Shown in pieces: positions 1 through 64,000 of a stretch of DNA of 64,000 bases. Source of the stretch: a virus; the IMG/VR virus record IMGVR_UViG_3300028800_000001, positions 124,001 through 188,000 of that record. One strand, written 5' to 3'. The notes below the pieces were generated by a model. It saw nothing but the letters and a program-made list of their open reading frames with translations. It searched no databases and was not told where the DNA came from. Both the position numbers and the translations under genes were made by a program. How positions within the stretch are numbered: the stretch's first letter is position 1; the number at the start of each line of letters is the position of its first letter.

Positions 1-187
1 AGATGTGGATGGGCTTCCCACCCGTTTCCGCCTCCACTTGCTGCGCAATAGCAACTTTTCCGTCATTACGCAGCGATCCTACGAGATAGGTTCCCTTTTT
101 AATTTCTTCTCTGGCTATTTGTTGAAATTGAACCATACGGCCAGAACGTGCGGTAGAAGAGGAAGAGGTGGCATCATATTGTGTCAT
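1..187 (-). CDS. Hypothetical protein, partial (runs off left edge)
   Basis: The reverse strand opens with ATG at 187 and stays open to the window edge, giving about 62 residues of a longer protein. It begins MTQYDATSSSTARSGRM and continues with a mixed hydrophilic sequence containing VGSLRNDGKVAIAQQ. The start lies 7 bases after the stop of the upstream gene at 194, so it is the next member of the same minus-strand operon. No family is recognised and the C-terminus is outside the window. Confidence 0.6.
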   Translation of the reverse strand, partial: MTQYDATSSSSTARSGRMVQFQQIAREEIKKGTYLVGSLRNDGKVAIAQQVEAETGGKPIHI

Positions 188-193
188 TTTGGT

Positions 194-550
194 TTACACT
201 TTCTTGAGTAATGAGAGTAGGAGATTGCGCTCCAATAATTGCTGAATTCTATCAACTGGCAATTTTAATTTGGTGATTGAAGATTTGAAGGTGAGCACTG
301 TCACCTTGTCCTTTTTAACCGTCATGCGGTCATATTCCGCAAGTCCGATATTCTCCTGATAACGCACGCCGTCGTCATCTTCGTATCCAACACCTACGGC
401 AAAGTCACCCTCAATAAAGAGAATAGCTTTCACCGCGTTCCCTAGCTCAAGTTCCGGCGTCTCGAAACGAAAGGTCGTTTCCCCTGTTTTTCCGTTCACG
501 TCCAATCGAATGAACGTGACTTCCATCTCTAACTTTTCATAATTACTCAT
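194..550 (-). CDS. Hypothetical protein (118 aa)
   Basis: A 118-residue acidic protein beginning MSNYEKLEMEVTFIRLDVNG. It is rich in predicted beta strands (TGETTFRFETPELELG, AILFIEGDFAVGVGYED) and ends in a leucine-rich helix (LLERNLLLSLL). There are no membrane segments and no recognised motif. The start ATG lies inside the last codons of the gene at 543-869 (8-base overlap), so the two are translationally coupled. Function unknown; the partner upstream is nuclease-like. Confidence 0.7.
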   Translation of the reverse strand: MSNYEKLEMEVTFIRLDVNGKTGETTFRFETPELELGNAVKAILFIEGDFAVGVGYEDDDGVRYQENIGLAEYDRMTVKKDKVTVLTFKSSITKLKLPVDRIQQLLERNLLLSLLKKV

Positions 551-869
551 TTAATTCTTCCTCGTTGGCATACATTTCTGCAAGCGCTGGCAGATGCTCA
601 GGCCGTACACACACAAGCTGTACTCCACATATATCGATTAGAAAGGCTGGATGCTTGTGTAAAATTTTAGCGTTATGGCAAAGCATTAATATGTCGTCTA
701 ACTTCATACTGATACTTTTGTTTTGGGTGGACTTGAGCTGATAGAGAAAACGCTCGTCCTCTCCATCCTCCGGTTCCACCCACGTATTGCCTGAACCGCG
801 TGTCGGTTTGACGCCTAACGCGTTCAGGACTTGCTTTTCGTATTTAAACTCATTTCTCTTCGATGCCAT
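543..869 (-). CDS. PD-(D/E)XK nuclease / Holliday-junction-resolvase-like protein
   Basis: A 108-residue protein with an RGSGNTW turn at residues 24-30, an acidic run, FLYQLKSTQNKS, then the amphipathic KLDDILMLCHNA. This order resembles phage PD-(D/E)XK resolvases, which usually read RxSGA...PGD...ECKTT...W/LxKI...A. Here the E of the ExK motif appears as Q (QLK), a variant known in some families of the superfamily, so activity is uncertain. Start: GAGGAAAAAG directly before ATG at 869. It overlaps the next gene by 8 bases. The family call is inference from motif order. A second resolvase candidate sits at 7504-8118. Confidence 0.55.
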   Translation of the reverse strand: MASKRNEFKYEKQVLNALGVKPTRGSGNTWVEPEDGEDERFLYQLKSTQNKSISMKLDDILMLCHNAKILHKHPAFLIDICGVQLVCVRPEHLPALAEMYANEEELNE

Positions 870-977
870 CTTTTTCCTCTTCTAAAAAGCGATCTCACTT
901 ACTATATTGCCCAAACGAAGAGGGAATATAATATTTTTCAAACGAATTTTCTAAAAAAGAAAAAAGAAATTAATTAA
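870..977. other. AT-rich intergenic stretch
   Basis: About 108 bases between minus-strand genes. It is very AT-rich, contains a 12-bp AATTAATTAATT-type palindromic run near 970 next to the stop of the gene at 978, and has no gene. It may hold a promoter for the 1-869 operon, but I cannot assign -35 and -10 boxes with confidence. Confidence 0.4.
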
Positions 978-1652
978 TTACGCCGCAAGCATCTCGCCAG
1001 GAGAAAAGGTGGTTTTTCGTACCGTTCCTAGAAACGTCCAACTCTGCGCCTGTACCCCATAGAGTGCCAAGTAAGGAATGCCGAGCGCGTCCTGGTAAAA
1101 CACTAAAAGACGTGCCTCACCGGACGTTTGCGCAAGAATAGTGAGCCCATCGACACGATCAGGGACACAGGCAGGCAGACGCGCAGGAATGATTGTTACC
1201 TTCTCTTTGTCACCAGCAGCAACGACAGAAGTACCATGAGACGCAAGACAATGTTCACCATCCGTTATTACTACAGAGACGTTGAGTGCCACGCCAACGC
1301 CAGTATTACGCAAAGTAAGCGGTTGATGCGTCCATTCAGTGAGTTTGAGATGACCGTAAGGGGTTACGAGCGGAGTCGCAGTAAGCATACCAACAGATTC
1401 GATGTGACTGACGCCAGAGGAAAAGAGATCAGTCATTTGATCGAGCGTTTCGTTGATGAACTTTTTGCCATACACGTGTGTATATACCATAAGCCCTACA
1501 GAGAAGAGAAATAAGCAGCAGACGAAATACACCAGGAAACTAATGCTCCCAGCCATGTTAAGAACTGAAAGCGTGACGAGTAGAGACAGGAAAAAGGCAG
1601 CGAAGAAGCAAACGAACGTAATAAGTAACCGATCATTATTTGGTGCTTCCAT
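978..1652 (-). CDS. Hypothetical membrane protein with two N-terminal TM helices
   Basis: A 224-residue protein with two adjacent hydrophobic helices in the first 65 residues (LLITFVCFFAAFFLSLLVTL and FLVYFVCCLFLFSVGLMVY). A basic, amphipathic linker follows, then a soluble beta-rich C-terminal domain of about 130 residues. The topology suggests a hairpin anchor with a cytoplasmic domain. The start ATG at 1652 follows TGGAGAATATCA. No family is recognised. It lies downstream of the glycosyltransferase block on the same strand. Confidence 0.7.
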   Translation of the reverse strand: MEAPNNDRLLITFVCFFAAFFLSLLVTLSVLNMAGSISFLVYFVCCLFLFSVGLMVYTHVYGKKFINETLDQMTDLFSSGVSHIESVGMLTATPLVTPYGHLKLTEWTHQPLTLRNTGVGVALNVSVVITDGEHCLASHGTSVVAAGDKEKVTIIPARLPACVPDRVDGLTILAQTSGEARLLVFYQDALGIPYLALYGVQAQSWTFLGTVRKTTFSPGEMLAA

Positions 1653-1732
1653 TGATATTCTCCAGATGAAATTTACATACGATCACCTTTTACTTTCTTT
1701 TTAAAGACATGTACATTTAAGTGGAAAAGAAA

Positions 1733-2890
1733 CTACTTGGCTTGCTCTCGCGCCTGCCAGAGCCCAGCAAAGTATGCCAGTTCTCGAAATGCCTTGAAGA
1801 TCACCGCAGGGTTTGCCCCTGTTGATTTGCCTGCCTTACGCGGTAAATGCTTCACGCCCACCTCTGTGTAAGAATATCCAGCGCGGATAAACTTATAGAC
1901 CACTTCGGTAGACAGGAGCGCGCCCCGCGCCTCTATTTTCACTGATTGAAAATATTCGGTACGAAATAGTTTAAAGGCACAGTCAACATCTTTGATGGAG
2001 AGACCAAAGACAAACCGTACAACCCTATTCCAGCCCCAGGCATTTAGCTTGCGTATCCAGGGATCTTGTCGGTTCATACGATAGCCGAAGACACCATCGT
2101 ATGAGGAGAGAAGGGGAAGCATACTGTTTAAATCACGTATGTCAAATTGCCCATCAGCGTCCATATACATTGTATACTGTTTAGTTGCTTTTGAAAAGCC
2201 TGTAGCCAGCGCTCCACCGTATCCCTGATTCTTTTCGTGTGAATATAACTTCACACGTGGCTCAAACGTGGCAATACTTTTCACGACCCCTGCTGTGTTG
2301 TCACGAGAGCCATCATTGATCACAATAATCTCAAAGTCTTCCACCATACGCACCAGCGACCAGATACAAGCAGAGAGAAACTTTTGTACGTCTTTTTCTT
2401 GATCACGCACTACAACCACAAGAGAAAGCGTGAGTTCATGCTTTATTGTTCTTGGACGCCCTGGTATCATTTTATCCATACGTTCCTTCCCTACCACAAA
2501 GACACAAACAAGTAATGCAACAAAAGAAAATGCCATACAGAGTATCGCCACAAGCACCTTTACAAGTAGCGAATCAATACCGGCCCCTGTTACAGGAAGA
2601 ACTTTCATCACCATCGACAAAACACCTGTATTCAGTATCATATTTCCTCCAGTGACAAGCGTGAAGCGAGAAACTTGCTTCGTTGTAATTTTTCCTCGCT
2701 CCTGAAACGTCCAGAACTTATTACAGAAAAAGCTATTGATCGAAGCAATAAAGACTGCAATTGCATTATAGAAAAGCACTTTCCACCCTTCTGACGTAGG
2801 CCACATCCAGAGTAAAAAGTTTAAAGCTACAATATCAATGACTAAATTGATCGATCCAATGACCGAGAATTTTAAGATTTTTTTGAACAT
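1733..2890 (-). CDS. GtrA-family membrane protein fused to GT2 glycosyltransferase
   Basis: About 385 residues. The N-terminal ~130 residues hold four hydrophobic segments with the GtrA/DPMS-like pattern (KFSVIGSINLVIDI, NSFFCNKFWTF). The C-terminal ~230 residues are a DPM1-type GT2 domain: LSLVVVVRDQEKDV, IIVINDGSRDNT and MDADGQFD, with the DxD-type metal site. Such proteins transfer sugars to undecaprenyl phosphate and present or flip the product. GtrA and GT2 are usually separate neighbouring genes, so one polypeptide is notable. The start is uncertain: ATG at 2890 lacks a clear ribosome site, and an in-frame TTG at 2914 overlaps the end of the upstream gene. It follows the giant GT fusion in the same operon. 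Confidence 0.85.
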   Translation of the reverse strand: MFKKILKFSVIGSINLVIDIVALNFLLWMWPTSEGWKVLFYNAIAVFIASINSFFCNKFWTFQERGKITTKQVSRFTLVTGGNMILNTGVLSMVMKVLPVTGAGIDSLLVKVLVAILCMAFSFVALLVCVFVVGKERMDKMIPGRPRTIKHELTLSLVVVVRDQEKDVQKFLSACIWSLVRMVEDFEIIVINDGSRDNTAGVVKSIATFEPRVKLYSHEKNQGYGGALATGFSKATKQYTMYMDADGQFDIRDLNSMLPLLSSYDGVFGYRMNRQDPWIRKLNAWGWNRVVRFVFGLSIKDVDCAFKLFRTEYFQSVKIEARGALLSTEVVYKFIRAGYSYTEVGVKHLPRKAGKSTGANPAVIFKAFRELAYFAGLWQAREQAK

Positions 2891-2907
2891 TTTTATTTTG
2901 GTAAAAA

Positions 2908-5900
2908 CTACCAATTCCCTTTGCCAGGATACTTACCGTTAAAACAATAAAGATGAGTACTTGAAATACTATCAGGGATGGGATTTTTAGGCAGCTTTGA
3001 AATCAGCCTCTTCTGAACGTACAAATTGGTAGATTGACCAAAAGCAACCAGAGAGAAGGAATTCTTGAATACTTTCGAATTAACGTCTATTAGCATAGGA
3101 TATCTTGCATCAGCGTTTCTCACCCCAACAATAACCCAATCAACATACAAGGAAGGATTCTTTAATGCTTTCGAAAGCACTTGGTTTGATCCAGAGTAAA
3201 TAATGTTTCTAAAATGTATGCCAACCACTTGCGATTCGTCTGGACTTTCAAGATATGTATCTTCAAGTATTGTTCCGCCGTTATAATGCTGCGAAAGATA
3301 GATATTCACATTTCTGGTTATATAGCAGCTCTGCCCATATTGACCATCCTCCAACGAAATAATTCCATTCTCAAAAATAAAAAAAGATTGCGCTACCAAT
3401 ACAATGCCAACAAGGAGATAAAGAACGTTCTTCGTAAAATTTCTTTTAAAGAAGCTAGCAAAAATTCCTAGACACATTGCAACAAAGAAACTCGCCGGTA
3501 AAACCGATTCGGTTCCAAAGCGAGCATTGAATAAGTCATTACTCACGCCAGGAACTAATATAACCACTTGACCAGTATAGAACGATATTGCGTAAAAAAG
3601 CAGCGGAGATAAAAAAGCAACTGAAGCAATGAATCTATTCGAAAGCCTTTCCTTTAAAAAGAAAGCGGCTAGACCAATTACTGAAAGCGTCGAAACAAGA
3701 ATCCCTATCGTGTCGTAACAAGCTAAAACATAATATCTAATATCTTGAACGATATTATGTTTTAGAATAGAAACTTGGTTTGGATAAAAATATTGCATCT
3801 GGTCTTGTGACGAATACGGCCCCTGCTGAAAGTAGAGAGCATTCCCAAATATTACTTTATTCCAAGCAAACCATAGAACAATACCAAGCCCTCCTATAAT
3901 ACAGAATATCAAAATGTCCGATTGTATTTCCTTCCAACTCTTCCTTTGTCTTATATCAATGAATAGCATCAAACATACAACAGAACCAAAAAGTACCCAC
4001 CCATCATATCTAGCTAGAGTGGCTAGAAAAGAAAAGATTGCAGTCAGAATAAGATATTTATATTTTCTCTCGGAGCCCCACAGTAAGAAAAAATATGCCG
4101 TTGCAGAAAATGCAGCAAAACAAACCGGCTCAGACAATGGCGTTGTCTGTAAGTATAGAACATTAGGATTAGTCAAAAAAACCAACACTCCAATAAAGCT
4201 CGCAATTCTGTTTCCAGTTACCATTGCGCAAGAAAAGAATAAAAATATTGCCGCTATAATATAACAAATCATCGAAGATATGCTACCTGCTAGTCCAGTC
4301 TTCCAAAGCCAATCGTTCCATATAAAAGGCAGCATAATCAAATGAGGTAAGGGGAGCCAAACTGTTCCTAATTGTCCAAACCCAGGAGTGGCACTATCAA
4401 TTACCGCACGAGCTATTCTCATATGCGAATAAGCATCATTATAGAGTAAAATATCCTGATGCAAAAAAGAATAAGTCGTAAAAGAAACGCTTAGAATTAT
4501 CGCCAGCAAAATAACTGCGTAAGATGAATAATCCTTAATCCTTACCTTTTTGCCAGTATGCTTTGCTTTCTTCATATCTTTGGTAATGGCTGCGCTCTGC
4601 ACCGTGGGCATTGCCAATATTTCTTCCGTGACGCTGCGCATGGCCCTGTACGACTGCGCTTTCTCCACCGGTACCAGATCTTGCGTGGTCACCGCACTAT
4701 GAAAAGCCGTATCCTCTTTGGCAAGCGCCACAATCTTATTGCTGGTCTCTTTCCACGCCTGATCAGGATCTTTGCCTGCAATATGCGTCCCGTGTCTCGT
4801 CTTCTCCCAATAATGGGGCTTCGTAATCAACTGAAAGAGTCCCTTGACCGCCGCTGCGCTAATCAGTAACCAATATACAGGCAACAACAGACACCACTTT
4901 ACGAGCTCGTAGCGCTCTCTATTCATACAGGCAATCATGGCAACATAGAGACAAAAAAGATTCCCAAAGATCAGGCATAACGTGCCCAGGTACAGAACCG
5001 GCGCTGGAAAGAGAATATGGTAAATTCCTTCGACATGACTTCTGAAAAAAAGATACACAAAGAACATGGCCCACATCAGAGGGTTGATGAAAAAGATCAC
5101 GGTGCCCACACCAATAATCCATTGCAACGAGAAAAAGGTTTTGATGCGGCTCTTCTTACGAAAGGTGTTGGTAGGATGGCGCGTTTGCACCAGGAAGGTT
5201 TGCATGTACCCTTTAATCCAGCGTGAGCGCTGACGCAGCCAGTTGCCGATATTGGCTGTTGCCTCTTCGTAGGTGGTGGAGGACAGCATTGCGGTCTTGA
5301 GTCCATACTGCGCAAGACGCATGCCCAGGTCGCAGTCTTCAGTCACATTGTACGAATCCCAGCCGCCAAGAGCGCGAAGGTACGTGGTTTGGAAATGATT
5401 GGATGTTCCACCAAGAGGAAGCGCAATACCAATACGCGACAACGCTGGCAGTATCATATCAAACCACACTGAGTATTCTATCGTGAAAAAGCGCGTAAGT
5501 AAAGATTGACGCGTATTGTAGAAGTTGAGTGACGCCTGCACACAGGCAACCTCTGGCCCGTGTTGCGCAAAGGTGAGTACGGCTTTCTTGAGTTGGGAAG
5601 GCTGAGGTACATCTTCCGCATCATAGATCACACAATACTGACCTTTAGCAAACATGAGGCCATAGTTACACGCACGTGGCTTTGTCCGTGGAGACCCCGT
5701 AGGGACGGAGACCACTGCGCAAAACGCTGGCAACGACAAGAGCGACATGGCCGTGTGCGTCTCTTTGTCGTCTTCTTCCAAAAGAAACAACACCTGGAGC
5801 TTATCTTTGGGATAATCCAGTTGCAACATCGCTCGTACATATTGCGGCACAATCTTGGCTTCTTTATAGAGTGGGCACAAAATGGTATAGGTCGGCCAAT

Positions 5901-6351
5901 CGGCACCATCAAGCGCCTCCACAATCTTATCGTCAATAGGTGTGACCGATTCTATGCCCTTTGGGCGTAACAATGCGTAGGCCAGGGTGCAAAGATGAAA
6001 GGTATACAGGAGAACGCAGAGCGCGCACAAGACCGAAAGCGTGGCAAGACCAAAGAAACCCAGGCACAGCGCAAGAACGGCAACCAGCAAACCAAGAAAT
6101 GTATATTGACCGGCTGTAATAGTGCGCAAGGCTGAAAGCTGCATGCGAAACGGGGCATAGGGATGAATTTGTTTTTCGCCAACGGTGAAGGTTTGATCAG
6201 CTATCTGCTTATAATCAAAGATTTCCTGATCTTGTCCATGACTGCTATAGCGCTGCGATTGTATCTTCAGCCAGTTGGCGTATTGTTCTAGTTCGCCACG
6301 CTGCGCTGGCGGAAAATCTTCTGACTTCCATTTACGATACTGCTGTTGCAT
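2908..6351 (-). CDS. GT2 processive-type glycosyltransferase fused to a multi-TM GT39/ArnT-like domain
   Basis: 1147 residues from ATG at 6351. That start is preceded by GGGGAATATGGGAAT; a longer in-frame extension would overlap the upstream gene. The N-terminal ~590 residues are a membrane GT2: LCPLYKEAKI, YDAEDVPQ (DxD region), TEDCDLGMRL (TED) and RQRSRWIKG (QxxRW), with flanking TM helices. After a linker, the C-terminal ~540 residues carry about ten TM helices and a loop with LYNDAYSHMRIAR, resembling the acidic first loop of lipid-linked-sugar GT-C enzymes. Base composition shifts near 4550, where the C-terminal part becomes markedly AT-richer. This supports a chimeric origin. Likely role: glycan synthesis or transfer at the host envelope. 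Confidence 0.85.
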   Translation of the reverse strand: MQQQYRKWKSEDFPPAQRGELEQYANWLKIQSQRYSSHGQDQEIFDYKQIADQTFTVGEKQIHPYAPFRMQLSALRTITAGQYTFLGLLVAVLALCLGFFGLATLSVLCALCVLLYTFHLCTLAYALLRPKGIESVTPIDDKIVEALDGADWPTYTILCPLYKEAKIVPQYVRAMLQLDYPKDKLQVLFLLEEDDKETHTAMSLLSLPAFCAVVSVPTGSPRTKPRACNYGLMFAKGQYCVIYDAEDVPQPSQLKKAVLTFAQHGPEVACVQASLNFYNTRQSLLTRFFTIEYSVWFDMILPALSRIGIALPLGGTSNHFQTTYLRALGGWDSYNVTEDCDLGMRLAQYGLKTAMLSSTTYEEATANIGNWLRQRSRWIKGYMQTFLVQTRHPTNTFRKKSRIKTFFSLQWIIGVGTVIFFINPLMWAMFFVYLFFRSHVEGIYHILFPAPVLYLGTLCLIFGNLFCLYVAMIACMNRERYELVKWCLLLPVYWLLISAAAVKGLFQLITKPHYWEKTRHGTHIAGKDPDQAWKETSNKIVALAKEDTAFHSAVTTQDLVPVEKAQSYRAMRSVTEEILAMPTVQSAAITKDMKKAKHTGKKVRIKDYSSYAVILLAIILSVSFTTYSFLHQDILLYNDAYSHMRIARAVIDSATPGFGQLGTVWLPLPHLIMLPFIWNDWLWKTGLAGSISSMICYIIAAIFLFFSCAMVTGNRIASFIGVLVFLTNPNVLYLQTTPLSEPVCFAAFSATAYFFLLWGSERKYKYLILTAIFSFLATLARYDGWVLFGSVVCLMLFIDIRQRKSWKEIQSDILIFCIIGGLGIVLWFAWNKVIFGNALYFQQGPYSSQDQMQYFYPNQVSILKHNIVQDIRYYVLACYDTIGILVSTLSVIGLAAFFLKERLSNRFIASVAFLSPLLFYAISFYTGQVVILVPGVSNDLFNARFGTESVLPASFFVAMCLGIFASFFKRNFTKNVLYLLVGIVLVAQSFFIFENGIISLEDGQYGQSCYITRNVNIYLSQHYNGGTILEDTYLESPDESQVVGIHFRNIIYSGSNQVLSKALKNPSLYVDWVIVGVRNADARYPMLIDVNSKVFKNSFSLVAFGQSTNLYVQKRLISKLPKNPIPDSISSTHLYCFNGKYPGKGNW

Positions 6352-6371
6352 ATTCCCATATTCCCCATTTT

Positions 6372-7502
6372 TCAATTTAAATTTAGTTGCGTGTACCACG
6401 TCTTGATCGTTCGTGCGGCCTCTGTATTCTTTAACGAGAACGCACCGACATCGTCCCATCCCCAGAAGAAAGTCCCATGAATAAGTTCGTCTTTCGCGAC
6501 ATAACTGAGCGCCGCGTTCACCGCCCCTGCTTGCTCACTTTGATCTTCGGCTGTTGTACTCGTCTGTCTCCAGGGCTCAAAGAAAGAATCGGTGCTATCG
6601 CGGTAACCAATCTCAGAAATAATAAGCATCTTATGCACCCGCGCCGCGTACAGATCAAGTTGCTCCCCTACAGTGCTTGCCCACAGCGCCCCCATTTGTG
6701 CCGGATCAACTCTGTAGCCAGAAGAAATAATTGGAATGTACTCAGAGACGCCAATGTAGTCAAGCGAGGAAAACCAGGAAGGGGGGTTGTCTTCAAGGTT
6801 TCCCCAATTCGTATCATACGTCACCTTGCCTGAGAAGAGTGCGCGCACCTGCGCAATATACCTCTCCCATAAGTCAGTCTGCCCATTGTTTTGTAACCAT
6901 CCGGCCTCTGTACCCAACGAGAGCTGTTCTACGCGGTTCTGCTGTGCCACCTCGATATAAGGCGTGTAGAGTTTCTCAAACGCCGTAAACCATGTTTGCT
7001 CTTGTACGGTCGTATCAAAGGTAATGAGATTGGCCCAGCCACCAGTTGCGCGTGTCGTAAGTAGCGGAATAAGAAAAATATGATAGCCATGCGCATGCGC
7101 GGCTTTTACACCTGCCGTAAAGGTGGCAAGTGAAGGCGTCACATGATCAAAGAAAGAATTAGCGTTCTCTGCCTGCGAGAAAACCAGCGGCATTTCAATC
7201 CAGGCCGCACCCGTTTGCTCGTGAAGACTGCTCATGCTTTGCTGCCACCCTGTATCCTTTGACCCGTAGCCATCAGTGTTCCACCTGGGGTAGACCATAC
7301 CCGTTTGAAACGCTTGCGCGCTACTATAAGGAGTTGGTGTTGCAGTCGGAGAAGGGGAATGAAATACAGTGGGCTTTGGGGAAACCACACTGCCTACTTT
7401 GCGTTGTACCGGAAAATCGTCCAGCGATGCGGTACCAATGGCAATAAACGCTACGGCCACAATCGCTACAAAAAAGAGACGAAATACGATACCACTTTTC
7501 AC
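6372..7502 (-). CDS. Membrane-anchored GH113-like glycoside hydrolase
   Basis: 376 residues. An N-terminal signal anchor (residues 8-25) is followed by a Pro/Thr/Ser-rich linker (about 40-60), then a TIM-barrel domain. The barrel resembles GH113 (beta-mannanase-type) proteins: GAAWIEMP near 98, LSLGTEAGW with likely acid/base E199, DYIGVSEY near 248, IISEIGYR with likely nucleophile E297, and FFWGWD near the end. It should act outside the membrane on a polysaccharide. The stop lies 21 bases before the start of the glycosyltransferase fusion at 6351, so hydrolase and synthase are co-transcribed. The substrate is not established. Confidence 0.8.
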   Translation of the reverse strand: MKSGIVFRLFFVAIVAVAFIAIGTASLDDFPVQRKVGSVVSPKPTVFHSPSPTATPTPYSSAQAFQTGMVYPRWNTDGYGSKDTGWQQSMSSLHEQTGAAWIEMPLVFSQAENANSFFDHVTPSLATFTAGVKAAHAHGYHIFLIPLLTTRATGGWANLITFDTTVQEQTWFTAFEKLYTPYIEVAQQNRVEQLSLGTEAGWLQNNGQTDLWERYIAQVRALFSGKVTYDTNWGNLEDNPPSWFSSLDYIGVSEYIPIISSGYRVDPAQMGALWASTVGEQLDLYAARVHKMLIISEIGYRDSTDSFFEPWRQTSTTAEDQSEQAGAVNAALSYVAKDELIHGTFFWGWDDVGAFSLKNTEAARTIKTWYTQLNLN

Positions 7503-7503
7503 T

Positions 7504-8118
7504 TTACGTTTCTTCCTCTAATAAATTTTCATTTTGCGCGGCGACTAACCCAATGCACGCGGCTTCGGCTGAATCATGGTCAACGAGCATTCCGAAGACC
7601 TGTTCGATGTACCAGACCGAGAGCCCCTTGTCACTGAGCTCTCTACCAGGGGCACGCGAAAAGAGCGCTTCTTTCCAGTCTTTTGTATCAAGAGAATAGA
7701 CTGGAATGCCAAGTTTACGCGCTGAATGCACAATAAACCCATTGAGCTTCGCCAGGGATTCGACTGTTGGCAGTGAAATCCCTGTCTTCCGCTCTTTACC
7801 CACGACGCGTCCACCCACCTTGACAGCTCTTTCGTAGTTGGAAAAGAGACGCACCCGCTCTATAACCACCATACACGGCTTGTATTTCAGGCACCACTCA
7901 TGTGTCACCTGTGCAACAATTTCGCGCTTTTCCCACGGCTCCAACTTCTTTTGATCGCTGAAATCAATACAACCAATCTTGATCAACTGAAGCTGCGGAT
8001 CAAGTACCGCAATCCCTGTGCGCTCATTACTCTGGTCAAACGCCAGAATATTCCCCCCGTACTCTATGGAACGTTTCTTTTTGGTACGAGTAACACGACT
8101 ACTAGAACGGGTGCTCAT
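7504..8118 (-). CDS. RuvC-like Holliday junction resolvase
   Basis: 204 residues from ATG at 8118, chosen because AAGGAG sits 4 bases upstream; an earlier in-frame start at 8157 lacks this. RNase H-fold RuvC motifs: ILAFDQSNERTG with D28, VVIERV with E87, and VDHDSAEAAC with D180/D182. The protein begins with a basic Ser/Arg/Lys-rich tail, possibly DNA-binding. Such enzymes cleave branched DNA during phage recombination or before packaging. It overlaps the end of the preceding gene by 17 bases and sits at the end of the replication/recombination operon. Confidence 0.85.
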   Translation of the reverse strand: MSTRSSSRVTRTKKKRSIEYGGNILAFDQSNERTGIAVLDPQLQLIKIGCIDFSDQKKLEPWEKREIVAQVTHEWCLKYKPCMVVIERVRLFSNYERAVKVGGRVVGKERKTGISLPTVESLAKLNGFIVHSARKLGIPVYSLDTKDWKEALFSRAPGRELSDKGLSVWYIEQVFGMLVDHDSAEAACIGLVAAQNENLLEEET

Positions 8119-8623
8119 CAGGCTCCTTATCTTCTCCTCCGAAGGCTGCGCGATCATTTAAGAACACGTAAAGATAATAGCGCACCATATCGTAATCCAA
8201 CTTGGGCAGCAGGAGGCGTGACAAAAACAGGAAACGCTCTTTCGTGTCTACATCCTCTAGCACAATCTTATCGTTATGGAATCCAACAGTACTATAGCCA
8301 ATGGTTTGCGCTGTAATATTTAAGAGACGCATTGCCAGATGTTCTTTATTTTCCTCTGGCTGTAGGTGCGCTTTGAATTTATTGAAGTCTTCTGTTAATG
8401 CCGAAAGTTTCTCAGTACGGCGCGGTTTTTGCGTATACGGCTGTGGCGATCCCAGCGTTGGCGTCTTGTACGGAAGTGGTGCTGCCGGAATATAATTATC
8501 GTACTCCCGCTGTATCAAAATTGGCTCGATCTGTCCGTATTCGTTGATCTGTTCCTTCATAATTTCTTGCAGTTTTTCCATGTACTGCCGCTTCAATGGA
8601 TCGTCTGAGTTCTCGTAGTCCAT
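8102..8623 (-). CDS. Hypothetical protein (173 aa)
   Basis: From ATG at 8623, preceded by GGGAGCAAAGCG, the protein is 173 residues. The first third is polar and helical (DPLKRQYMEKLQEIMKEQI), followed by a proline-rich stretch (YIPAAPLPYKTPTLGSPQPY). The C-terminal half alternates helices and strands and contains IGYSTVGFHNDKIVLEDVD and LPKLDYDMVRYYLYVFL. No family is recognised. The start overlaps the preceding reading frame by roughly 130 bases, so a later start (ATG at 8581 or 8560) remains possible. Confidence 0.6.
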   Translation of the reverse strand: MDYENSDDPLKRQYMEKLQEIMKEQINEYGQIEPILIQREYDNYIPAAPLPYKTPTLGSPQPYTQKPRRTEKLSALTEDFNKFKAHLQPEENKEHLAMRLLNITAQTIGYSTVGFHNDKIVLEDVDTKERFLFLSRLLLPKLDYDMVRYYLYVFLNDRAAFGGEDKEPDEHPF

Positions 8624-8840
8624 CGCTTTGCTCCCATTCAATTTCAATTACATCACTATTTCGATAAGGGGAACCGAAGAATTTGTCGGCACGCGCTGGA
8701 TGCACTGGGCACAAATCTTCTCGTTCATCGGCACGCGTATCTAGAAAGAAGCGTTCCCACTCTTCTTCTGTGAACAGTTCTACGTAGTATGGTCGTCTCG
8801 CGTTACGAGCGTCCAGACAACTTTTGAAGATGCGTCTCAT
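8496..8840 (-). CDS. Hypothetical protein (114 aa)
   Basis: Begins at ATG 8840, which overlaps the stop of the upstream gene in an ATGA junction. This fixes the start although an in-frame extension exists upstream. The sequence MRRIFKSCLDARNARRPYY is followed by VELFTEEEWERFFLD and CPVHPARADKFFG. The last ~40 residues overlap the next gene in another frame, which is unusual, so the C-terminus should be treated with caution. No family is recognised. Confidence 0.5.
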   Translation of the reverse strand: MRRIFKSCLDARNARRPYYVELFTEEEWERFFLDTRADEREDLCPVHPARADKFFGSPYRNSDVIEIEWEQSDGLRELRRSIEAAVHGKTARNYEGTDQRIRTDRANFDTAGVR

Positions 8841-9571
8841 GACCACTCCCAAATCAGCATTAAGCGCAAATCCCTTCTGCGTACAAAAAGCCCAAGATGG
8901 CGAAAGAGCCAGAGCGCGGTCTTTGCCCATTCATCGAACTCACCGAAGAACGCGTAACGCTGATGATTACGGATATCCTGTTTGAGTCGATTGAGTGCGC
9001 GCAAATCAATGGCTTTGAGCACTTCACGTGTCACCCGCTCTGGATGATTCTGTTGGAAGAAGAGTAGCGTTTTGAGCGCCTTCCCCTCTGGCGACCATTC
9101 CACGTCATCAAGTGTCAACGATGGCAACTCTTGAAAGCCAGGCTGCTGATACTTTTTCTCTAGCGAGCAGAGTGCATAGCGCAGATGATCATGCTCAATG
9201 CTGAGTGCCCCACCTATTTTATAGCCATAGAGCCCCGCAACGCCATACTCGCCGCTGCTGTATTGAAAGACTTCGTGAAACGGGTGCGCATTGCCCTCGC
9301 GATCCGTAAGATGATTGTACAGTGTCATCTGATCAAGATACATGTTTAGTTGCAGTAAATCTTTTTGCTCACGCGCCGCGTGCATTTGCTCATATGTTGG
9401 TTTCTCTGGTCTGGGTACCAGATCCTCCATTTTCTCCCATAGCGGTAGCTCGTCTTTTGAGACGTAGCATGGATACCCCATGAACTGCGGTTGCGGTACA
9501 GGGTATCCATCTTCATTTACAGGAAAATCATGCACGCCGCATATCAGTTGAAAATGCGGTCGGATTCCCAT
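8837..9571 (-). CDS. Hypothetical protein (244 aa)
   Basis: A soluble 244-residue protein with a proline-rich, aromatic N-terminal part (GYPVPQPQFMGYPCYV), a helical middle and an Arg-rich C-terminus (IRNHQRYAFFGEF, LGLFVRRRDLRLML). No catalytic or metal motif is evident and no family is recognised. It shares an ATGA stop/start overlap with the gene at 8840, showing operon coupling. Position between nuclease genes suggests a role in DNA metabolism, but this is only context. Confidence 0.65.
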   Translation of the reverse strand: MGIRPHFQLICGVHDFPVNEDGYPVPQPQFMGYPCYVSKDELPLWEKMEDLVPRPEKPTYEQMHAAREQKDLLQLNMYLDQMTLYNHLTDREGNAHPFHEVFQYSSGEYGVAGLYGYKIGGALSIEHDHLRYALCSLEKKYQQPGFQELPSLTLDDVEWSPEGKALKTLLFFQQNHPERVTREVLKAIDLRALNRLKQDIRNHQRYAFFGEFDEWAKTALWLFRHLGLFVRRRDLRLMLIWEWS

Positions 9572-9615
9572 CTAGTTCTTTCCTTTTTTATATTTGAGCA
9601 TTTCTTGCGTCTCTA

Positions 9616-9858
9616 TTAGTGAATGACACTCGACTGCCCACCAGTTGAAACGGCATTCACCGTCAACGTGTTGGGTGTAAAGCTCCACGTCCACTGGCCC
9701 ACAGTAAAGCGCTCCTGGCAGTAGACGCAAATCTGATAGACATTGAGCGGTACTGCGGTGTCATCCACCTCTGGCGTATACGCACCGCCTGCTGCTGCGT
9801 CAAACCAGAAGGTTGCGCGCCCATCCTGAGCTCCACAAATTTCACAAAAAGGTGGCAT
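9616..9858 (-). CDS. Small zinc-ribbon-like protein (80 aa)
   Basis: An 80-residue protein with two CxxC knuckles, CEICG at residues 5-9 and CVYC about 38 residues later. This fits a treble-clef or zinc-ribbon fold. The rest is polar and strand-rich. The start ATG at 9858 follows AGAGAGAAAACA. It lies between the Cas4-like nuclease and a hypothetical gene. Several other tiny Cys-pair proteins occur in this operon (12157, 15174). Function unknown. Confidence 0.65.
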   Translation of the reverse strand: MPPFCEICGAQDGRATFWFDAAAGGAYTPEVDDTAVPLNVYQICVYCQERFTVGQWTWSFTPNTLTVNAVSTGGQSSVIH

Positions 9859-9923
9859 TGTTTTCTCTCTTTCTGGATAGTAAACAACTGATCGTGATGA
9901 TCATTTTCTTTTTGCATGAATAT

Positions 9924-10847
9924 TTATAAAGCATAAACTTCCCGCTCTTCAGGCTTCGCAAAGCAAACCGTACGTAGTGGGCACTTAATGGCGCGGTCAC
10001 TCTTGCTATCGCTGCACACCAGGAGGCGTTCCGGCACCAACTTCTTTTTGCGATAAATCTTAATCAACTTCTTGACGTTATTCAATTTCAGAATATAGGG
10101 CTCTGCCATCTGCGGATCATACGTTCTCACCCACGTACGGAAGTGCTGATCTCCTTTATTCTCGATTAAGATGATGGCTTTTGAAATCCCCAACATATGC
10201 ATATAGAGATTTGCCTGGACTGCTGCTTTTTTAAACTCAGGATTTTCCATCGGATTAGCACGCTTGAGAATATCATCAAAGGTTGTCTTGCTATACCCCT
10301 TGATTTCCACCACATAGCGTTCAAACTCATTGTTTTTGTTGCGTGGCTTTGGAATACGAATAAGTGCATCAGGCGTAAACGACAAGCCCCACTCATCTAC
10401 ATAATGACTCTTTTCCACTTCGTCGGCAATACCAGAGATAGCCCCAAAGAGAAATTGCCACTTATCACGCAGTGAATGATCCTTGACTTGCTGTATCTCT
10501 GGCATAAGCAGCGGAAGCAATTCTTGTTCGTCACGCGCTATAAGTGCCTGTTCAAATTGTGCCTCAAGAGCACTGCGCTGTGCTTCATCGAGCTCCATCG
10601 TGAACAAATCTTGCCATTTTTCATGCGTAATCCAGCCATCTAAGAAAATGGCACATAGGTGCGCGGTATTCTCGGAAACTTCTCGCTTATAAAAGGTGCC
10701 AAAGACATGCTCTCTATAGCAGAAATCCAGATCATTGAGGATGGAGGAGGCATGTAAGCCTCCTCGCGGTCCTTCACGCGTATTCCACGTGACGAAGAGT
10801 TGCTCAAGCACGCGCTGAATGTAATCGTCTTCAGTGAGCGTGATCAT
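9924..10847 (-). CDS. Cas4/RecB-like PD-(D/E)XK exonuclease with probable Fe-S cysteines
   Basis: 307 residues. Visible PD-(D/E)XK elements are TPDALI (D160) and VVEIKGY (E181, K183), followed by a QANLYMHMLG helix with the Q/Y pattern of RecB-type nucleases. One N-terminal cysteine (C43 in LDFCYRE) and a C-terminal cluster (C278, C289, C295) match the split four-cysteine Fe-S site of Cas4/AddB-type enzymes. Expected activity is ssDNA exonuclease or flap cleavage in recombination. The start overlaps the stop of the recA-like gene (ATGA) and has a GAGGAGG ribosome site. No CRISPR array or other cas gene is present, so this is a phage recombination nuclease. Confidence 0.8.
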   Translation of the reverse strand: MITLTEDDYIQRVLEQLFVTWNTREGPRGGLHASSILNDLDFCYREHVFGTFYKREVSENTAHLCAIFLDGWITHEKWQDLFTMELDEAQRSALEAQFEQALIARDEQELLPLLMPEIQQVKDHSLRDKWQFLFGAISGIADEVEKSHYVDEWGLSFTPDALIRIPKPRNKNNEFERYVVEIKGYSKTTFDDILKRANPMENPEFKKAAVQANLYMHMLGISKAIILIENKGDQHFRTWVRTYDPQMAEPYILKLNNVKKLIKIYRKKKLVPERLLVCSDSKSDRAIKCPLRTVCFAKPEEREVYAL

Positions 10848-11905
10848 GCAACATCCTCCTCGCCCTCTTCTTCTCCGGCCACAACACGTTTACGTTTCTT
10901 ACGGAAGCCTGCGGCCTCACGCAAACTGTCAAGAATGTCAGGTACTTCTTCCGGTGTCACAAAGCCACGATCATAAATGAAGGGAAGGACAGCGCGCCCA
11001 CGCGGCTTGGATACCTTACTCTTCACAATACGGATAGCCGTGTATTGGCCGTATTCACCGATCTTGTCATCTTCTAACACGCCTTTGCGTCCGGTCTGGA
11101 TGCGCAAACTGGCAAAGTGTTTGAGTGCATGCCCACCTGGACTATCCAGTGGATTGCCAAACACCATACCAACCTTACTGCGCATCTGATTGACGATAAT
11201 AAAGATGGTACCAGAGTCAGCACAGGCCGCATTGATAATAGGAAGCTTTGAAGAGAGCAAGCGCGGTATAAGCGCCATACTATCAGACTTCTCAAAGTTC
11301 TCATTTTCAAGCACTGCTTTGGGTGTCATCGCCATCAAACTATCAAGAATGATGAGCGCGACCCCCGCCTTTGCCCACGTCCAGATCAGTTCAAGCGTAG
11401 CTTCCGCCGTATCAGGATTGGCAAGTACCAGATTTTTGCTATCGACCAAACCAAGCTCTTCTAACCGGTCTTCATCCAGCGTGCGTTCTGCGTCCACATA
11501 AAGGACTTGCGGCACGCGTGGGATGAGATGCGCCATAAGCGAAGACTTCCCAGTGGACTCTTCACCAAAGACCTCAATGATTTTACCGAGCGGCAACCCG
11601 CCACCAATGACGCTGTCCAGATCATCAATACCCGTTGGAATACGTGGCATCTCAATGTCTTCACGCTCTCCCAGGCGATAAATGCGCCCCTTCCCATACT
11701 TCTTCTTGCCTTGCAAAAGAAGCTCCTCAATCACATGCTCTTTGACTACTTTGAGCTTCACGGGAGCCGAAGCAATTTCTTTCTTCAGCATTTTCTCCAT
11801 TGGCGTGCCGTCTTCTTCCTCCTCAAGCAGCTCTTCGGTATCCTCGTAGCTCATCTCCAACATGGAAGCGGTCTTTGCGGTTTCCACATCAAGCTTCTTT
11901 GGCAT
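10844..11905 (-). CDS. RecA-like recombinase
   Basis: 353 residues from ATG at 11905 (GAGAAG upstream; a GTG 12 bases earlier is less likely). The first ~85 residues form an acidic, Lys/Glu-rich extension atypical of bacterial RecA. The core has IPTGIDDLDSVIGGGLP, Walker A GEESTGKS at about 114-121, LYVDAERTLD, Walker B LIILDS, FIIVNQMRSKVG resembling the L2 region, and SPGGHALKHFASLR. The tail is basic then acidic. It forms filaments on ssDNA for strand exchange. It is coupled to the Cas4-like nuclease and lies next to polymerase genes, fitting a phage recombination-dependent replication module. Confidence 0.9.
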   Translation of the reverse strand: MPKKLDVETAKTASMLEMSYEDTEELLEEEEDGTPMEKMLKKEIASAPVKLKVVKEHVIEELLLQGKKKYGKGRIYRLGEREDIEMPRIPTGIDDLDSVIGGGLPLGKIIEVFGEESTGKSSLMAHLIPRVPQVLYVDAERTLDEDRLEELGLVDSKNLVLANPDTAEATLELIWTWAKAGVALIILDSLMAMTPKAVLENENFEKSDSMALIPRLLSSKLPIINAACADSGTIFIIVNQMRSKVGMVFGNPLDSPGGHALKHFASLRIQTGRKGVLEDDKIGEYGQYTAIRIVKSKVSKPRGRAVLPFIYDRGFVTPEEVPDILDSLREAAGFRKKRKRVVAGEEEGEEDVA

Positions 11906-12170
11906 TTTTCTTCTCACTTTCTAATGCGTGCGCCGCCGCGTCTTCTCCGTAAATTGCATCGTATTCAGAGGTATCAAAAGCACCATCCACGATACGCAAA
12001 CGGAGCGTTATTGCGCCATCAAGCGCAGGGATGTAGCTGTCCTTCGTCTCCTCGACTGTCCAGCGCGCCCAATTGCGGATATAGTCATCCTCTATCGTTT
12101 CGCCATCATAGGACGAGGCCGCATGCTTTGTGAGCAAAAACAATTGCTCCACCAGTTCACTCTTTTTCAT
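11889..12170 (-). CDS. Hypothetical protein (93 aa)
   Basis: Start ATG at 12170 is set by GGAGG six bases upstream, removing an in-frame 14-residue extension. The protein is acidic (MKKSELVEQLFLLTKHAAS, then ETIEDDYIRNWARW) and ends in a charged helix (ALESEKKNAKEA). Both ends overlap neighbours: its start lies inside the end of the zinc-finger gene and its end overlaps the recA-like start. No family is recognised. Confidence 0.65.
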   Translation of the reverse strand: MKKSELVEQLFLLTKHAASSYDGETIEDDYIRNWARWTVEETKDSYIPALDGAITLRLRIVDGAFDTSEYDAIYGEDAAAHALESEKKNAKEA

Positions 12171-12369
12171 GACATACCTCCGCTTTCTCGTAGCATGGTT
12201 CGCTACATACAAATTCCCCTAATTGATAGGAATAGATCCATCCATTGAGATTGTCATCCGCGCATTCTTTACAGACGGCGCACTGCGACGGTTTCCAGAT
12301 CTGTTGACATGCGGCCCTGTAGCGTCGGTACGCCGTAATGTCAACAATATTGCTTATTACTGTGCCCAT
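12157..12369 (-). CDS. Small Cys-rich (zinc-finger-like) protein (70 aa)
   Basis: 70 residues with CAVCKEC (Cys pair) followed about 25 residues later by CSEPC, a likely zinc site. The N-terminus carries ITAYRRYRAACQQ. Its ATG at 12369 lies 13 bases inside the dnaE 3' end, so it is translationally coupled to the polymerase. No exact family is recognised. Confidence 0.65.
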   Translation of the reverse strand: MGTVISNIVDITAYRRYRAACQQIWKPSQCAVCKECADDNLNGWIYSYQLGEFVCSEPCYEKAEVCHEKE

Positions 12370-15170
12370 GAGTATTCTTCATCCTCTGCTTTTAGTTTAA
12401 AGCCATGCTTGAGTAACACACGAGAATTGCGCACCGAAAGGTTGAAATGTTCCTCTTCATCAAAGATCAGCGCCCCTACAGCCTCCATCTCACGCTGAAT
12501 ACCAACGTGCACATTTCTCGTCGTGCCCATCTTCTCGCGTATCTTCTCAAGCATGTCATCCTTACTGATAAAAATTCCCTCTCCACGTGCGCGTTCAATC
12601 ACATTCGCACAAGTCAGTCCAACTTTATTAATGGTGGTCAGACCGCGCTGAATGCAAGGTTCGCCTCCCAGGTAGGTAACGCGGTAGTTGGCACTCCCAT
12701 TCACATGTGGGAGTAAGATCACCTGTCCTTTGCGTACCGCCTCTTGCTCAAAAAGCAAACGGTTATTTTTATCCTTTTCATGTCGCAGTAAACACGTATA
12801 GAACTCAAGCGGATAATAGATTTTGAGCCACATCGTGTAGACTGCAAGTAAGCTGTAGGCTGCGCAATGCCCTTTATTAAAAGAGTATAGCGCCATCTTA
12901 TCGATGATCTTTTCCGCCTCTTTCGCAGTGATGCCACCATGCGTTACCGCGCCGTCAATAAAATCCTTCTTCATCTCTGGCGTGATCTGTCCTTTTTTGG
13001 CTTGCTTAATCAATTTATCTGCCGTGATGCGATCCAGATGTGCCAGCCCTAGCGCAATCGCGAGCTTCTGTTCTTCGTAGATCATGGCCCCGTAGGTATC
13101 CTGACAATATTTATAGGTTGGAGACTTTGTATTGCCCTTCCCCTTTTTGCCTGCCAGGAAGTCATCGAGCGCAGACCCAGGACGCACGAGCGTATTGCAC
13201 GCGACAATCTCACCGAAGTTTTGCGGTTGGACTTTAATCAAACAGCGCTTCATCGTTGGTGAACCAAACTGAAAGATGCCATTGGTGTCCAGGTTGCGAA
13301 ACCCTTGATAGATCTTCGAATCGTCAAGAATGTCGTAGCTAAAACTACAGCCGGTCATCGCCTCAATATCTGCCAGCACATCGTAGGTTTTGAGTCCCAG
13401 GATATCGAGCTTGAGTATCCCTGCACTATCCAGCGCTTTCATGTCGTAAGAGGTTACCAGGACGGTTTTCTCTTTCTTTGGCAACTTCTTTTTTGTCATC
13501 TTCACCTTGCCTGTCTTGGTGACCGTCTCCACCATTTCAAACTCATCTTCCTCCTCTACATCTTCTTCTTTCGTTTTTCGGTCTTTTACCGGCATCAACG
13601 GAACGTACTGCTCAATTGGCCCTGGCGTAATAGCAATGCCGGAAGGATGACGCCCACGAGTAGCCGCTTGCCCATTGAGTAAGCAAAAATGCTCTAGAAA
13701 CGTTGGATATTGCACATCAAATTCTGTGAAGAAAACACCAGCACGCGCATGATTCTTGAGTTCTTGGATTGTGAATTTGTGTTCTTCATAGTCCACTAGC
13801 TCCAATTGATATTTGAGTTTCGCGACATCCTCTTTCGAGATAAACCCTTCACCCATTGCCCTGACCAAATCATTGACGAGATTTTTTAGCTGATAATAGA
13901 TCGTTGTTGATATTGGTGCGCAGCGCCCCGCATACAGCGCTTCAATATGCTCAATGACCTCGCCGCGCCTCGTTGCCATGAAGTCTGAGTCCACATCAGG
14001 AATCTGCTTCTTATGAATATGCAGAAAGCGATCAAAAGACGTACCAAGTTTAATCGGATCAACATTGGTAAGATTGATCGCGTAGGCGAGCAGTGACCCA
14101 CAGACACTTCCACGTCCATAGCCGACTTTAATACCCTGCCCACGTGCCCAGTTAATCATCTCCCAACACATCAAGAAGTAGTCCTCAAAGTGCAAATGTT
14201 TAATGACTTTTATTTCATAGCGCATTTGCTCCAGGTACTCTTCTTTCCAGAGCCCCTTTTCAAGCAGTCCTTCTTTGGCAACCTCTGCGAGCTTTGTCGA
14301 GCTTTTTGTGCCCCAATCCAGCGTTGGTAGCAAATCGCCAAACTCCAGACTGGTCGTAGCACGTGCCACAATGCGCGCCGTCTCTTCAATGTACTCACTG
14401 CCATCAAAGCCCATCTGATCCTCAAACGCCTGCGCCATCTCATCAGCGCTATGCATATACAGATTGCTATAATCCGCCTGCATTTGCTGATTGCCCTTCT
14501 TGAGCCCCCACATCTTTTCATAGGTGTCGTATTGCTCAGGGCTCACATAGTGCGCGTCACAGGTGAGTACCGGTTTGATATTGTAGCGCCCCGCCAAGTC
14601 GAGTAGCTCAGAGTTCATACGATACTGGATGTCTTGACCATCCTCAATGACCGGAAACGGCATCAGTTCTGCGTAAAAGCGATCCCCATAAAGCTGTTGA
14701 AAAAATTCCAGCGCGGCTCTAGCGCGCTTTTTCTTTCCTTGTAGGAGCATATTAGGAATATACCCCTGAATACACCCTGAGAGCACCGCCACACCTTCAC
14801 TATGCTTGTTCAGCATCTCAACCGTATAGGTTGGGTACAAAACATTGGTACAGGTCTTTGCAGCCCAGGTCACCAGATGCGAGATATTTTCATAGCCTTT
14901 TCGATCAAGCGCAAGCATCGTCATATGGAAGCGCTCTGCCTTACTATCGAACGTTGGCTGAAAATATGCCTCAACACCAAGCACGACTGGCAAATTATAT
15001 TCTTTTCCGGCAAGCGCGGTCTCAACCCATCCGGCAACAGTACCATGATCAGTAATTGCGTAGCCCACATGCCCTAGCTTCTTCGCACGTGCAACGTGGG
15101 CTTTGGGTGCCTGAAAACCGTCATAGAGAGAATTGGCCGTATGATTATGTAAATCAGCATACTGTAGCAT
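12357..15170 (-). CDS. dnaE: DNA polymerase III alpha subunit (phage-type, short)
   Basis: 937 residues, shorter than bacterial DnaE (about 1100-1160). The N-terminal PHP domain retains metal-binding residues (DLHNHT at 6-11, ITDHGT, VLGVEAYF), so a PHP exonuclease may be active. The C-family palm has GYGRGSVCGSL and PDVDSDF near residue 390, with the third aspartate in KLDILGL near 587. It continues through NKGHCAAYSLLAVY in the fingers and an HhH-like segment near 890, then ends. The usual OB-fold and tau-binding C-terminal domain is missing, so it probably does not use a standard clamp-loader link. Start ATG 15170 follows GAGGTAAAGT. Confidence 0.93.
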   Translation of the reverse strand: MLQYADLHNHTANSLYDGFQAPKAHVARAKKLGHVGYAITDHGTVAGWVETALAGKEYNLPVVLGVEAYFQPTFDSKAERFHMTMLALDRKGYENISHLVTWAAKTCTNVLYPTYTVEMLNKHSEGVAVLSGCIQGYIPNMLLQGKKKRARAALEFFQQLYGDRFYAELMPFPVIEDGQDIQYRMNSELLDLAGRYNIKPVLTCDAHYVSPEQYDTYEKMWGLKKGNQQMQADYSNLYMHSADEMAQAFEDQMGFDGSEYIEETARIVARATTSLEFGDLLPTLDWGTKSSTKLAEVAKEGLLEKGLWKEEYLEQMRYEIKVIKHLHFEDYFLMCWEMINWARGQGIKVGYGRGSVCGSLLAYAINLTNVDPIKLGTSFDRFLHIHKKQIPDVDSDFMATRRGEVIEHIEALYAGRCAPISTTIYYQLKNLVNDLVRAMGEGFISKEDVAKLKYQLELVDYEEHKFTIQELKNHARAGVFFTEFDVQYPTFLEHFCLLNGQAATRGRHPSGIAITPGPIEQYVPLMPVKDRKTKEEDVEEEDEFEMVETVTKTGKVKMTKKKLPKKEKTVLVTSYDMKALDSAGILKLDILGLKTYDVLADIEAMTGCSFSYDILDDSKIYQGFRNLDTNGIFQFGSPTMKRCLIKVQPQNFGEIVACNTLVRPGSALDDFLAGKKGKGNTKSPTYKYCQDTYGAMIYEEQKLAIALGLAHLDRITADKLIKQAKKGQITPEMKKDFIDGAVTHGGITAKEAEKIIDKMALYSFNKGHCAAYSLLAVYTMWLKIYYPLEFYTCLLRHEKDKNNRLLFEQEAVRKGQVILLPHVNGSANYRVTYLGGEPCIQRGLTTINKVGLTCANVIERARGEGIFISKDDMLEKIREKMGTTRNVHVGIQREMEAVGALIFDEEEHFNLSVRNSRVLLKHGFKLKAEDEEYSWAQ

Positions 15171-15173
15171 ACT

Positions 15174-15446
15174 TTACCTCTTTAAGAAACGATCAAAATG
15201 GGCGTCTCCCTGACGCGTCCAAGAAGTGACAATGTCCTTCATGCGCCAGGACTGCGGATTTGGTTCCGTAAGATTTGCGTAGAGGTTCTTTACATCATCT
15301 AAAAACAGGTGTGCGTGTTCCACCCCACATGCACAAAAATCCAAGTGCGGCACACGGGTGTGTACGTCTTCTGCGCGAAAGATTTTCTCTGACTTCGCGC
15401 CACACCAGTAACAGTTTCGTAGTGGATCAATAACAGAAAGATGCAT
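15174..15446 (-). CDS. Small zinc-ribbon-like protein (90 aa)
   Basis: 90 residues with CYWCG at 12-16 and CACG about 25 residues later, matching a four-cysteine zinc knuckle, plus a downstream His (VEHAH). The remainder is polar and helical. The start ATG at 15446 follows AAGGTGAAATAATT. It sits 3 bases upstream of the polymerase gene and may be a polymerase accessory factor, but this is only position. No family is recognised. Confidence 0.65.
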   Translation of the reverse strand: MHLSVIDPLRNCYWCGAKSEKIFRAEDVHTRVPHLDFCACGVEHAHLFLDDVKNLYANLTEPNPQSWRMKDIVTSWTRQGDAHFDRFLKR

Positions 15447-15448
15447 AA

Positions 15449-16507
15449 TTATTTCACCTTATAATTTGCTATTAAGACATGCTCCGTTTTGCGATCATTG
15501 CGGCCCTGGAAATTCACCAGATAATTCTTCGCAAAACTGTAAAGCGTGAGACCATCATAGAGCTTCGCAATTGCTGGCGTGTTCTTGGCAATAAGTAAGA
15601 ACTTCGCCTTGCACTGATTTTTCAGATAGTGCGCCAAACGTTCTTGATCGTCCATCGTGAAGCTGCGCTGCGAATAGGTACTAAACGTCGTATCGTAAGG
15701 CGGATCAAGAAACACAAAATCCTGTGCAGTTGGCGGATACGCCTCCAAGAATGTTTGAAAGTCCATACAGGCCAGGGTTGTCTTTGCAAGTTTGCGCTGA
15801 AGCGTTGGCGCACTAAAACCGCGCATCTTTGCGCTAAGCGATTTCTTGTTGTAACTGATCCCCCCATAGGGCACATTCAAATGTCCTTGCCGATTGTAGC
15901 GAAACATGGAAGCATACGCGTACTCACGAACAAAAAAGAAGAGCGCTGCGTGAGCCCCCTTGTTTGGTGCGCGGTGTGTGTTATACAGGTAACGTGCGTG
16001 CATATAATATGTGCTTTTGAGTGCGCTCTCCAGGTTCGCAAGCGTATCTTCAACACTCAATTTCCCTCGTTCTTGCTCAAGCCTGCGCATACGTACCATC
16101 TTCCCTTTGAGATTGCGCAACACTTCCGGTATCACCCGCTCGTCTGGCAAGAAAAAGTAATCAACCAGCACTTTGCCGTAAACCTCCAAGAAAGAGGAAC
16201 TTTCATTGTGCTGGTACAGCGCCAAGAGTGCGTTGCGTTCTGCCTCTACAAAATGACTAAGTGCCTGCCATCCCCGTATAAGTTGCAACAGCGAAACCTG
16301 GAAACTAACATCGTTCTTGCGTACCACCTCATAGAGTGTCATTAACTCCTTTGAAGCATCATTGATATAACTGCGCTCAGACTCCAGCGCAAGGTACACC
16401 GCCCCTCCACCTACAAACGGCTCATAATAGTTTTCAAACTCAGGGACCAGTGGAAGAATATGTTTGATTTCTCGCTCTTTTCCGCCAGCCCATTTCATGA
16501 GTGCCAT
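15449..16507 (-). CDS. D12-class DNA N6-adenine methyltransferase (Dam-like)
   Basis: 352 residues. The SAM-binding motif MKWAGGKERE at the N-terminus and FVGGGAVYLAL are followed by a long variable region and the catalytic FVFLDPPYDTTF. This order (FxGxG near the N-terminus and DPPY late) is the alpha-group D12 family. A longer-than-usual helical insert lies between about residues 90 and 170. It may protect phage DNA from restriction or mark origins. No matching restriction gene is visible nearby. The start follows AAAGGGGGCGGCT. Recognition site unknown. Confidence 0.9.
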   Translation of the reverse strand: MALMKWAGGKEREIKHILPLVPEFENYYEPFVGGGAVYLALESERSYINDASKELMTLYEVVRKNDVSFQVSLLQLIRGWQALSHFVEAERNALLALYQHNESSSFLEVYGKVLVDYFFLPDERVIPEVLRNLKGKMVRMRRLEQERGKLSVEDTLANLESALKSTYYMHARYLYNTHRAPNKGAHAALFFFVREYAYASMFRYNRQGHLNVPYGGISYNKKSLSAKMRGFSAPTLQRKLAKTTLACMDFQTFLEAYPPTAQDFVFLDPPYDTTFSTYSQRSFTMDDQERLAHYLKNQCKAKFLLIAKNTPAIAKLYDGLTLYSFAKNYLVNFQGRNDRKTEHVLIANYKVK

Positions 16508-16530
16508 AGCCGCCCCCTTTCATACAATAG

Positions 16531-16584
16531 AATTAATTAATTTTTATTTATTCTCAGAAAAATTGTGTGAAAAAATAATTAATT
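16531..16584. repeat. AATTAATT-type inverted repeat
   Basis: Arms at 16531-16545 and 16570-16584 match at 14 of 15 positions and enclose a 24-base loop. It lies upstream of the adenine methylase and downstream of the SLOG gene on the minus strand. The same AATAATTAATT core recurs at 27084-27140 and 51535-51592. It could act as a transcription terminator or processing hairpin. Confidence 0.6.
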
Positions 16585-16615
16585 GCTCCCTGGCAGGTGT
16601 GAGCCTGCCAAGAAA

Positions 16616-17038
16616 CTATTTCCCGCGTACAACAGGAATGCCTTTTTTCTTTGCCTTACGAATGTCATCTGCGGTGCCTGCCGTAGGACTCACCCAGAAG
16701 TACACCAGCGCGTCTGCCTGATCAACGATATATTGATTGCGGCGAAATCCAGCGCCCCTGTCATACGTTCTTTTGCCATTTGGCAGCGTCTTCGCGTTCC
16801 AATCAGCCGGAAACACCATCCAGTGCATCCCCTGAAGTTCGGCTTCATAGATTGCCGTCTTATCCACTCTCCCACCATCTCCTGAGACAATCAGCGTCTC
16901 AGGAGAGCAGATGGCCGCAAGGCGTTGTACAAAGCGGCGCACCCGACCTGGATAAGGATACTCACGCGATCCCACAATGGCGATGCTTTTATGCTGTGCC
17001 CAGGCGAAAGGTTTCGACATCGTCGTCGTCCTCATCAT
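16616..17038 (-). CDS. SLOG-superfamily (DUF2493/YspA-like) nucleotide-binding protein
   Basis: About 140 residues. IAIVGSREYP near the N-terminus, LIVSGDGGRVDKTAIYEA in the middle and ALVYFWVSPTAGTADDIRKAKKKGIPV at the end match the SLOG Rossmann-like fold (DprA/LOG relatives). It probably binds a nucleotide or nucleotide-derived ligand, and members are common in phages. The start overlaps the end of the ssDNA-binding-like gene. ATG at 17038, 17035 and 17020 are all possible, with no decisive ribosome site. Confidence 0.75.
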   Translation of the reverse strand: MMRTTTMSKPFAWAQHKSIAIVGSREYPYPGRVRRFVQRLAAICSPETLIVSGDGGRVDKTAIYEAELQGMHWMVFPADWNAKTLPNGKRTYDRGAGFRRNQYIVDQADALVYFWVSPTAGTADDIRKAKKKGIPVVRGK

Positions 17039-18008
17039 CTTCTTGCTTTGGAGCTTTTGCCGTCTGAAGCTTTTGCACCTTCATTTTCGAGACAGGAGTT
17101 GCAACAGGTTTTACTTCGATTTCTTCTTCATCGTCTTCCTGCTCAACCACTGGAGCTTTCTTGGTGACCAGTTTACGTGGCTTCTCCTCTACCACTTCTT
17201 CCTCATCATCCTCTTCCTGTTTGGGAGCAGACTTGCCAACTTTTACGGTCTTGGCCTCTTTGAGTTTGCTGAAGACCTCTTTACGCTCCACTTCAGGATC
17301 AACCTTTGGTGCTGCTTTTTTCTTTGGAGGAGTAGCGACCACTTCGTCTTCATCCTCATCTTCGTCTTCTTCTGCCTCCTGCTCCTCGCGGATCATGCGC
17401 GCCAATTCTGAATCATAGAAGCTGGCAACAGCCATTTTGATTTGCTCGTCGGTTGGCGGCTGCACATCCTCTGGCAAATCAACCGCGCTGCCTTTCAAAC
17501 GCAGATCGTACTTCGTATCAGCGCCTTCGGCAGTATTGCGCTTGTACAGGTATTTGCCCTCTGTGAGGTCAACACCCTCGCTCATAAAACCGTCGTAAAG
17601 CATGTCCCACGGGTGATTGCTTGCGCGCTTCACGTTCATCACACGTGAGCCAACATTGGGGTATTTGTCATCAGGATCAGGATTCTGGTCAGGGAAGCAG
17701 TACACCCCGAAAAAGTACTGCGGTTTCTGTTTCTCCGCAGAACGGTACTGCTCAGGGTGATCACAACCGTGGCAGGTATAACCGAAGAAATGTCGGCAAG
17801 GACCGCTTTTCTTGAAGTCGGTCAGGTGATCATGCCAGGGAATTTCCATCCCCTTATCAAAGTCATAATAGAATTGGACTCGTACCGACTTCCCCTTTTT
17901 GAGTGTCAACATACGTACCGAGCCAAATGAGCGCTCTTTATTCTTGCGCTCCACTTCACGGGCTTCACGATCCAGGTCAAGTTTGACTTTCTTTACGTCA
18001 ATAGGCAT
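16989..18008 (-). CDS. Putative phage single-stranded DNA-binding protein (gp32-like)
   Basis: 339 residues. The N-terminal part is basic (VKKVKLDLDREAREVERKNKE), then VRVQFYYDF and a putative zinc site C71-x-H73-x5-C79-x2-C82. The last ~140 residues are low complexity, alternating acidic Glu/Asp blocks with Lys/Pro/Ala, ending in a DDEDDDD-rich tail. A zinc knuckle core plus an acidic C-terminal tail parallels T4 gp32, and the gene sits directly downstream of primase. The assignment is inferred from architecture and context. ATG at 18008. Confidence 0.55.
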   Translation of the reverse strand: MPIDVKKVKLDLDREAREVERKNKERSFGSVRMLTLKKGKSVRVQFYYDFDKGMEIPWHDHLTDFKKSGPCRHFFGYTCHGCDHPEQYRSAEKQKPQYFFGVYCFPDQNPDPDDKYPNVGSRVMNVKRASNHPWDMLYDGFMSEGVDLTEGKYLYKRNTAEGADTKYDLRLKGSAVDLPEDVQPPTDEQIKMAVASFYDSELARMIREEQEAEEDEDEDEDEVVATPPKKKAAPKVDPEVERKEVFSKLKEAKTVKVGKSAPKQEEDDEEEVVEEKPRKLVTKKAPVVEQEDDEEEIEVKPVATPVSKMKVQKLQTAKAPKQEDDEDDDDVETFRLGTA

Positions 18009-18137
18009 TGTCTAAAATTCTCACTTTCATTTTTGTAGAGGTACTGATGATCCTACTTAAAACGAGGGATTCTTTTGACCTCATTGAATGAAGCATTTTA
18101 CAAGCTTCATTAACTATATTCTTTGTTTTTTCAGAAC

Positions 18138-19067
18138 TTATAAAACTTTTTGTACGAGATTTTTGTTTTCTTGAAAAATTGTTGCGCGCCATCCAAGAAG
18201 GAATTCTTTGCGCGACAAATCACACACATCTTTCTTTCCTGGGGGAAATGGTAAACGGACAACCGGTACTCCATATGGCCGCATTACAGCGCACAGATAT
18301 TCGTAGCCGCGTTCCCCTTTCTCATCATTATCCAGGCCACAGACAACGGTCGTTGCTACTGCTGCCAGTTTACGCGCCTGGACATCACTGATCTTCCAAT
18401 TTAAGAGCGCGGTCGCATTGGTGACGCCATACTGAACAGCTTTCATACGATCCAGTATGCCCTCAACCACCAACACGCGGTCTGGCACTAAATTACCAAT
18501 GAGTATTTCAGAGCGCGGATAGCCACGATTATTGAGATACTTGCGACTCTTGACCTGATCGATGCGCCGCGTGACGTACCCATAAAACACGCCCTGTTCT
18601 ACCAGGGGAATGACCAAAGCATAGATGGAATTGGCGTTATACTTCACGCCGCACTGCGTAAGCGTCTGGCTGGTAAATCCACGTTCATAGAGATACGAGG
18701 AAGCAATCTTGAGCCAATCAATCGCGGGTAAACTCTTGTAGAATGTGAATGCTTTTTCACGCGCTGCTTGATACGATTCTCGCTCCTGTGGCACCACCCG
18801 CAAATGTGACGCCGCATCAGGAGAACGCAGGATCTTTGCAATCTTGCGTATGGCCTGCATATCACTGCTATATCCTTCTAAAGAGCGTACCAGATCGATA
18901 CAATCGCCACTTGCTTCGCAACTGAAACAATAAAAAACATTCTTTTGCGTGTTGAAACTAAGACTTGGCGTTTGTTCGCCGTGAAATGGGCAGCAAAAGG
19001 TGACTTCATCGCCGCCATATCCATCAGAAAGCAGATCATAATACGCCAGGATAGCACGTGTGTTCAT
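18138..19067 (-). CDS. DnaG-like primase (CHC2 zinc finger and Toprim)
   Basis: 309 residues, about half the length of bacterial DnaG. The CHC2 zinc finger uses C26, H29, C47 and C50 (CCPFHGEQTPS, FYCFSC). A central basic region follows, with YLYERGFTSQTLTQCGV. The Toprim core shows VLVVEGILDRMKA and VCGLDNDEKGERG. There is no helicase-interaction or helicase domain, so the helicase must be elsewhere. The start has AAGGAG upstream of ATG 19067. It is the first gene of the leftward replication operon. Expected role: RNA primer synthesis for the phage DnaE. Confidence 0.92.
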   Translation of the reverse strand: MNTRAILAYYDLLSDGYGGDEVTFCCPFHGEQTPSLSFNTQKNVFYCFSCEASGDCIDLVRSLEGYSSDMQAIRKIAKILRSPDAASHLRVVPQERESYQAAREKAFTFYKSLPAIDWLKIASSYLYERGFTSQTLTQCGVKYNANSIYALVIPLVEQGVFYGYVTRRIDQVKSRKYLNNRGYPRSEILIGNLVPDRVLVVEGILDRMKAVQYGVTNATALLNWKISDVQARKLAAVATTVVCGLDNDEKGERGYEYLCAVMRPYGVPVVRLPFPPGKKDVCDLSRKEFLLGWRATIFQENKNLVQKVL

Positions 19068-19272
19068 CTCTTTTTTCTCCTTTCATTTACCATATTGCCA
19101 ATTTGCTTTCATTTTATAAGATTTTGCCTATGAGTTTTTCTTCTGAAAACTCATCGAAGATTTTTTATAAATGTCTGATTTTTTGACAATATAGCTTATG
19201 TAAGCGCAAAAAAAGAAAAAGGTATATATACTATAGAAGATATAGAGTTATTACTACTACTTCTAAGGACTT
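19068..19272 (-). promoter_or_regulatory. AT-rich leader upstream of the replication operon
   Basis: About 205 bases without a gene between the tail-tip stop and primase. It holds a 9-bp hairpin (19130-19154, arms ATGAGTTTT/AAAACTCAT), several A/T tracts and TATA-like runs around 19222-19232. A minus-strand promoter for the primase operon is expected here. A TTGTCA near 19182 is the best -35 candidate, but its spacing to TATAAA is about 14 and not convincing. The hairpin could be an operator or attenuator. Confidence 0.45.
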
Positions 19273-22200
19273 CTACTGGGGGGTTTGTCCAAGCGCAAGA
19301 AATAACTTTGTCCAACTCCCCACGTTTGGTCCTGATGTTGCCTCCACGGTATTCACATATTGGACGACCCCGCTTGCGAGAATGCGTGGTTTAATCGTTA
19401 CTTTGCTAATAAGATATTGCACATCGAAAATACCATGCTCCGGCAGAAACACCGTGAGCTGCTGTCCGGCTGCAAGGCCGGAACGAAGCGTATCAAAAGT
19501 CAGCGTTGTGGTCAGTATGGCGTACTGTGCAAGGCGTGCGTTTGCTAACTGCTGTGCTGCGCTTTTACTGAGCCCTGCTGCTGTCTCAATGGCTTCAACA
19601 ATGCCTGTCCCTCCCTGGAGCGCGGCAAGCGCCGTTTGGGCTGCGGTATTGTCAGCGGAAACCACCACCGGTATCTGTCCGTAATACTGAACAACGAGCG
19701 CGTCAGTAATGCCAAGTGGTGTCTCAGAAGGATCTTGCGCAATCGTAGAGTCTCCTGCTGCGTAATAGAAATCCATACCAGTGTCCACACCTGAGACACC
19801 TACCTGCTGTGTGACCCCATTACGCGTAATCACAGGAGCCGGTGTACTGCCGGTTACATCTGCAACCGCATAGGCCAATGCCCAGGCTTGCGTAAAGCCG
19901 TCTCCCATACGTGTATCGGTGACCAGCGTGGTCGTATCCAAACCGCCCAAAATCCACTGTCTATTACGATAGAGCGGTGAGGTATTTTTATATTTTGGTG
20001 TGGCCTGTGCAAGCAGATCGGAGGATTGCAAAATAAATGGTGAGAGTACGGCTGGTCTATTTTGAAAGAGAAGATTTCTGTTGACATCAATCCCCCACCA
20101 GAAGTTATTGGTTTTTACCAGATCATCAAAGAGTGCTGAGATGGTATTTTGATATTGATATCCAGTGACCGGAATCACCACCCCCGTGTCAATATTCGGA
20201 TTTCTGACGGCAGTCGTGAGGTCAGTCAAGATAGGGCTCACGGTTGGATCGGTAGAAGTCATGACAACCTTTGTCACCACTGTTTGCGTGGTAAGCGCTA
20301 CGCCCTGCGGTTGCACCCAAAATTGATAATATCTTGATTGATTATTGAAGTTCGAGAGTCCAACTTGCCCTACGCCAAGTGGGGAACCGTCCGTGTACGT
20401 AATAGTAGAGACACCATCAAAATACACCGTGATCAAAGATCCAATCATCGTGGTGCGAATACGATGATACGTGCCATGCGCAAATGTGATACTTTGTGTG
20501 GCTAACTGACTAATTGTGCCGGAAGCCATTTTATAGAGTCTGAGTACATTGGTGGCAAAGGCACTCGAAGAGTCACCGACGACCACGAAATAATAATTTG
20601 ATGCATTCACGTAGTGAAAAACAACTCCACCAGCATCCGTAATGTCCATATCAACGATTATATCAACGTCGCCGATAGCCGTTAACGCATTGACTAAAAA
20701 GAGTGCGTTTGTGCCATTGTGCGCAGTAATACGACTGTTCACCAGATCATACGACCATGACGTTGCTAGCGCCCCGCCTGTGCCAAAGGTTGCGGTATAG
20801 TTGGCTGACGTGTTGACGTTGAATTGATCAACAGTCGGATCTGGCTCTGTAAGAAGCCCCGTGATAGGATCGCCAGAGGTGCTAATAGGAGTATAGACAA
20901 GTCCATTGAGTGTTGTTGAAACTAAAAGAGACGTGTTTGTTGGCGTATATGCATTCCAGGTCACACTGGTTGAACCACAGCGCACAGCAGGGCTCAGCGC
21001 AAGGGAAACAGTGTTGCGAAAACCGGTTGCATTATATGCTCCCACGACAAGCCATGTAATTCCTTCAAGCGTAGGCGTTGCATTTGCATTCTGTGTATTG
21101 AGTGTTTCTCGTACCAGCAGTGATTTCCCGACGACATTTGTGCCATTAGGAAGCTGCGGAATACTCCCCCCGTTGGTGCAGGTTTGCCACGTGGAACCGC
21201 CATCAATCGATGCTTCAATCACAATGTCCGTATTGGTCGGCTCGCTGCTATTCCATTGGATAAGAGAACTATACACAGAGCCAAGTGCATTCAACGAAAG
21301 CGCTGGCTGCACCCGCGTTCCTACAAATGCACTACTCATAATGCCAAAATTGGTATAAAACGCTGATTGTCTTGGCGTCGTATTATTCCACAATCTCACT
21401 CCCACATATCCAGCATTCGGCCAGGAACTATCAGTCACAGAAAGTTCAAGAATGTTGTTAATATAAAACTGATGACTATTCCCATTAATGACCATCTTTA
21501 AGCGATAAATCTGCCCCGCCTGAAAGTTAATGGTGCCTGCTGACGTGCCAAGCGAGGTTGAACCGCCTCCACCGGAACTGGTATTTGTTCCTTTATAGAG
21601 TGCGATAGATGTTGCCTGTAGTTGAAGCGTGTACGCGTAGGTATCATCCACATTTTGCCAACCGGTCGTTCTATAGACCACATTTGGCATAAATGTGCCT
21701 GACGCCTGCGATTCAATATCTATTTCTAGAATAAAATTCTGCCATTGTCCTGCAAAATCAAAACGGCTGGAAACAAAATTAGGCGTAGTTGGTGCGCCTT
21801 CACGTATTTGTAATTGCCCACCGGAAAGCGATACAATCGGATTTCCGGTTCCAGTTCCAAAGGTTGTTTGCCCTGTTACAGAGTTGCTGACATTAATAAT
21901 GGAGCCCGATCCCCAGGCTGAAAATGCACCAGTTATTTGCTCACCTGAGCCACTTACGTAGGACACATTCGTAAGCGTTCCTGCGCTAAAATCTATAGAA
22001 GTGCTATCGCTGTTGTGCTGGTCAGTTTTTGTCGCAGTGTAGGATGGTGAGATCGTTACCGTACAATCGGAGATGGACGGCGTAATCTCAGGATTTGGGC
22101 CAGCGAGCGCAAGCGTCTGTCTAAGGGTAATCGTCTGGCTTGTGGTGGTAAATCCAGCAGGCAAACTTGGAATAGGAGCATGATTGCTGCACGCCTGCCA

Positions 22201-23463
22201 TGTTGCTCCACCATCAAAAGAGGTTTCCACTGTCACGGGTGGAAGATAGGTATTTGAGTTGGCGGTGCTTTGTACATAGTCAGGAGTCACCCAGGAAATA
22301 AGGCTATCGCTGGCAATGGCCGGTGCTGAAATGCTATAGGCTGGCGAGATGCGTTGCCCAACATCATTGTACGCGGTGACCACTGAGAGCTGATATCCGT
22401 AATACGCAGAATTTCCCACAACTTGATGCTTCGAATAGGTCGTACTAAAGATCGTAGCGCGTACGGTTCCTCCACTGTTTTTAATCGTCACATTACGCAC
22501 ATAGATGGTATAGGTTCCTGCGGTATCACCTTCCAGAGCAATCACCGCATGACTTGTCGTTTTTCCAATCATGGTCGTTGTATTAGGATTGTTGAAACCA
22601 ATCTCTCGATGATACCATGTATCCTTTGCATAATTAGAAAGATCGGTATTTGGATGCATGTTCACCCCATATTGATCAACCAACGTCACATCGCGTGCTG
22701 CGGTACCATCGGTCGCAATTACATCGATGCCACCACAGATAACAGGCGACGTAGAAGAAATAAAAATATCATAGGAAAGATAGTCACCTGTCGCTAAGAC
22801 AAGACTTGGAGTTGCAATCATGGTATACAGGTACGCATTACTGGAGATATTGGGGGCAACCGTTCCCGTATATTTCATCGCTTTGGTAGAGGCAAGCACG
22901 AGAGAATTATTACTGCCCACCACTTCATTAAGCGTCCCTGTATTAAAATCAGCGGTGGAAGTTTCGGTCTTACTAAATTCTGTGCCAGAGGGGGAAAGCG
23001 TCAGCCCTTGCGTCGTAGCTGTGGTATTGGAAAGTGTGCCCGTACTCATCGTCGCCTGACTATTGTCATGATCAATCGCGACATTGGCAACAATCCCTTC
23101 TGGTACGAGATACTTTGTTGCAACATCAGCCACAATATCGCCAGAAGCACGTTCCACATATTCGTTATCAGTAAAATAGCGATTGTCTGAGAAATAACGC
23201 TGATCAACTGCACTGATGTTACTCATAATATCGCTGCCAGGGATAAGCTTTGTTTCTTCAGCGTCCGTCAAAATGCCATTAAAGAGGAGCCCAAGCGTGG
23301 AATCGGTAATCGTACATGTTTGTCCACGAGTATAATGATTAGACCCTCCACTATCATAAACTGTAAAACTTGCGGTTGCCCGTTCATCGATACTGTTTTC
23401 TATCGAAATACTAGCCACGGTGGCATTCACGGTGACGCCGCCAATCGTAACAGTCATACTCAT
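19273..23463 (-). CDS. Tail-tip / receptor-interacting tail protein with laminin-G-like domains
   Basis: 1396 residues, one of the two largest proteins here. The first ~130 residues resemble a tail hub or distal tail domain (VTIGGVTVNATVASISIE, CTITDSTLGLLFNGIL). The middle contains repeated jelly-roll-like modules with LamG-type strands (QNFILEIDIESQASGTF, YRLKMVINGNSHQFYINN, VGVRLWNN) and Ig-like SWTAYTPTNTSLLVST segments. The C-terminal ~300 residues return to a hub-like fold (GIDVNRNLLFQ, GLAAGQQLTVFL). The start overlaps the tape-measure stop (ATGA), with GGAGTACACGT upstream. It probably forms the tail tip and binds host surface glycans. Confidence 0.75.
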   Translation of the reverse strand: MSMTVTIGGVTVNATVASISIENSIDERATASFTVYDSGGSNHYTRGQTCTITDSTLGLLFNGILTDAEETKLIPGSDIMSNISAVDQRYFSDNRYFTDNEYVERASGDIVADVATKYLVPEGIVANVAIDHDNSQATMSTGTLSNTTATTQGLTLSPSGTEFSKTETSTADFNTGTLNEVVGSNNSLVLASTKAMKYTGTVAPNISSNAYLYTMIATPSLVLATGDYLSYDIFISSTSPVICGGIDVIATDGTAARDVTLVDQYGVNMHPNTDLSNYAKDTWYHREIGFNNPNTTTMIGKTTSHAVIALEGDTAGTYTIYVRNVTIKNSGGTVRATIFSTTYSKHQVVGNSAYYGYQLSVVTAYNDVGQRISPAYSISAPAIASDSLISWVTPDYVQSTANSNTYLPPVTVETSFDGGATWQACSNHAPIPSLPAGFTTTSQTITLRQTLALAGPNPEITPSISDCTVTISPSYTATKTDQHNSDSTSIDFSAGTLTNVSYVSGSGEQITGAFSAWGSGSIINVSNSVTGQTTFGTGTGNPIVSLSGGQLQIREGAPTTPNFVSSRFDFAGQWQNFILEIDIESQASGTFMPNVVYRTTGWQNVDDTYAYTLQLQATSIALYKGTNTSSGGGGSTSLGTSAGTINFQAGQIYRLKMVINGNSHQFYINNILELSVTDSSWPNAGYVGVRLWNNTTPRQSAFYTNFGIMSSAFVGTRVQPALSLNALGSVYSSLIQWNSSEPTNTDIVIEASIDGGSTWQTCTNGGSIPQLPNGTNVVGKSLLVRETLNTQNANATPTLEGITWLVVGAYNATGFRNTVSLALSPAVRCGSTSVTWNAYTPTNTSLLVSTTLNGLVYTPISTSGDPITGLLTEPDPTVDQFNVNTSANYTATFGTGGALATSWSYDLVNSRITAHNGTNALFLVNALTAIGDVDIIVDMDITDAGGVVFHYVNASNYYFVVVGDSSSAFATNVLRLYKMASGTISQLATQSITFAHGTYHRIRTTMIGSLITVYFDGVSTITYTDGSPLGVGQVGLSNFNNQSRYYQFWVQPQGVALTTQTVVTKVVMTSTDPTVSPILTDLTTAVRNPNIDTGVVIPVTGYQYQNTISALFDDLVKTNNFWWGIDVNRNLLFQNRPAVLSPFILQSSDLLAQATPKYKNTSPLYRNRQWILGGLDTTTLVTDTRMGDGFTQAWALAYAVADVTGSTPAPVITRNGVTQQVGVSGVDTGMDFYYAAGDSTIAQDPSETPLGITDALVVQYYGQIPVVVSADNTAAQTALAALQGGTGIVEAIETAAGLSKSAAQQLANARLAQYAILTTTLTFDTLRSGLAAGQQLTVFLPEHGIFDVQYLISKVTIKPRILASGVVQYVNTVEATSGPNVGSWTKLFLALGQTPQ

Positions 23464-26400
23464 ACGTGTACTCCGGTTTTCACGCGTATATAATCAGCAA
23501 TTGGTTGACCTACAGACTGTCCAATCAATTTGCTGTCTAGCTGGACATAAATATTGGCGGTTCCTGATTTTGCGGCATTCGCCGCCCCTTGCGCAAAGAA
23601 GGAACTGTTCACCCCAATAGAAGAGGAGATAGGAAGCGCCATCGAAAGCGCGCCGCGTACAGAGGAAGCGGCAAGCAGCGCCGCTTTTTGCAAATTAGGA
23701 ATGCCCCCAATCATACCGCTCGTCATCATCGTCATGAGATTTGGCATCCAGGTGTCGGCATCACTTCCTGGTCCCTCCTCGGTCGGACTATGAAATCCTA
23801 AGATGCTCGCGAGCTTACCTGCTGCTTGCCCTACTGCTCCTGCAAGATCACCAAGTTTTGATTCAATGCCACTGATAAGCATGCCAATCAGATTCGCGCC
23901 TGCCGACCAGAGTTGACTTGCAAGACCACCAATGGTGCCCAGAAAATTCGAGACAAAGCCCTGTACCAGCGCAATCGCCTGATCCTTTAATTGCCCAATA
24001 CGATCAAGGAAACCAGACACCATCGCCTGTACTTTCGAGATCACATTGACCTGAAGCCACGCAACAGCTTGATTGACTAATTGCCCCAATTGTAAAAAGC
24101 GGTACTCCACCCCAATTTTGAGATCATCAATGACTGATTTTACTTTCTCTCCCATTTGACTAAAAAAATTGCCAACGTTATTTTTGATATCAGTAGCAAT
24201 CTGCCGTAGATGCGTACCAAGCCAATCGAAGGCATTACCAACATTTGTCTTGACAAAGTTTGCGGCCTCGTTTAAATGCGTACCGAGCCAATCAAATGCG
24301 CCCCCCACATCATTTTTTATATTCGTTGCGATTTCGCGCAGATGCGTGCCTAAACCATCAAAAAAGTTTCCGACACCGGTCTTGATATCTCCAGCAATCT
24401 GAATAACTTTTGCTTTGGTATCGTTAAAAGCTTTCGTCACATCATCAACAGCGGCTTTCCAGTAGGTGTTATGCTGATACATCCATTGACCGGCCTTCAC
24501 GGCTCCGACACCTGCGTCATGCAGCGTTGTGCCAAGCGAATTGAAACGATCCCCTACCCAGTTCTTCGTATTGGTTGCAGCCGTACGCATGGTTGTGCCC
24601 AAATCGTTAAATTTATCTCCCACAAAGTTCTTGGTCGCGGTCGCAAATTGGCGCAGATGCGTGCCCAGGTCACTAAAGAATTGCTTGATTTGATTGATGT
24701 GCGTCATAATAAGGAGCGCTGCAATGCCAAATGGGCCAGTCAAAGCAACCAGGGCAATTGCTCCCAGGACTTTCAAAATGTTCATAATCGTATTGGCGTT
24801 TGATTGGAAAAAGCCCACGATCTTTGCCCAAAGCCCCTGGAAAAAAGCGACAATCTGATTCCAGTGCTGGACAACGAGCACCACAATCGCGATTAAAATA
24901 CCCACTGCCAAAATCACGAGCAAAATCGGCCACGTAAGCGCAATCATGCCTGCTGCTGCTGTCCAGAGTGCACCTGCCATCGCAAAGAAACCACCAACTG
25001 AGGCGACAATTGCCCCTATTAAAGAGCCAACCATATCGGCAATCAGCATTGGGAGAAGCACCATCGCAAGCAGACCAAGCGGAATAGCAATCGCGATAAG
25101 AACACCTTTGAGAAGCGCCCCTGCAATTTCGTTTTGCTGAAAGAAGGTAATCATCTTCGTTAAGCCAGAGATAAATCCAGCCACGATTGGCCCGATGATA
25201 TTAAATGCGCCAGTGAGAATTCCACCAATGACTGAGGCCAGACGTAGTGCCACCGGAATGATAAAACCGAGAATGCCCATGAGCGGGGGAAGCGCTACTT
25301 CTGCAATTTTAAGCACCAGATCACGGAAGTTGATCATGATTGGTACCACATTGGAGACAATAGAACTACCCAGGCGTGCAAGCACCGGAAGAAGTTGCTG
25401 GAGCGCTGGCACCAGAGAAGATTTTGCCCACTCTCCAACTTGCTTGAGGATGTTACCAAAGAGCTCAAAACCAGCATTGAGTTGAGAACCGGTTGCGGTG
25501 CGCAACTGATTAAACGCTTGCACAAATGTGCCAGAAAGAATAGACGCGACCTGCTGTAGTGTTGGGCGAAGCTGATTGATGATACCAGTCAGAATTTGTA
25601 ACCCTTGCGTAAAGAGACGCATCACCCCACTTGCAATGCTCATTGCGCCCACAAGCGCTTGCGCCATGAAAGCACGCAAACCGTCTCCAGCGCCCTTTGT
25701 CATAGTAAAGTGCCCAACCAATCCAGTAAGGGAACTAATCAGCCCTGCGAATGCACCACGTAGTTGCGTCACCCCGTTCGTAATACTGGTAAAGTCCATG
25801 TGCGGAAGCAGATTCCCACCAACAGAGGCGATTTGCCCAAAGAAACCAAAGAGCGTCTTAAATGCCGGAACAACGGTGGAATTGAGGACAGAGCCAAGTA
25901 GGGCAAATCCTTGCGCAAGTACCCCTGCGATCACTTTGGCAAAATTCTGAAATACGGGAGAGCCTGCCAGATCGCCAAAGGCTTTTAAGGCCATCTTTGC
26001 CTGATCAAAGAGCGGCCCTGAGATGGTGCGCCACGCGGCAATCAAATTGTCCTTAATCGTGGTCAGCAATCCATTAAACGTCACGGCCTGTGCGGCCATT
26101 GCGCCACCAAAGGCTTGATGCATACCAGAGATCAAAGCAGGAATTGCCTGCTCTGAAGTCAATTTACCGGTGCGCGAAAGCTCTTGTACTTGTGTGACCG
26201 TCATATGCATTGCTTGCGCAAGATATTTCCACCCTGGAATGCCCAGGAAGGTCAACATGTTCATATCCATCGCGTTCACCTTTGACGCGGCCTGAATACG
26301 GCCAAACACGCCCACAATCTGCTGCAACGATCCGGCATCCGTACGTCCCATTGCACTGAGCGCATCCCCCATCGTCGTTAAATCCGGTATGGTGTCTTTT

Positions 26401-27050
26401 GCCTTAAAACCAAAAGCAATTAATTGCTGAGACGCGCCTGCTAAGTTCTGAAATTGGAATGGCGTTTTCGCGGCAAAATTCCACAGTTGCGTGAGATAGG
26501 TTCCTGCTGCCTGCGAAGAGCCAAGGAGTGTTTTGAAGGCAATCTTCGTTTGTTCCATCTCTGCGTCACTGGCAACGAGCCCCTGCACCATCTTGAAACC
26601 GGCAAACTGCATTTCTGTTAAGCTGTTCACTGTCTCACCGATTTGATTGCCAAAATCGACAAAACTGTGATAGCTTTCCTGTAAGCTCTCTCCGATGCCA
26701 GAGGCAAATTCAGCCACACTTGCCCCTGCCTCGCTCAAACTTCCCATCACGCTTGTGGCAAATTCAGCAACGCCAGAGGATGCAGAAGAAAACGCAGAGA
26801 CGACCGAGCTAAACGCACTATTCATCGAAGCGCTAGAAGAAGCAACAGAAGTACCCGCGCTGCTCACTGAAGAACTAACAGCCGTTCCTGCACTTGCGGC
26901 TGCGGTGGAGAGTGTAGAGCTAAAACTTTGCGAAACCGCATCTACCTGCGTACCAAAGTCAGTGAGCAGCGTTTGCGCCTGCGTAATACCTGCGGTGAAG
27001 TCAGTTAAGTTCGCGCTGAAATTTACGACCAGCTCGCCCAAGAGCGGAAT
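23460..27050 (-). CDS. Tail tape measure protein
   Basis: About 1197 residues of long helical Ala/Ser-rich N-terminus, a conserved lambda-type TMP core (FKTLLGSSQAAGTYLTQLWNFA, GDALSAMGRTDAG), a cluster of hydrophobic TM-like segments near 670-800, and a series of ~22-residue repeats (LGTHLRxIATxIKNxVG) at about 24110-24680. It ends IADYIRVKTGVHV. The start is unusual. GGAGG at 27057-27061 is ideally spaced from ATT at 27050 (reading PLLGELVVNFSANLTDF), while the nearest TTG (27041) is 15 bases away and upstream TTG/GTG codons precede the ribosome site. Its length sets tail length. Confidence 0.9.
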   Translation of the reverse strand: MPLLGELVVNFSANLTDFTAGITQAQTLLTDFGTQVDAVSQSFSSTLSTAAASAGTAVSSSVSSAGTSVASSSASMNSAFSSVVSAFSSASSGVAEFATSVMGSLSEAGASVAEFASGIGESLQESYHSFVDFGNQIGETVNSLTEMQFAGFKMVQGLVASDAEMEQTKIAFKTLLGSSQAAGTYLTQLWNFAAKTPFQFQNLAGASQQLIAFGFKAKDTIPDLTTMGDALSAMGRTDAGSLQQIVGVFGRIQAASKVNAMDMNMLTFLGIPGWKYLAQAMHMTVTQVQELSRTGKLTSEQAIPALISGMHQAFGGAMAAQAVTFNGLLTTIKDNLIAAWRTISGPLFDQAKMALKAFGDLAGSPVFQNFAKVIAGVLAQGFALLGSVLNSTVVPAFKTLFGFFGQIASVGGNLLPHMDFTSITNGVTQLRGAFAGLISSLTGLVGHFTMTKGAGDGLRAFMAQALVGAMSIASGVMRLFTQGLQILTGIINQLRPTLQQVASILSGTFVQAFNQLRTATGSQLNAGFELFGNILKQVGEWAKSSLVPALQQLLPVLARLGSSIVSNVVPIMINFRDLVLKIAEVALPPLMGILGFIIPVALRLASVIGGILTGAFNIIGPIVAGFISGLTKMITFFQQNEIAGALLKGVLIAIAIPLGLLAMVLLPMLIADMVGSLIGAIVASVGGFFAMAGALWTAAAGMIALTWPILLVILAVGILIAIVVLVVQHWNQIVAFFQGLWAKIVGFFQSNANTIMNILKVLGAIALVALTGPFGIAALLIMTHINQIKQFFSDLGTHLRQFATATKNFVGDKFNDLGTTMRTAATNTKNWVGDRFNSLGTTLHDAGVGAVKAGQWMYQHNTYWKAAVDDVTKAFNDTKAKVIQIAGDIKTGVGNFFDGLGTHLREIATNIKNDVGGAFDWLGTHLNEAANFVKTNVGNAFDWLGTHLRQIATDIKNNVGNFFSQMGEKVKSVIDDLKIGVEYRFLQLGQLVNQAVAWLQVNVISKVQAMVSGFLDRIGQLKDQAIALVQGFVSNFLGTIGGLASQLWSAGANLIGMLISGIESKLGDLAGAVGQAAGKLASILGFHSPTEEGPGSDADTWMPNLMTMMTSGMIGGIPNLQKAALLAASSVRGALSMALPISSSIGVNSSFFAQGAANAAKSGTANIYVQLDSKLIGQSVGQPIADYIRVKTGVHV

Positions 27051-27083
27051 AACGCACCTCCAGACCACAAGTAGACGCAAAAT

Positions 27084-27140
27084 AAATAATTAATTTTTAT
27101 TTTTGTTTCTTCAGAATTTATTTTTGAAAATTAATTATTT
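27084..27140. repeat. Perfect 14-bp AATTAATT-type inverted repeat before the tape measure gene
   Basis: Arms 27084-27097 and 27127-27140 are perfectly complementary and separated by 29 AT-rich bases. It lies between the small gene ending at 27135 and the tape measure ribosome site, so its right arm includes the upstream stop codon. It may reduce read-through or stabilise the transcript end. It has the same core as the repeats at 16531 and 51535. Confidence 0.65.
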
Positions 27141-27413
27141 CACCAACTTGATCAGCGTAATTGTCTCGCCGCAAGGCAGTGGGCAAAAGTCATCTTCTGA
27201 GGCGTCAGGAAACTCAACTGCGCAATATTGCTCAAGAAAGAGGCTTCGGTTGCAGTCGCAGGCATAGTTTCCTTCTTCATAGAGATACTCGGCAACTTCA
27301 TAAGGTGTGCGCACCACCGCGCCATCATCATCTTCCCAGGCGTGGAAGGTTTGCGTATAGGTATAGATTTGTCCCTCATGGAGAAGAAAGATGTTAATGT
27401 CCTCGCTTTGCAT
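27135..27413 (-). CDS. Small hypothetical tail-module protein (92 aa)
   Basis: Start taken at ATG 27413 (MQSEDINIFLLHEG), with AGAGG about 8 bases upstream; an ATG at 27440 lacks a ribosome site. The protein is acidic with Cys residues (NYACDCNRS, EQYCAVEF, DFCPLPCGETITLIKLVK) and aromatic strands (IYTYTQTFHAWEDDDG). The start overlaps the end of the frameshifted chaperone reading frame by 20 bases. No family is recognised. Being between the chaperone and tape measure genes, it may assist tail assembly. Confidence 0.65.
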   Translation of the reverse strand: MQSEDINIFLLHEGQIYTYTQTFHAWEDDDGAVVRTPYEVAEYLYEEGNYACDCNRSLFLEQYCAVEFPDASEDDFCPLPCGETITLIKLVK

Positions 27414-27570
27414 TGTCCATCGCCTCTTTTTCTTCGTCATTTTTTATGCGTAAGAAGATTGCCCAATCAGTGAGCTCTTGCGAAGACATACCGAGCAAGA
27501 GCTCATTTACCGTCTTTTTTAAGCGAAGTGCCAACTCAAAGTAGAGCCGTTTCTCCGAGTTGGCATCTAA
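27394..27570 (-). CDS. -1 frameshift extension of the tail assembly chaperone (gpGT-like)
   Basis: A reading frame with no start of its own runs from 27570 to TAA at 27394-27396 and is joined to the upstream chaperone by a -1 slip at CTTTTTAG (27567-27574). The TTT codon before the TAG stop can re-pair with TTT one base back. The frame then encodes 58 residues, including RLKKTVNELLLGMSSQELTD, which matches the second half of siphovirus tail assembly chaperones (as in lambda G/GT). The fusion would be 174 residues. The small protein at 27413 starts just before this frame ends. Confidence 0.8.
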   Translation of the reverse strand, partial: LDANSEKRLYFELALRLKKTVNELLLGMSSQELTDWAIFLRIKNDEEKEAMDNAKRGH

Positions 27571-27917
27571 AAAGTTTGCTCTGCCTCTTTAAGCTGCTCT
27601 GGTAACATGCCATTGATTTTCATTGCGGCCTGCGCAACACGCTCTAGCGCCGCCCCTGATTTAAGTGCCAAGTGATCACGATCCTCTGGCTTGAAAATAA
27701 GTTCTTTGGTCTCAGGATCGCGCATGCTGGCAATCGCAAGATTTGGGTACAGTTTGATAAGATCAGGTTGCCCGTTTTTCATCATGGCATGTTGCAACAG
27801 ATGTGCGCGGTCAGCGCCCGTCATTGCACGCACCAGAACGCTACATTCCCATTCTGGAATTTCAAGCATTTCTTCTTGTAGATCATTGGTTTGAAAAATT
27901 TTCTCACGTAAATTCAT
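27567..27917 (-). CDS. Tail assembly chaperone, short form (gpG-like)
   Basis: 116 residues. MNLREKIFQTNDLQEEMLEIPEW is followed by VLVRAMTGADRAHLL and the helical end ALERVAQAAMKINGML. Size, charge pattern and location between tail tube and tape measure genes are those of the chaperone that coats the tape measure protein. It ends ...EQTF-TAG, where TTT TAG is embedded in a five-T run that allows a -1 frameshift into the 27394-27570 frame. The short form is normally made in excess of the frameshifted form. Confidence 0.85.
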   Translation of the reverse strand: MNLREKIFQTNDLQEEMLEIPEWECSVLVRAMTGADRAHLLQHAMMKNGQPDLIKLYPNLAIASMRDPETKELIFKPEDRDHLALKSGAALERVAQAAMKINGMLPEQLKEAEQTF

Positions 27918-27929
27918 GTTTTACTCCAA

Positions 27930-28580
27930 TTAATTTGCAACATAGTAAAGCTGGCTTGTAATCTCGAAAGAGAGACTTTCGTCCACCGTCGCGTTCACGG
28001 CCTGCTTGAGTTGATCCTGTTTGATATAGCCGTATGCTTCGTAGCGCGGCCCGTTTTGTGGTGCTGGCCCTGATAGCGCATCGGTAAAGAGAATAAACAC
28101 CATCAGCGCGCCTGCGCTCATCAGACTCAGAAAAGAGCCGTCATTATAAAATTTGGCAAAGCTGCCAGACGCCTTGAGCTGTCCTGGGATTTGAATCTTC
28201 CAGGCATTCGTAAAGGTCGAAGCATCATAGATATCACTATCCATAGAAAGATCCCAACTGTGCCCATCACCAAGCGCTGAATAGGTAAAGTAATTCCCTG
28301 AGACGCGCACAAACGTATTCGTGTTCGGAACACTAAAGACCAGGGCTCCGCCAACATACTGCGCGGTATAATTCGTCACGGTTGCCCATCCACCTGAGCC
28401 AGTAGCCGACGTTTGTACCGTGAGCGGTTGCGTGTTATCCCAATAGCGCTGCGTATACGTTCCAGACGGCGTCGTGTAGTGTTGATGATCACCACTATCG
28501 GTCATCGCCATATTGGTAAAAGAAACAGAAGGGGTTGCCGTGATATAAACGTTTCCCCTGTAGCCACTTACAGCAGACAT
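27930..28580 (-). CDS. Major tail tube protein, paralogue 1
   Basis: 216 residues from ATG 28580, chosen for the GGAGG seven bases upstream. It opens MSAVSGYRGNVYITA, contains WDLSMDSDIYDASTF and WKIQIPGQLKASGSFAKFYN, and ends LSFEITSQLYYVAN. The conserved core WDLS-D-DIYD-S-F-NAWK-QIPG is shared with the protein at 28681-29064. This one has an extra ~80-residue insertion after the N-terminus (HYTTPSGTYTQRYW...). Both match siphovirus tube proteins in size and position upstream of the chaperone. The larger copy may form a decorated tube or terminal ring. Confidence 0.75.
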   Translation of the reverse strand: MSAVSGYRGNVYITATPSVSFTNMAMTDSGDHQHYTTPSGTYTQRYWDNTQPLTVQTSATGSGGWATVTNYTAQYVGGALVFSVPNTNTFVRVSGNYFTYSALGDGHSWDLSMDSDIYDASTFTNAWKIQIPGQLKASGSFAKFYNDGSFLSLMSAGALMVFILFTDALSGPAPQNGPRYEAYGYIKQDQLKQAVNATVDESLSFEITSQLYYVAN

Positions 28581-28600
28581 AAATGCCTCCAAAACACAAA

Positions 28601-28635
28601 AAGAGACTAACGTCTTTTATTTTCGTTAATCTCTT
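28601..28635 (-). terminator. Hairpin/terminator between the two tail tube genes
   Basis: Arms 28601-28612 and 28624-28635 pair over 12 bp with one G-T wobble. On the minus strand the hairpin is followed by TTTTTGTGTTTT. It lies just upstream of the ribosome site of the gene at 28580, so it could partly terminate transcripts of the upstream tube gene and set the dosage of the two paralogues. Confidence 0.6.
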
Positions 28636-28680
28636 ATGAATATTTTGAAGGAAGAATGCAGTATACGCCCTATATACATC

Positions 28681-29064
28681 TTACGTATACGATAATGTGC
28701 CGCTACCCTCGAAGGATATGGATACATCGACTGTTGCGGAAACTGCCGTTTTCACGCTCATCTGCTTGATAAATGCGGTTCCCGAATAGTTATGCGTCCC
28801 ATCAGTGAAGAGCGCAAGAGCAATGCTGGTACCGCCAAAGAGTCCGGCCTGTATAAGCGCCTGTCCGGTGCTGTCTCCCTGGTATTGACGACCACTGAAA
28901 GAGCCAGACCATTTTTTGAGTCCTGGGATTTGGGTTTTCCAGGCGTTAGGAAAGGAAGAAGTATCGTAGATGTCGGCGTCAATACTGAGATCCCATTTGT
29001 CGATCTCAAGAACGACGTTTGTGGAAATTTTTACACTTCCGGCGTAGCCTGCAATTGCGGTCAT
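28681..29064 (-). CDS. Major tail tube protein, paralogue 2
   Basis: 127 residues from ATG 29064 (MTAIAGYAGSVKIST). The shared core WDLSIDADIYDTSSF and WKTQIPGLKKWSGSFSG aligns with the 216-residue neighbour, and both end in a VSISFEGSGTLSY-type strand. This shorter copy is likely the ancestral tube subunit. Its ribosome site GAGGAG lies within the 3' arm of a 20-bp hairpin (29076-29140), suggesting translational control. Of the tail genes left of the plus-strand accessory cassette, it is the first in transcription order. Confidence 0.8.
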   Translation of the reverse strand: MTAIAGYAGSVKISTNVVLEIDKWDLSIDADIYDTSSFPNAWKTQIPGLKKWSGSFSGRQYQGDSTGQALIQAGLFGGTSIALALFTDGTHNYSGTAFIKQMSVKTAVSATVDVSISFEGSGTLSYT

Positions 29065-29075
29065 ATCGTGCAACT

Positions 29076-29140
29076 CCTCAAAGAAAAATCATCATCTCGT
29101 CTTTGCGTTTTCTTTGTTTCATGATGATTTTTCTTTGAGG
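29076..29140 (-). promoter_or_regulatory. Hairpin sequestering the tail tube ribosome site, with 14-aa leader ORF
   Basis: Arms 29076-29095 and 29121-29140 are perfectly complementary (20 bp). In the minus-strand transcript the 3' arm ends in CTTTGAGG, which contains most of the Shine-Dalgarno for the gene at 29064. A short frame, ATG at 29122 to TGA at 29078 (MKQRKRKDEMMIFL), runs from the 5' arm through the loop and 3' arm, and its stop overlaps that ribosome site. This is the layout of a translational attenuator. The leader's own ribosome site is weak. Confidence 0.6.
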
Positions 29141-29141
29141 T

Positions 29142-29195
29142 ACAAAAAAGAGAGAATTTGGGGTGATTGCGATTTCCAAATTCTCTCTTTTTTGT
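29142..29195. terminator. Perfect 20-bp inverted repeat, probable bidirectional terminator
   Basis: Arms 29142-29161 and 29176-29195 are perfect complements with a 14-base loop. A-tract and T-tract edges give a run of T on both strands, so it can end transcription in either direction. It separates the leftward tail genes from the rightward accessory cassette. Leftward transcripts arriving from the head genes would reach it after crossing the cassette in antisense. Confidence 0.75.
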
Positions 29196-29294
29196 GTTAT
29201 TTACAGGTGGATACCCCTTATACTAGCAGAGAATTGGCCCCGCGTCAAGAGAAAATGCGTTTTTCCCCGATCTGAAAATACGGCGTAAAAATGC

Positions 29295-29323
29295 TTGACG
29301 TAAAACGCACGATAGGCTATACT
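29295..29323 (+). promoter_or_regulatory. Sigma70-type promoter (TTGACG-17-TATACT)
   Basis: TTGACG at 29295-29300 and TATACT at 29318-29323 are separated by exactly 17 bases, followed by TCCTGTATAAGAAATAAACG. The same elements recur at 30050-30078 and, on the minus strand, at 63557-63585. It drives the small gene at 29372. Confidence 0.85.
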
Positions 29324-29371
29324 TCCTGTATAAGAAATAAACGAAAACAAAATTCAAGGAGAAATAAAAAA

Positions 29372-29644
29372 ATGAACAAAACTTTCAAAATAGAGTTCGA
29401 CCTGAATCCGGCAAGCCTGAACAGCATTCGTGATTACTTCTTCCTGGCAAGTTTCGCGCAAGACGCGCCCAAAGAGCACAACGAAGCCTGCGCACAAATC
29501 GCACGCGCACTGTCTAGCGACCGTTATAGCAATCACGCAAGCGAGCGCGCCCGTTACTTCGAGCGTATTATCAAAGACGCATCCAGCGAGGCCGCTCGTG
29601 CCATCTATAAAGAAGCTCAAGCCCTGTGCAGAAGTGCACGATAA
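29372..29644 (+). CDS. Small hypothetical protein of the accessory cassette (90 aa)
   Basis: 90 residues from ATG 29372, with AAGGAG at 29356-29361; an in-frame upstream extension would overlap the promoter. The sequence MNKTFKIEFDLNPASLNS is followed by charged helices (HNEACAQIARALSSDR, ASERARYFERIIKDASSEAARAI). No family is recognised. It has its own promoter and its own terminator (29661-29690), so it is an independent unit at the cassette start. Confidence 0.7.
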   Translation: MNKTFKIEFDLNPASLNSIRDYFFLASFAQDAPKEHNEACAQIARALSSDRYSNHASERARYFERIIKDASSEAARAIYKEAQALCRSAR

Positions 29645-29660
29645 TAGAAAACAGTCCAGC

Positions 29661-29690
29661 GCCTCTCTTTTTATAAGAGAGGCCATTTTT
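29661..29690 (+). terminator. Rho-independent terminator
   Basis: Stem GCCTCTC (29661-29667) pairs with GAGAGGC (29677-29683) and is followed by ATTTTT. It lies 17 bases after the stop of the 90-residue gene. Confidence 0.85.
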
Positions 29691-29728
29691 CATAACGAAA
29701 CCTATATTCAACACCTGGAGGAACCAGC

Positions 29729-30046
29729 ATGAAAGCTATCTCACTTGGCGTGCGCCTGCACGAAGAACATCGCGATTGTATCGAGGAAGATCTACAAGAA
29801 CAACTCGATCCCAACTTTCTCTTCTTTGAAAATACCTATGCCCCTGACGAAGAAATAGATCAAGCAGATATTATCAACCAACTCCATGACTACCTGCGGT
29901 GGGGAGATAGCGTTGCCCTCATTTTCCTGGGGCGCTGCTACATCCCTATGCTACTACTCGTGATCAACAATGAACTCTTTAACCTCAACTGCGATGTAAC
30001 CTACACTGCCGTAAAGGAAGCTGTTTCTGAAAATACAGAGAAATAA
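29729..30046 (+). CDS. Hypothetical acidic protein (105 aa)
   Basis: 105 residues, strongly acidic (EEHRDCIEEDLQEQLDPNF, PDEEIDQADIINQ), with a hydrophobic stretch (SVALIFLGRCYIPMLLLVI) that could be a buried core strand/helix or one membrane segment. GGAGG lies seven bases before ATG 29729. It sits between the first terminator and the second cassette promoter. No family is recognised. Confidence 0.65.
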   Translation: MKAISLGVRLHEEHRDCIEEDLQEQLDPNFLFFENTYAPDEEIDQADIINQLHDYLRWGDSVALIFLGRCYIPMLLLVINNELFNLNCDVTYTAVKEAVSENTEK

Positions 30047-30049
30047 CCC

Positions 30050-30078
30050 TTGACGTTTCCTCTCGAATGACGTATACT
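30050..30078 (+). promoter_or_regulatory. Sigma70-type promoter (TTGACG-17-TATACT), second copy
   Basis: TTGACG at 30050-30055 and TATACT at 30073-30078 with a 17-base spacer, followed by TCCTGTAGAAGAAATAAACG. It is near-identical to the promoter at 29295, including the transcribed leader and AAGGAG site, and drives the NUDIX gene. Confidence 0.85.
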
Positions 30079-30122
30079 TCCTGTAGAAGAAATAAACGAA
30101 ACATTCAAGGAGAAACAAACAA

Positions 30123-30704
30123 ATGGGCAAACATAGAAATAAAAAGAACAAAAGACAGCAGTATACGCAGGAAAGCATGCAAAAGCTTCTACAACAGGTT
30201 GTGGTGCATAGTAATAAAATCCTTGTGCATGACGCAAAGTGGATTGCGCTTTATAAAACGGCTGGTGGTTTCACCTACGCCGAGCGTCGTGGGCGCGACA
30301 GCGTTGGTATTCTCCTCACCCGTAACAACGGCACCGAAGTGCTCCTGCGTTGTCAGCCACTCTGTGCCGACTACTCTCATTACTACGGCTGTCCGGTGAC
30401 CGGAAGTATCGACCACGACGGCGAAAGCATTGACGCCTGCGCCATCCGCGAAGTGTTAGAGGAGACCGGTTACGTAATCCGCGAAGTGGAGCTCTTAACC
30501 AAATATATCACCGGTACACAGACCAACGAGCAGGTATATCTCTACACCGCTGATGTCACCGGAATCACTCCTGGTAAAGACATGAACGAAGAGATGGGCG
30601 AGGCAGGAGAAAACGTGTGGATACCCCTAGAGATGATGCTGGAATGCCGCTATAGCGGTACACTAATCGGATACACCTTCTTAAAGGCGCGCTGCGCTGC
30701 CTAA
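30123..30704 (+). CDS. NUDIX hydrolase
   Basis: 193 residues. A Lys/Arg/Gln-rich N-terminus (KHRNKKNKRQQ) precedes a NUDIX fold with the box at about 94-118, ending REVLEETGYV (residues 109-118), where the metal-binding Glu residues are intact. NUDIX enzymes cleave nucleoside diphosphate-X compounds such as ADP-ribose, NADH or alarmones. The substrate cannot be told from sequence. The gene has its own promoter at 30050 and is followed by a terminator at 30720. It immediately precedes a TIR-containing kinase, raising the idea of NAD- or ADP-ribose-linked chemistry. Confidence 0.85.
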   Translation: MGKHRNKKNKRQQYTQESMQKLLQQVVVHSNKILVHDAKWIALYKTAGGFTYAERRGRDSVGILLTRNNGTEVLLRCQPLCADYSHYYGCPVTGSIDHDGESIDACAIREVLEETGYVIREVELLTKYITGTQTNEQVYLYTADVTGITPGKDMNEEMGEAGENVWIPLEMMLECRYSGTLIGYTFLKARCAA

Positions 30705-30719
30705 GAAGTTCAAACAAAG

Positions 30720-30746
30720 AAGAGACGGTAAAGCGCCGTCTCTTTC
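30720..30746 (+). terminator. Rho-independent terminator between NUDIX and kinase genes
   Basis: A 9-bp stem AAGAGACGG/CCGTCTCTT (30720-30728 with 30736-30744) ends in TTTC. The downstream kinase gene starts 21 bases after it, so kinase expression may depend on read-through or a promoter not evident here. Confidence 0.8.
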
Positions 30747-30766
30747 ATGCATGTAAGGAGAAAAAT

Positions 30767-32119
30767 ATGATCGCCTGTCCTGGTTGTGCCACAACCGCAC
30801 GCGCAACCGCGAAATATTGTCAAACGTGCGGTGCATCCCTTACCGCCACAGGAAATCTCACCGGTATCCTGGCTGGAAAGTACCTCATCACTGGTGTTCT
30901 TGGACAAGGTGGTATGGGAGCCGTCTACAAAGCGCTGGATAGCACCATCAATCGTGTCGTTGCGATCAAAGAGATGAGCCAGAGCACGCTGGTTGGACTG
31001 GAATATCAAAAAGCGGTCACCGCATTTAAAAATGAAGCGCGCCTACTTGGAAACCTTCGTCATCCAATGCTACCTGCTATCTACGAGAACTTCACGGAAA
31101 ACGGACGTTGGTATCTGGCAATGGAATATATCGAAGGCAAAACGCTTGAAGACGTAATGCACACGCCTGATCTGGCTGCGCTGCTACGTTATGGCCCACA
31201 GCTTTGCGATGTACTCACTTTCTTGCATACTCAAAATATCACCTTTCGCGATATCAAACCAGCCAATATCATGATTACGCCAGAGGACGAAGTACGTCTG
31301 ATCGACTTTGGGATTGCACGCTTCTTTGCGGCCAACACCAAAGATACCAGCGCTCTTGGCTCGCCTGGATATGCGGCCCCTGAGCAGTACAAAAAGGGCT
31401 CTGAACCAAAGAGTGATGTCTATGCACTTGGCGCGCTCTTTCATTTTTTACTCAGTGGCACTGATCCTTCTGATGCCCCATTTCAGTTTGTGTCACTACC
31501 AAAGGTAACACATCCAGCGCTTCTGCGTCTCAATCGCTTAGTGGAAGAAATGATTACGCTGGACAAAGCGAACCGACCTGATAGTTTCGCTGTCCAGGCA
31601 CGATTGATCAGCATTCGCGATGACTATCGCAGCAATCCAATGATTGCCGCACCAAAGGCTGATGCCACCGTGTTTCTCATTTCCTCCATGTTAGACGGCA
31701 AAACCGAGAAGGATAAAATGCTCTTGGAACGTCTTGAGAAATCAATTGTCCTGGTTGGAAAAATGCGTGGCAAAACCATTGCCTGTGAATACATCGCACC
31801 AACAGTGAAAGAAGTAGAACGCATCATGCGCGAGAGCGGCATTATCCTGGTTGTCTGTACTCCGGCAATCCTTACCAACGAATATGCGAGCGAAGCTGTG
31901 AACACAGCCATTGAGTACCGTACCAATCACCGTGATGAAGTACTCGTTGTTCCTATCTATGGAAAACAATGTGAGTGGGGAAAAAACTATCTCTACCTCA
32001 AAAATTATGCAGGTGGCCCAAGGGACCGCAAACCAATTGTACGTTCTAGCGGCTACAGCGACGAAGCGCTCAATGAGATTGGGTTGACCGTCTATCAAGT
32101 CCTAGAGGAGAAATTTTAA
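30767..32119 (+). CDS. Zinc-ribbon / Ser-Thr protein kinase / TIR-like fusion protein
   Basis: 450 residues. An N-terminal zinc ribbon has C4, C7, C18 and C21. A Hanks-type kinase follows at about 38-285: GQGGMGAVYKA (46-56), VAIKEM with K68, FRDIKPANIM (R161, D162; the usual H of HRD is F), DFG at 180-182 and YAAPEQ at 202-207. From about 300 to 450 the sequence matches TIR_2-type domains: ATVFLISSM, GIILVVCTPAILTNEYASE, DEVLVVPIYGKQCEW and DRKPI. TIR domains of this class can hydrolyse NAD or act as adaptors. There is no transmembrane segment. AAGGAG precedes ATG 30767, and the stop overlaps the phosphoesterase start (TAATG). Likely a signalling or defence effector. Confidence 0.88.
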   Translation: MIACPGCATTARATAKYCQTCGASLTATGNLTGILAGKYLITGVLGQGGMGAVYKALDSTINRVVAIKEMSQSTLVGLEYQKAVTAFKNEARLLGNLRHPMLPAIYENFTENGRWYLAMEYIEGKTLEDVMHTPDLAALLRYGPQLCDVLTFLHTQNITFRDIKPANIMITPEDEVRLIDFGIARFFAANTKDTSALGSPGYAAPEQYKKGSEPKSDVYALGALFHFLLSGTDPSDAPFQFVSLPKVTHPALLRLNRLVEEMITLDKANRPDSFAVQARLISIRDDYRSNPMIAAPKADATVFLISSMLDGKTEKDKMLLERLEKSIVLVGKMRGKTIACEYIAPTVKEVERIMRESGIILVVCTPAILTNEYASEAVNTAIEYRTNHRDEVLVVPIYGKQCEWGKNYLYLKNYAGGPRDRKPIVRSSGYSDEALNEIGLTVYQVLEEKF

Positions 32120-32652
32120 TGAACATTTTTTATACCGCAGATACGCATTTCGGCAGCAAGCGCACACTTGATCTGTCGCGTCGTCCTTTCCAAAGTGTTG
32201 AAGAGATGGATGAGGCCATGATTGCCAACTGGAATGCCCAGGTCAAATCAGGCGATCTCGTCTATCATCTGGGAGACTTTGGTAACTACAATGTGAGCCG
32301 TCGTCTAAATGGCGACATCGCTCTACTCTTTGGCAACTATGAGCGAGATGATCTGGAGAAAGGATTGGTCACGCTCGATACCCTGCGCGAAACGTTTTAC
32401 GCTATCTATAAAGAATTTTGCCTCATGCTTACGCTTGATCTTCAACATATTGCCCTGGTACACGAACCAAGTCATCGTCCACAAGGCATCTTTTCCCTCT
32501 TTGGACATATTCACGAGAAGCAACTGGTAAAAGTGAATAGCCTGAATGTGGGAGTGGACTGTCATCACTTCGCGCCCATCTCACAAGATGTGGTGCGCTT
32601 CTACCGAGAGGCCATCCAGAAACACTATGATGAGGAAGTCTTTCAACGCTAG
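32119..32652 (+). CDS. Calcineurin-like metallophosphoesterase
   Basis: 177 residues with the metallophosphoesterase pattern: DTHFGSKR (DxH), LGDFGNY (GD), GNYERDD (GN with Y replacing H), VHEPSHRP and FGHIHEK (GHxH). Size and motifs resemble small YfcE- or phage-type phosphoesterases. The ATG overlaps the TAA of the kinase-TIR gene, so the two are strictly coupled. A phosphatase next to a kinase suggests reversal of the kinase signal or cleavage of a nucleotide product. Its TAG stop overlaps the stop of the convergent tail gene at a CTAG. Confidence 0.88.
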   Translation: MNIFYTADTHFGSKRTLDLSRRPFQSVEEMDEAMIANWNAQVKSGDLVYHLGDFGNYNVSRRLNGDIALLFGNYERDDLEKGLVTLDTLRETFYAIYKEFCLMLTLDLQHIALVHEPSHRPQGIFSLFGHIHEKQLVKVNSLNVGVDCHHFAPISQDVVRFYREAIQKHYDEEVFQR

Positions 32653-33059
32653 ATTCGTTCTTCGCTAAGAAAAACGTAACGCGCCACCAGATGCCTCGTG
32701 AGACCATCAGTATCACGCTGAACGGTCATCGTGTCTCGCTTCCCATAAATGAACACGTATCCTGGCATCGCTGGCAGTGCTGAATTATAATGTAAGAGTT
32801 CGTCCACGCGGTTAAACAACACCTCCATTTCCTCCATCCCCTGCGCCATACTCCAGATATGAATATTGAAGATCGTCAACCGCCCTTTTTCTGAGAAGAC
32901 ATCTTGTGGTGTTTCCATGCCGTCTGAGAGCACCAGGAAGGGGAATGCAGCGTTTTCAGGCACCTCATCATAGACAGCACAACCGTGATCAGCGAAGAAA
33001 GTATCAGCCTCCAGAAACGCATAAATAGCCTCTTGAAGCTGAAGCGTGGCCGTTCCCAC
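32649..33059 (-). CDS. Tail terminator/completion protein (DUF3168-like), paralogue A
   Basis: 136 residues starting at GTG 33059, just after GAGGAG in the end of the preceding gene. LQLQEAIYAFLEAD, VYDEVPENAAFPFLVLSD and LTIFNIHIWSM match DUF3168/tail-completion proteins. Nearly the same layout occurs in the upstream paralogue. The stop codon overlaps the stop of the plus-strand phosphoesterase, so no terminator lies between the convergent genes. Confidence 0.8.
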   Translation of the reverse strand: MGTATLQLQEAIYAFLEADTFFADHGCAVYDEVPENAAFPFLVLSDGMETPQDVFSEKGRLTIFNIHIWSMAQGMEEMEVLFNRVDELLHYNSALPAMPGYVFIYGKRDTMTVQRDTDGLTRHLVARYVFLSEERI

Positions 33060-33461
33060 CTAGCGCTCCTCAGCAAATACGTCATACTTGATGTCTACTT
33101 TTCTGGTCAGCCCATCACCCATACGTTGCGTCGAAAGCATTTTATACATCGTGTAAACCGTATCGTAGGTAGAGAGGTTAAAGCTATTGCGATTGAGCAG
33201 CACATCTACTCGATCCGCAATAGTGAGCGACTCTTTGAAACCCTTCTGCATAGAATAAATGGAGACCGTAATGGTGGCAATGCGCCCCTTACGTGCAAAG
33301 GTATCCAATGGTGTCTCAGTGGCATCCCCCAGGACAAGATACGGAAACGTCCTGTTTTCTGGCACTTCATCGTACATTCCAGGCACCAGCGCAAGTAGCG
33401 CGGCGTCCGTAGAAAGAACGCCATAAACCGCCTGCTGTATCTGTTGCGTTGCTGTGCCCAA
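33060..33461 (-). CDS. Tail terminator/completion protein (DUF3168-like), paralogue B
   Basis: 133 residues. The start is TTG 33461 with AGGAG six bases upstream. QQIQQAVYGVLSTDAAL, MYDEVPENRTFPYLVLGD and TITVSIYSM align with the next gene, and both begin MGTAT. Two adjacent DUF3168 copies are uncommon; most siphophages carry one. The copies may form a mixed ring capping the tail or serve tail tubes of the two tube paralogues. Confidence 0.8.
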   Translation of the reverse strand: MGTATQQIQQAVYGVLSTDAALLALVPGMYDEVPENRTFPYLVLGDATETPLDTFARKGRIATITVSIYSMQKGFKESLTIADRVDVLLNRNSFNLSTYDTVYTMYKMLSTQRMGDGLTRKVDIKYDVFAEER

Positions 33462-33470
33462 AGTGTGCTC

Positions 33471-33839
33471 CTAAAGATCGATTGATTCCATGTCCGAAAA
33501 GAAGCTTGGCTGTACCTCAAAAAAGGCACGCGAGATAAACGGATTGGCTGGTACGAAAGAGCGATGATTGCGTGTGAAGTGACCAAAGTGGACAAAGTTT
33601 TGGTAGGTCGTAGCACCATCAGGAATGCCAGCCGCGCCCACAATCGTGTCTCCTACCTGTGTTGCAGGATCGCTAGTAATTGCTTGTTGCAACCGTCCGG
33701 TTTTGCCAACAGGGCAATAATCAATCGACAATTGTGTGCAAGTGTTGACCGTGTCATCTACGACTTCCATTGCCCCCTGCTGGACTTTGATCAGTTCCGC
33801 GTCGAGCGCCGCAAGAACAGCGTCTAATCCTTCAAGCAT
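33471..33839 (-). CDS. HK97 gp10-like head-tail (neck) protein
   Basis: 122 residues. It has a helical N-terminus (LEGLDAVLAALDAEL), then CPVGKTGRLQQAI (the typical P-x-x-TG-L-xx-S/AI motif of gp10-type proteins), FVHFGHFTRNHRSFVPANPF (matching the YE-GT...PAxPFL pattern) and a C-terminal helix. The start overlaps the stop of the adaptor gene (TAATG). Expected to sit at the neck or tail top. Confidence 0.8.
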   Translation of the reverse strand: MLEGLDAVLAALDAELIKVQQGAMEVVDDTVNTCTQLSIDYCPVGKTGRLQQAITSDPATQVGDTIVGAAGIPDGATTYQNFVHFGHFTRNHRSFVPANPFISRAFFEVQPSFFSDMESIDL

Positions 33840-34192
33840 TAGTGCACCGCCCCTTCTGCTTGCAGTTCTTCACAGTTCATTTTGAGAAATGCGTGTTCCT
33901 GATAAAGATCAATGATGCTATGGATGCGCATGATATGCGAACCAAGCACGATACGCATACCAGGAACGACGCCGGTCTTATAGCGGATTTGTACGGTATA
34001 GGATTCTTTAGGATAGAGCTGTTGCGCAAAATAGGTCTCTGAACCAGAATTGGGCTCCACACTTGCCCATACACGAATAAAGGTAGCCCAGGTGCGTGTC
34101 TCTCCACCCGCACCATCAGGAGCGTCTACCGGTTTTTGTATCGTGATAAATCTGGTCATCTCGCCAGGATTCAAATGCGCTTTATTCGTCAT
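33839..34192 (-). CDS. Head-tail adaptor / closure protein (SPP1 gp16-like)
   Basis: 117 residues. GEMTRFITIQKPVD and WATFIRVWASVEP followed by GSETYFAQQLYPKESYTVQIRY are characteristic of phage head-tail joining proteins, with VVPGMRIVLGSHIMRIHSI near the end. It forms the closure ring below the connector. The start is inside an ATGA overlap with the upstream connector gene. Order connector, adaptor, gp10, terminator is the standard siphovirus series. Confidence 0.85.
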   Translation of the reverse strand: MTNKAHLNPGEMTRFITIQKPVDAPDGAGGETRTWATFIRVWASVEPNSGSETYFAQQLYPKESYTVQIRYKTGVVPGMRIVLGSHIMRIHSIIDLYQEHAFLKMNCEELQAEGAVH

Positions 34193-34842
34193 CCGTAATA
34201 CACCCGATACTTCTCAAACTTATCCTGAATGCCAGGAGGCATGCCAGGATTTTTCCCGCCTGTATTTTGATGTGAACCATGCGCGTCATCTTTGCCTTCG
34301 CGGTAGTCATACCAATAGGCAATGAGCTCCAGCATGGCGCGCTTGAGCGTGAAAGGAAACTGTGTAAGCGAATAGCCTGCGTGATAGTTCACCCGAAAAC
34401 GTGGATTATATGGCCCAATCCACAGTGTCCACTGGCTCCCAAGAAAGGAGTACGCAGAAGTCAGCAAATACACGCGACACGGCTGCTGCGAAAGATCGAC
34501 CACATAGTTACTGGAATCGATCACTTGAAAAATACCAGGACTGGTTTCTCCTTCAATGCTTTCGATAGAAGTCACAGGTGGAAGGGGTACTTCAAGCAGG
34601 CTTTGCCGGTAGCCAACACCACCAGAAAGAGGCCCAGAAGGGATGAGTGGTATTTCCAGAACCGCCTGAAGCCCTTGTGGCGCAAACGCACGTCGTGTTT
34701 CTGCCTCACCAAATTCACGCGCTTCACTGATCATGAGGGCAAGGTAGCTGTCATCATCAGAGAAATCCAGGCGAAGATGTTGGCGTACTTCCTGTGTGGT
34801 CAGTGGCTCCTGCGTAATCGGAGTAACGACAGTAACCGTCAT
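34189..34842 (-). CDS. Head-tail connector protein (HK97 gp6-like)
   Basis: 217 residues. PLTTQEVRQHLRLDFSDDDSYL and LMISEAREFGEAETRR are the conserved N-terminal helices of gp6-like connectors, and the C-terminus has PFTLKRAMLELIAYWYDYREG. A strand-rich middle (about 60-150) makes it larger than HK97 gp6. The start lies six bases after the stop of the small gene at 34847, with GGAGTAAGGGT upstream. It docks beneath the portal, which is not in the window. Confidence 0.85.
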   Translation of the reverse strand: MTVTVVTPITQEPLTTQEVRQHLRLDFSDDDSYLALMISEAREFGEAETRRAFAPQGLQAVLEIPLIPSGPLSGGVGYRQSLLEVPLPPVTSIESIEGETSPGIFQVIDSSNYVVDLSQQPCRVYLLTSAYSFLGSQWTLWIGPYNPRFRVNYHAGYSLTQFPFTLKRAMLELIAYWYDYREGKDDAHGSHQNTGGKNPGMPPGIQDKFEKYRVYYG

Positions 34843-34846
34843 ACCC

Positions 34847-35152
34847 TTACTCCGCTACTTCGATCTGGTCAGTCATGCCCCGTTTCTGCCTACCGCGCCT
34901 GGGAGTCGCTTCTGGTACATCCCCTTCCGGTACGTCGGACGTGCCGCTCTCGTCACTCTTGAACTCGTTAGGACCAGGGGCGTTGTAACCTGCTTCTTTA
35001 ACTTGTTCCGCCGCGCCTGCGCGAAGAAATGACTCAGCCAATTCAAAGGGGAGCGGATAGCCGCTAACCACATATTCTTCATCTTTTTTATATTCAAGTA
35101 CATGCGTTCCATTTGGTGATCCCTTGGTCGTCTGCAACATACGAATTTTCAT
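34847..35152 (-). CDS. Small hypothetical protein, paralogue of 35201-35653
   Basis: 101 residues beginning MKIRMLQTTKGSPNGTHVLEY, then a Lys/Glu-rich region and an acidic, Pro/Arg-rich tail. Its first ~55 residues align with the next upstream gene (MRIRMLQTTTGSYDGTH). The N-terminal module reads as a small beta-barrel, seen in capsid-adjacent phage proteins. The C-terminal tails differ. Function unknown. ATG 35152 follows GGGGATAATAC. Confidence 0.7.
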   Translation of the reverse strand: MKIRMLQTTKGSPNGTHVLEYKKDEEYVVSGYPLPFELAESFLRAGAAEQVKEAGYNAPGPNEFKSDESGTSDVPEGDVPEATPRRGRQKRGMTDQIEVAE

Positions 35153-35200
35153 GTATTATCCCCATTAGTGGGGAGAGAAAAATCTCTCCCCACCACTGTG

Positions 35201-35653
35201 TTACTTTTTCGGTCTTTCAGGAAAATTAGGTTTTTCCTGAGTATCCGGCTTCCCCATAGAATCCGGTTTTTCTGCGGCATTGGGTTTTGTCGCAGAACCG
35301 GAGTCCCTCATAGAACTAGGCTTGCCTGCATCATCATGTCTGGCTGTAAAATCAGGAGTAGCCGGATTTTCTGCGTTCTCATGTCTGGCTGTAAAATCAG
35401 GACTTTTTGGAGTTGGTTCTCCAGCAGGTTCCTCTTCAACAGAACTTGCATGAAGCGATTGGTGAGGAACAACCTGTCCTTCTCTTGGCTCAGTCTCCTG
35501 TATCTCAACAGCCACATTACTTGCGAGAAATGATGCTGCCAAGTCTTTCGAGATGAGGTCGTGCCCAACGCTGTATTCTTGCCCAATCTCATACTCTTTA
35601 GTGTGTGTTCCGTCATAGGAACCAGTAGTTGTCTGAAGCATTCGAATTCTCAT
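35201..35653 (-). CDS. Hypothetical protein with low-complexity repeat tail
   Basis: 150 residues from ATG 35653 (GAGGAGAAAACC upstream). The N-terminal 55 residues match the paralogue at 34847 (IRMLQTTxGSxxGTHxxEY). The C-terminal ~95 residues are low complexity with two copies of PDFTARH and several KPD/EKP units, likely disordered. Such a tail may mediate flexible contacts in the capsid. Function unknown. Confidence 0.7.
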   Translation of the reverse strand: MRIRMLQTTTGSYDGTHTKEYEIGQEYSVGHDLISKDLAASFLASNVAVEIQETEPREGQVVPHQSLHASSVEEEPAGEPTPKSPDFTARHENAENPATPDFTARHDDAGKPSSMRDSGSATKPNAAEKPDSMGKPDTQEKPNFPERPKK

Positions 35654-35709
35654 GGTTTTCTCCTCGTATAGTGAGAAGAGAAGCATGCGCCCCTCTTCTC
35701 CTCAAACGC

Positions 35710-36126
35710 TTACGGATTTGGAGCAGGTTTGTGCATCGGGTAACCAAGGATCGCCTGGACCCCGTAGACACCGCCAACACCAGAGCCGGAAGTCGTCCAC
35801 ACAAGCGGTACACGCAGATAACGCTTCTGCCCAATGTAGCCAACTTTCACATTCGTGTTTGCTGTCACATTGGCGGGAAACGCCCCTTGCATGTCGCCTG
35901 CGGCAACCGCTGTATAACTACCGGTCGAGTCAGTATCCGCCTCGTAGAGAGTGAGGGCATGAGTGCTGTCGGTTACTGCGCCAACAATCACTTCAAGCAC
36001 CACACCGTGATACCCATACGTGTCAATCGTCGTTGAAGAACCGAGGGTAATTGAGGCTGCATGCGCTGCCACCGGAACGGCAACAGATGCCAATTCTAGA
36101 TTGTGATATAAATCACGCTTTGCCAT
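35710..36126 (-). CDS. Putative capsid-associated protein (138 aa)
   Basis: 138 residues from ATG 36126 (GGAGTCGAA upstream). It begins MAKRDLYHNLELASVAVPV, contains VVLEVIVGAVTDSTHALTLYEADTD, YTAVAAGDMQG and YIGQKRYLRVPLVWT, and ends VQAILGYPMHKPAPNP. It is all-beta by appearance. Genes of this type often lie between capsid and connector genes and may decorate the head; this is positional inference. The small terminator at 36201-36241 precedes it. Confidence 0.6.
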   Translation of the reverse strand: MAKRDLYHNLELASVAVPVAAHAASITLGSSTTIDTYGYHGVVLEVIVGAVTDSTHALTLYEADTDSTGSYTAVAAGDMQGAFPANVTANTNVKVGYIGQKRYLRVPLVWTTSGSGVGGVYGVQAILGYPMHKPAPNP

Positions 36127-36200
36127 TTCGACTCCATCCTTGCAGTGGGGTATATGGAGGTTTCTCCATTTCTTCGCCTGCAAGCCATAGAAAAATTCAC

Positions 36201-36241
36201 AATAAAAATCCCAGGATACGTTTTAACTTTGTATCCTGGGA
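36201..36241 (-). terminator. Minus-strand terminator upstream of the capsid-associated gene
   Basis: Arms 36209-36219 and 36231-36241 (TCCCAGGATAC/GTATCCTGGGA) are perfect. In the minus-strand direction they are followed by a T-rich run (TTTTTATTG). Confidence 0.75.
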
Positions 36242-36432
36242 AATGAAAATTTAAATAGAGTTGAGTGAACGTGCTACAGCGAAGGCACTACACAGTACAC
36301 GGTACATAGTCAAAATTTGATACAAACACTTGCAATCTACGCATTAAATGCACAAAAGGACGCGTCTATCGCAAATGCTTCTCTCTGCATTATTGCATCA
36401 AAAGTTAACTTACGCTGACTTTATGTTTTAAG

Positions 36433-36478
36433 AGAAAAGCCAATGAAAGTTTTTTATTTTACTTTCATTGGCTTTTCT
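36433..36478. terminator. Perfect 18-bp bidirectional terminator hairpin
   Basis: Arms 36433-36450 and 36461-36478 are perfect complements with a T-rich loop, lying 4 bases beyond the stop of the HNH gene. It would end HNH transcription. Confidence 0.8.
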
Positions 36479-36481
36479 TTA

Positions 36482-37174
36482 TCAGGCTGATTTATTTCTG
36501 AGATATTCAAGAAACTCGTCAGCCGTTTTATCGCATTTTGAGAAATTGCAGTATTTGCACGCTGGAACAATATTGCTGATATCATTACTGCCGCCCCTGG
36601 AAAGAGGTTGCATATGATCAACAGTAAACCAGTTTGCTTGCTCACCACAATAATAACAGCACCAGTCAAGCTGATTGCATACTTCCTCAAATTGCTCGTT
36701 CGTCCAGTTACCAGGGGCACCCGCAAGGCGAGCACGATAGGCCACTAAGTTTCTGCGCTTTGTCGCCCGATAAAGCTCAGGCTTGGCCGCGTAACGGGCT
36801 CGTGCCAGCGCATTTTGCTCTTCCCGAAAAGGCGCTTTGTTCAACCGATAGTTTTTGCGACAATGCTCTTTCCACTGCTCAGGATTATCTTCAATCCATT
36901 GCTTGTGGTCAGCCTTGCGCTTCTCCCAATGCTCTTTACGCCATACAGCATTATGCTGCTTATAGTATTCAGGATTTTTAGCGTATGAATCTTTGTTGTT
37001 TTGCTTAATCTTTTCAGGATTCGCTTTGCGATAGTTTTTGGCATAACCAGCTTCCCGTACATGCTCCCGTTTACTTGAGCATGTATCACAAAAGCGTCTG
37101 CGCTTCGCATATGTCTCAACACTGGCTCCGCAAGTTTCACACAAGATAGTATAAAGCTTATTCGATCTTGGCAT
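36482..37174 (-). CDS. HNH homing endonuclease (free-standing)
   Basis: 230 residues from ATG 37174, with AAGGAA upstream. An N-terminal zinc finger (CETCG...CDTC), a long Lys/Asn-rich helical spacer containing repeated KNYRKANPEK-like units, and a C-terminal HNH core: CCYYCGE, FTVDHMQPLSRGGSNDISNIVP and ACKYCNFSK. It has its own zinc knuckles and is flanked by hairpins. It does not interrupt an adjacent gene, so it is a free-standing mobile endonuclease. A TATACT hexamer at 37216-37221 (minus strand) could be its -10 box, but there is no clear -35. Confidence 0.9.
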   Translation of the reverse strand: MPRSNKLYTILCETCGASVETYAKRRRFCDTCSSKREHVREAGYAKNYRKANPEKIKQNNKDSYAKNPEYYKQHNAVWRKEHWEKRKADHKQWIEDNPEQWKEHCRKNYRLNKAPFREEQNALARARYAAKPELYRATKRRNLVAYRARLAGAPGNWTNEQFEEVCNQLDWCCYYCGEQANWFTVDHMQPLSRGGSNDISNIVPACKYCNFSKCDKTADEFLEYLRNKSA

Positions 37175-37307
37175 ATTGTTTCCTTTCTGAATATACAAAG
37201 AATATTTCTATCCTAAGTATACCCTAAAGGTCAATAGATTGGCTCGCGGAGCCACTTTGATAGCTATTTTGATGTATGCATCTTTTGCATGTTATGCATC
37301 AATTATA

Positions 37308-38134
37308 CTATGAAACTGAGATTTTGTGCTTAAGAATCGCCTCCGGCAATACCACTTGACCGCCAACACGTTTGCGTGCGATAAAGCCGATCTGCCCCAG
37401 GTCTGCGTAGCGCTCTGTTAAGCGTGTCATCACCATCTGAACGCGGTCTACGATGACGTAGGCACGTTTGAAATCCCCAAACATGATCGGATAGGCATTG
37501 GCCGCAACAATCGGCATATCCGGTGTTTCCATGTAGGGATGGTCAAGGATCGTATTTGGAATGTCAGAGGCAATTCCAGGTTGCCAGAGATATTGACCGT
37601 ACGAGTCCTTCAGGGTACGGATCGTCCCAAGGGTGGAACGGTTCATAATCCAGGTTGCATTCTTTGCGTACGCGCTTTTGAGCGTATAGGCAGTTGTGAT
37701 CAGGCCATCAGCCGTCAGCGCACTACCGCTGGTACTAGGGACGTAACTGACACTGCTATTGGTAAGCAGCCCTTCTGGTTTGCCGACACCGTTACCGTTG
37801 ACGAAGGCTGCACCTTCGGTGACTGCAAACTGCTCAGCGCATTCCATCTGGATTTGCTGTGCCATATCAAAGTACGCATCTTCCATATCAGCATATGTGA
37901 TCAAGACGAGTGCATACATCTCGTGGCTCATGATCTCTTCTTGACCGTACTTGAGCCCCTGCGTCTCTGCGCGGCTGGCCTGCTCAGCAACCCAGGACGC
38001 GGCAAAGGTCGCGGTACGCGTTGGGAAGAGGATCGATTTGTTTTCGGTCTGTCTCACCGTTACGATATCACGAATAGGAGAATACAGCACGATCTGTTTG
38101 ATGATATCCTGCACAAAGTCAGTTGGGGCTAAGT
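37308..38134 (-). CDS. Major capsid protein, exon 2 (HK97 fold)
   Basis: The 3' exon encodes 275 residues from the splice junction. It begins in codon 120 and reads LAPTDFVQDIIKQIVLYSPIR, then the HK97 capsid core: WVAEQASRAETQ, PEGLLTNSSVSYV, WIMNRSTLGTIR, YMETPDMPIVAA, IMFGDFKRAYVIVDR, RYADLGQIGFIARKR. Joined to exon 1 it gives a 394-residue HK97-type capsid protein with the usual N-terminal delta domain. Translation of this exon alone from an intron codon would lack the N-arm. Without splicing, the phage would have no intact capsid gene. Confidence 0.92.
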
Positions 38135-38964
38135 CGCGCCCCGCCCTACGCTTTCGCGTAGGATCGGACCATATCTTCACAACGTACATACTGAAAACCA
38201 GTATGTTTATAGCTATTTGTTGGCGTGTTTTAGCTCGCATCTTTACGGGCCTCCATCATCGCCCAAATTTCACTATTATGACGTTGCATCTCGCGTGTGG
38301 CCTCTGAGGAGCCTCTACGTGACATAGGACCAACTAGCTCAAAGATAGCCATTTCTTCTTCGGTGTACGGCTTAATACGCCCTGCACCGCGTTTGCCATC
38401 TCCAATGTTTGGATTTCTGATGCCCTGGTTTGAAAGACGCAATTCGCAAAATCGAATGATTAATCGTGCTCGTTCTTTCTTTGATCCGATAAGATAGGGT
38501 TGTATCGCTTTCAAAAGAATAACCGCCTGTGCCATACGTTTTATTGTGACGCGATAGTTATCTTTGACGCCAGTTCTGCCTGTTGCGGCGCGAATGTAGC
38601 CATTGACTCCTAAACGTTTCATAATATCGGCTGTCATCAAAACAATTACCTCTTCTGTGTTGCATACATGAATTTCTGGTCGTATGCTGCGATATTGTCT
38701 ACCTTTTTGATCATCCAGGCGAAGGCCAATATAACCTTCTCCATCAATTATCCCTGCTAGCCATCCTAGTTCTACGGGAGTTACCTGCTGATTGTCCATT
38801 TCATCCATTTGGATTCATCCTTTTCATTGTCACCTAGTTAGTAGAAAAGGCTTTAGGGGTTTCCAGCATATAGCGAGATTTACCGTGAGCACTCGGCTCG
38901 TGTAACCCTTAAAGCACTGCTACAGAATAATTCTGATTGCGTGCGATAAAAGCGGTTACGCCGT
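38135..38964 (-). ncRNA. Group I intron in the major capsid gene
   Basis: 830 bases. The 5' splice site follows T at 38965 (GGGT/ACGG); the last intron base is G at 38135. Splicing gives GGG TAC TTA GCC, restoring ...DDTGGGY-LAPTDF... as expected of HK97 capsids. Structural signs near the 3' end: the conserved AAGATATGGTCC (S/P7 strand) at 38166-38177, a TATAGC partner strand at 38208-38213, a P8-like hairpin (38186-38206), and P9 CCTACGC-GAAA-GCGTAGG at 38145-38162. The 5' part carries GCTGGAAACCCC, resembling P/Q elements. Overall this looks like subgroup IA-type; the subgroup is inferred. Confidence 0.9.
38230..38808 (-). CDS. Intron-encoded LAGLIDADG homing endonuclease
   Basis: 192 residues with one LAGLIDADG motif (LGWLAGIIDGEGYIGLR at about 14-30), so it probably acts as a homodimer. 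A predicted second helical region is followed by a basic stretch (TIKRMAQAVILLKAIQPYLIG) and a polar C-terminal tail (GRIKPYTEEEMAIFEL, ATREMQRHNSEIW). ATG 38808 has an AAGGATG ribosome site about 8 bases upstream. The ORF lies inside the intron, before the S element, a usual place for such insertions. It would cut intronless alleles of the capsid gene to spread the intron. Confidence 0.9.
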   Translation of the reverse strand: MDEMDNQQVTPVELGWLAGIIDGEGYIGLRLDDQKGRQYRSIRPEIHVCNTEEVIVLMTADIMKRLGVNGYIRAATGRTGVKDNYRVTIKRMAQAVILLKAIQPYLIGSKKERARLIIRFCELRLSNQGIRNPNIGDGKRGAGRIKPYTEEEMAIFELVGPMSRRGSSEATREMQRHNSEIWAMMEARKDAS

Positions 38965-39322
38965 ACCCACCACCAGTGTCATCCACCTGTTGCAGCACTT
39001 TGACTTCGCCAGGACCGACCAATGGTACCAGATCTTTTTGTTCGCGAGAAAGAGAGCCATACCCTTTGGTAAGTGCCTGAATAAGCGCCATCTTAGATTC
39101 GCTCTTGCTTTCGCCACGCTCTGCCGGAGAGCCCAGGCCAGGACGTGCCATCGCTGTCTCTAGGTGTCCAATACGATCATTCAAGCGATCCATGTGCTGC
39201 TTTGTCTCGCCAGAAACATTGCCAAGCTGCTTGAGCTCTTTATCTTGAACGTCTACGACGCTCTGCATTTCACTCCATGTCGAGCGCATTTCCTCGTACA
39301 TGGTCTTCAAATCAACGCTCAT
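38965..39322 (-). CDS. Major capsid protein, exon 1 (delta domain and N-arm)
   Basis: Exon 1 encodes 119 codons plus the first base of codon 120. It begins MSVDLKTMYEEMRSTWSEM, has a coiled-coil delta/scaffolding segment (KQHMDRLNDRIGHLET), a processing region (PGLGSPAERG to LIQALTKGYG), and ends in the E-loop/N-arm consensus VDDTGGGY. If unspliced, translation would continue only 17 residues into the intron (GVTAFIARNQNYSVAVL). The spliced protein is therefore the functional form. Confidence 0.92.
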
Positions 39323-39469
39323 GAACTACTACTCCTGTTTTCAAAAAAAAGTCTTTTCACAAGTGGTGTGCTAAACCATCGAAGTGATGCAATCGATTTT
39401 TTAATCGTCGCTCGGCTTCTCTTCAGTCAGGAGTGGTATGATCCGGCTCCAAGACACCAATTCTGCTCA

Positions 39470-39892
39470 CTACTGAATCTGTACGCCTTTTTCGACCCCA
39501 CCAAGGGTGGGCTTGCGTACTGGCGCGGTGAATGCGCTTTTGCTTCCAATCAAACTCTGGTCAGGGGTTGGCTTATTTGCGCCGCCAGTGCCTTGATCAG
39601 GACTGCTGGTATTCGCCTTCCCAATAAGTGACTGATCAGGGCTAGGACGATTAGGTGCGCCTGTGCCCTGATCAGGGCTGGAGCCGCCGCTCGATCCGCT
39701 GCTGGATGCGCTTCCACCATTAAAATCTTTAATGATCGTTGCGTTGTCGGTATCGAGCCCCAATGCATTCTTCCCAATCATCGGGTTACCAGAACCAGGA
39801 TAGGTGCTTCCATTATCAGAAGTACCAGCGCCCCACATTCCAGTTCCATTGTTGTTCACATTTGGATTGTCAATTTTTGCCTTTGCCATCAT
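39470..39892 (-). CDS. Low-complexity hypothetical protein with SPDQGTG repeats
   Basis: 139-140 residues (ATG 39892 or 39889, AAGGAG upstream). The N-terminus is Gly/Asn/Ser-rich (NNNGTGMWGAGTSDNGST); the second half contains two to four imperfect copies of SPDQGTGxPNRPSPDQSLIGK. It is likely disordered. It lies between the prohead protease and the capsid gene, the usual site of scaffold or internal head proteins, but there is no direct evidence of function. Confidence 0.6.
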   Translation of the reverse strand: MMAKAKIDNPNVNNNGTGMWGAGTSDNGSTYPGSGNPMIGKNALGLDTDNATIIKDFNGGSASSSGSSGGSSPDQGTGAPNRPSPDQSLIGKANTSSPDQGTGGANKPTPDQSLIGSKSAFTAPVRKPTLGGVEKGVQIQ

Positions 39893-39900
39893 CGTTCTCC

Positions 39901-41559
39901 TTATGCTTCACTATGCTCACGAATACGCGTTTTCATTTCAGAAAGCAATTTGCGAATATCTTCCATCGAAGTAGAATCCTCTTCTGGCTTCGATTTCTCT
40001 TCTTCCTCAAACTCTTCTTCTTTGATCAGAGGCGCTTCTTCCTCTTTCGTTTGTTCAGTCGGAATCTCTTCCTCAACTGGGAGCTCTTCAGCCTTTTGAT
40101 GACTATTTGGTTTGGTCGGAGCATCATCAAGCGCTGCGCTGTTGGGCACATCCGGCTTCTCATCTTCGTCTTCGTCAGCAGGATTATACGGATTTTTATC
40201 TTCAAGCATGTTCTGCAACTCTTGTACTGCTTCCGCAATACTATCAAGCGCATTGGTGATACGATTTTTCGAGAAAGAAGAAAGTGTACGGCCTTCTTTC
40301 ACATAAGCACGAAGTGCTTGCTTCATGGCCCTGGTCGAGAAGGTGAAGTGCGCAATCGTCATACTCTTTTGCTCAGTAGGATGATCACTCTTCTCGCCAA
40401 TGCCATCGTCATCATCGCCGTCTTCGTCACCGACTCCAGCTTTGACTGCCTCATCCGTCCAGTCCAAAATAGCTTGCTCGAACTGTTTGAGCGAATCTTC
40501 GATCCCCGCTTTGGCGTCACCACCTGCCATATGTAGATGCTCAAAAACACTGGTCATCAGTGCACCAAAGAGGTCGTAGAGTTCTTCAGTTAGTTCATCT
40601 GGCTGGCGATCATTGAGCACAGAGGTGAAATCACGTGGAGATGTATCGTGCTTTGTTTGCATTGATAGTTTTTCATCCTTTTCCGCACTATCGTTATCCC
40701 ATGGAGCAGTAATGGTTTTATCATTAAATTCATTTGCCATTTTTTTATAGTAGGAGGCGATGCGCGTTTTCATAGCTTCGTCGGCATCTCCAAACTCTCC
40801 ACCACCCATTGCGCCTTGTAGAACTGCGGCACACGTCATAATGCCCTTTGGCATCGCAACAGGATTGCCATTGCGAATGAAGCAAAAGGGCATTTTATAA
40901 TCACCAGCGCGGTCATCACTTTCATCATCCACATAAAAGTGCACTGACTTCATTTTTGCGGTATCCAGATCGCCATTCTCGCTTGTGGCCCAGGCAAGGA
41001 TTTCACGATGTGCTCGTGCACCATCCCACGGAGCGTTGCGCTCGCCAAGCGGCCAATCCGTTGACCCGCAAGCCGCTTTCACATTGGTGACCCGCGTGAG
41101 CTCATTGGCAGGAAACGTCACCACAGAACCTTCCCACATACGCAGTTCTAGAAGGTGACGCACCTCGCCGCTGTAGCGCTGTTTAATGGTGTCGTAGCCG
41201 ATAGATAAACCGTCCAAATAGCCCATACGGAGGCCAGAATAGGCTTGCTGCCCACGCGGCGTGGAAAGATCGATCTGTCCTTGAACACGCAGTCCACGAC
41301 CATCTTCCTTCATATTGGTAAAGCCACCAATCGGCTCCTTTGGATCGTGTTGCCAGAGGACGGGAAATAAATATTTTCCACCACGCGACGTGGCATCTTT
41401 AATCGTTTTTTGGAATGCTCCTGGCTCAACGATATCTTTATAGGAGTCGATGTTTCCAAAGACTGAGAGATACCCCTCGAACGAGCCACTCGTCTCGTCA
41501 AGCGCCTTGAATTCTTGCAACACAATATCTTTTGTTTGTGGTGCACTGGTGACTGGCAT
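39901..41559 (-). CDS. Prohead protease fused to acidic scaffold-like domain
   Basis: 552 residues. The first ~190 residues are a HK97-family (S78) protease: EGYLSVFGNIDSYKDIVEPGAF, VLWQHDPKEPIG with H71, and YLDGLSIGYDT with S119. A mixed region with coiled potential follows (LTEELYDLFGALMTSVFEHL), then a Glu/Asp/Lys-rich tail (EDEDEKPD, EEEEKSKPEED). Fusion to a scaffold-like C-terminus is known in some phages and can supply internal scaffold. GGGAGGAACAC precedes ATG 41559, and a promoter lies at 41628-41656. No portal gene precedes it. Confidence 0.85.
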   Translation of the reverse strand: MPVTSAPQTKDIVLQEFKALDETSGSFEGYLSVFGNIDSYKDIVEPGAFQKTIKDATSRGGKYLFPVLWQHDPKEPIGGFTNMKEDGRGLRVQGQIDLSTPRGQQAYSGLRMGYLDGLSIGYDTIKQRYSGEVRHLLELRMWEGSVVTFPANELTRVTNVKAACGSTDWPLGERNAPWDGARAHREILAWATSENGDLDTAKMKSVHFYVDDESDDRAGDYKMPFCFIRNGNPVAMPKGIMTCAAVLQGAMGGGEFGDADEAMKTRIASYYKKMANEFNDKTITAPWDNDSAEKDEKLSMQTKHDTSPRDFTSVLNDRQPDELTEELYDLFGALMTSVFEHLHMAGGDAKAGIEDSLKQFEQAILDWTDEAVKAGVGDEDGDDDDGIGEKSDHPTEQKSMTIAHFTFSTRAMKQALRAYVKEGRTLSSFSKNRITNALDSIAEAVQELQNMLEDKNPYNPADEDEDEKPDVPNSAALDDAPTKPNSHQKAEELPVEEEIPTEQTKEEEAPLIKEEEFEEEEKSKPEEDSTSMEDIRKLLSEMKTRIREHSEA

Positions 41560-41627
41560 GTGTTCCTCCCCAAATGTACTTGTTGTAATTTGGGTTGGAA
41601 TGAGGAATTTATGAAGAGGTTTCCCTT

Positions 41628-41656
41628 AGTATACTAAAGTTCAGGGAAAAATACAA
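41628..41656 (-). promoter_or_regulatory. Promoter with palindromic -10 (TTGTAT-17-TATACT)
   Basis: On the minus strand, TTGTAT (41651-41656) and TATACT (41628-41633) are 17 bases apart. The -10 region lies in the 12-bp perfect palindrome TTAGTATACTAA (41626-41637), a possible operator. It is about 70 bases upstream of the protease gene. Confidence 0.7.
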
Positions 41657-41665
41657 GTTTTTCTT

Positions 41666-41989
41666 TTACGCAATCGCAGGCTCGATATACAGCGTATCTT
41701 CGTAGCGACGTTCAAAACCGGAAAGCATGGTCACATTCAAATAAAGCGTCCAGACTCCAGCCTGATCTGTATCACTTGCAGCCCATTGATAAGCCAATTG
41801 ATTATTTACCACGTCCACGGAAAAACTTCCAGCTCCAATTACGGTCGTATTGCTCACCGCATTATAGAGCTTGAGCGTGAAGTTTGTTGGTGCATATCCT
41901 GTATAGACAAACGTATTTCCCTGATCATCCAAAAGCGTTGGCTGATACGGCGGATCAGTTTGATACTGAAGTAAAGTAAATGATGCCAT
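41666..41989 (-). CDS. Small BppU-like/Ig-like tail accessory protein
   Basis: 107 residues, all-beta (TFVYTGYAPTNFTLKLYN, VDVVNNQLAYQWAASDTDQAG, VWTLYLNVTML). The pattern resembles the N-terminal domain of receptor-binding baseplate proteins (BppU-like). GAGGAAAACA precedes ATG 41989. It lies 9 bases downstream of the fibre gene and may be the fibre's capping or attachment domain. The family is a tentative call. Confidence 0.55.
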   Translation of the reverse strand: MASFTLLQYQTDPPYQPTLLDDQGNTFVYTGYAPTNFTLKLYNAVSNTTVIGAGSFSVDVVNNQLAYQWAASDTDQAGVWTLYLNVTMLSGFERRYEDTLYIEPAIA

Positions 41990-41998
41990 TGTTTTCCT

Positions 41999-44900
41999 CT
42001 ATTCAAGAATACGCTCGCTTTGGCGCAAAGAAAGGACAGAATGCTCTGGCGCAAGCGTCAAAATATGTTGCCCACTACTTGTCGTGAGCGCACGTTTATT
42101 GGAAGTTGTTGGAATGATAAAACTACTAAAACTGGCCTGTCGGTCTGTTGCGTGCAAGATATCGATGCTTGCGAGATACACCGTGATGGTGGTCGTTGCC
42201 CGATCAAAATGCACCTCTGTGATGAGCAGATGCTCCTGCATCACAAAGAGCACCACCAACGCAAGCGACTCTTGTATTTGAAGTGGCTCTTGTATGAGTA
42301 CAGTGCGCGAAACCAGGAGGCCATCAGTAGTGTTCAGCGTTTCAGTGAGTGCAACTGCTTGCGTTTCAAGAACGGTTTCGCTCAGCACTGGCGTTTCCGA
42401 GATAAAAACGCTTTGCGTGATAAGACCGCGATCACTGGCACTCAAAAGGTCTACCGTGAGCGCGCTACTAACAAGCGCTATCTGGTCGGTCTGCGTCACA
42501 CTTTCAGCAATAAAGACGGTGCTTTGCTCAAGAACACTCTCTGTGATACTGAGCAACTCAATGCGCGAGAAACTGGCACTCCAGAAGGATGTAATACTCA
42601 GGGATTCAATTGGGACAAACGCTTCTTGTACAGCACAGCCATCACTGATCACGAGCGTTGACTCTGCAACAAAGATGCTTTGAGTCTCTAGCACAGTCTC
42701 AGTGAGCGGATTGCTCTCGCTTACAAAGACGCTGGTTGTATTCAGGCTGATTTCACTGACGCTGAGTACGCCTGTTTCCAGCGCGGCCCTTTGTAACGCC
42801 ATACTTTCCGCAATTGAAAGGAGCGCACTTTCAATCTCAGTTATGATCGCAAGCGGTTGGTCGGCAAGCGAGAGCACGGAAGTTTCTGCGACCGTGATCG
42901 GGTACAGTTGCGATTCAGCGACACTGAGTGCGTCTACAAAAAGCGTCGTCTCACTGGCGTATTCCTGATCGCTGAGCACCCCTGCACTCTCTGTCACCAT
43001 CACAGAACTACTCAGCAGCGTTTGTTCGCTCACCGTGAGCAATTCCACCCTACCAGGGGTTGCACTGAAGAATTCGGTGATACTGAGGGGAGCCGTTTCA
43101 GTTGCCGTCTCTTGTGTGAAGAATGCATCACTGACCGAAAGCAATTCTGCCGCGAGCGGTGTACTGGCAAAGAATGCGCTATCGCTGATAGTGACTGCGT
43201 CGCTCACCACAGAAACCTGACTTGGCGTGGAGAGGTCGCTCACACTGAGTAGCTCAATGATCGTTGGCCCAGTAGTGGTAAAATCCGTGACAAAGTAGAC
43301 ATCCAGGCTCGTGAGCGTGGGAAACAAGAACATGCTCTCGCTCACTGAGACCGGATCAATGGGTAAGAACGTTTCTACGTAGGCAATGCTCTCCACCTGT
43401 GTCAGACCATCAGCAATACTTACGCTTTGCGTGGTAAGTGGTATTTCTACCACCGAGAGCGCTTCGTTGACCGCAAGACTTGTGGTTTCACTAAAGCTCT
43501 CAACCGTACTGAGTCCATCACTAAAAAGTGTATTCTCTGTGAAGAGCAAGGCTTCCGTTTGCGCCAGATTATCAACAAAGAGCGTCTGTTTTGTAAAGAG
43601 TGGCGTATCCGCGATACTAAGCACTACGGTTTCTATAATAGTGAATGCATACAGCGCGGCATCGGTAGCAGTGAGACTTTCTATGGTGAATACGGTGTCT
43701 ACAAAGAATGGTGCTTCCGTTTGTGTCAGACTATCAGTTGGTTGTATGGCCTCTGATAAGAGTGGGGCTTCACTCACGCTGAGTGCGTCAACCGGCTGAA
43801 TAGACTCTGAAAGCAGCGGCGTCTCAGTCACGGAGAGCGCATCTATTGGCTGAATAGTTTCTGAGAAAAGAGAAGTATCAGCGCCACTCAAGCTATCCGT
43901 TTGCGCCACGGTTTGTGTGAGTAAGAAACCATCGCTTGCACTGAGTGCATCCGTTGATGCCATCACCAGCGGAATAATATCGCTTACCAGAAGACTTTCA
44001 ATCGTATTCCAGGTTGTGTTCATGAGCGCGTAGGTTGGCGCGGCCACATGAGCATGGTTGGCAATCTGGACAGGCGTCAAAATGGCTTGATAAATAGCGA
44101 CTTCGTCAATGATGCTAGAAAGATAACTCCCTGCAAAATCAAAGATACTGCCAATTTCTATGGGCGCTTTCGTGCCTGCTGTCGTCAGCGCGCCGTTCAG
44201 GTACACCAGCGTCGTTGTACCCGTTGAAGTCACTGCAACATGTTGACTCACGCCTGCGGTGCTGATCCAAAATTCCAGCGAGAAGACTGACCAGGAAGTA
44301 TAGTTGAGCGTATAGGGAAAGCTAAAGACGCCGGTTGTGCCATCAAAGAGAATTGCTGTGCCACTGTCACCAGCGATGAGCCCCGTTTGCGCAAGCGTAA
44401 AGGTTCCTGAAAGTTTGCCATGTTGATTATTATTGGTAAGATCATGGGCAACGGTGCCCGATGACTCGTTCAAACGATAATACGCCTTCGGACTATCGGC
44501 AAGAATCATCGCAGCATAACTGGCCTGCGCTTCAGAAGCGCAGAGTAAATCAGTAGCGAAAGAAGTCTCTGACAAAAGAGGGGTTTCAGTCACCGTGAGC
44601 GCTTCTGTTGGCTGAAGGGTTTCTGAGAGGAGATAGCTATCACTCACCGAAAGCGAATCAGTCGAGGCCATCGTAACTGTGGTGACCCCCGAACTGTATC
44701 CGGTCGTGAGGATCTCAAAGTTACTATCGCCAGTGCTATTGGTGGAGATACGATTTAAGCGAAAGTTGAGCGCGGCATCTCCACCGGCATTGGTGGTAAT
44801 CGTGACCCAAATATCAGCATACAGCAGATCGCCAGAGACAAAGGTGGTTGAGGCATTGGTTGTGCCCGAAAGTGCATACGTGGTAATTGTACCATTGACC

Positions 44901-46030
44901 GTCTGCCCAGCAAGAGACATATCAATGAGCTGCGTATAGACCCCGCCATTATATTTATACAAGCGAAAATGAAGCGTGCAGCCGGTTACTGACCCTATAA
45001 GCGTGCCATCGGTGTGCCCTGTATTTAAACGCAAGTTCGCGGTATAAGGACCGGCTGCAAGGGTATTACCAACGAGATTGAGAATTGCTGTCTCCAGCAT
45101 AAACCCTTTGCCAGTCGGAGAACCGATAGAACCTGACGCAGCCCAGGCAGAGGCAGTGCCTTGCGCGGTAATTTCACCAAAGGCCGTGGAGGTTCCTATA
45201 AGACTATAGAGCTGCGTCACATTGACGTTATCAGTGCCATGCGTGATGCTCATCTGACTCGTCGTGCCGAGCGTGGAACCTGCGGTATTGGTAAAATAGA
45301 GCGGCAACGCAGTGAGCGCTTTATACGTAATCGAGTCGCTGGCAGAAAGACCATCGCTCGAAGCCATCAGGCTTGCAATACCTATATTGTAGTGAAGAGC
45401 GACTTGCGTCGAGGATAAAACGGTGGAATACCATGCGACTTCATCAATCGTCCCGTTCCAAAAATCAGAGCCCGTAGTATCCGTTCCGATATCAGCAAGA
45501 CTGGCTGTAATACTATACGCATAGGCAGCAGACCCCGCAGAGACGCCATTCACATAGAAGATGGCGGTTGTCCCATTATAAGTCCCTACCAGATGATAAA
45601 GCGTACTCGTGGTAACGGTTGCGGAGCTGACATTGTTAGCGACCCAACTGGAGAGGGTAAACTTACCGGTTGATTGATTGTAGCCAATAGACGCCTGATT
45701 TGCGCCACTATTGGTCCCGAACATCATCACTGTTGGAAAGCCGCTGCTAGGAAGCACTGAGGGTGTTTTCACCCAGGCTTCCATCGTCCAAGAAGAAGCG
45801 CCAGTCGGCAGACTCGTGGTAGGGATCGCAACTTTACTACTTGACCCGTTAAAGAGCACTGAGGGATCAGTATCCCCTTTAATGAGTGCGGTCTGATTGA
45901 GCGTCACGCTGGTATACGTTCCGTTTTGTGCCTGACTGCCAAGATCAGTTGCGACTGTACCGGAAGTTTCTCCTAAACGATAATAGCGAATAGGAGAATC
46001 AGCAAGAACGGTGCTCGAATACAGACTCAC
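41999..46030 (-). CDS. Giant tail fibre with two LamG domains and many LSVSE repeats
   Basis: 1343 residues from GTG 46030 (AGGGG upstream). Residues about 5-215 are a LamG/concanavalin-like domain (YSSTVLADSPIRYYRLGETSG, TMEAWVKTP). A second LamG copy lies at about 500-690 (AMILADSPKAYYRLNESSG). A beta-rich stalk follows. From about 700 to 1280 a repeat of roughly 14-20 residues (DALSVTETPLLSETIQP-type) recurs about 35 times, probably forming a long fibrous shaft. Two LamG domains and a repeat shaft suggest glycan binding plus reach. Opposite-strand open frames here are shadows of the repeat. Confidence 0.85.
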   Translation of the reverse strand: MSLYSSTVLADSPIRYYRLGETSGTVATDLGSQAQNGTYTSVTLNQTALIKGDTDPSVLFNGSSSKVAIPTTSLPTGASSWTMEAWVKTPSVLPSSGFPTVMMFGTNSGANQASIGYNQSTGKFTLSSWVANNVSSATVTTSTLYHLVGTYNGTTAIFYVNGVSAGSAAYAYSITASLADIGTDTTGSDFWNGTIDEVAWYSTVLSSTQVALHYNIGIASLMASSDGLSASDSITYKALTALPLYFTNTAGSTLGTTSQMSITHGTDNVNVTQLYSLIGTSTAFGEITAQGTASAWAASGSIGSPTGKGFMLETAILNLVGNTLAAGPYTANLRLNTGHTDGTLIGSVTGCTLHFRLYKYNGGVYTQLIDMSLAGQTVNGTITTYALSGTTNASTTFVSGDLLYADIWVTITTNAGGDAALNFRLNRISTNSTGDSNFEILTTGYSSGVTTVTMASTDSLSVSDSYLLSETLQPTEALTVTETPLLSETSFATDLLCASEAQASYAAMILADSPKAYYRLNESSGTVAHDLTNNNQHGKLSGTFTLAQTGLIAGDSGTAILFDGTTGVFSFPYTLNYTSWSVFSLEFWISTAGVSQHVAVTSTGTTTLVYLNGALTTAGTKAPIEIGSIFDFAGSYLSSIIDEVAIYQAILTPVQIANHAHVAAPTYALMNTTWNTIESLLVSDIIPLVMASTDALSASDGFLLTQTVAQTDSLSGADTSLFSETIQPIDALSVTETPLLSESIQPVDALSVSEAPLLSEAIQPTDSLTQTEAPFFVDTVFTIESLTATDAALYAFTIIETVVLSIADTPLFTKQTLFVDNLAQTEALLFTENTLFSDGLSTVESFSETTSLAVNEALSVVEIPLTTQSVSIADGLTQVESIAYVETFLPIDPVSVSESMFLFPTLTSLDVYFVTDFTTTGPTIIELLSVSDLSTPSQVSVVSDAVTISDSAFFASTPLAAELLSVSDAFFTQETATETAPLSITEFFSATPGRVELLTVSEQTLLSSSVMVTESAGVLSDQEYASETTLFVDALSVAESQLYPITVAETSVLSLADQPLAIITEIESALLSIAESMALQRAALETGVLSVSEISLNTTSVFVSESNPLTETVLETQSIFVAESTLVISDGCAVQEAFVPIESLSITSFWSASFSRIELLSITESVLEQSTVFIAESVTQTDQIALVSSALTVDLLSASDRGLITQSVFISETPVLSETVLETQAVALTETLNTTDGLLVSRTVLIQEPLQIQESLALVVLFVMQEHLLITEVHFDRATTTITVYLASIDILHATDRQASFSSFIIPTTSNKRALTTSSGQHILTLAPEHSVLSLRQSERILE

Positions 46031-46042
46031 GTAGTACCCCTT

Positions 46043-47476
46043 CTAATCGGCAAGCCAAATATAGGTAGGCGCGGCACCTGAATAAGTAATGACAAAAGAT
46101 TGGCGCGCTGGCACACGATACGGTACGCCTGCCGTGGGCACACTGCCGACGTTTGTACCACCGATAGTAAATGCCGTCATCGTATTAATGGCCGTGAAGA
46201 TAATTTGAATATCATTCTGGCTACTGTTTCCCGTAAAAGGTGAGGCACCAATAGCAGTCGGTGTGATAGATCCGCGAGGATTATATCCAATGCAACTCCT
46301 CACAATTTGTGGTGTACCTGCAAACGTAGTGCTTGGCGTGTTACCGGTTCCTGCGAAATGACAGCCAAAGAAATATCCTCTGTGATTGGTATCATTGATC
46401 GCGTTCGTGACGAGTCCTGCACCAGAGCCAACAGGGCTTTGAAAGATGCACCCTTCAAAATAACTGTTTCCTGCGCTTTGGCTATCGTTCACTTCGTACG
46501 CAGTCGTATTGCTCTGATTGTTGGTGGCCCAGTTGCAGTCTTTAAACGTAATTGGCCCACCTGTACCTGAAATATTCACACCATCAGCATTCGAGTGTTT
46601 AAAGAGCATACTAGTGAATTTAATATTATTCGCAGCCGTAATCTGTACGGCCTGATTGCCGTTTTGTGCCACACCACCAATAAAGGTGATATTGTTGGGA
46701 TCAGCGCTTCCGGTTTCAACCAGAATTGTTGGACTCACGGTTCCGGTCGTGATCATACCTACGTCAATATTTATTATGGTGTTGCTAGCTCCACCCTTAA
46801 TATGAATAGCGGAACCGGATACAGAGCCACCGGCAACGGCCCCTCCAACATTGGTCAACTGACAGTCGTTAATATCCTCCAAGAAAAAACCATCACCATT
46901 GTCAATGACTTCCAAGAGAATATCAGAGAGCAGATTTTGCCCAACAAAGTTTGAGCCAGTCACCCCCTTAATATGAATGCCTTGTGCGCAGTGATTGATG
47001 TGGATCGCGTGCATGATAGCTGCCACATTGTTGACGCCTGCGGTGCCAATGCTCTCTATGGCCCAGCCATTCATATAATAGATCTGCAAGCCAGAAAGAT
47101 ATGCGATGCGTGCGCCGGTTATTTCAATACCATTAGCGGCTGGATTGCCAGAGGAGGTAGAATTGGCATACTTAATATAAAGATCACGCACCCCACAACC
47201 ATCAGCCGTAATGCCGATAATTTGCGCACCGCTAAAACCGGCTGTCGGTCGCAGAATGGTTCCTGGCCCTGCACCAACTATATGCGTATTTGCGGTAGAG
47301 AGCGAAAGTGGCGAAGATATTTGATACGTACCAACAGGGAGAAGAACAGTGCCACCCGCAGAGGCAGCAGTAATCGCGGCTGCAATGGCCGTCGTATCAT
47401 CGGTCACACCATCGCCAGCCGCGCCGTATTGTTTCGCATTGTAATAAATGGGAGGGACAAGCGCTGTAAAAGCCAT
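46043..47476 (-). CDS. Tailspike with pectate-lyase-like beta-helix
   Basis: 477 residues from ATG 47476 (GAGGATGTGT upstream; ATG 47482 is too close to it). After IYYNAKQYGAAGDGVTDDT (typical pectate_lyase_3 start with the GAxGDGxTDDT motif) the chain shows repeated parallel beta-helix rungs (GGTVLLPVGTYQ, GIEITGARIAYL, GFFLEDINDC, YFEGCIFQSP). It probably binds or degrades host polysaccharide. It is upstream of the giant fibre in the same direction. Confidence 0.88.
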   Translation of the reverse strand: MAFTALVPPIYYNAKQYGAAGDGVTDDTTAIAAAITAASAGGTVLLPVGTYQISSPLSLSTANTHIVGAGPGTILRPTAGFSGAQIIGITADGCGVRDLYIKYANSTSSGNPAANGIEITGARIAYLSGLQIYYMNGWAIESIGTAGVNNVAAIMHAIHINHCAQGIHIKGVTGSNFVGQNLLSDILLEVIDNGDGFFLEDINDCQLTNVGGAVAGGSVSGSAIHIKGGASNTIINIDVGMITTGTVSPTILVETGSADPNNITFIGGVAQNGNQAVQITAANNIKFTSMLFKHSNADGVNISGTGGPITFKDCNWATNNQSNTTAYEVNDSQSAGNSYFEGCIFQSPVGSGAGLVTNAINDTNHRGYFFGCHFAGTGNTPSTTFAGTPQIVRSCIGYNPRGSITPTAIGASPFTGNSSQNDIQIIFTAINTMTAFTIGGTNVGSVPTAGVPYRVPARQSFVITYSGAAPTYIWLAD

Positions 47477-47548
47477 ACACATCCTCGCAAAAAGCTAGAA
47501 AACTTCTAAGAATTTGAGAGGAATGTATATTTTTGTAAAAAAAAGAAA

Positions 47549-47740
47549 TTAGCTCAGGGCAACCTGCCCTTTATAGTCGGCAAGCGCCTCAACGTTCGAA
47601 AGATCAGTCGGATCAGGATCTTCCCACTCCCACACCGTAAAATCAGTGCGCGCACCAACAAGATTGGTTCCGATCAGTGCGCCGATTTCTTGAATAGTCG
47701 TCTCATCAATAGCTGCGGTCACAACGGTAATGCGTGTCAT
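47549..47740 (-). CDS. Small paralogue pair member A (63 aa)
   Basis: 63 residues: MTRITVVTAAIDETTIQEIG..., ending in VWEWEDPDPTDLSNVEALADY. It shares the C-terminal half with the next gene (W-W-xPDPTDLSxxExxAxY). AGGAGGTATAGCA precedes ATG 47740. The motif is a small strand/turn domain of unknown role, probably associated with the fibres. Confidence 0.7.
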   Translation of the reverse strand: MTRITVVTAAIDETTIQEIGALIGTNLVGARTDFTVWEWEDPDPTDLSNVEALADYKGQVALS

Positions 47741-47751
47741 TGCTATACCTC

Positions 47752-47940
47752 CTAACTAATTTCAACAGTGCCAATATAGGCAGCGTTGCCTTCAATCGTA
47801 GAAAGATCGGTCGGATCAGGGTTTGTCCAACTCCAGATATAAAAATCAGAGCCCGATCCAATCATTTCAACGCCATCAAAGTTATTCAGGTCGCCACGAA
47901 TAGTCTGATCTTTTTCAGTCAGCACAACGTATTTGCTCAT
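47752..47940 (-). CDS. Small paralogue pair member B (62 aa)
   Basis: 62 residues: MSKYVVLTEKDQTIRGDLNN..., with IWSWTNPDPTDLSTIEGNAAY. AAGGAG precedes ATG 47940. It shares the SWxxPDPTDLSxxE block with its neighbour, indicating a tandem duplication. Unknown function. Confidence 0.7.
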   Translation of the reverse strand: MSKYVVLTEKDQTIRGDLNNFDGVEMIGSGSDFYIWSWTNPDPTDLSTIEGNAAYIGTVEIS

Positions 47941-47996
47941 AAAGACTCCTTGTAAAAAATGGGGGTTTGAGAGGATTTTTCACATGAAGATTTGCA

Positions 47997-48025
47997 TTGT
48001 CTTGAGGTATTGTTCGTAGTATACT
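47997..48025 (+). promoter_or_regulatory. Promoter with palindromic -10 (TTGTCT-17-TATACT)
   Basis: TTGTCT (47997-48002), 17-base spacer and TATACT (48020-48025), the latter inside the 12-bp palindrome GTAGTATACTAC (48016-48027). It drives the GIY-YIG endonuclease gene 80 bases downstream. The palindrome overlapping -10 suggests repression by a dimeric regulator. Confidence 0.75.
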
Positions 48026-48104
48026 ACGCATATATAGGGTTGTCCAGCAGGCGCAAGAACACCTCTGGACGCGACATTATTAAATCTTATGGAGGATCAA
48101 TAAC

Positions 48105-49424
48105 GTGAGTACAAGTATAGCACAAAAGCGCATTATGCGCACAGAACCAATCTTTTATGTCTACTTTTTCTATCGAGGAGAAAGCACTGTGCCTTTTTAT
48201 ATTGGGAAAGGATGTAAAAAGAGAATAGACGGCCACGAATACTGCGCTCGAAAGCACGCTACGTGCAAACATCTTACCTGCCGCATTATTCGTAAAGAAT
48301 GGCGCGAGGGAAGAAATATCACCAAAGTCAAAATAGCTGATGGCATCACAGAACAGGCCGCGTTTAGTCTAGAGAAGTTGTTCATCGATCTTGGAGCCGT
48401 GTACAAATGGCCCCTGGTCAATAAAACATTTGGTGGCGAAGGTGTAAGTGGATATATTCGAGATAAAGAATGGAGAGCAAGAAGGAGTAAACTTGCAAAA
48501 GAACTTGTTAAGCAAGGTAAATTTGAACATCTCAAAACTGTTAATGCCGGTCGCATTCATACGCAAGAAGAGCGAAGAAAGCGCAGCGAGAGTATCAAAA
48601 GAGCGACTTCTACGCCAGAGGCTCACGCACTTAAAATTCTTCGATCAAAGGAAATGTGGAAATCAGAAACATATCGAGAGAACCATAGAAGAGCCATGCA
48701 TACGCCAGAGGCTCACGAAAAACTTGCCTATTGGAAGGGAAAAGAATCTGCCCAGGCAAAAACGTACCCTGGCTTTATTGCTCCTGATGGAACGATCTAT
48801 CAAGATGTAAAAAATCTTACGCGTTTCGCAAAAGAACATGGTTTGCTCGTCTCAGCGCTCTGTTGCGTCGCACAAGGAAAAGTTGCAAGTCACAAAGGCT
48901 GGAAGCGCTATCCACCTCTCCCAGAAAAAGAGGCACGTTACCAGTTTACAGACCCAGAAGGAAAAATTCATAGAGTTGTCAATCTAAGCGCATTTTGTCG
49001 AGAACATAATCTTGATGCCAAAGCAATGTCAGATGTCGCTTTTGAGAGAAGAAGTATACACGACGGTTGGCAAAAATACCCGCCACAAGTTCTCAAACAA
49101 TATCAATGCGCTGGCTTTCGATCTCCCGATGGCACCGAATACAGAGACATTTCAAAACTGAAAGATTTTTGCATCGAGCATAGTCTTGATTACTCTGGAA
49201 TGGCAAAAGTGAACACCGGTAAAAAGCGAACGCATAGCGGTTGGTCAAGTTTGGCCCAGGAAGCCCCAAAACCAAAATACAATTTCATCGATCCAAACGG
49301 TATCACTTACAATACGAATAATCTAACGCAATTCTGTAGAGAACATGGACTCGACCAAGCCTCTATGAGTTCTGTCCATAGTGGCGCGTACAGACAATAT
49401 AAAGGTTGGAAGAAAAGTACATAA
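48105..49424 (+). CDS. GIY-YIG homing endonuclease with NUMOD repeats
   Basis: 439 residues from GTG 48105 (GGAGG about 9 bases upstream; ATG 48135 is possible). Residues about 10-110 carry a GIY-YIG nuclease: FYVYFFYRGESTVPFYIGKGCKKR and VNKTFGGEGVSGYI. A NUMOD3-like basic region follows (RRSKLAKELV, SESIKRATSTPEAH). The last ~190 residues form four copies of a DNA-binding module (xFxDPxGxxYxDxxxLxxFxxEHGLxxxxM). This gene is on the opposite strand to the fibre genes. It is a mobile DNA-cleaving element, not a phage structural protein. Confidence 0.9.
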   Translation: MSTSIAQKRIMRTEPIFYVYFFYRGESTVPFYIGKGCKKRIDGHEYCARKHATCKHLTCRIIRKEWREGRNITKVKIADGITEQAAFSLEKLFIDLGAVYKWPLVNKTFGGEGVSGYIRDKEWRARRSKLAKELVKQGKFEHLKTVNAGRIHTQEERRKRSESIKRATSTPEAHALKILRSKEMWKSETYRENHRRAMHTPEAHEKLAYWKGKESAQAKTYPGFIAPDGTIYQDVKNLTRFAKEHGLLVSALCCVAQGKVASHKGWKRYPPLPEKEARYQFTDPEGKIHRVVNLSAFCREHNLDAKAMSDVAFERRSIHDGWQKYPPQVLKQYQCAGFRSPDGTEYRDISKLKDFCIEHSLDYSGMAKVNTGKKRTHSGWSSLAQEAPKPKYNFIDPNGITYNTNNLTQFCREHGLDQASMSSVHSGAYRQYKGWKKST

Positions 49425-49469
49425 ACTGCATATAAGAGCTAACGCAGTGTTAGCTCTTATATTATTTAT

Positions 49470-50321
49470 CTAGATGCGTATAGTGATTTGTGCTGTCAGG
49501 TTACTTACGTTTGAAACGGTCATGGGCTGGTTCACGGCATGATCAATGTAATTACCCACAAAGATGCCAGTAGTAGTATTTGCTGCACCAGAGGCAACAT
49601 TAACTAACCAACAACTTGTATAGTTTCCATTGGTGGTCGATCCGCCATTGGTTGAGTTTTTAAATACAAATGAGACTACAACACTTCTATTTCCAGCGCC
49701 GGTTGTATTGGCATAGGTAAAGCCACCACCGGTAATGACGCCGCTATACTGTGAGAGTGGACTGGTCGCATTTGCCGTCAAGTTACCGTTGGTCGGATTA
49801 TCAGTAATCGTGGGCTGCGGCACCACTGCGGAACCAATGGCATAGGCCGCGTTTGCGGTAAAGCTGGTGACTGTCAGCGACGTTGCGCCTTGTGAGGCAG
49901 GCGAAGAAAGAACAACGTTTTGTATTTGTCCCGTTCCAAAGCCAAGTTGTACCGTCGTGCCTGAAGGAATAGCGGCTGGAATGGCCGCAACCGAAAGACT
50001 GGTGACGCCGGTCTGCCCATTCGTCAGTGCAGTAGTCAACGTGGTCGAGCCATCATTGTTGGTAATAAGAATATCATTCCAGGGGCTCGCATTACTGGCG
50101 TTGGCAATAGCCGATCCGAGGATATTAACAGCCCCATTGTCGGTGACGATTTTTGGTGTCCAGAGCTCTTTTTGTACTTCGCCTGTTTTGGCATCACTCT
50201 GACAGATTCGCCAAATTCCAGCAAGCTTTCCTTCTGGATACATGGCGCAAAATTCTTCGTAGCTTTGTGGTTTCACGGAAGACCGGTGATACGGGGCATA
50301 GTCAACGAGTAGCTCGCGCAT
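49470..50321 (-). CDS. Probable phage tail/structural protein (283 aa)
   Basis: 283 residues. The N-terminal ~60 residues are hydrophilic with CAMYPEGKLAGIWRICQ; the rest is Ala/Thr/Gly-rich and beta-like (GSTTLTTALTNGQTGVTSLSVAAIP, TSFTANAAYAIGSAVVPQPT, FVGNYIDHAVNQPMTVSNVS), as in phage fibre or baseplate components. AAGGAGTGAAGA precedes ATG 50321. Upstream is a divergent promoter region at 50418-50456. No exact family is assigned. Confidence 0.65.
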   Translation of the reverse strand: MRELLVDYAPYHRSSVKPQSYEEFCAMYPEGKLAGIWRICQSDAKTGEVQKELWTPKIVTDNGAVNILGSAIANASNASPWNDILITNNDGSTTLTTALTNGQTGVTSLSVAAIPAAIPSGTTVQLGFGTGQIQNVVLSSPASQGATSLTVTSFTANAAYAIGSAVVPQPTITDNPTNGNLTANATSPLSQYSGVITGGGFTYANTTGAGNRSVVVSFVFKNSTNGGSTTNGNYTSCWLVNVASGAANTTTGIFVGNYIDHAVNQPMTVSNVSNLTAQITIRI

Positions 50322-50417
50322 TCTTCACTCCTTGTAAAAAAAAGAAACAAAATGTGGGGATTTGTCTTTTCTTTCAAGGCGTGAAAAATTAGTGTGGAGC
50401 GCGGCTCAGTAGCCTGT

Positions 50418-50446
50418 AGTATAGCATAGAAAAAGGAAGTTGTCAT
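50418..50446 (-). promoter_or_regulatory. Minus-strand promoter (ATGACA-17-TATACT)
   Basis: On the minus strand, ATGACA (50441-50446) and TATACT (50418-50423) with a 17-base spacer, about 100 bases upstream of the structural gene at 50321. It overlaps a divergent plus-strand promoter. Confidence 0.75.
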
Positions 50447-50447
50447 G

Positions 50448-50456
50448 TGTTATACT
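50448..50456 (+). promoter_or_regulatory. Extended -10 promoter (TGTTATACT) for the coiled-coil gene
   Basis: TGT-TATACT (50448-50456) is an extended -10 without a matching -35, typical of TGn promoters. It is divergent from and overlaps the promoter at 50418-50446. Confidence 0.55.
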
Positions 50457-50535
50457 AGGGCCAACCTCAAATGTTCGCACTCCAAATCCTCATTTTCCCG
50501 TGTCTACCCCGCTACTTCAAAGGAGTGCATGGACG

Positions 50536-50904
50536 GTGCAGCAGCCAATACAACAGGAGCCAGTAGCAACCCTACTGTATCGCATTGAAATCATGGAGAG
50601 AGAATTTACTCAACTGAAATCTCAACTCAGCCTCTACGAACCGGCTCGCGAGAGCGACTTAAAACTTCAACGCATCAACGATATTGTACAACGCATCGAA
50701 ATCGAAATCACCAGATGTAAAGAAAAACTAGAGACAATGAGCACCACCCTCACAACCCAGGATAACGAATCAAAAAAACGCGACAGCGAAACAAAAGAAG
50801 ATTTAAGTAAACTGCAAATCAAAGTCTTGTGGGGAATTATCTCAACGGTGATCGCTGTCCTTATCGGCATTTTGATTGGATACGCCAATCACCTACTCCA
50901 CTAG
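50536..50904 (+). CDS. Coiled-coil protein with C-terminal TM helix
   Basis: 122 residues from GTG 50536 (AGGAG about 10 bases upstream); an earlier frame start at 50440 would lie within the promoter. It forms a coiled coil (MEREFTQLKSQLSLYEPARESDLKLQRINDIVQRIEIE, described in two parts: MEREFTQLKSQLSL and LKLQRINDIVQRIEI) and ends in a single TM helix (VLWGIISTVIAVLIGILIGY). A short out-of-frame ORF (ATG 50529, 18 codons, ending TGA near the coil's ATG 50593) precedes the coil. Such tail-anchored coils occur in holin or membrane-associated phage proteins. No family is assigned. Confidence 0.6.
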   Translation: MQQPIQQEPVATLLYRIEIMEREFTQLKSQLSLYEPARESDLKLQRINDIVQRIEIEITRCKEKLETMSTTLTTQDNESKKRDSETKEDLSKLQIKVLWGIISTVIAVLIGILIGYANHLLH

Positions 50905-50916
50905 AGGTGAAACATT

Positions 50917-51528
50917 GTGAAATATTATAAGCGCTACACGTTCATCATCTTTGTCACTGAGTGCGTCCTCTTCTTACTCTTACTTGCCTTCCTGGCTGTA
51001 TGGGTAATCTTTGGAAGCCCTAGCAATATCATGAATCAGATTGGACTCCAACGTGCACGCTGTGAGCGCATCGAGAAAGATGCGCTCATCTTGCAATACG
51101 ATACCAATCAACAAGATCGCTCCCAGGCACTTAGCGAACTGCAAGATACTATTCCACCTGCTGACAAGGCACAGCAAGCATTGCAAACTGGCGACACAAG
51201 TCTGCGTTTGCCACGCCATCCTCCAAACAATGTGATTCTACTCGTCAACCAAAGCAATAGCGACTACATCCCCATTCAGGTCGCAGCCAATAAAATCATC
51301 GCCAATCACACGCCAGTTGACCCGTTACAAACACAAATCATCATGGCTCACGAGCACTCCTACAGTATCTCAATTAATAACATCGCCGTGGCCTGGGAAG
51401 ATCAAATCGATACCGTCTTCTTCCAGCTCTTCTTAATCGAAGCGGGGATTACGCTCGTCCTTCTCGTACTTGTTATCATGCAATACAGAAGAGCCATCAA
51501 TTACTACAACAAACCCCACGAAGAATAA
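50917..51528 (+). CDS. Membrane protein with periplasmic sensor-like domain
   Basis: 203 residues from GTG 50917 (AGAGGTGAAACATT upstream). Two TM helices (FIIFVTECVLFLLLLAFLAVW at the N-terminus, and FQLFLIEAGITLVLLVLVIM near the end) flank an outward-facing domain of about 130 residues with charged helices and strands (IPIQVAANKIIANHTPVDPLQ). The layout resembles a membrane sensor without its signalling domain. It follows the coiled-coil gene by 12 bases, so the two are co-transcribed. Confidence 0.7.
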   Translation: MKYYKRYTFIIFVTECVLFLLLLAFLAVWVIFGSPSNIMNQIGLQRARCERIEKDALILQYDTNQQDRSQALSELQDTIPPADKAQQALQTGDTSLRLPRHPPNNVILLVNQSNSDYIPIQVAANKIIANHTPVDPLQTQIIMAHEHSYSISINNIAVAWEDQIDTVFFQLFLIEAGITLVLLVLVIMQYRRAINYYNKPHEE

Positions 51529-51534
51529 CGCGCT

Positions 51535-51592
51535 AAATAATTAATTATTTTTTCTTAGACATTCTCAAATGAGAAAAAATAATTAATTATTT
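51535..51592. terminator. Perfect 21-bp inverted repeat between convergent genes
   Basis: Arms 51535-51555 and 51572-51592 are perfect complements; the core is AAATAATTAATTATTTTTTCT. It lies between convergent genes ending at 51528 and 51601 and can terminate both. It shares its core with repeats at 16531 and 27084. Confidence 0.8.
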
Positions 51593-51600
51593 GCCTCCCC

Positions 51601-52437
51601 TTACTTCTCTGCCTCAACCCCATGGCAATAGCCGGTACAAGTAAAGTCGTCTGAGATGATTTCCAACATCAGTTGGCGGTGCAATGCATCAGCATCCTCT
51701 TGCGTCAACATATCTCGTTTCACGAAGAGGGGAAGTAACATTGTACTCATTACTTCTTGATTACGGTAAAAGTTTGCCCACATAGCGGAGCCTTGTGAAA
51801 AATCTTGGAGATACGCTTTTTGCCGAATATTCGTAAAGCCAAGGCGACGAAGCACTTGTGGAAGCGCTGTGGCGACCCCAACGGTACTGCCTGTCGAGGA
51901 AAAACCGTATCCAGTATCAAAAAGATACTGCGCGACTAAATCGTATTCGCGCTGAAGTGCTGGACTATTGGAAACGGTGTGTACAAATTCAATACTCTGG
52001 AATAATCCGCCAGGGGCAAGAATGCGGCGACACTCTTTGAGATACGGAAGCCACTGATGGCGTTTGAGAACTGCAAAAAGCAGCGTCATATGCACATAAT
52101 CAAACGTTTCATCGCTAAAGTCGAGTGGCTCTGTAATGTTCATCACACCAAAACTGGCGTTCGTTAACTGTTGCGAAAGGGCACGTGCATTCGCATAATC
52201 GACCATTGCCTTGCTGATATCAATGCCTGCGACCTCTGACTTAGGGCGTGCAAAGGCGACATCAAGTACCCATCCACCAGGACCGCAACCAAGATCAAGA
52301 ATGGTGCGAATGTTGGGGCGCTCTTCAATACCTGCCAGTGGGCCACCGCACATCTCAATGAAAAAGTGGCTCTGTGTAATGAGACGTGCAAGTTCATTCG
52401 CACTCTCAGGATCGAAGATATACGTGTTTTCTGTCAT
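51601..52437 (-). CDS. Class I SAM-dependent methyltransferase
   Basis: 278 residues. Rossmann-fold SAM motifs: ILDLGCGPGGWVLDVA (motif I), VAGIDISKAMVDYA (acidic residue for the ribose), FDYVHMTLLFAVLKRH and RILAPGGLFQSIEFV. The C-terminal domain is helical. GAGGAAC lies directly before ATG 52437, with a promoter at 52476-52504. The substrate is unknown. It is a stand-alone unit ending at the 21-bp terminator. Similar methyltransferases are common in actinobacterial and Chloroflexota genomes. Confidence 0.88.
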   Translation of the reverse strand: MTENTYIFDPESANELARLITQSHFFIEMCGGPLAGIEERPNIRTILDLGCGPGGWVLDVAFARPKSEVAGIDISKAMVDYANARALSQQLTNASFGVMNITEPLDFSDETFDYVHMTLLFAVLKRHQWLPYLKECRRILAPGGLFQSIEFVHTVSNSPALQREYDLVAQYLFDTGYGFSSTGSTVGVATALPQVLRRLGFTNIRQKAYLQDFSQGSAMWANFYRNQEVMSTMLLPLFVKRDMLTQEDADALHRQLMLEIISDDFTCTGYCHGVEAEK

Positions 52438-52475
52438 GTTCCTCTTTTCTTTCTGAATATTCGCAACTTTTTTAA

Positions 52476-52504
52476 AGTATACTGAAAAAATACTCAGAAA
52501 ACAA
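52476..52504 (-). promoter_or_regulatory. Promoter (TTGTTT-17-TATACT) for the methyltransferase
   Basis: On the minus strand, TTGTTT (52499-52504) and TATACT (52476-52481) are 17 bases apart, about 40 bases upstream of ATG 52437. The AGTATACT at the -10 is palindromic, as in the promoters at 41628 and 47997. Confidence 0.7.
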
Positions 52505-52518
52505 GAAGAATACCTGTT

Positions 52519-52692
52519 CTACTTTTTGCCACGAGGATCAACGTATAAATGCTTCATACTTAAATGACGAAGGATACCATGCCCTGTCCAGATGCGTTTG
52601 CCACATGAGCAGTGATACGGATAAAACAATCTTCGGCCCACATACAGCGCCGCAAGCGCCGCGAAGATGTCAATGCAGTATTGAAACGTCAT
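52519..52692 (-). CDS. Small zinc-finger-like membrane-associated protein (57 aa)
   Basis: 57 residues from ATG 52692 to TAG at 52519. The first half is hydrophobic (YCIDIFAALAALYVGRRF), then CSCGKRIWTGHGILRHLSMKH, a CxC-x13-H-x5-H pattern that could bind zinc. It sits six bases downstream of the gene at 52696, with GGATGG close to its start. No family is recognised. Confidence 0.65.
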   Translation of the reverse strand: MTFQYCIDIFAALAALYVGRRLFYPYHCSCGKRIWTGHGILRHLSMKHLYVDPRGKK

Positions 52693-52695
52693 GCG

Positions 52696-52845
52696 TCACC
52701 ATCCTAGTTCATCTTTGACCTGTGCCCACGGCTTTGCTTCTTGCTGTGAGACGATAAGCACGAACGCTTCTTCTCGTTCAGTAAGGCGTTCTGCTCGCGT
52801 GAATCGATAGAAAAGACGATGGAAAAACAATCCAATCTTTTTCAT
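52696..52845 (-). CDS. Small basic/acidic hypothetical protein (49 aa)
   Basis: 49 residues: MKKIGLFFHRLFYRFTRAER followed by LTEREEAFVLIVSQQEAKP and ending KDELGW. GGAGGAG lies three bases before ATG 52845, a strong site. It precedes the zinc-finger-like gene by three bases. Function unknown. Confidence 0.65.
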   Translation of the reverse strand: MKKIGLFFHRLFYRFTRAERLTEREEAFVLIVSQQEAKPWAQVKDELGW

Positions 52846-52855
52846 CTGCTCCTCC

Positions 52856-52873
52856 TTAATTTTTAAAAATTAA
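52856..52873. repeat. 18-bp AT-rich perfect palindrome
   Basis: TTAATTTTTAAAAATTAA is perfectly self-complementary and lies just upstream of the 49-residue gene. It forms part of the same region as the hairpin at 52883-52908. It may contribute to termination of the ParB operon or be an operator. Confidence 0.5.
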
Positions 52874-52882
52874 AGAAATACA

Positions 52883-52908
52883 GCGTACAAAGCACACACT
52901 TTGTACGC
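52883..52908 (-). terminator. Rho-independent terminator downstream of the ParB operon
   Basis: GCGTACAAAG (52883-52892) pairs perfectly with CTTTGTACGC (52899-52908). On the minus strand it is followed by T-rich sequence. It sits 10 bases beyond the stop of the gene at 52918. Confidence 0.75.
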
Positions 52909-52917
52909 GCCGCGCTG

Positions 52918-53703
52918 CTACGAAGCTGACGGAAGCAGCGCCATGACCTTTGTTGAGAGCAGGTGCGGATTCACCTGTCCGATGGCCTCACGAATTTGTT
53001 CCAAGATCATTGGATTGAGATATTCAATCCATCCATCCAAATTGGCTACCAGTTGATCGCTGGTACGAATTGCATGCATTGAGCAGAGCGTCTTAATGAG
53101 CCAGACCACCTGTGGTGCCAACACATTGATTTCCATCTCTGTGAGCCCATAATCCCGCGCCGTTTTGACGGTTTTAGGAAGCACACACAGTACCCGATCA
53201 CCTTCCGCCATAAGCGGCTTGCCAGTGGTGATTTCGGTCTCAATAGAAACTGAGGGAACGCAATACAGGTAAAGTGGAATATGCTGATCATTTAAGGCTT
53301 TGCGCAACGGGAGTAATCGCTGATGCTCAAATTCACCGCGTGCGATATTCATTGCACCATTAAAAAAGCGCTCATCTATATGGCGCGCCTGAATAAGCCC
53401 TTTACTCTGGCGAAGAATAGCAGCAAGGTTATCTACTGCCCAACGCATGTACCCAAAATGCCATGCGAGATTGAGAATAGTTGGGGCAAGTAATTCTTCT
53501 GTGCCTGCCCCAACATTGGTGACCACGAGCCCTCTATCTTCTGTTTGCTCATGACGCGTCCCAAAGTGCCCAGTCGTCAGCGGGAACTTCACCGCTGACC
53601 CGAAGTACGGACGCATCTTGGAGGAATCATAGAGAGAAATGCCATAGAGACTTTGCAACGCAATGTCAGCAGTCTCCCAGGTCTTTGTTCGGTATTTAGC
53701 CAC
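52918..53703 (-). CDS. Hypothetical protein coupled to ParB-like gene (261 aa)
   Basis: 261 residues from GTG 53703, which overlaps the ParB stop by 8 bases and has AAGGAAG upstream. It begins VAKYRTKTWETADIALQSLYG and contains FGTRHEQTEDRGLVVTNVGAG, LILRQSKGLIQARHIDERFF-like helices and VSIETEITTGKPLMAEGDRVL. No family is recognised. Strict coupling to the ParB-like protein suggests a shared role in DNA partition or in a related complex. Confidence 0.65.
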   Translation of the reverse strand: MAKYRTKTWETADIALQSLYGISLYDSSKMRPYFGSAVKFPLTTGHFGTRHEQTEDRGLVVTNVGAGTEELLAPTILNLAWHFGYMRWAVDNLAAILRQSKGLIQARHIDERFFNGAMNIARGEFEHQRLLPLRKALNDQHIPLYLYCVPSVSIETEITTGKPLMAEGDRVLCVLPKTVKTARDYGLTEMEINVLAPQVVWLIKTLCSMHAIRTSDQLVANLDGWIEYLNPMILEQIREAIGQVNPHLLSTKVMALLPSAS

Positions 53704-55123
53704 GTACACTTCCTTCTTCGATGACACTTTCACTCACCGTACTTCGGTGAGACATTGCATCTTGAATAGTCTGCTTCGCACTATCGAGCGTATCTTGTAC
53801 CGCTACGATTTGCGCTAAGAGTCCAGCAATTTCCGCCTGAGACAGCCATCCAATCCCCTTCACAAATCCAGGCGACAAGAGATGAAAAAACGATTGTTGC
53901 GTCTGCGACAAGAGCTCTGTGCCATGCGCAACCGCTTGCCGGACAGAGATTTCTGCTTTAAGTTGGCGCTGTTCATCGCGCTGCGCGTAATAGGACTCAA
54001 TGTTGGCTTTTGTTTCTGCCAATTGTGCGTCCATTGCGGTGCGCTGCTGCGCAAGCATTTCGTCCAACTGAGAACGAATAGCCTTTGCGGCCTCCGCTTT
54101 AGACTGCTCAATCTCGCTTTGCAACTTTGTTTGCAGCGTGGTAAAACGGTTGCGCTCTTGCGCGGCTTCTTGTAACTTTGCTGCAAGCTCTTTTTCGCGC
54201 TGCTCAATAATTTCAGGACGGCGTGCCACCTCTTTGACCAAACGCTGATGTTGCGCCTCAAGATCTTTGTACTGTTTATTGAGCACATCCACTTGGGCTT
54301 CATAGCGTGTTGCCGTTTCCTTTTGCGCACCCTCTAACCGCTGTGCGTAGTGTTCTTCCAACTTTTGACGCGTCTGTTCCATCTCCAGCGCTAGCTTTGC
54401 GGCCAACTCTTTGTCGAAACGCTCTTCAAAGATTTCACGACGACGGCGTTCGATATAGGCATTCAGTTGCTCTCTGGTGACAATCTCACGCGCAATCACC
54501 AAATCAACAACTTTGGCAACCTCGCGGTAGTCATAGACCCCATCAAGCGTTCCTGCTTCACCAATCGTATGTCCTGCTTTGTATTCACGTAGTGGCAGCA
54601 CTTTGTTGAGCGTTGACCAACTAAGTTGAAGTTCGTTCTCATCTTGAACGGCGTTCACCATATATTGCTGCATACGATTTTGCAGATCATCAGGAAAGTA
54701 GCCAATGGCAATGTAGTCAGTCACCGTTGTAAAGTGCACGCCCACAGCGCGACTGATTTCTCGTGTGGAGGTGCCTTGCCGGTGGAGATTTGCGAGGCCA
54801 CGACACTCTGAGAGGAAGGTAAATTCACGGACAGCATTCGCTGCCTGGAGCATCATATTGGCTTCGCTGTCATCAACGATACCGTAACTGATCACCCAAA
54901 TGAGCTTCTCATTTTGTTCCAGCGAAGAACGGATACGCCCTTCACCATCAATGCACTCATAAAAGTCTCCTGGGAGAACGCGAACGGTGGGAAGTTGTAC
55001 CACCCCAATCTCACGCACGCTCTGGCGAAGACGCTCAAATTCAGCCCCCTGGTGCTTACGTGGATTTTTGGCAGTAAACTTGATCTTGCGCGGATCAACT
55101 TGCACTAATTGCGGTGTTTGCAT
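53696..55123 (-). CDS. ParB-like protein with long coiled coil
   Basis: 475 residues. The N-terminal ~100 residues are ParB/Srx-like: QVDPRKIKFTAKNPRK, RLRQSVREIGVVQLP and CIDGEGRIRSSL (the GEGR motif replaces the usual GERR). A KorB-type HTH follows (STREISRAVGVHFTTVTDYIAIG). From about 200 to 430 there is a long Glu/Gln/Lys/Arg coiled coil (KLALEMEQTRQKLEEHYAQR, QYKDLEAQHQRLVKEVARR). The end is helical. It can bind DNA at a specific site. No ParA ATPase is in this window. Confidence 0.85.
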   Translation of the reverse strand: MQTPQLVQVDPRKIKFTAKNPRKHQGAEFERLRQSVREIGVVQLPTVRVLPGDFYECIDGEGRIRSSLEQNEKLIWVISYGIVDDSEANMMLQAANAVREFTFLSECRGLANLHRQGTSTREISRAVGVHFTTVTDYIAIGYFPDDLQNRMQQYMVNAVQDENELQLSWSTLNKVLPLREYKAGHTIGEAGTLDGVYDYREVAKVVDLVIAREIVTREQLNAYIERRRREIFEERFDKELAAKLALEMEQTRQKLEEHYAQRLEGAQKETATRYEAQVDVLNKQYKDLEAQHQRLVKEVARRPEIIEQREKELAAKLQEAAQERNRFTTLQTKLQSEIEQSKAEAAKAIRSQLDEMLAQQRTAMDAQLAETKANIESYYAQRDEQRQLKAEISVRQAVAHGTELLSQTQQSFFHLLSPGFVKGIGWLSQAEIAGLLAQIVAVQDTLDSAKQTIQDAMSHRSTVSESVIEEGSVRG

Positions 55124-55151
55124 AATTTCACTTTCAATTCAAAAAGACACT

Positions 55152-55508
55152 TTACATTTTTGAGGAACGCGCCTCTTCTTGCAGTACTTCAAGCATTCTG
55201 GCAAGAAGCTCTGGATGCTTTTGTGCTTCAGCGAGGACACGTTCCACAGGCGTTTTCTTTTGAATACGATTCTCTTCAATATACAGCAACACATCTACGC
55301 GCCGGAAGCGCAGTGCACGCCCGACACGAAACCCTACCAACCTTCCTGTATCCACGAGACGTGTAATCGTCCGTGTTGAGACATCAAACCACTCTGCCAC
55401 CTGCTCAAGACTGAGCACCGCCCGATTTTGCTCCTCTCGACGCAGATCATCATAGTAATATTCTGTTGTGGCAGTATCAACAGCAAGTTGATAACGGTCA
55501 TCATTCAT
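55152..55508 (-). CDS. Excisionase/MerR-type helix-turn-helix protein
   Basis: 118 residues. AVLSLEQVAEWFDVSTRTITRLVDTGRLVGFRVGRALRFRRVDVLLYIEEN is described in parts: LEQVAEWFDVSTRTI (HTH) and GFRVGRALRFRR (wing). A Lys/Glu/Ala/Leu C-terminal helix follows. It has an AAGGAAAAGAAGT start at ATG 55508. It is the first gene of the ParB operon and probably acts as its regulator or as an excisionase-type DNA bender. Confidence 0.8.
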   Translation of the reverse strand: MNDDRYQLAVDTATTEYYYDDLRREEQNRAVLSLEQVAEWFDVSTRTITRLVDTGRLVGFRVGRALRFRRVDVLLYIEENRIQKKTPVERVLAEAQKHPELLARMLEVLQEEARSSKM

Positions 55509-55596
55509 ACTTCTTTTCCTTGTCTTGATCTGTCACGTTTGAAGCTCTGGTTGTAAGAATAACAGGTGAAAAGACTCGCTGTCAAGTCCTTTCTTC

Positions 55597-55633
55597 AAAA
55601 AAAAAAGAGACACCCCAAAAAAGATGTCTCTTT
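55597..55633 (-). terminator. Rho-independent terminator (10-T tract) for the YccF gene
   Basis: AAAGAGACA (55604-55612) pairs with TGTCTCTTT (55625-55633). On the minus strand, the stem is followed by a run of ten T. It lies 16 bases beyond the YccF-like stop. Confidence 0.85.
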
Positions 55634-55648
55634 GGATTATTTTCTTAT

Positions 55649-56290
55649 TTAATTCTTTCTGAGTGTCAAAACTGCTGGGAGCATATTAAACATCATGACC
55701 CCTACAGGGAGAAGAAAAACCGTGAGGCAAAGCCCATATGCAATGTTTGCCCAGATATATCCTGCCCAGCATCCAATAAAGCAGAAATACAATGCGCGCA
55801 AGAGAAAGTTCAGTTGTGCCGTTCCTCCAACAGTGACATTGACGTTCGTCTGCATAAAGGAGTTGTTCCCAGTTTGCAACGATGTCGTAGAAACGTTCAC
55901 GTTTGTTTCTATTCCCTTTGTCTTGAGCGTCATAATTTGCGGTATGCGGTTTAAGATCATTAAACCGGCTGGTAGCGTAATAATCAGCGAGCAAAGAAAA
56001 AAGCCGAGGTTAAGACAAAACCAGCCTGCCCACCAACCCACAAAGCAGAAATAGAGCGCTCGTACAAAAAATCCTGGCCCTGATGCCTTTACATTCACGT
56101 TGACATTTGTTTGCATCATATTTGTTGCCATCATCGGCTGCGGCGGATAATACGGCTGTTGCGCAAAGGGTTGCCCAGGTTGTTGCTGCGTTTGTGGTGG
56201 CATCGGTGGATACTGGTACATCGGTGCATATCCTTGTTGCGGATACGATTGCCCAGTAGTCTGATTCGGTTGTTGCGGAAATTCTTGCAT
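55649..56290 (-). CDS. Double YccF-domain membrane protein
   Basis: 213 residues. A Gln/Pro-rich N-terminus (QGYAPMYQYPPMPPQ) is followed by two YccF (DUF307) domains: LRALYFCFVGWWAGWFCLNLG with MILNRIPQIMTLK, then LRALYFCFIGCWAGYIWANIA with MFNMLPAVLTLRK. Each has two TM helices, so there are four in total. A T-N-V-N-V-rich linker separates them. AAGGAGAAACC precedes ATG 56290. YccF proteins are membrane proteins of unknown biochemical role. It looks like a host-type gene carried by the element. Confidence 0.85.
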   Translation of the reverse strand: MQEFPQQPNQTTGQSYPQQGYAPMYQYPPMPPQTQQQPGQPFAQQPYYPPQPMMATNMMQTNVNVNVKASGPGFFVRALYFCFVGWWAGWFCLNLGFFLCSLIITLPAGLMILNRIPQIMTLKTKGIETNVNVSTTSLQTGNNSFMQTNVNVTVGGTAQLNFLLRALYFCFIGCWAGYIWANIAYGLCLTVFLLPVGVMMFNMLPAVLTLRKN

Positions 56291-56364
56291 GGTTTCTCCT
56301 TATGGACGCGTTTATTCAAGTATAGCACGAAGTTTTTTCTTCGCGAGATTTTCAGACGAATTTC

Positions 56365-56712
56365 CTATACATGCTTCTTTTCCCTACTCTTCTTGATAAT
56401 CCAGAGCGTGAGAAGAAGTATGCCAAGGACAATGAGCCCCAGGAAAACACGTTGAAAGATCTGGTCGTTTTGCTGGTTAATCAACTGCTGCTGATAGCCA
56501 TAGTCATGCGAGAAGCCATTAGTGGTGACCGTACAAATTTCACCAATGCCCATCGGTTGCCCATTACAGGTTGGCCCGTTTATGGGAAGAATGGCCCCTA
56601 GAATGCCGCGTCCAATGTTATATCCCATAAGCGCAAGGCATCCCAGGATAAGAAGGATAAAAGGAATGGCGTAGCACCCCTGCATTATTTTTGCTTTTGT
56701 TGTATCTTTCAT
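56365..56712 (-). CDS. Two-TM hypothetical protein (115 aa)
   Basis: 115 residues with N-terminal TM (IPFILLILGCLALMGYNIG) and C-terminal TM (VFLGLIVLGILLLTLWII) flanking an outer segment containing two cysteines (CNGQPMGIGEICTV) and a Gln/Asn-rich stretch (QQQLINQQNDQ). Basic tail KKSREKKHV. No family is recognised. It follows the DUF3761-like gene by six bases. Confidence 0.65.
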   Translation of the reverse strand: MKDTTKAKIMQGCYAIPFILLILGCLALMGYNIGRGILGAILPINGPTCNGQPMGIGEICTVTTNGFSHDYGYQQQLINQQNDQIFQRVFLGLIVLGILLLTLWIIKKSREKKHV

Positions 56713-56718
56713 TTTCTC

Positions 56719-57357
56719 TTAATGACTATAAAGAATACGGTAGTCACCACCGTGATCAGCGCAAGAACCTACTGTCCCACCGGTTAACAGGTATTTGAGA
56801 TCAACACATTCGATCACATACCCTGTGCCACTTGAGAAGGTAGACGCGCACGAATAATAGGTACAAAAATCTGCTGGAGGATTAGTAATAAAACTTCCAC
56901 CAGTCGGATCAAAACTAAAGTTCGCTACATCACTTGCAGGTGTTGGCGTGACCGCAAGCTTTGGCACCGTAGGAGTGTTCGTGGGTACAGGCGTCACTGT
57001 TGGCGGTATCGCTGTCGGAACACTTGTTGCCACGGCTGTCGGAGGCACTACGACCGGTGGAGCCTGCGAAGGCGACGTTGGCACCTCTGTTGTTGCAACA
57101 GTCACCACCCGCGTCTGGACAATTGTTTTTTCAGCAGGCGCGTCTTTGGTCGAAAGCCAGAGTGCGCCGGTAAAGATGCAAAAGCTGAGTACAACAATGC
57201 AACACGTTGAAACCAGCGCGCACCTGCCTGCGGTGTCAGAGGTTTTCCAAATTTCTTTGAGATTTTTCTTCCGTTTCTTCTTTGGCTGAAACGAAGGCAT
57301 AGTATACATTTCCGTATAAGGATGCGGTTCCATAAAATGATCATCATTGGGATTCAT
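56719..57357 (-). CDS. Membrane-anchored DUF3761-like protein A
   Basis: 212 residues. An N-terminal cytoplasmic basic region (QPKKKRKKNLKE), one TM helix (CALVSTCCIVVLSFCIFTGAL), a Thr/Pro/Val-rich linker (VPTAIPPTVTPVPTNTPT) and a C-terminal ~60-residue domain with four cysteines (PPADFCTYYSCASTF, GYVIECVDL, GSCADHGG). The last domain matches DUF3761-type proteins and the next gene. It is presumably displayed outside the membrane. Confidence 0.75.
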   Translation of the reverse strand: MNPNDDHFMEPHPYTEMYTMPSFQPKKKRKKNLKEIWKTSDTAGRCALVSTCCIVVLSFCIFTGALWLSTKDAPAEKTIVQTRVVTVATTEVPTSPSQAPPVVVPPTAVATSVPTAIPPTVTPVPTNTPTVPKLAVTPTPASDVANFSFDPTGGSFITNPPADFCTYYSCASTFSSGTGYVIECVDLKYLLTGGTVGSCADHGGDYRILYSH

Positions 57358-57407
57358 AAGTATATATTCCTCAGATGTGCCGCCCCGCGTAAGAGCGGCA
57401 CCAAAAA

Positions 57408-58076
57408 CTAGTGACTATATAATGCTTGTAAAACGCCACCATCACGCGAACATGCCCCGCGCACTCCACCACTATGCGTATACACACCATTGGCGCATTC
57501 GGCAACATACCCGTTGGCGCTTGTCCAAAAAGAGCTCACGCAAGAAAAGTACTGTCCACAGAAATCGCCTGGAGGACTAAAAATGAGATTGCCTGAAGAA
57601 TCAAAATCATAGCCCCAAGGATTGCCATTCACACCCGTTATCGGTGTCGTAGGTATTGGAGCGGGTGTTGGCGATGGCGGCACAGGCGTCGGCACAAAGA
57701 GCGGCTGGATATTAAAACGCTTCTGTGCAGTTATATACCCAAAGCCCACATGTGAGTTCACTTGCACAAGCGCATAGCCACCGGTTTGACAAGGTGCGCC
57801 ACTATCCCACTGCCACGTATAGCGCCCCAAACTATTTGCATTATGATTGGGATAAACAGTACGGATCAAACCGGTACTACACCGGTAAAAGATTACCATT
57901 CCTGAGCGAGACCCAGGCACGCTGAGAATAGTAATGTGACTGGTTGCATTTGCATTCATCACCCCGCCAATAATGGCAATCGGTGGTTGGCTGGCATGTG
58001 TTCGCGTCAATTGGACGGTGAACGCTGCCAGAAAAAAGCTCACAACCAACACGGCTGCGAGCAATTTCACTTTCAT
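57408..58076 (-). CDS. Secreted DUF3761-like protein B
   Basis: 222 residues from ATG 58076 (AAGGAGTCTTGTT upstream). A signal peptide (MKVKLLAAVLVVSFFLAAFT) precedes a beta-rich domain (MVIFYRCSTGLIRTVYP), a Pro/Thr linker (PTPVPPSPTPAPIPTTP) and a C-terminal domain with FCGQYFSCVSSFW, GYVAECANGVY and GACSRDGGVLQALYSH. The C-terminus aligns with protein A. Its ending SH and the conserved cysteines identify a shared extracellular module. Confidence 0.75.
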   Translation of the reverse strand: MKVKLLAAVLVVSFFLAAFTVQLTRTHASQPPIAIIGGVMNANATSHITILSVPGSRSGMVIFYRCSTGLIRTVYPNHNANSLGRYTWQWDSGAPCQTGGYALVQVNSHVGFGYITAQKRFNIQPLFVPTPVPPSPTPAPIPTTPITGVNGNPWGYDFDSSGNLIFSPPGDFCGQYFSCVSSFWTSANGYVAECANGVYTHSGGVRGACSRDGGVLQALYSH

Positions 58077-58136
58077 AACAAGACTCCTTCGAAAATAGTT
58101 TCCACACACATAGACGAAGAAGCAGTATGAAAGTAG

Positions 58137-58493
58137 CTATCTCCCCTTTTTTGGCTCAAGGAGTAGCCAGGGCGATTCTTCACGGAACGTCAAACGGATT
58201 ACCCCATGAATTGTAACCCCTGGAATTGTGTTATATCTTGGCGAAAGCACCAATATGTCTCGCGCCCACTCACCATGCGGTTGAAAGTCTATCTTTCCAC
58301 AGGCCGCAGAAAGATGCTGCCGCAGTAAGCGTCCAAAGAGCGGCCAACACTTTTTCTTTGAAAGAAATTCTGTGTCCTTGCGCATTCGCTCAAATGCCTC
58401 CAAGATAGGCTGCATATCAAGATCGCTGCTAATTACGATATCAAAAGTTTCACCATCAGACAAACGTAATTGTATTGGTTGTTGTATCATCAT
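58137..58493 (-). CDS. Hypothetical protein (118 aa)
   Basis: 118 residues. LRLSDGETFDIVISSDLDMQP is followed by LEAFERMRKDTEFLSKKKCW and CGKIDFQPHGEWARDILVL; the C-terminus is VTIHGVIRLTFREESPWLLLE. No membrane segment and no recognised motif. It lies just downstream of the GT2 gene on the same strand. ATG 58493 or 58490. Confidence 0.65.
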   Translation of the reverse strand: MMIQQPIQLRLSDGETFDIVISSDLDMQPILEAFERMRKDTEFLSKKKCWPLFGRLLRQHLSAACGKIDFQPHGEWARDILVLSPRYNTIPGVTIHGVIRLTFREESPWLLLEPKKGR

Positions 58494-58513
58494 TTACTCT
58501 TCTCTTTCTTATT

Positions 58514-59857
58514 TTAATCAAGCGCGCCGCTACGTGCCCACCGTTGCCAGCTTGCCTCTTTCTTACGCAGCGAAAGCCAGATGGATTGTATCAGCGCATA
58601 TATTTCTACAAACGTACACAGATAAAAAAGTAACCAGCCAATAGGAGCAAGAAGAAGATAACTCCCCTGCTCTCGACTTTCCCACCATTGAATCGCAAAC
58701 ATCAACGCAACGACAATGATCCCTGAGAAAAACGCTGACATATCCCCCGTCAGAAACGAGAAGATGTAGAGCACCAGAATAAAGATCGGCTCAAAGCCAA
58801 GTTGCACATCCCCAAAGATCGCAAGCGGAAGTACCAGCCACGTCAAAAGTTTATTATGCTGCGGTTTGAGCGAGAAGAAGAGCCTCCTGTGTTCCCAAAA
58901 AGTTTGAAACCTTCCACGCTTCCACCGAAGTCGTTGTTTCATCAGACCATAGAGCGTTGATGCCCCTTCTGTATAGACGATAGCATCAGGGCAATACACA
59001 ATGCGCATTCCTGCTTCCTGTATCCTGACTGAAAGCTCAATATCCTCAGTGATATTTTTGGTACTGTAGCCACCAAGCTGCTGAAAGACTTCTTTGCGAA
59101 ATGCGCCTGCTGCACCACCAATAATATAAATGGTATTAAGTAGGCTGTCGGCGCGTTTAAAGTAAAATGAAAGCAAAAACTCCAGCTCTTGCACCGTTCC
59201 AACAAGCGTCTTCGCATTGCCAATCTTCACATTGCCCACTGCTGCCATCACGGCAGGATTACGAAACGCGTTGACATACGCCTCAACTGCGTATTCGTGG
59301 ACATGACAATCCGCATCTATCGAAAGCAGAAGATCGCCTTTTGCCAACTTGAGTGCGGTATTGAGTGCGGCCCCTTTGCCACCATTTTCCTGATACCAGT
59401 ACACCAGTTTGATTGCTTCATGCACACCATCAAGCTCACGCTCGTACTTTTCAATGAAACGACGAATGAGTCGATCCGAGCCATCCGTTGAGCCGTCATT
59501 GACAATAATAATCTCCATATGTTTGTAGGTACTCTTGAGGAGGGATTTCACGGTATGCAAAATCCCTACCTCTTCATTCCAGGCCGGTATCAGTACCGAG
59601 ACATAAGGATGATATTGCTGGACAAAGTGATCAACAAGCACTTGCTCACGTTTTCCCATAACATGAAACCAGGGAGAGATAAACATGTATAGCGTGTACT
59701 TTGTCAGTAACACCGTTGCAAAGAATACAATGAGTGCACGCACAAGGATAAACCAGATCGATGTGATCGTATGTGCATGCAGCAGAAAGGACGACGCCGC
59801 AAGAAAGAGCGTCACGATATAGAGTGCTGTATAGACAGCGATTTTTGCACCACGCAT
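58514..59857 (-). CDS. Membrane GT2 glycosyltransferase (PgaC/NodC-like)
   Basis: 447 residues. N-terminal TM helices are followed by the GT2 core: VSVLIPAWNEEVGILHT, IIIVNDGSTDGSDRL, LLLSIDADCHVHEYA (DxD), IIGGAAGAFRK, NITEDIELSVRIQEAG (TED) and QRLRWKRGRFQTF (QxxRW). Several C-terminal TM helices complete the typical processive synthase layout for beta-linked polysaccharide. The start overlaps the stop of the next gene (TAATG). It is paired with the GH18 gene. Confidence 0.9.
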   Translation of the reverse strand: MRGAKIAVYTALYIVTLFLAASSFLLHAHTITSIWFILVRALIVFFATVLLTKYTLYMFISPWFHVMGKREQVLVDHFVQQYHPYVSVLIPAWNEEVGILHTVKSLLKSTYKHMEIIIVNDGSTDGSDRLIRRFIEKYERELDGVHEAIKLVYWYQENGGKGAALNTALKLAKGDLLLSIDADCHVHEYAVEAYVNAFRNPAVMAAVGNVKIGNAKTLVGTVQELEFLLSFYFKRADSLLNTIYIIGGAAGAFRKEVFQQLGGYSTKNITEDIELSVRIQEAGMRIVYCPDAIVYTEGASTLYGLMKQRLRWKRGRFQTFWEHRRLFFSLKPQHNKLLTWLVLPLAIFGDVQLGFEPIFILVLYIFSFLTGDMSAFFSGIIVVALMFAIQWWESREQGSYLLLAPIGWLLFYLCTFVEIYALIQSIWLSLRKKEASWQRWARSGALD

Positions 59858-60246
59858 TAGTCTTTTTTGAAAGTCTTTCGTAGCGCCACCAAGTATGCAG
59901 TCGTATCAGAAGACACTTCCTGCTTCTTTGGACGCATCGTAGAAAACAGTTCCACCGTTTGTTCTTTGGTCGTTTTATTGCGCGCAAGGGCAGAGGCAAA
60001 GTTACTCCAGAGAATAAAGAGTGCCACAAAGGCCACAATGCGATAAATCGGCCAGGGCGCAAGATAGAAGTAGACCAATGATCCTACCTCTCCTGCGGCC
60101 ACAAGGTACAGCGCCTCCAAGCCAATCACAAAGGCAAGATTGCGCTTTGGTACTTTCTTTGGTGGAGGTTCTTCAAGAACGGGTGGACTTTTCATCGGCT
60201 TCATCGGAAGCGTCAGCCTGGGCGGAATAATATAGCCACTATTCAT
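59857..60246 (-). CDS. Two-TM protein between GH18 and GT2 genes
   Basis: 129 residues. A Pro/Lys-rich cytoplasmic N-terminus (PPVLEEPPPKKVPKR) is followed by two TM helices (LAFVIGLEALYLVAAGEVG and IYRIVAFVALFILWSNFA) and a basic tail. It overlaps GH18 by 8 bases and is coupled to the GT2, so it is probably an accessory subunit of the synthase. No family is recognised. Confidence 0.65.
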   Translation of the reverse strand: MNSGYIIPPRLTLPMKPMKSPPVLEEPPPKKVPKRNLAFVIGLEALYLVAAGEVGSLVYFYLAPWPIYRIVAFVALFILWSNFASALARNKTTKEQTVELFSTMRPKKQEVSSDTTAYLVALRKTFKKD

Positions 60247-61348
60247 TGAGCGCTCCGTTTGAAAACTTCGCCTGATACCAGGAGTCGAATTGCGGATAGA
60301 CGCTTCGAAAGTCCAACACCGTTTGTGGTACTTCTGCGACAGGCGCGGGTTGTGGCGAAAACCAGAGGTTGCCCCCTAAGTGCCAGACCGAGACATTGCT
60401 AATTCCTTCTTGCATTACAAGTTGCAATTTGGTATCGAGCGTCTGCATATCACTGTAGTCATAGGCAATACCATTACTTGTCCACATCATTTCCGCAGAA
60501 GACTCATCACGTTTGGCCGTTGCAAAACCAGGAAAACGTTCCGACTGCTCATAGGTATCTTTGCTCATCTGATAGCTATGTACCCGCCCATGATACCCAT
60601 AGCTCGGAATGCCAATCACGATTTTCTCTACTGGCAGTTTTGCTTTCATCCACAGACAGATGTTTTTGAGCCACGCAAGCGGTTGCACTGGTGTCCCTGC
60701 ACCATTATCATATTGATTATCGTAGGCCATCACCACCAGATAGTCCACCGGAAGGGTGGCAAAGTCTTCATAGCGCCACTGATAATAGCCCTGCTCTGTC
60801 TCATTGCTAATCGCTGGCCCATCAAGCATCAACGCAGCCCCGCTTTGATGCAGAGCGGCCCCAATCTCACCCATTACTATTTTATATGCCTGATAATATT
60901 CAGCAGACCAGGAACTAAAATCTTCAATATCAAATTCTACGCCTGTGAAACCTGTCGTTTGCAAAAAGTTGGTGAGCGTCGTAATGCAGGCGCTTGAGGC
61001 TGCGGTATCTTGCGCAAGCACCATAATTCCTGCAATCGTGCCAGAAATAGTCGCAAACTGTTGTGTGCTATGCGCCTTGAGTGTTGCGACATTTTGCGCA
61101 CTATAGCCATTGCACTCAGCATCCGTAATTTCAGAGAGTACCCCGTTGTCGTGAAGTGTGAAATATTCAGGTTTGACAACCTGAATGCTGCGTCCATCAG
61201 CAATTTCGGAAGGTGCGGCGCAAGCAGGTGGGCCAGGATAAATCCAGCCTCCTAGTGTGAGCGACGAAGTCATACGATGTTCTTCTCCTTGTACAAACAA
61301 TAAAATTCCAACAAAAATCAACATTAAAAAGAAAATTCGTTTTTTCAT
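60239..61348 (-). CDS. GH18-family (YaaH-type) glycoside hydrolase
   Basis: 369 residues from ATG 61348. A signal anchor (MKKRIFFLMLIFVGILLFVQ) precedes a GH18 barrel: GGWIYPGPPAC, GVEFDIEDF with catalytic E142 and D140, YLVVMAYDNQYDNG, IGIPSYGYHG and VSVWHLGGN. GH18 members of the YaaH/spore-type class cut N-acetylglucosamine-containing polymers. It is the first gene of the GH18-TM-GT2 set. It may act as a polymer hydrolase in glycan secretion or as a phage wall-degrading enzyme; the neighbours favour glycan synthesis. Confidence 0.85.
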   Translation of the reverse strand: MKKRIFFLMLIFVGILLFVQGEEHRMTSSLTLGGWIYPGPPACAAPSEIADGRSIQVVKPEYFTLHDNGVLSEITDAECNGYSAQNVATLKAHSTQQFATISGTIAGIMVLAQDTAASSACITTLTNFLQTTGFTGVEFDIEDFSSWSAEYYQAYKIVMGEIGAALHQSGAALMLDGPAISNETEQGYYQWRYEDFATLPVDYLVVMAYDNQYDNGAGTPVQPLAWLKNICLWMKAKLPVEKIVIGIPSYGYHGRVHSYQMSKDTYEQSERFPGFATAKRDESSAEMMWTSNGIAYDYSDMQTLDTKLQLVMQEGISNVSVWHLGGNLWFSPQPAPVAEVPQTVLDFRSVYPQFDSWYQAKFSNGALNE

Positions 61349-61503
61349 AGAGAACACAATGAGGCGAGTGCGCGACTGTCAGTGGTTCATACCCTCTCTA
61401 CGAAAGATACCAAAAAAAAGTGGCTTTGTCGAGAGAAAGTACTAATTGCTTTCATTTTCAGAAGCAATCAGTGTATGATGGGCGCAAAAAAAGAGGAGAG
61501 ACC

Positions 61504-61857
61504 ATGTCAAAGGAGACGCGACAAGCCTGCTATGATGCCCTTAATAGACTGGCGAAATGGCGCACTATTTTTACCGGCTGGCAAGTGGGGCACAAGACAA
61601 AAGATGATGCGGAGAGCGCGGCTATTCGTGACCACCGTGAAGTGACGATGTTACTACGAGTAGAACTGAATGCGATTACACGCTTATTGTTAAAGGAGAA
61701 GATTTTTAGTGAGGAGGATTTTCATGTAGCAATGACGAGCGAAGCCATTCTTTTAGATCAAGATTATGAGCGGCGCTTTCCTGGTATTCGCACCAGCAGC
61801 GCTGGACTCGAATTTGACCAACGCGCTAAAGAGACAATGAAAGATTGGTTACTTTAA
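61504..61857 (+). CDS. Hypothetical protein (117 aa), phage-type
   Basis: 117 residues from ATG 61504 (GAGGAGAGACC upstream; the frame extends further upstream but without a ribosome site). It is helical: MSKETRQACYDALNRLAKWR, FTGWQVGHKTKDDAES, VTMLLRVELNAITRLLLKEK, ILLDQDYERRFPGIRTSS. It is a solitary plus-strand gene facing the minus-strand gene at 61854, with overlapping ends. Unknown function, though the highly patterned sequence looks like a conserved phage gene. Confidence 0.7.
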   Translation: MSKETRQACYDALNRLAKWRTIFTGWQVGHKTKDDAESAAIRDHREVTMLLRVELNAITRLLLKEKIFSEEDFHVAMTSEAILLDQDYERRFPGIRTSSAGLEFDQRAKETMKDWLL

Positions 61858-62360
61858 ACACGTAACGTCTTTTCTATCGTCTCCATCTCGCGACGAAACT
61901 GCCCACGAAGCACGCTATACGCCTTTTTTCTGCGTTCGCTAATTTCTCTGTAGGCAACTGGTTCGTTGAAGGGTGTACCACGCCCAAAGGCATTGAGCTG
62001 GTACACCAGTGTCTCATTGTAGGCACTCACCAATGGCGCGAGATCTAAAAAATAGAGAGGAATTACCGCATAGACTTTATACGCTTCGCCCGTGAGCTCT
62101 TTAATGCGCGTCTCAAGAGTCATTGCGGCTTTGTGCAGCACATCAAACTCCAGATCAAGCACAGCGCGGTTGAGGTGTTCTTCCTCCAGCGCGAGTGTCT
62201 CAATCTTTTGACGCTTTACCAACATGTCTTCACGTAAGTGATCACGACGCTTCTCTTTCCTGGTTGTTGTATGTAAGAACCAGCCAGAGAGAAATGACGA
62301 GAACACAGAAAAGCAGGAGCCAATAAAGACTCCTGCAAGGGTTGCCGTTGTACTATCCAT
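61854..62360 (-). CDS. TM-anchored helical protein (168 aa)
   Basis: 168 residues. One N-terminal TM helix (LAGVFIGSCFSVFSSFLSGWF) is followed by a Lys/Arg/Glu-rich coiled coil (TRKEKRRDHLREDMLVKRQ) and a helical C-terminus ending RREMETIEKTLRV. No family is recognised. It is the first of a leftward run of small membrane proteins. Its stop overlaps the plus-strand gene's end. Confidence 0.65.
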   Translation of the reverse strand: MDSTTATLAGVFIGSCFSVFSSFLSGWFLHTTTRKEKRRDHLREDMLVKRQKIETLALEEEHLNRAVLDLEFDVLHKAAMTLETRIKELTGEAYKVYAVIPLYFLDLAPLVSAYNETLVYQLNAFGRGTPFNEPVAYREISERRKKAYSVLRGQFRREMETIEKTLRV

Positions 62361-62381
62361 TGTTTCTTCCAGAAGTTTTAC

Positions 62382-62564
62382 TTATTTTACCACACCTAGT
62401 ACCCCAAGTATGATATTCGCTATGAATATCCCCAAAATGATACCACAAAAAAAACCTCCAAACGCTCTGCTGCGTATTCCTTCGGTTTTCGAAGGAGTAT
62501 AAAAGAGCCAAATCAAGACAATGAATACGGCCCCAATAGCCGAAGAAAGAATCATTCCAATCAT
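62382..62564 (-). CDS. Two-TM mini-protein (60 aa)
   Basis: 60 residues with two TM helices (MILSSAIGAVFIVLIWLF and GGFFCGIILGIFIANIILG) around a basic loop with SKTEGIRSR. Such hairpins resemble holin-like or superinfection-exclusion proteins, but there is no specific motif. It is downstream of two similar genes on the same strand. Confidence 0.6.
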   Translation of the reverse strand: MIGMILSSAIGAVFIVLIWLFYTPSKTEGIRSRAFGGFFCGIILGIFIANIILGVLGVVK

Positions 62565-62574
62565 GTATTTTCTC

Positions 62575-62793
62575 CTATGGAAGTGGGCACGTGGGAAACT
62601 GTGTGATCAAGATGATCGCATAGCGCGCCAATTCTGCCCCACAAATTGCAGAAACAATCCCCATCAAAAACACAAAGACACCAACGATGATCAAAGAGAT
62701 ATTGTGACGGTTTTCTCGTACAATCTCAAAGCCAGTGACCAGAAGAATAGCCGCGACAAAAAGAGACCACAGAATAGCCAGGAGTTGTAGCAT
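62575..62793 (-). CDS. Two-TM mini-protein (72 aa)
   Basis: 72 residues with two TM helices (LLAILWSLFVAAILLVTGF and ISLIIVGVFVFLMGIVSAI) separated by EIVRENRHN. The C-terminus has one more hydrophobic segment (ELARYAIILITQF). No family is recognised. It belongs to the mini-membrane cluster. Confidence 0.6.
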   Translation of the reverse strand: MLQLLAILWSLFVAAILLVTGFEIVRENRHNISLIIVGVFVFLMGIVSAICGAELARYAIILITQFPTCPLP

Positions 62794-62814
62794 ATTTACC
62801 TCAATCCAACTTTT

Positions 62815-63027
62815 TTAATGTATCGATATCCATAAAAGAGCACTAAACACTGTCGTCGCCAGCCCCGCAATAAAACACACAACTGAAATGCCTTGCAATA
62901 CAGTCTCTTTGTCGGTTGCCGAGCGGTGAAAGAAACAACTGATAAAAAATCCAACGCCAAAAATCATGACGAAAACGCCAATAACAAGAAACGGAAGAAG
63001 CAGTAGCTTGAGAATTATGGGTAACAT
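62815..63027 (-). CDS. Two-TM mini-protein (70 aa)
   Basis: 70 residues from ATG 63027, with AGGAGG four bases upstream; a much longer frame upstream is not coding. Two TM helices (ILKLLLLPFLVIGVFVMIF and GISVVCFIAGLATTVFSAL) flank HRSATDKETV. Same cluster as the neighbouring genes. Confidence 0.65.
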   Translation of the reverse strand: MLPIILKLLLLPFLVIGVFVMIFGVGFFISCFFHRSATDKETVLQGISVVCFIAGLATTVFSALLWISIH

Positions 63028-63085
63028 GATGCCTCCTGAAGAAATAGAAGAGGCCAGCAAAAGCCGACCTGAAACAATAAAAACG

Positions 63086-63265
63086 TTAGTTGTTTTCTGC
63101 TTGTTCGCGTGCTTTGGCGGCTGCGCGCTGTACGCGGCGATACCCGAATACGAAAAGTGCACCGTAATCGCCAATGACGCGACAAGAAATGTTAAAAAGA
63201 ATTTGCTTCCGAGGAGAAAGCGTGTCGTACCACTCGCCAACGGTGGGAATGTTATCGTTTTCCAT
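63086..63265 (-). CDS. Small basic hypothetical protein (59 aa)
   Basis: 59 residues: MENDNIPTVGEWYDTLSPRK, then a hydrophobic-amphipathic middle (QILFNISCRVIGDYGALFVF) and a basic end (GYRRVQRAAAKAREQAE). ATG 63265 to TAA 63086. Found by direct translation; the reading frame shows sensible codon use. Function unknown. Confidence 0.6.
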   Translation of the reverse strand: MENDNIPTVGEWYDTLSPRKQILFNISCRVIGDYGALFVFGYRRVQRAAAKAREQAENN

Positions 63266-63283
63266 AAAAATGGACCTTTCTTC

Positions 63284-63523
63284 TTACGAGAAATGAAGAG
63301 GGGTTTTCGCCATCTCTTCCAATTCTCGTGCGTGCTGCCAGGAGAGCGTGATGCTGTGATCAATGTGGTTCAACTTGTCTTGCGACAATCTGCAACGCAG
63401 GCTCATATCCCATTTGCCGATCATAAAGCGGATACCTTCGCGGTTAGCAGCGTTGATATCTGATTTCACAAACCAATAGTAATACGCGTCCAGATGCTCT
63501 TGCACTTGTTCATTTGTTAACAT
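63284..63523 (-). CDS. Hypothetical protein (79 aa) with own strong promoter
   Basis: 79 residues from ATG 63523 (GAGAAAAGTG upstream). MLTNEQVQEHLDAYYYWFVK is followed by ANREGIRFMIGKWDMSLRCR and HSITLSWQHARELEEMA. No family is recognised. It is the first gene of the leftward mini-operon and is driven by the TTGACT-17-TATACT promoter at 63557-63585. Confidence 0.7.
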   Translation of the reverse strand: MLTNEQVQEHLDAYYYWFVKSDINAANREGIRFMIGKWDMSLRCRLSQDKLNHIDHSITLSWQHARELEEMAKTPLHFS

Positions 63524-63556
63524 CACTTTTCTCGCTTTCTTTTTCTCTATACAGGA

Positions 63557-63585
63557 AGTATAGGGCAGCATAGGAGAGAAGTCAA
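63557..63585 (-). promoter_or_regulatory. Sigma70-type promoter (TTGACT-17-TATACT), third copy
   Basis: On the minus strand, TTGACT (63580-63585) and TATACT (63557-63562) with a 17-base spacer, then TCCTGTATAGAGAAAAAG. The -10 and following leader match the plus-strand promoters at 29295 and 30050. Confidence 0.85.
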
Positions 63586-63604
63586 GACTATTTTCTCTGT
63601 ATTT

Positions 63605-64000
63605 TCAGAAACGATTACTTTTCTTTTTATTGCAGGGACCACACAGGGGTTGTAGATTGGAGAATTCGGTTTTACCGCCTTTACTCCAGGGGAAGATATG
63701 ATCAATTTCGAGTCCGACACCCGCGCCCTCGCCATCAGCACCACAGGCAGCGCAGCGATTATGATAATGCGCAAGCACCTGCAAACGTAGTGGCTCAGGG
63801 ATGCTACGCTTCTGTTCTTGCATACCAAAGAGGCGTCTATTCCAACGCTCCACGACCGCATGGATAAATGCATCAAGCAATTCTGGATCGTGGACAAGAA
63901 AGGTGCCGCCCTTTGCTTTCTTGGTAAAGATTTGTAGTTCACTTCCAAGGATACAGGTGGAAGCAAGGTTGCTCACTTCTATCGCAAAGCTATCCTTTGC
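63605..64000 (-). CDS. HNH endonuclease, 5' end outside window
   Basis: At least 131 residues; the frame is open to the window edge, so the N-terminus may lie beyond 64000 (a GTG at 63976 is an internal alternative). It shows AVVERWNRRLF, then the HNH core: CAACGADGEG, LEIDHIFPWSKGGKTEFSNLQPLC and CNKKKSNRF, with two CxxC pairs for zinc. Such nucleases are found beside phage packaging genes and as restriction-like enzymes. The neighbouring content outside the window would decide which. Confidence 0.85.
   Translation of the reverse strand, partial: AKDSFAIEVSNLASTCILGSELQIFTKKAKGGTFLVHDPELLDAFIHAVVERWNRRLFGMQEQKRSIPEPLRLQVLAHYHNRCAACGADGEGAGVGLEIDHIFPWSKGGKTEFSNLQPLCGPCNKKKSNRF

Follow-up and report, generated by a model that had tools for sequence, protein, structure and literature searches.

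Introns in phage capsid genes have been described before. Splicing of the capsid intron in gp13 of mycobacteriophage LittleE (JF937101) was proven by RT-PCR/cDNA and by N-terminal protein sequencing (PMC3706429), and the same paper cites the lactococcal phage Tuc2009, in which the gene of a capsid subunit holds a group I intron. The locus described here comes from an uncultivated virus and lies within what we call the window, a stretch of 64,000 nt covering positions 124,001 to 188,000 of the IMG/VR record IMGVR_UViG_3300028800_000001; coordinates are those of the window, and every feature named lies on its minus (-) strand. It resembles LittleE in that an HK97-type major capsid gene is interrupted behind the delta domain, at a shared Gly-Tyr junction, by a group I-type intron that measures about 0.8 kb and includes a gene for a LAGLIDADG endonuclease. 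The two differ in detail: by the U/G rule the LittleE insertion is 1 nt earlier (GGT/TAC versus GGG T/AC in the window), its endonuclease gene follows the core on the opposite strand and is similar to ours within the LAGLIDADG motif alone, and its P7 is GACUA/UAGUC rather than GGCCA/UGGUC. A sequence-only reading of the window had implied that a capsid intron is a rarity and a novelty. Neither is supported, given a proven case 1 nt away and relatives in the capsid genes of many uncultivated phages; a capsid intron with a LAGLIDADG gene is already known, and the lineage is the more interesting part.

Further points of comparison lie outside capsid genes. The introns of Thomasclavelia phages TR-TP1/2, Salmonella phage SSE121, Vibrio phage K470 and the contigs L055, L057 and L063 have P4-P5, P7 and P9 sequence and structure in common with the window's. 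Unlike it, they occupy DNA polymerase, nrd, terminase and RNA polymerase genes, and their annotated nucleases, where present, are of the HNH type. The endonuclease itself is most readily compared with I-MsoI, I-CreI and I-CvuI, which originate from algal organelle introns; like these, it has one LAGLIDADG motif, is intron-encoded and has the same fold in its predicted model.

A Capsid Gene Split at a Single Codon

The interrupted gene (39322-37308) contains an 830-nt insertion (38964-38135). Exon 1 (38965..39322) encodes the delta domain and N-arm in 119 codons plus the first base of a Tyr codon, and has the 3' end GGTGGGT; exon 2 (37308..38134) resumes with the last two bases of that codon and matches TIGR01554 and Phage_capsid (PF05065, 252 bits). 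The distance between the exons and the cut sites proposed from the letters alone, after T at 38965 and before A at 38134, proved exact. Joining them (GGG T/AC TTA GCC) gives the DNA GGTGGGT-ACTTAGCC and a capsid protein of 394 aa, reading DDTGGGYLAPTDF across the join, which matches TIGR01554 (major_cap_HK97) end to end at 332.5 bits (model positions 4-385 of 385), against 302 bits for exon 2 alone. By these profile matches, the interrupted gene encodes an HK97-type major capsid protein.

The exon 1 frame stops at 38909, and that of exon 2 is closed upstream of 38240, leaving no frame open across the whole insertion. As had been argued earlier, this rules out an intein. An intein, or a free-standing endonuclease gene placed within the capsid gene, would account for the LAGLIDADG domain, but this family of explanations deserves practically no credence when the insertion cannot be read through and a covarying group I core brackets the endonuclease ORF.

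Uninterrupted relatives in IMG/VR (L004-L009), which have an empty site, align without gaps across the join, with 73-77% identity over the whole protein, and the partial relative L010 agrees with them. Among 39 capsid loci read upstream from the junction, a set that includes a few overlapping stretches of the same contig, the frame runs on through the site with a single exception, L021, a copy of the intron in the window. These alignments also bear on whether the gene is split at the level of protein. Both reading frames are present as ORFs, and it could be imagined that a 137-aa exon 1 protein and a 310-aa protein starting from 38240 co-assemble as two capsid polypeptides, the insertion being an unspliced endonuclease gene. 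We consider this highly improbable: the gap-free match to uninterrupted relatives is obtained only with the spliced join, the residues unique to each ORF derive from ribozyme sequence, and both the U/G splice rules and the covariation hold. Separately, a frame change within exon 2 of the capsid gene was seen on a short contig (L012:4117, two tblastn pieces), which is either an assembly error or a real break. A host search through capsid relatives in genome contigs returned matches of at most 29% identity and identified no host.

A Covarying Group I Core

The insertion (38135..38964) follows an exon ending in U and itself ends in G, and its earlier assignment to group I is supported. Rfam Intron_gpI (RF00028) aligns over its whole length at 32.9 bits (E 8.1e-6; 4 kb searched with all 4227 families). 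This is below the gathering score of 50, which is a detection cut-off and not a biological criterion; the proven LittleE intron scores 30.7 bits against the same model. Within the whole 327-kb virus record, the group I model matches solely inside the capsid intron.

The elements of the core can be placed individually. P3 pairs AUCUCGC (38873..38879) with GCGAGAU (38288..38294), P4 pairs UGCUG(G) (38863..38868) with (U)CAGCA (38786..38791), and P5 is a CCUUUUC/GAAAAGG hairpin (38819..38850); the P4-P5 segment resembles that of other phage introns. P7 is formed by GGCCA (38298..38302), preceded by J6/7 UCAGA, and UGGUC (38167..38171), with J8/7 GAAGAUA before it. Only 3 nt separate P7 from the 3' strand of P3, leaving no room for P7.1/P7.2. 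P8 pairs GCAACGU (38281..38287) with ACGUUGU (38179..38185), and P9 (38145..38163) is a hairpin. The sequence-only reading had listed the parts of the intron's 3' end, and its core AAGATATGGTCC, GAAA-capped P9 (38163-38145) and terminal G (38135) all stand, whereas the hairpin that it took to be P8-like (ACAUACUG-guuuu-CAGUAUGU, 38186..38206) is a stable hairpin in the P8 loop and not P8 itself.

Pairing in P3 and P7 is conserved over six related introns: all 11 pairs are kept (66/66 cells), and 6/11 have changed on both sides. This covariation score was reached by none of 500 shuffles, and slid registers did not come close; the rows are six hand-cut core segments, the window's included, and the score tests the named pairs rather than a blind prediction. 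In each of the six, P7 is either GGCCA/UGGUC, as in the window, or GACUA/UAGUC, followed by exactly 3 nt and then by a P3' complementary to that intron's own, differing P3. Four introns, each from a different gene, have a fully paired P9 with compensatory changes; this stem was read by hand, as MAFFT misplaced it in a six-sequence alignment. A home-made test for the P3-P7-P8 constellation was too permissive (655/1500 shuffles passed) and was replaced by the Rfam E-value and the covariation. By its ends, model match and covarying core, the insertion is identified as a group I intron with splice sites as placed.

Splice Sites and the Weak P1

Eight introns in HK97 capsid genes were checked at their splice sites (the window, L067, L069, L071, L072, L073, L075 and L119). 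In all eight, exon 1 ends GG(T/A)GGG-T, the intron ends in G, and the same aromatic codon is interrupted in the same phase. In a ninth locus (L070), the insertion seemingly lies 4 nt upstream of the common site. Ahead of the splice site, Gly is encoded by GGG in 8/8 intron-bearing genes versus 1/31 uninterrupted relatives (Fisher P 1.5e-7, indicative only, the sequences being related). Two causes would fit this signature: flanking DNA may have been co-converted during homing, or GGTGGGT may be required by P1 and the endonuclease.

The P1 guide is the one element that is poorly formed in the window. Its position (GCUUUUAUC, 38945..38953) was taken from that in relatives, and a G at intron position 12 lies opposite the exon's last U, as it does in them. 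In seven of the eight introns, a guide of the form G-C-(C/U)-C-... makes 6-7 consecutive pairs with exon 1; the window's is the weakest of the eight, since in the register of the canonical U-G it makes a run of 4 pairs, after which there may be a two-base bulge. An alternative fold in which the last U pairs with A is 4 kcal/mol better for the region than the U-G P1. Both features are what would be expected if the intron were decaying, its core still recognisable but its P1 degenerated. Splicing would then be inefficient or absent, and the capsid gene would be either damaged or dependent on rescue by another copy. We regard such decay as unlikely, since both exons are intact, the endonuclease ORF is open and P3, P4, P7, P8 and P9 are all preserved, and since a second IMG/VR contig (L003) carries the same insertion with 99.93% identity to the window over 10.8 kb. 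On the predicted pairings, P1 is the sole weak element of this copy.

An Endonuclease Gene Overlapping the Ribozyme

The LAGLIDADG endonuclease that had been proposed for the intron is encoded by an ORF of 192 aa (38808-38230; 38230..38808) with a single motif, WLAGIIDGEG. It matches I-MsoI with E 4.7e-8, and scores 22.2 against Pfam LAGLIDADG_3, just under the cut-off of 22.5. Its AlphaFold model (mean pLDDT 77, three sequences) matches the PDB structures of I-CreI, I-MsoI and I-CvuI with E ~1e-7 to 1e-6. In sequence and predicted fold, it is thus an I-MsoI/I-CreI-like endonuclease. It is longer than these three at the C-terminus by about 60 residues, part of which the ribozyme core encodes: the C-terminal stretch RRGSSEATREMQRHNSEI is encoded across P7, P3' and P8, and recurs in L062 as RRGASETIRRAQIERSEI.

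Both ends of the ORF overlap the core. It starts in J5/4-P4' (MDE-MDNQQ; MGNQQ in relatives) and ends in the P8 loop, and its ends therefore double as ribozyme core. The 3' strand of P4 falls within the codons for MDNQQ at the start of the protein, and that of P5 contains AAGGA, the likely Shine-Dalgarno sequence of the endonuclease gene. Overlap between an endonuclease ORF and the intron core is a known arrangement (PMC3984707). The motif AAGGATG...ATGGGCAATCAGCAG is also present in related introns without a long ORF (L063 and L064); the start signals therefore appear to come with the ribozyme. More broadly, AAGGATG...ATGG(G/A)CAATCAGCAG is conserved at 38823-38785 and in the same region of L062-L065 whether or not an ORF follows, and would provide LAGLIDADG or HNH genes with both a ribosome site and a start codon. 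Its place in the ribozyme could ease the swapping of endonuclease genes.

The arrangement bears on how translation and folding might coexist. Formation of P5 may mask the endonuclease start signals. Translation of exon 1 meets a stop 18 codons into the intron, ahead of P3, which should keep ribosomes off the core, a general idea already set out for such introns (PMC3984707).

The gene split, its exact junction, the covarying core, the endonuclease family and the empty alleles can be read directly from the DNA. With high confidence, we interpret them as a capsid gene interrupted by a mobile group I intron whose RNA would excise itself and which would spread by LAGLIDADG-mediated homing. The transcribed RNA would fold its P3-P9 core and then excise by guanosine-initiated transesterification, joining GGGU to ACUUAGCC and thereby yielding one HK97-type capsid protein of 394 residues. 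The intron's endonuclease, which presumably acts as a homodimer in the manner of I-CreI and I-MsoI, would cut intronless capsid genes at conserved Gly-Gly-(Tyr/Phe) codons, and repair would copy the intron in; candidate targets are the sites of L005 or L008, or the GGTGGGTAC version. Splicing in cells, endonuclease cleavage and homing are in this sense what we infer from the locus, the sign of cleavage being an indirect one, namely the common codon and phase of related introns in divergent genes, and it is a fair inference that capsid supply depends on splicing. Few phage proteins are made in such quantity as the major capsid protein, and an intron in its gene must therefore be removed very efficiently. 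The locus makes it testable how one transcript is shared by ribosomes, a ribozyme and an endonuclease gene that overlaps the ribozyme core.

A Lineage of Capsid-Gene Introns

Relatives were sought by ribozyme patterns and by protein. A P4-P5 pattern search returned L062, with an intron at the same site of an HK97 capsid gene and an endonuclease 41% identical to the window's; L064 and L065, whose capsid genes are of a different family, phrog_1357; and L063, where the interrupted gene was judged by eye from the sequence to encode a DNA polymerase. Searching with a P7 pattern yielded L054, in which an HNH-like ORF separates the parts of an N4-type capsid gene (PF13252); at L054:2455-4409, PF13252 model positions 3-61 and 64-375 are separated by a group I-like insertion. 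This HNH-like ORF also starts in P4' (MGNQQ) and continues through the core. Two of the six contigs found by the P7 pattern (L056 and L058) had no other ribozyme part and were set aside as chance matches.

A search seeded with three endonucleases gave 119 viral contigs, 80 of which were kept. In all nine of the nearest relatives with readable flanks (L067-L073, L075 and L119, with L068 and L069 looking near-identical), exon 2 of an HK97 capsid gene follows just downstream. More distant relatives lie in other capsid families; phrog_1357 is the match for 22 of 45 additional downstream ORFs, and other ORFs match further major-head families. A capsid segment lies immediately downstream in at least ~47 of 79 non-self loci, an enrichment which, coming from a search seeded with capsid-intron endonucleases, shows the habit of this clade and not that of phage introns generally. 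Some of these loci are not introns, as L126, L130 and L138 look free-standing beside an intact capsid gene. LAGLIDADG relatives that are seemingly free-standing directly upstream of an intact capsid gene were also seen in L128 and L134.

Capsid genes of the phrog_1357 type have two insertion points, after NSLGG and after QPLxKFR, and each is uninterrupted in phages carrying the other. LAGLIDADG or ORF-less introns were seen in such genes in L064, L065/L103, L083, L088, L098, L106, L114, L127 and L143, with a further site after about model position 116-119.

Searched alone against 84,980 genomes, the endonuclease found no relative. Against 50,697 phage records it hit a single species, Streptomyces phage Faust, where the 30% identical match is a LAGLIDADG gene and the region read contains no capsid gene. 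The nearest hits to the lineage's endonucleases in those records are partial and 25-30% identical, which may be why the lineage has so far gone undescribed; a full-text search of the open-access literature returned no description of a capsid-specialised intron lineage.

Divergent capsid genes carry related introns that share one codon and one phase, and by this sequence evidence the window's intron belongs to a widespread capsid-targeting lineage and is not a rare one-off. On balance, we favour the broader reading that this is an undescribed lineage of mobile group I introns with LAGLIDADG genes, specialised on phage major capsid genes, which has settled in one conserved codon of HK97-type genes as well as at different sites of at least one additional capsid family, and carries its endonuclease start signals inside the P5-P4 region. 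Its repeated return to capsid genes suggests that conserved structural genes are its preferred niche, and that metagenome annotations wrongly list many split capsid genes as fragments. The intron endonuclease of phage PhiPA3 has been shown to act as a weapon between co-infecting phages (PMC11620839), and by analogy capsid introns could serve as an invasion weapon.

The intron endonuclease has a neighbor. An HNH endonuclease gene (36482-37198; phrog_1035 endonuclease VII-like, PF01844) separates the capsid gene from the next head gene (36183-35710), at a position where the relatives L006 and L012 have no gene. Together with the intron's own gene, this places two mobile nucleases at the capsid locus.
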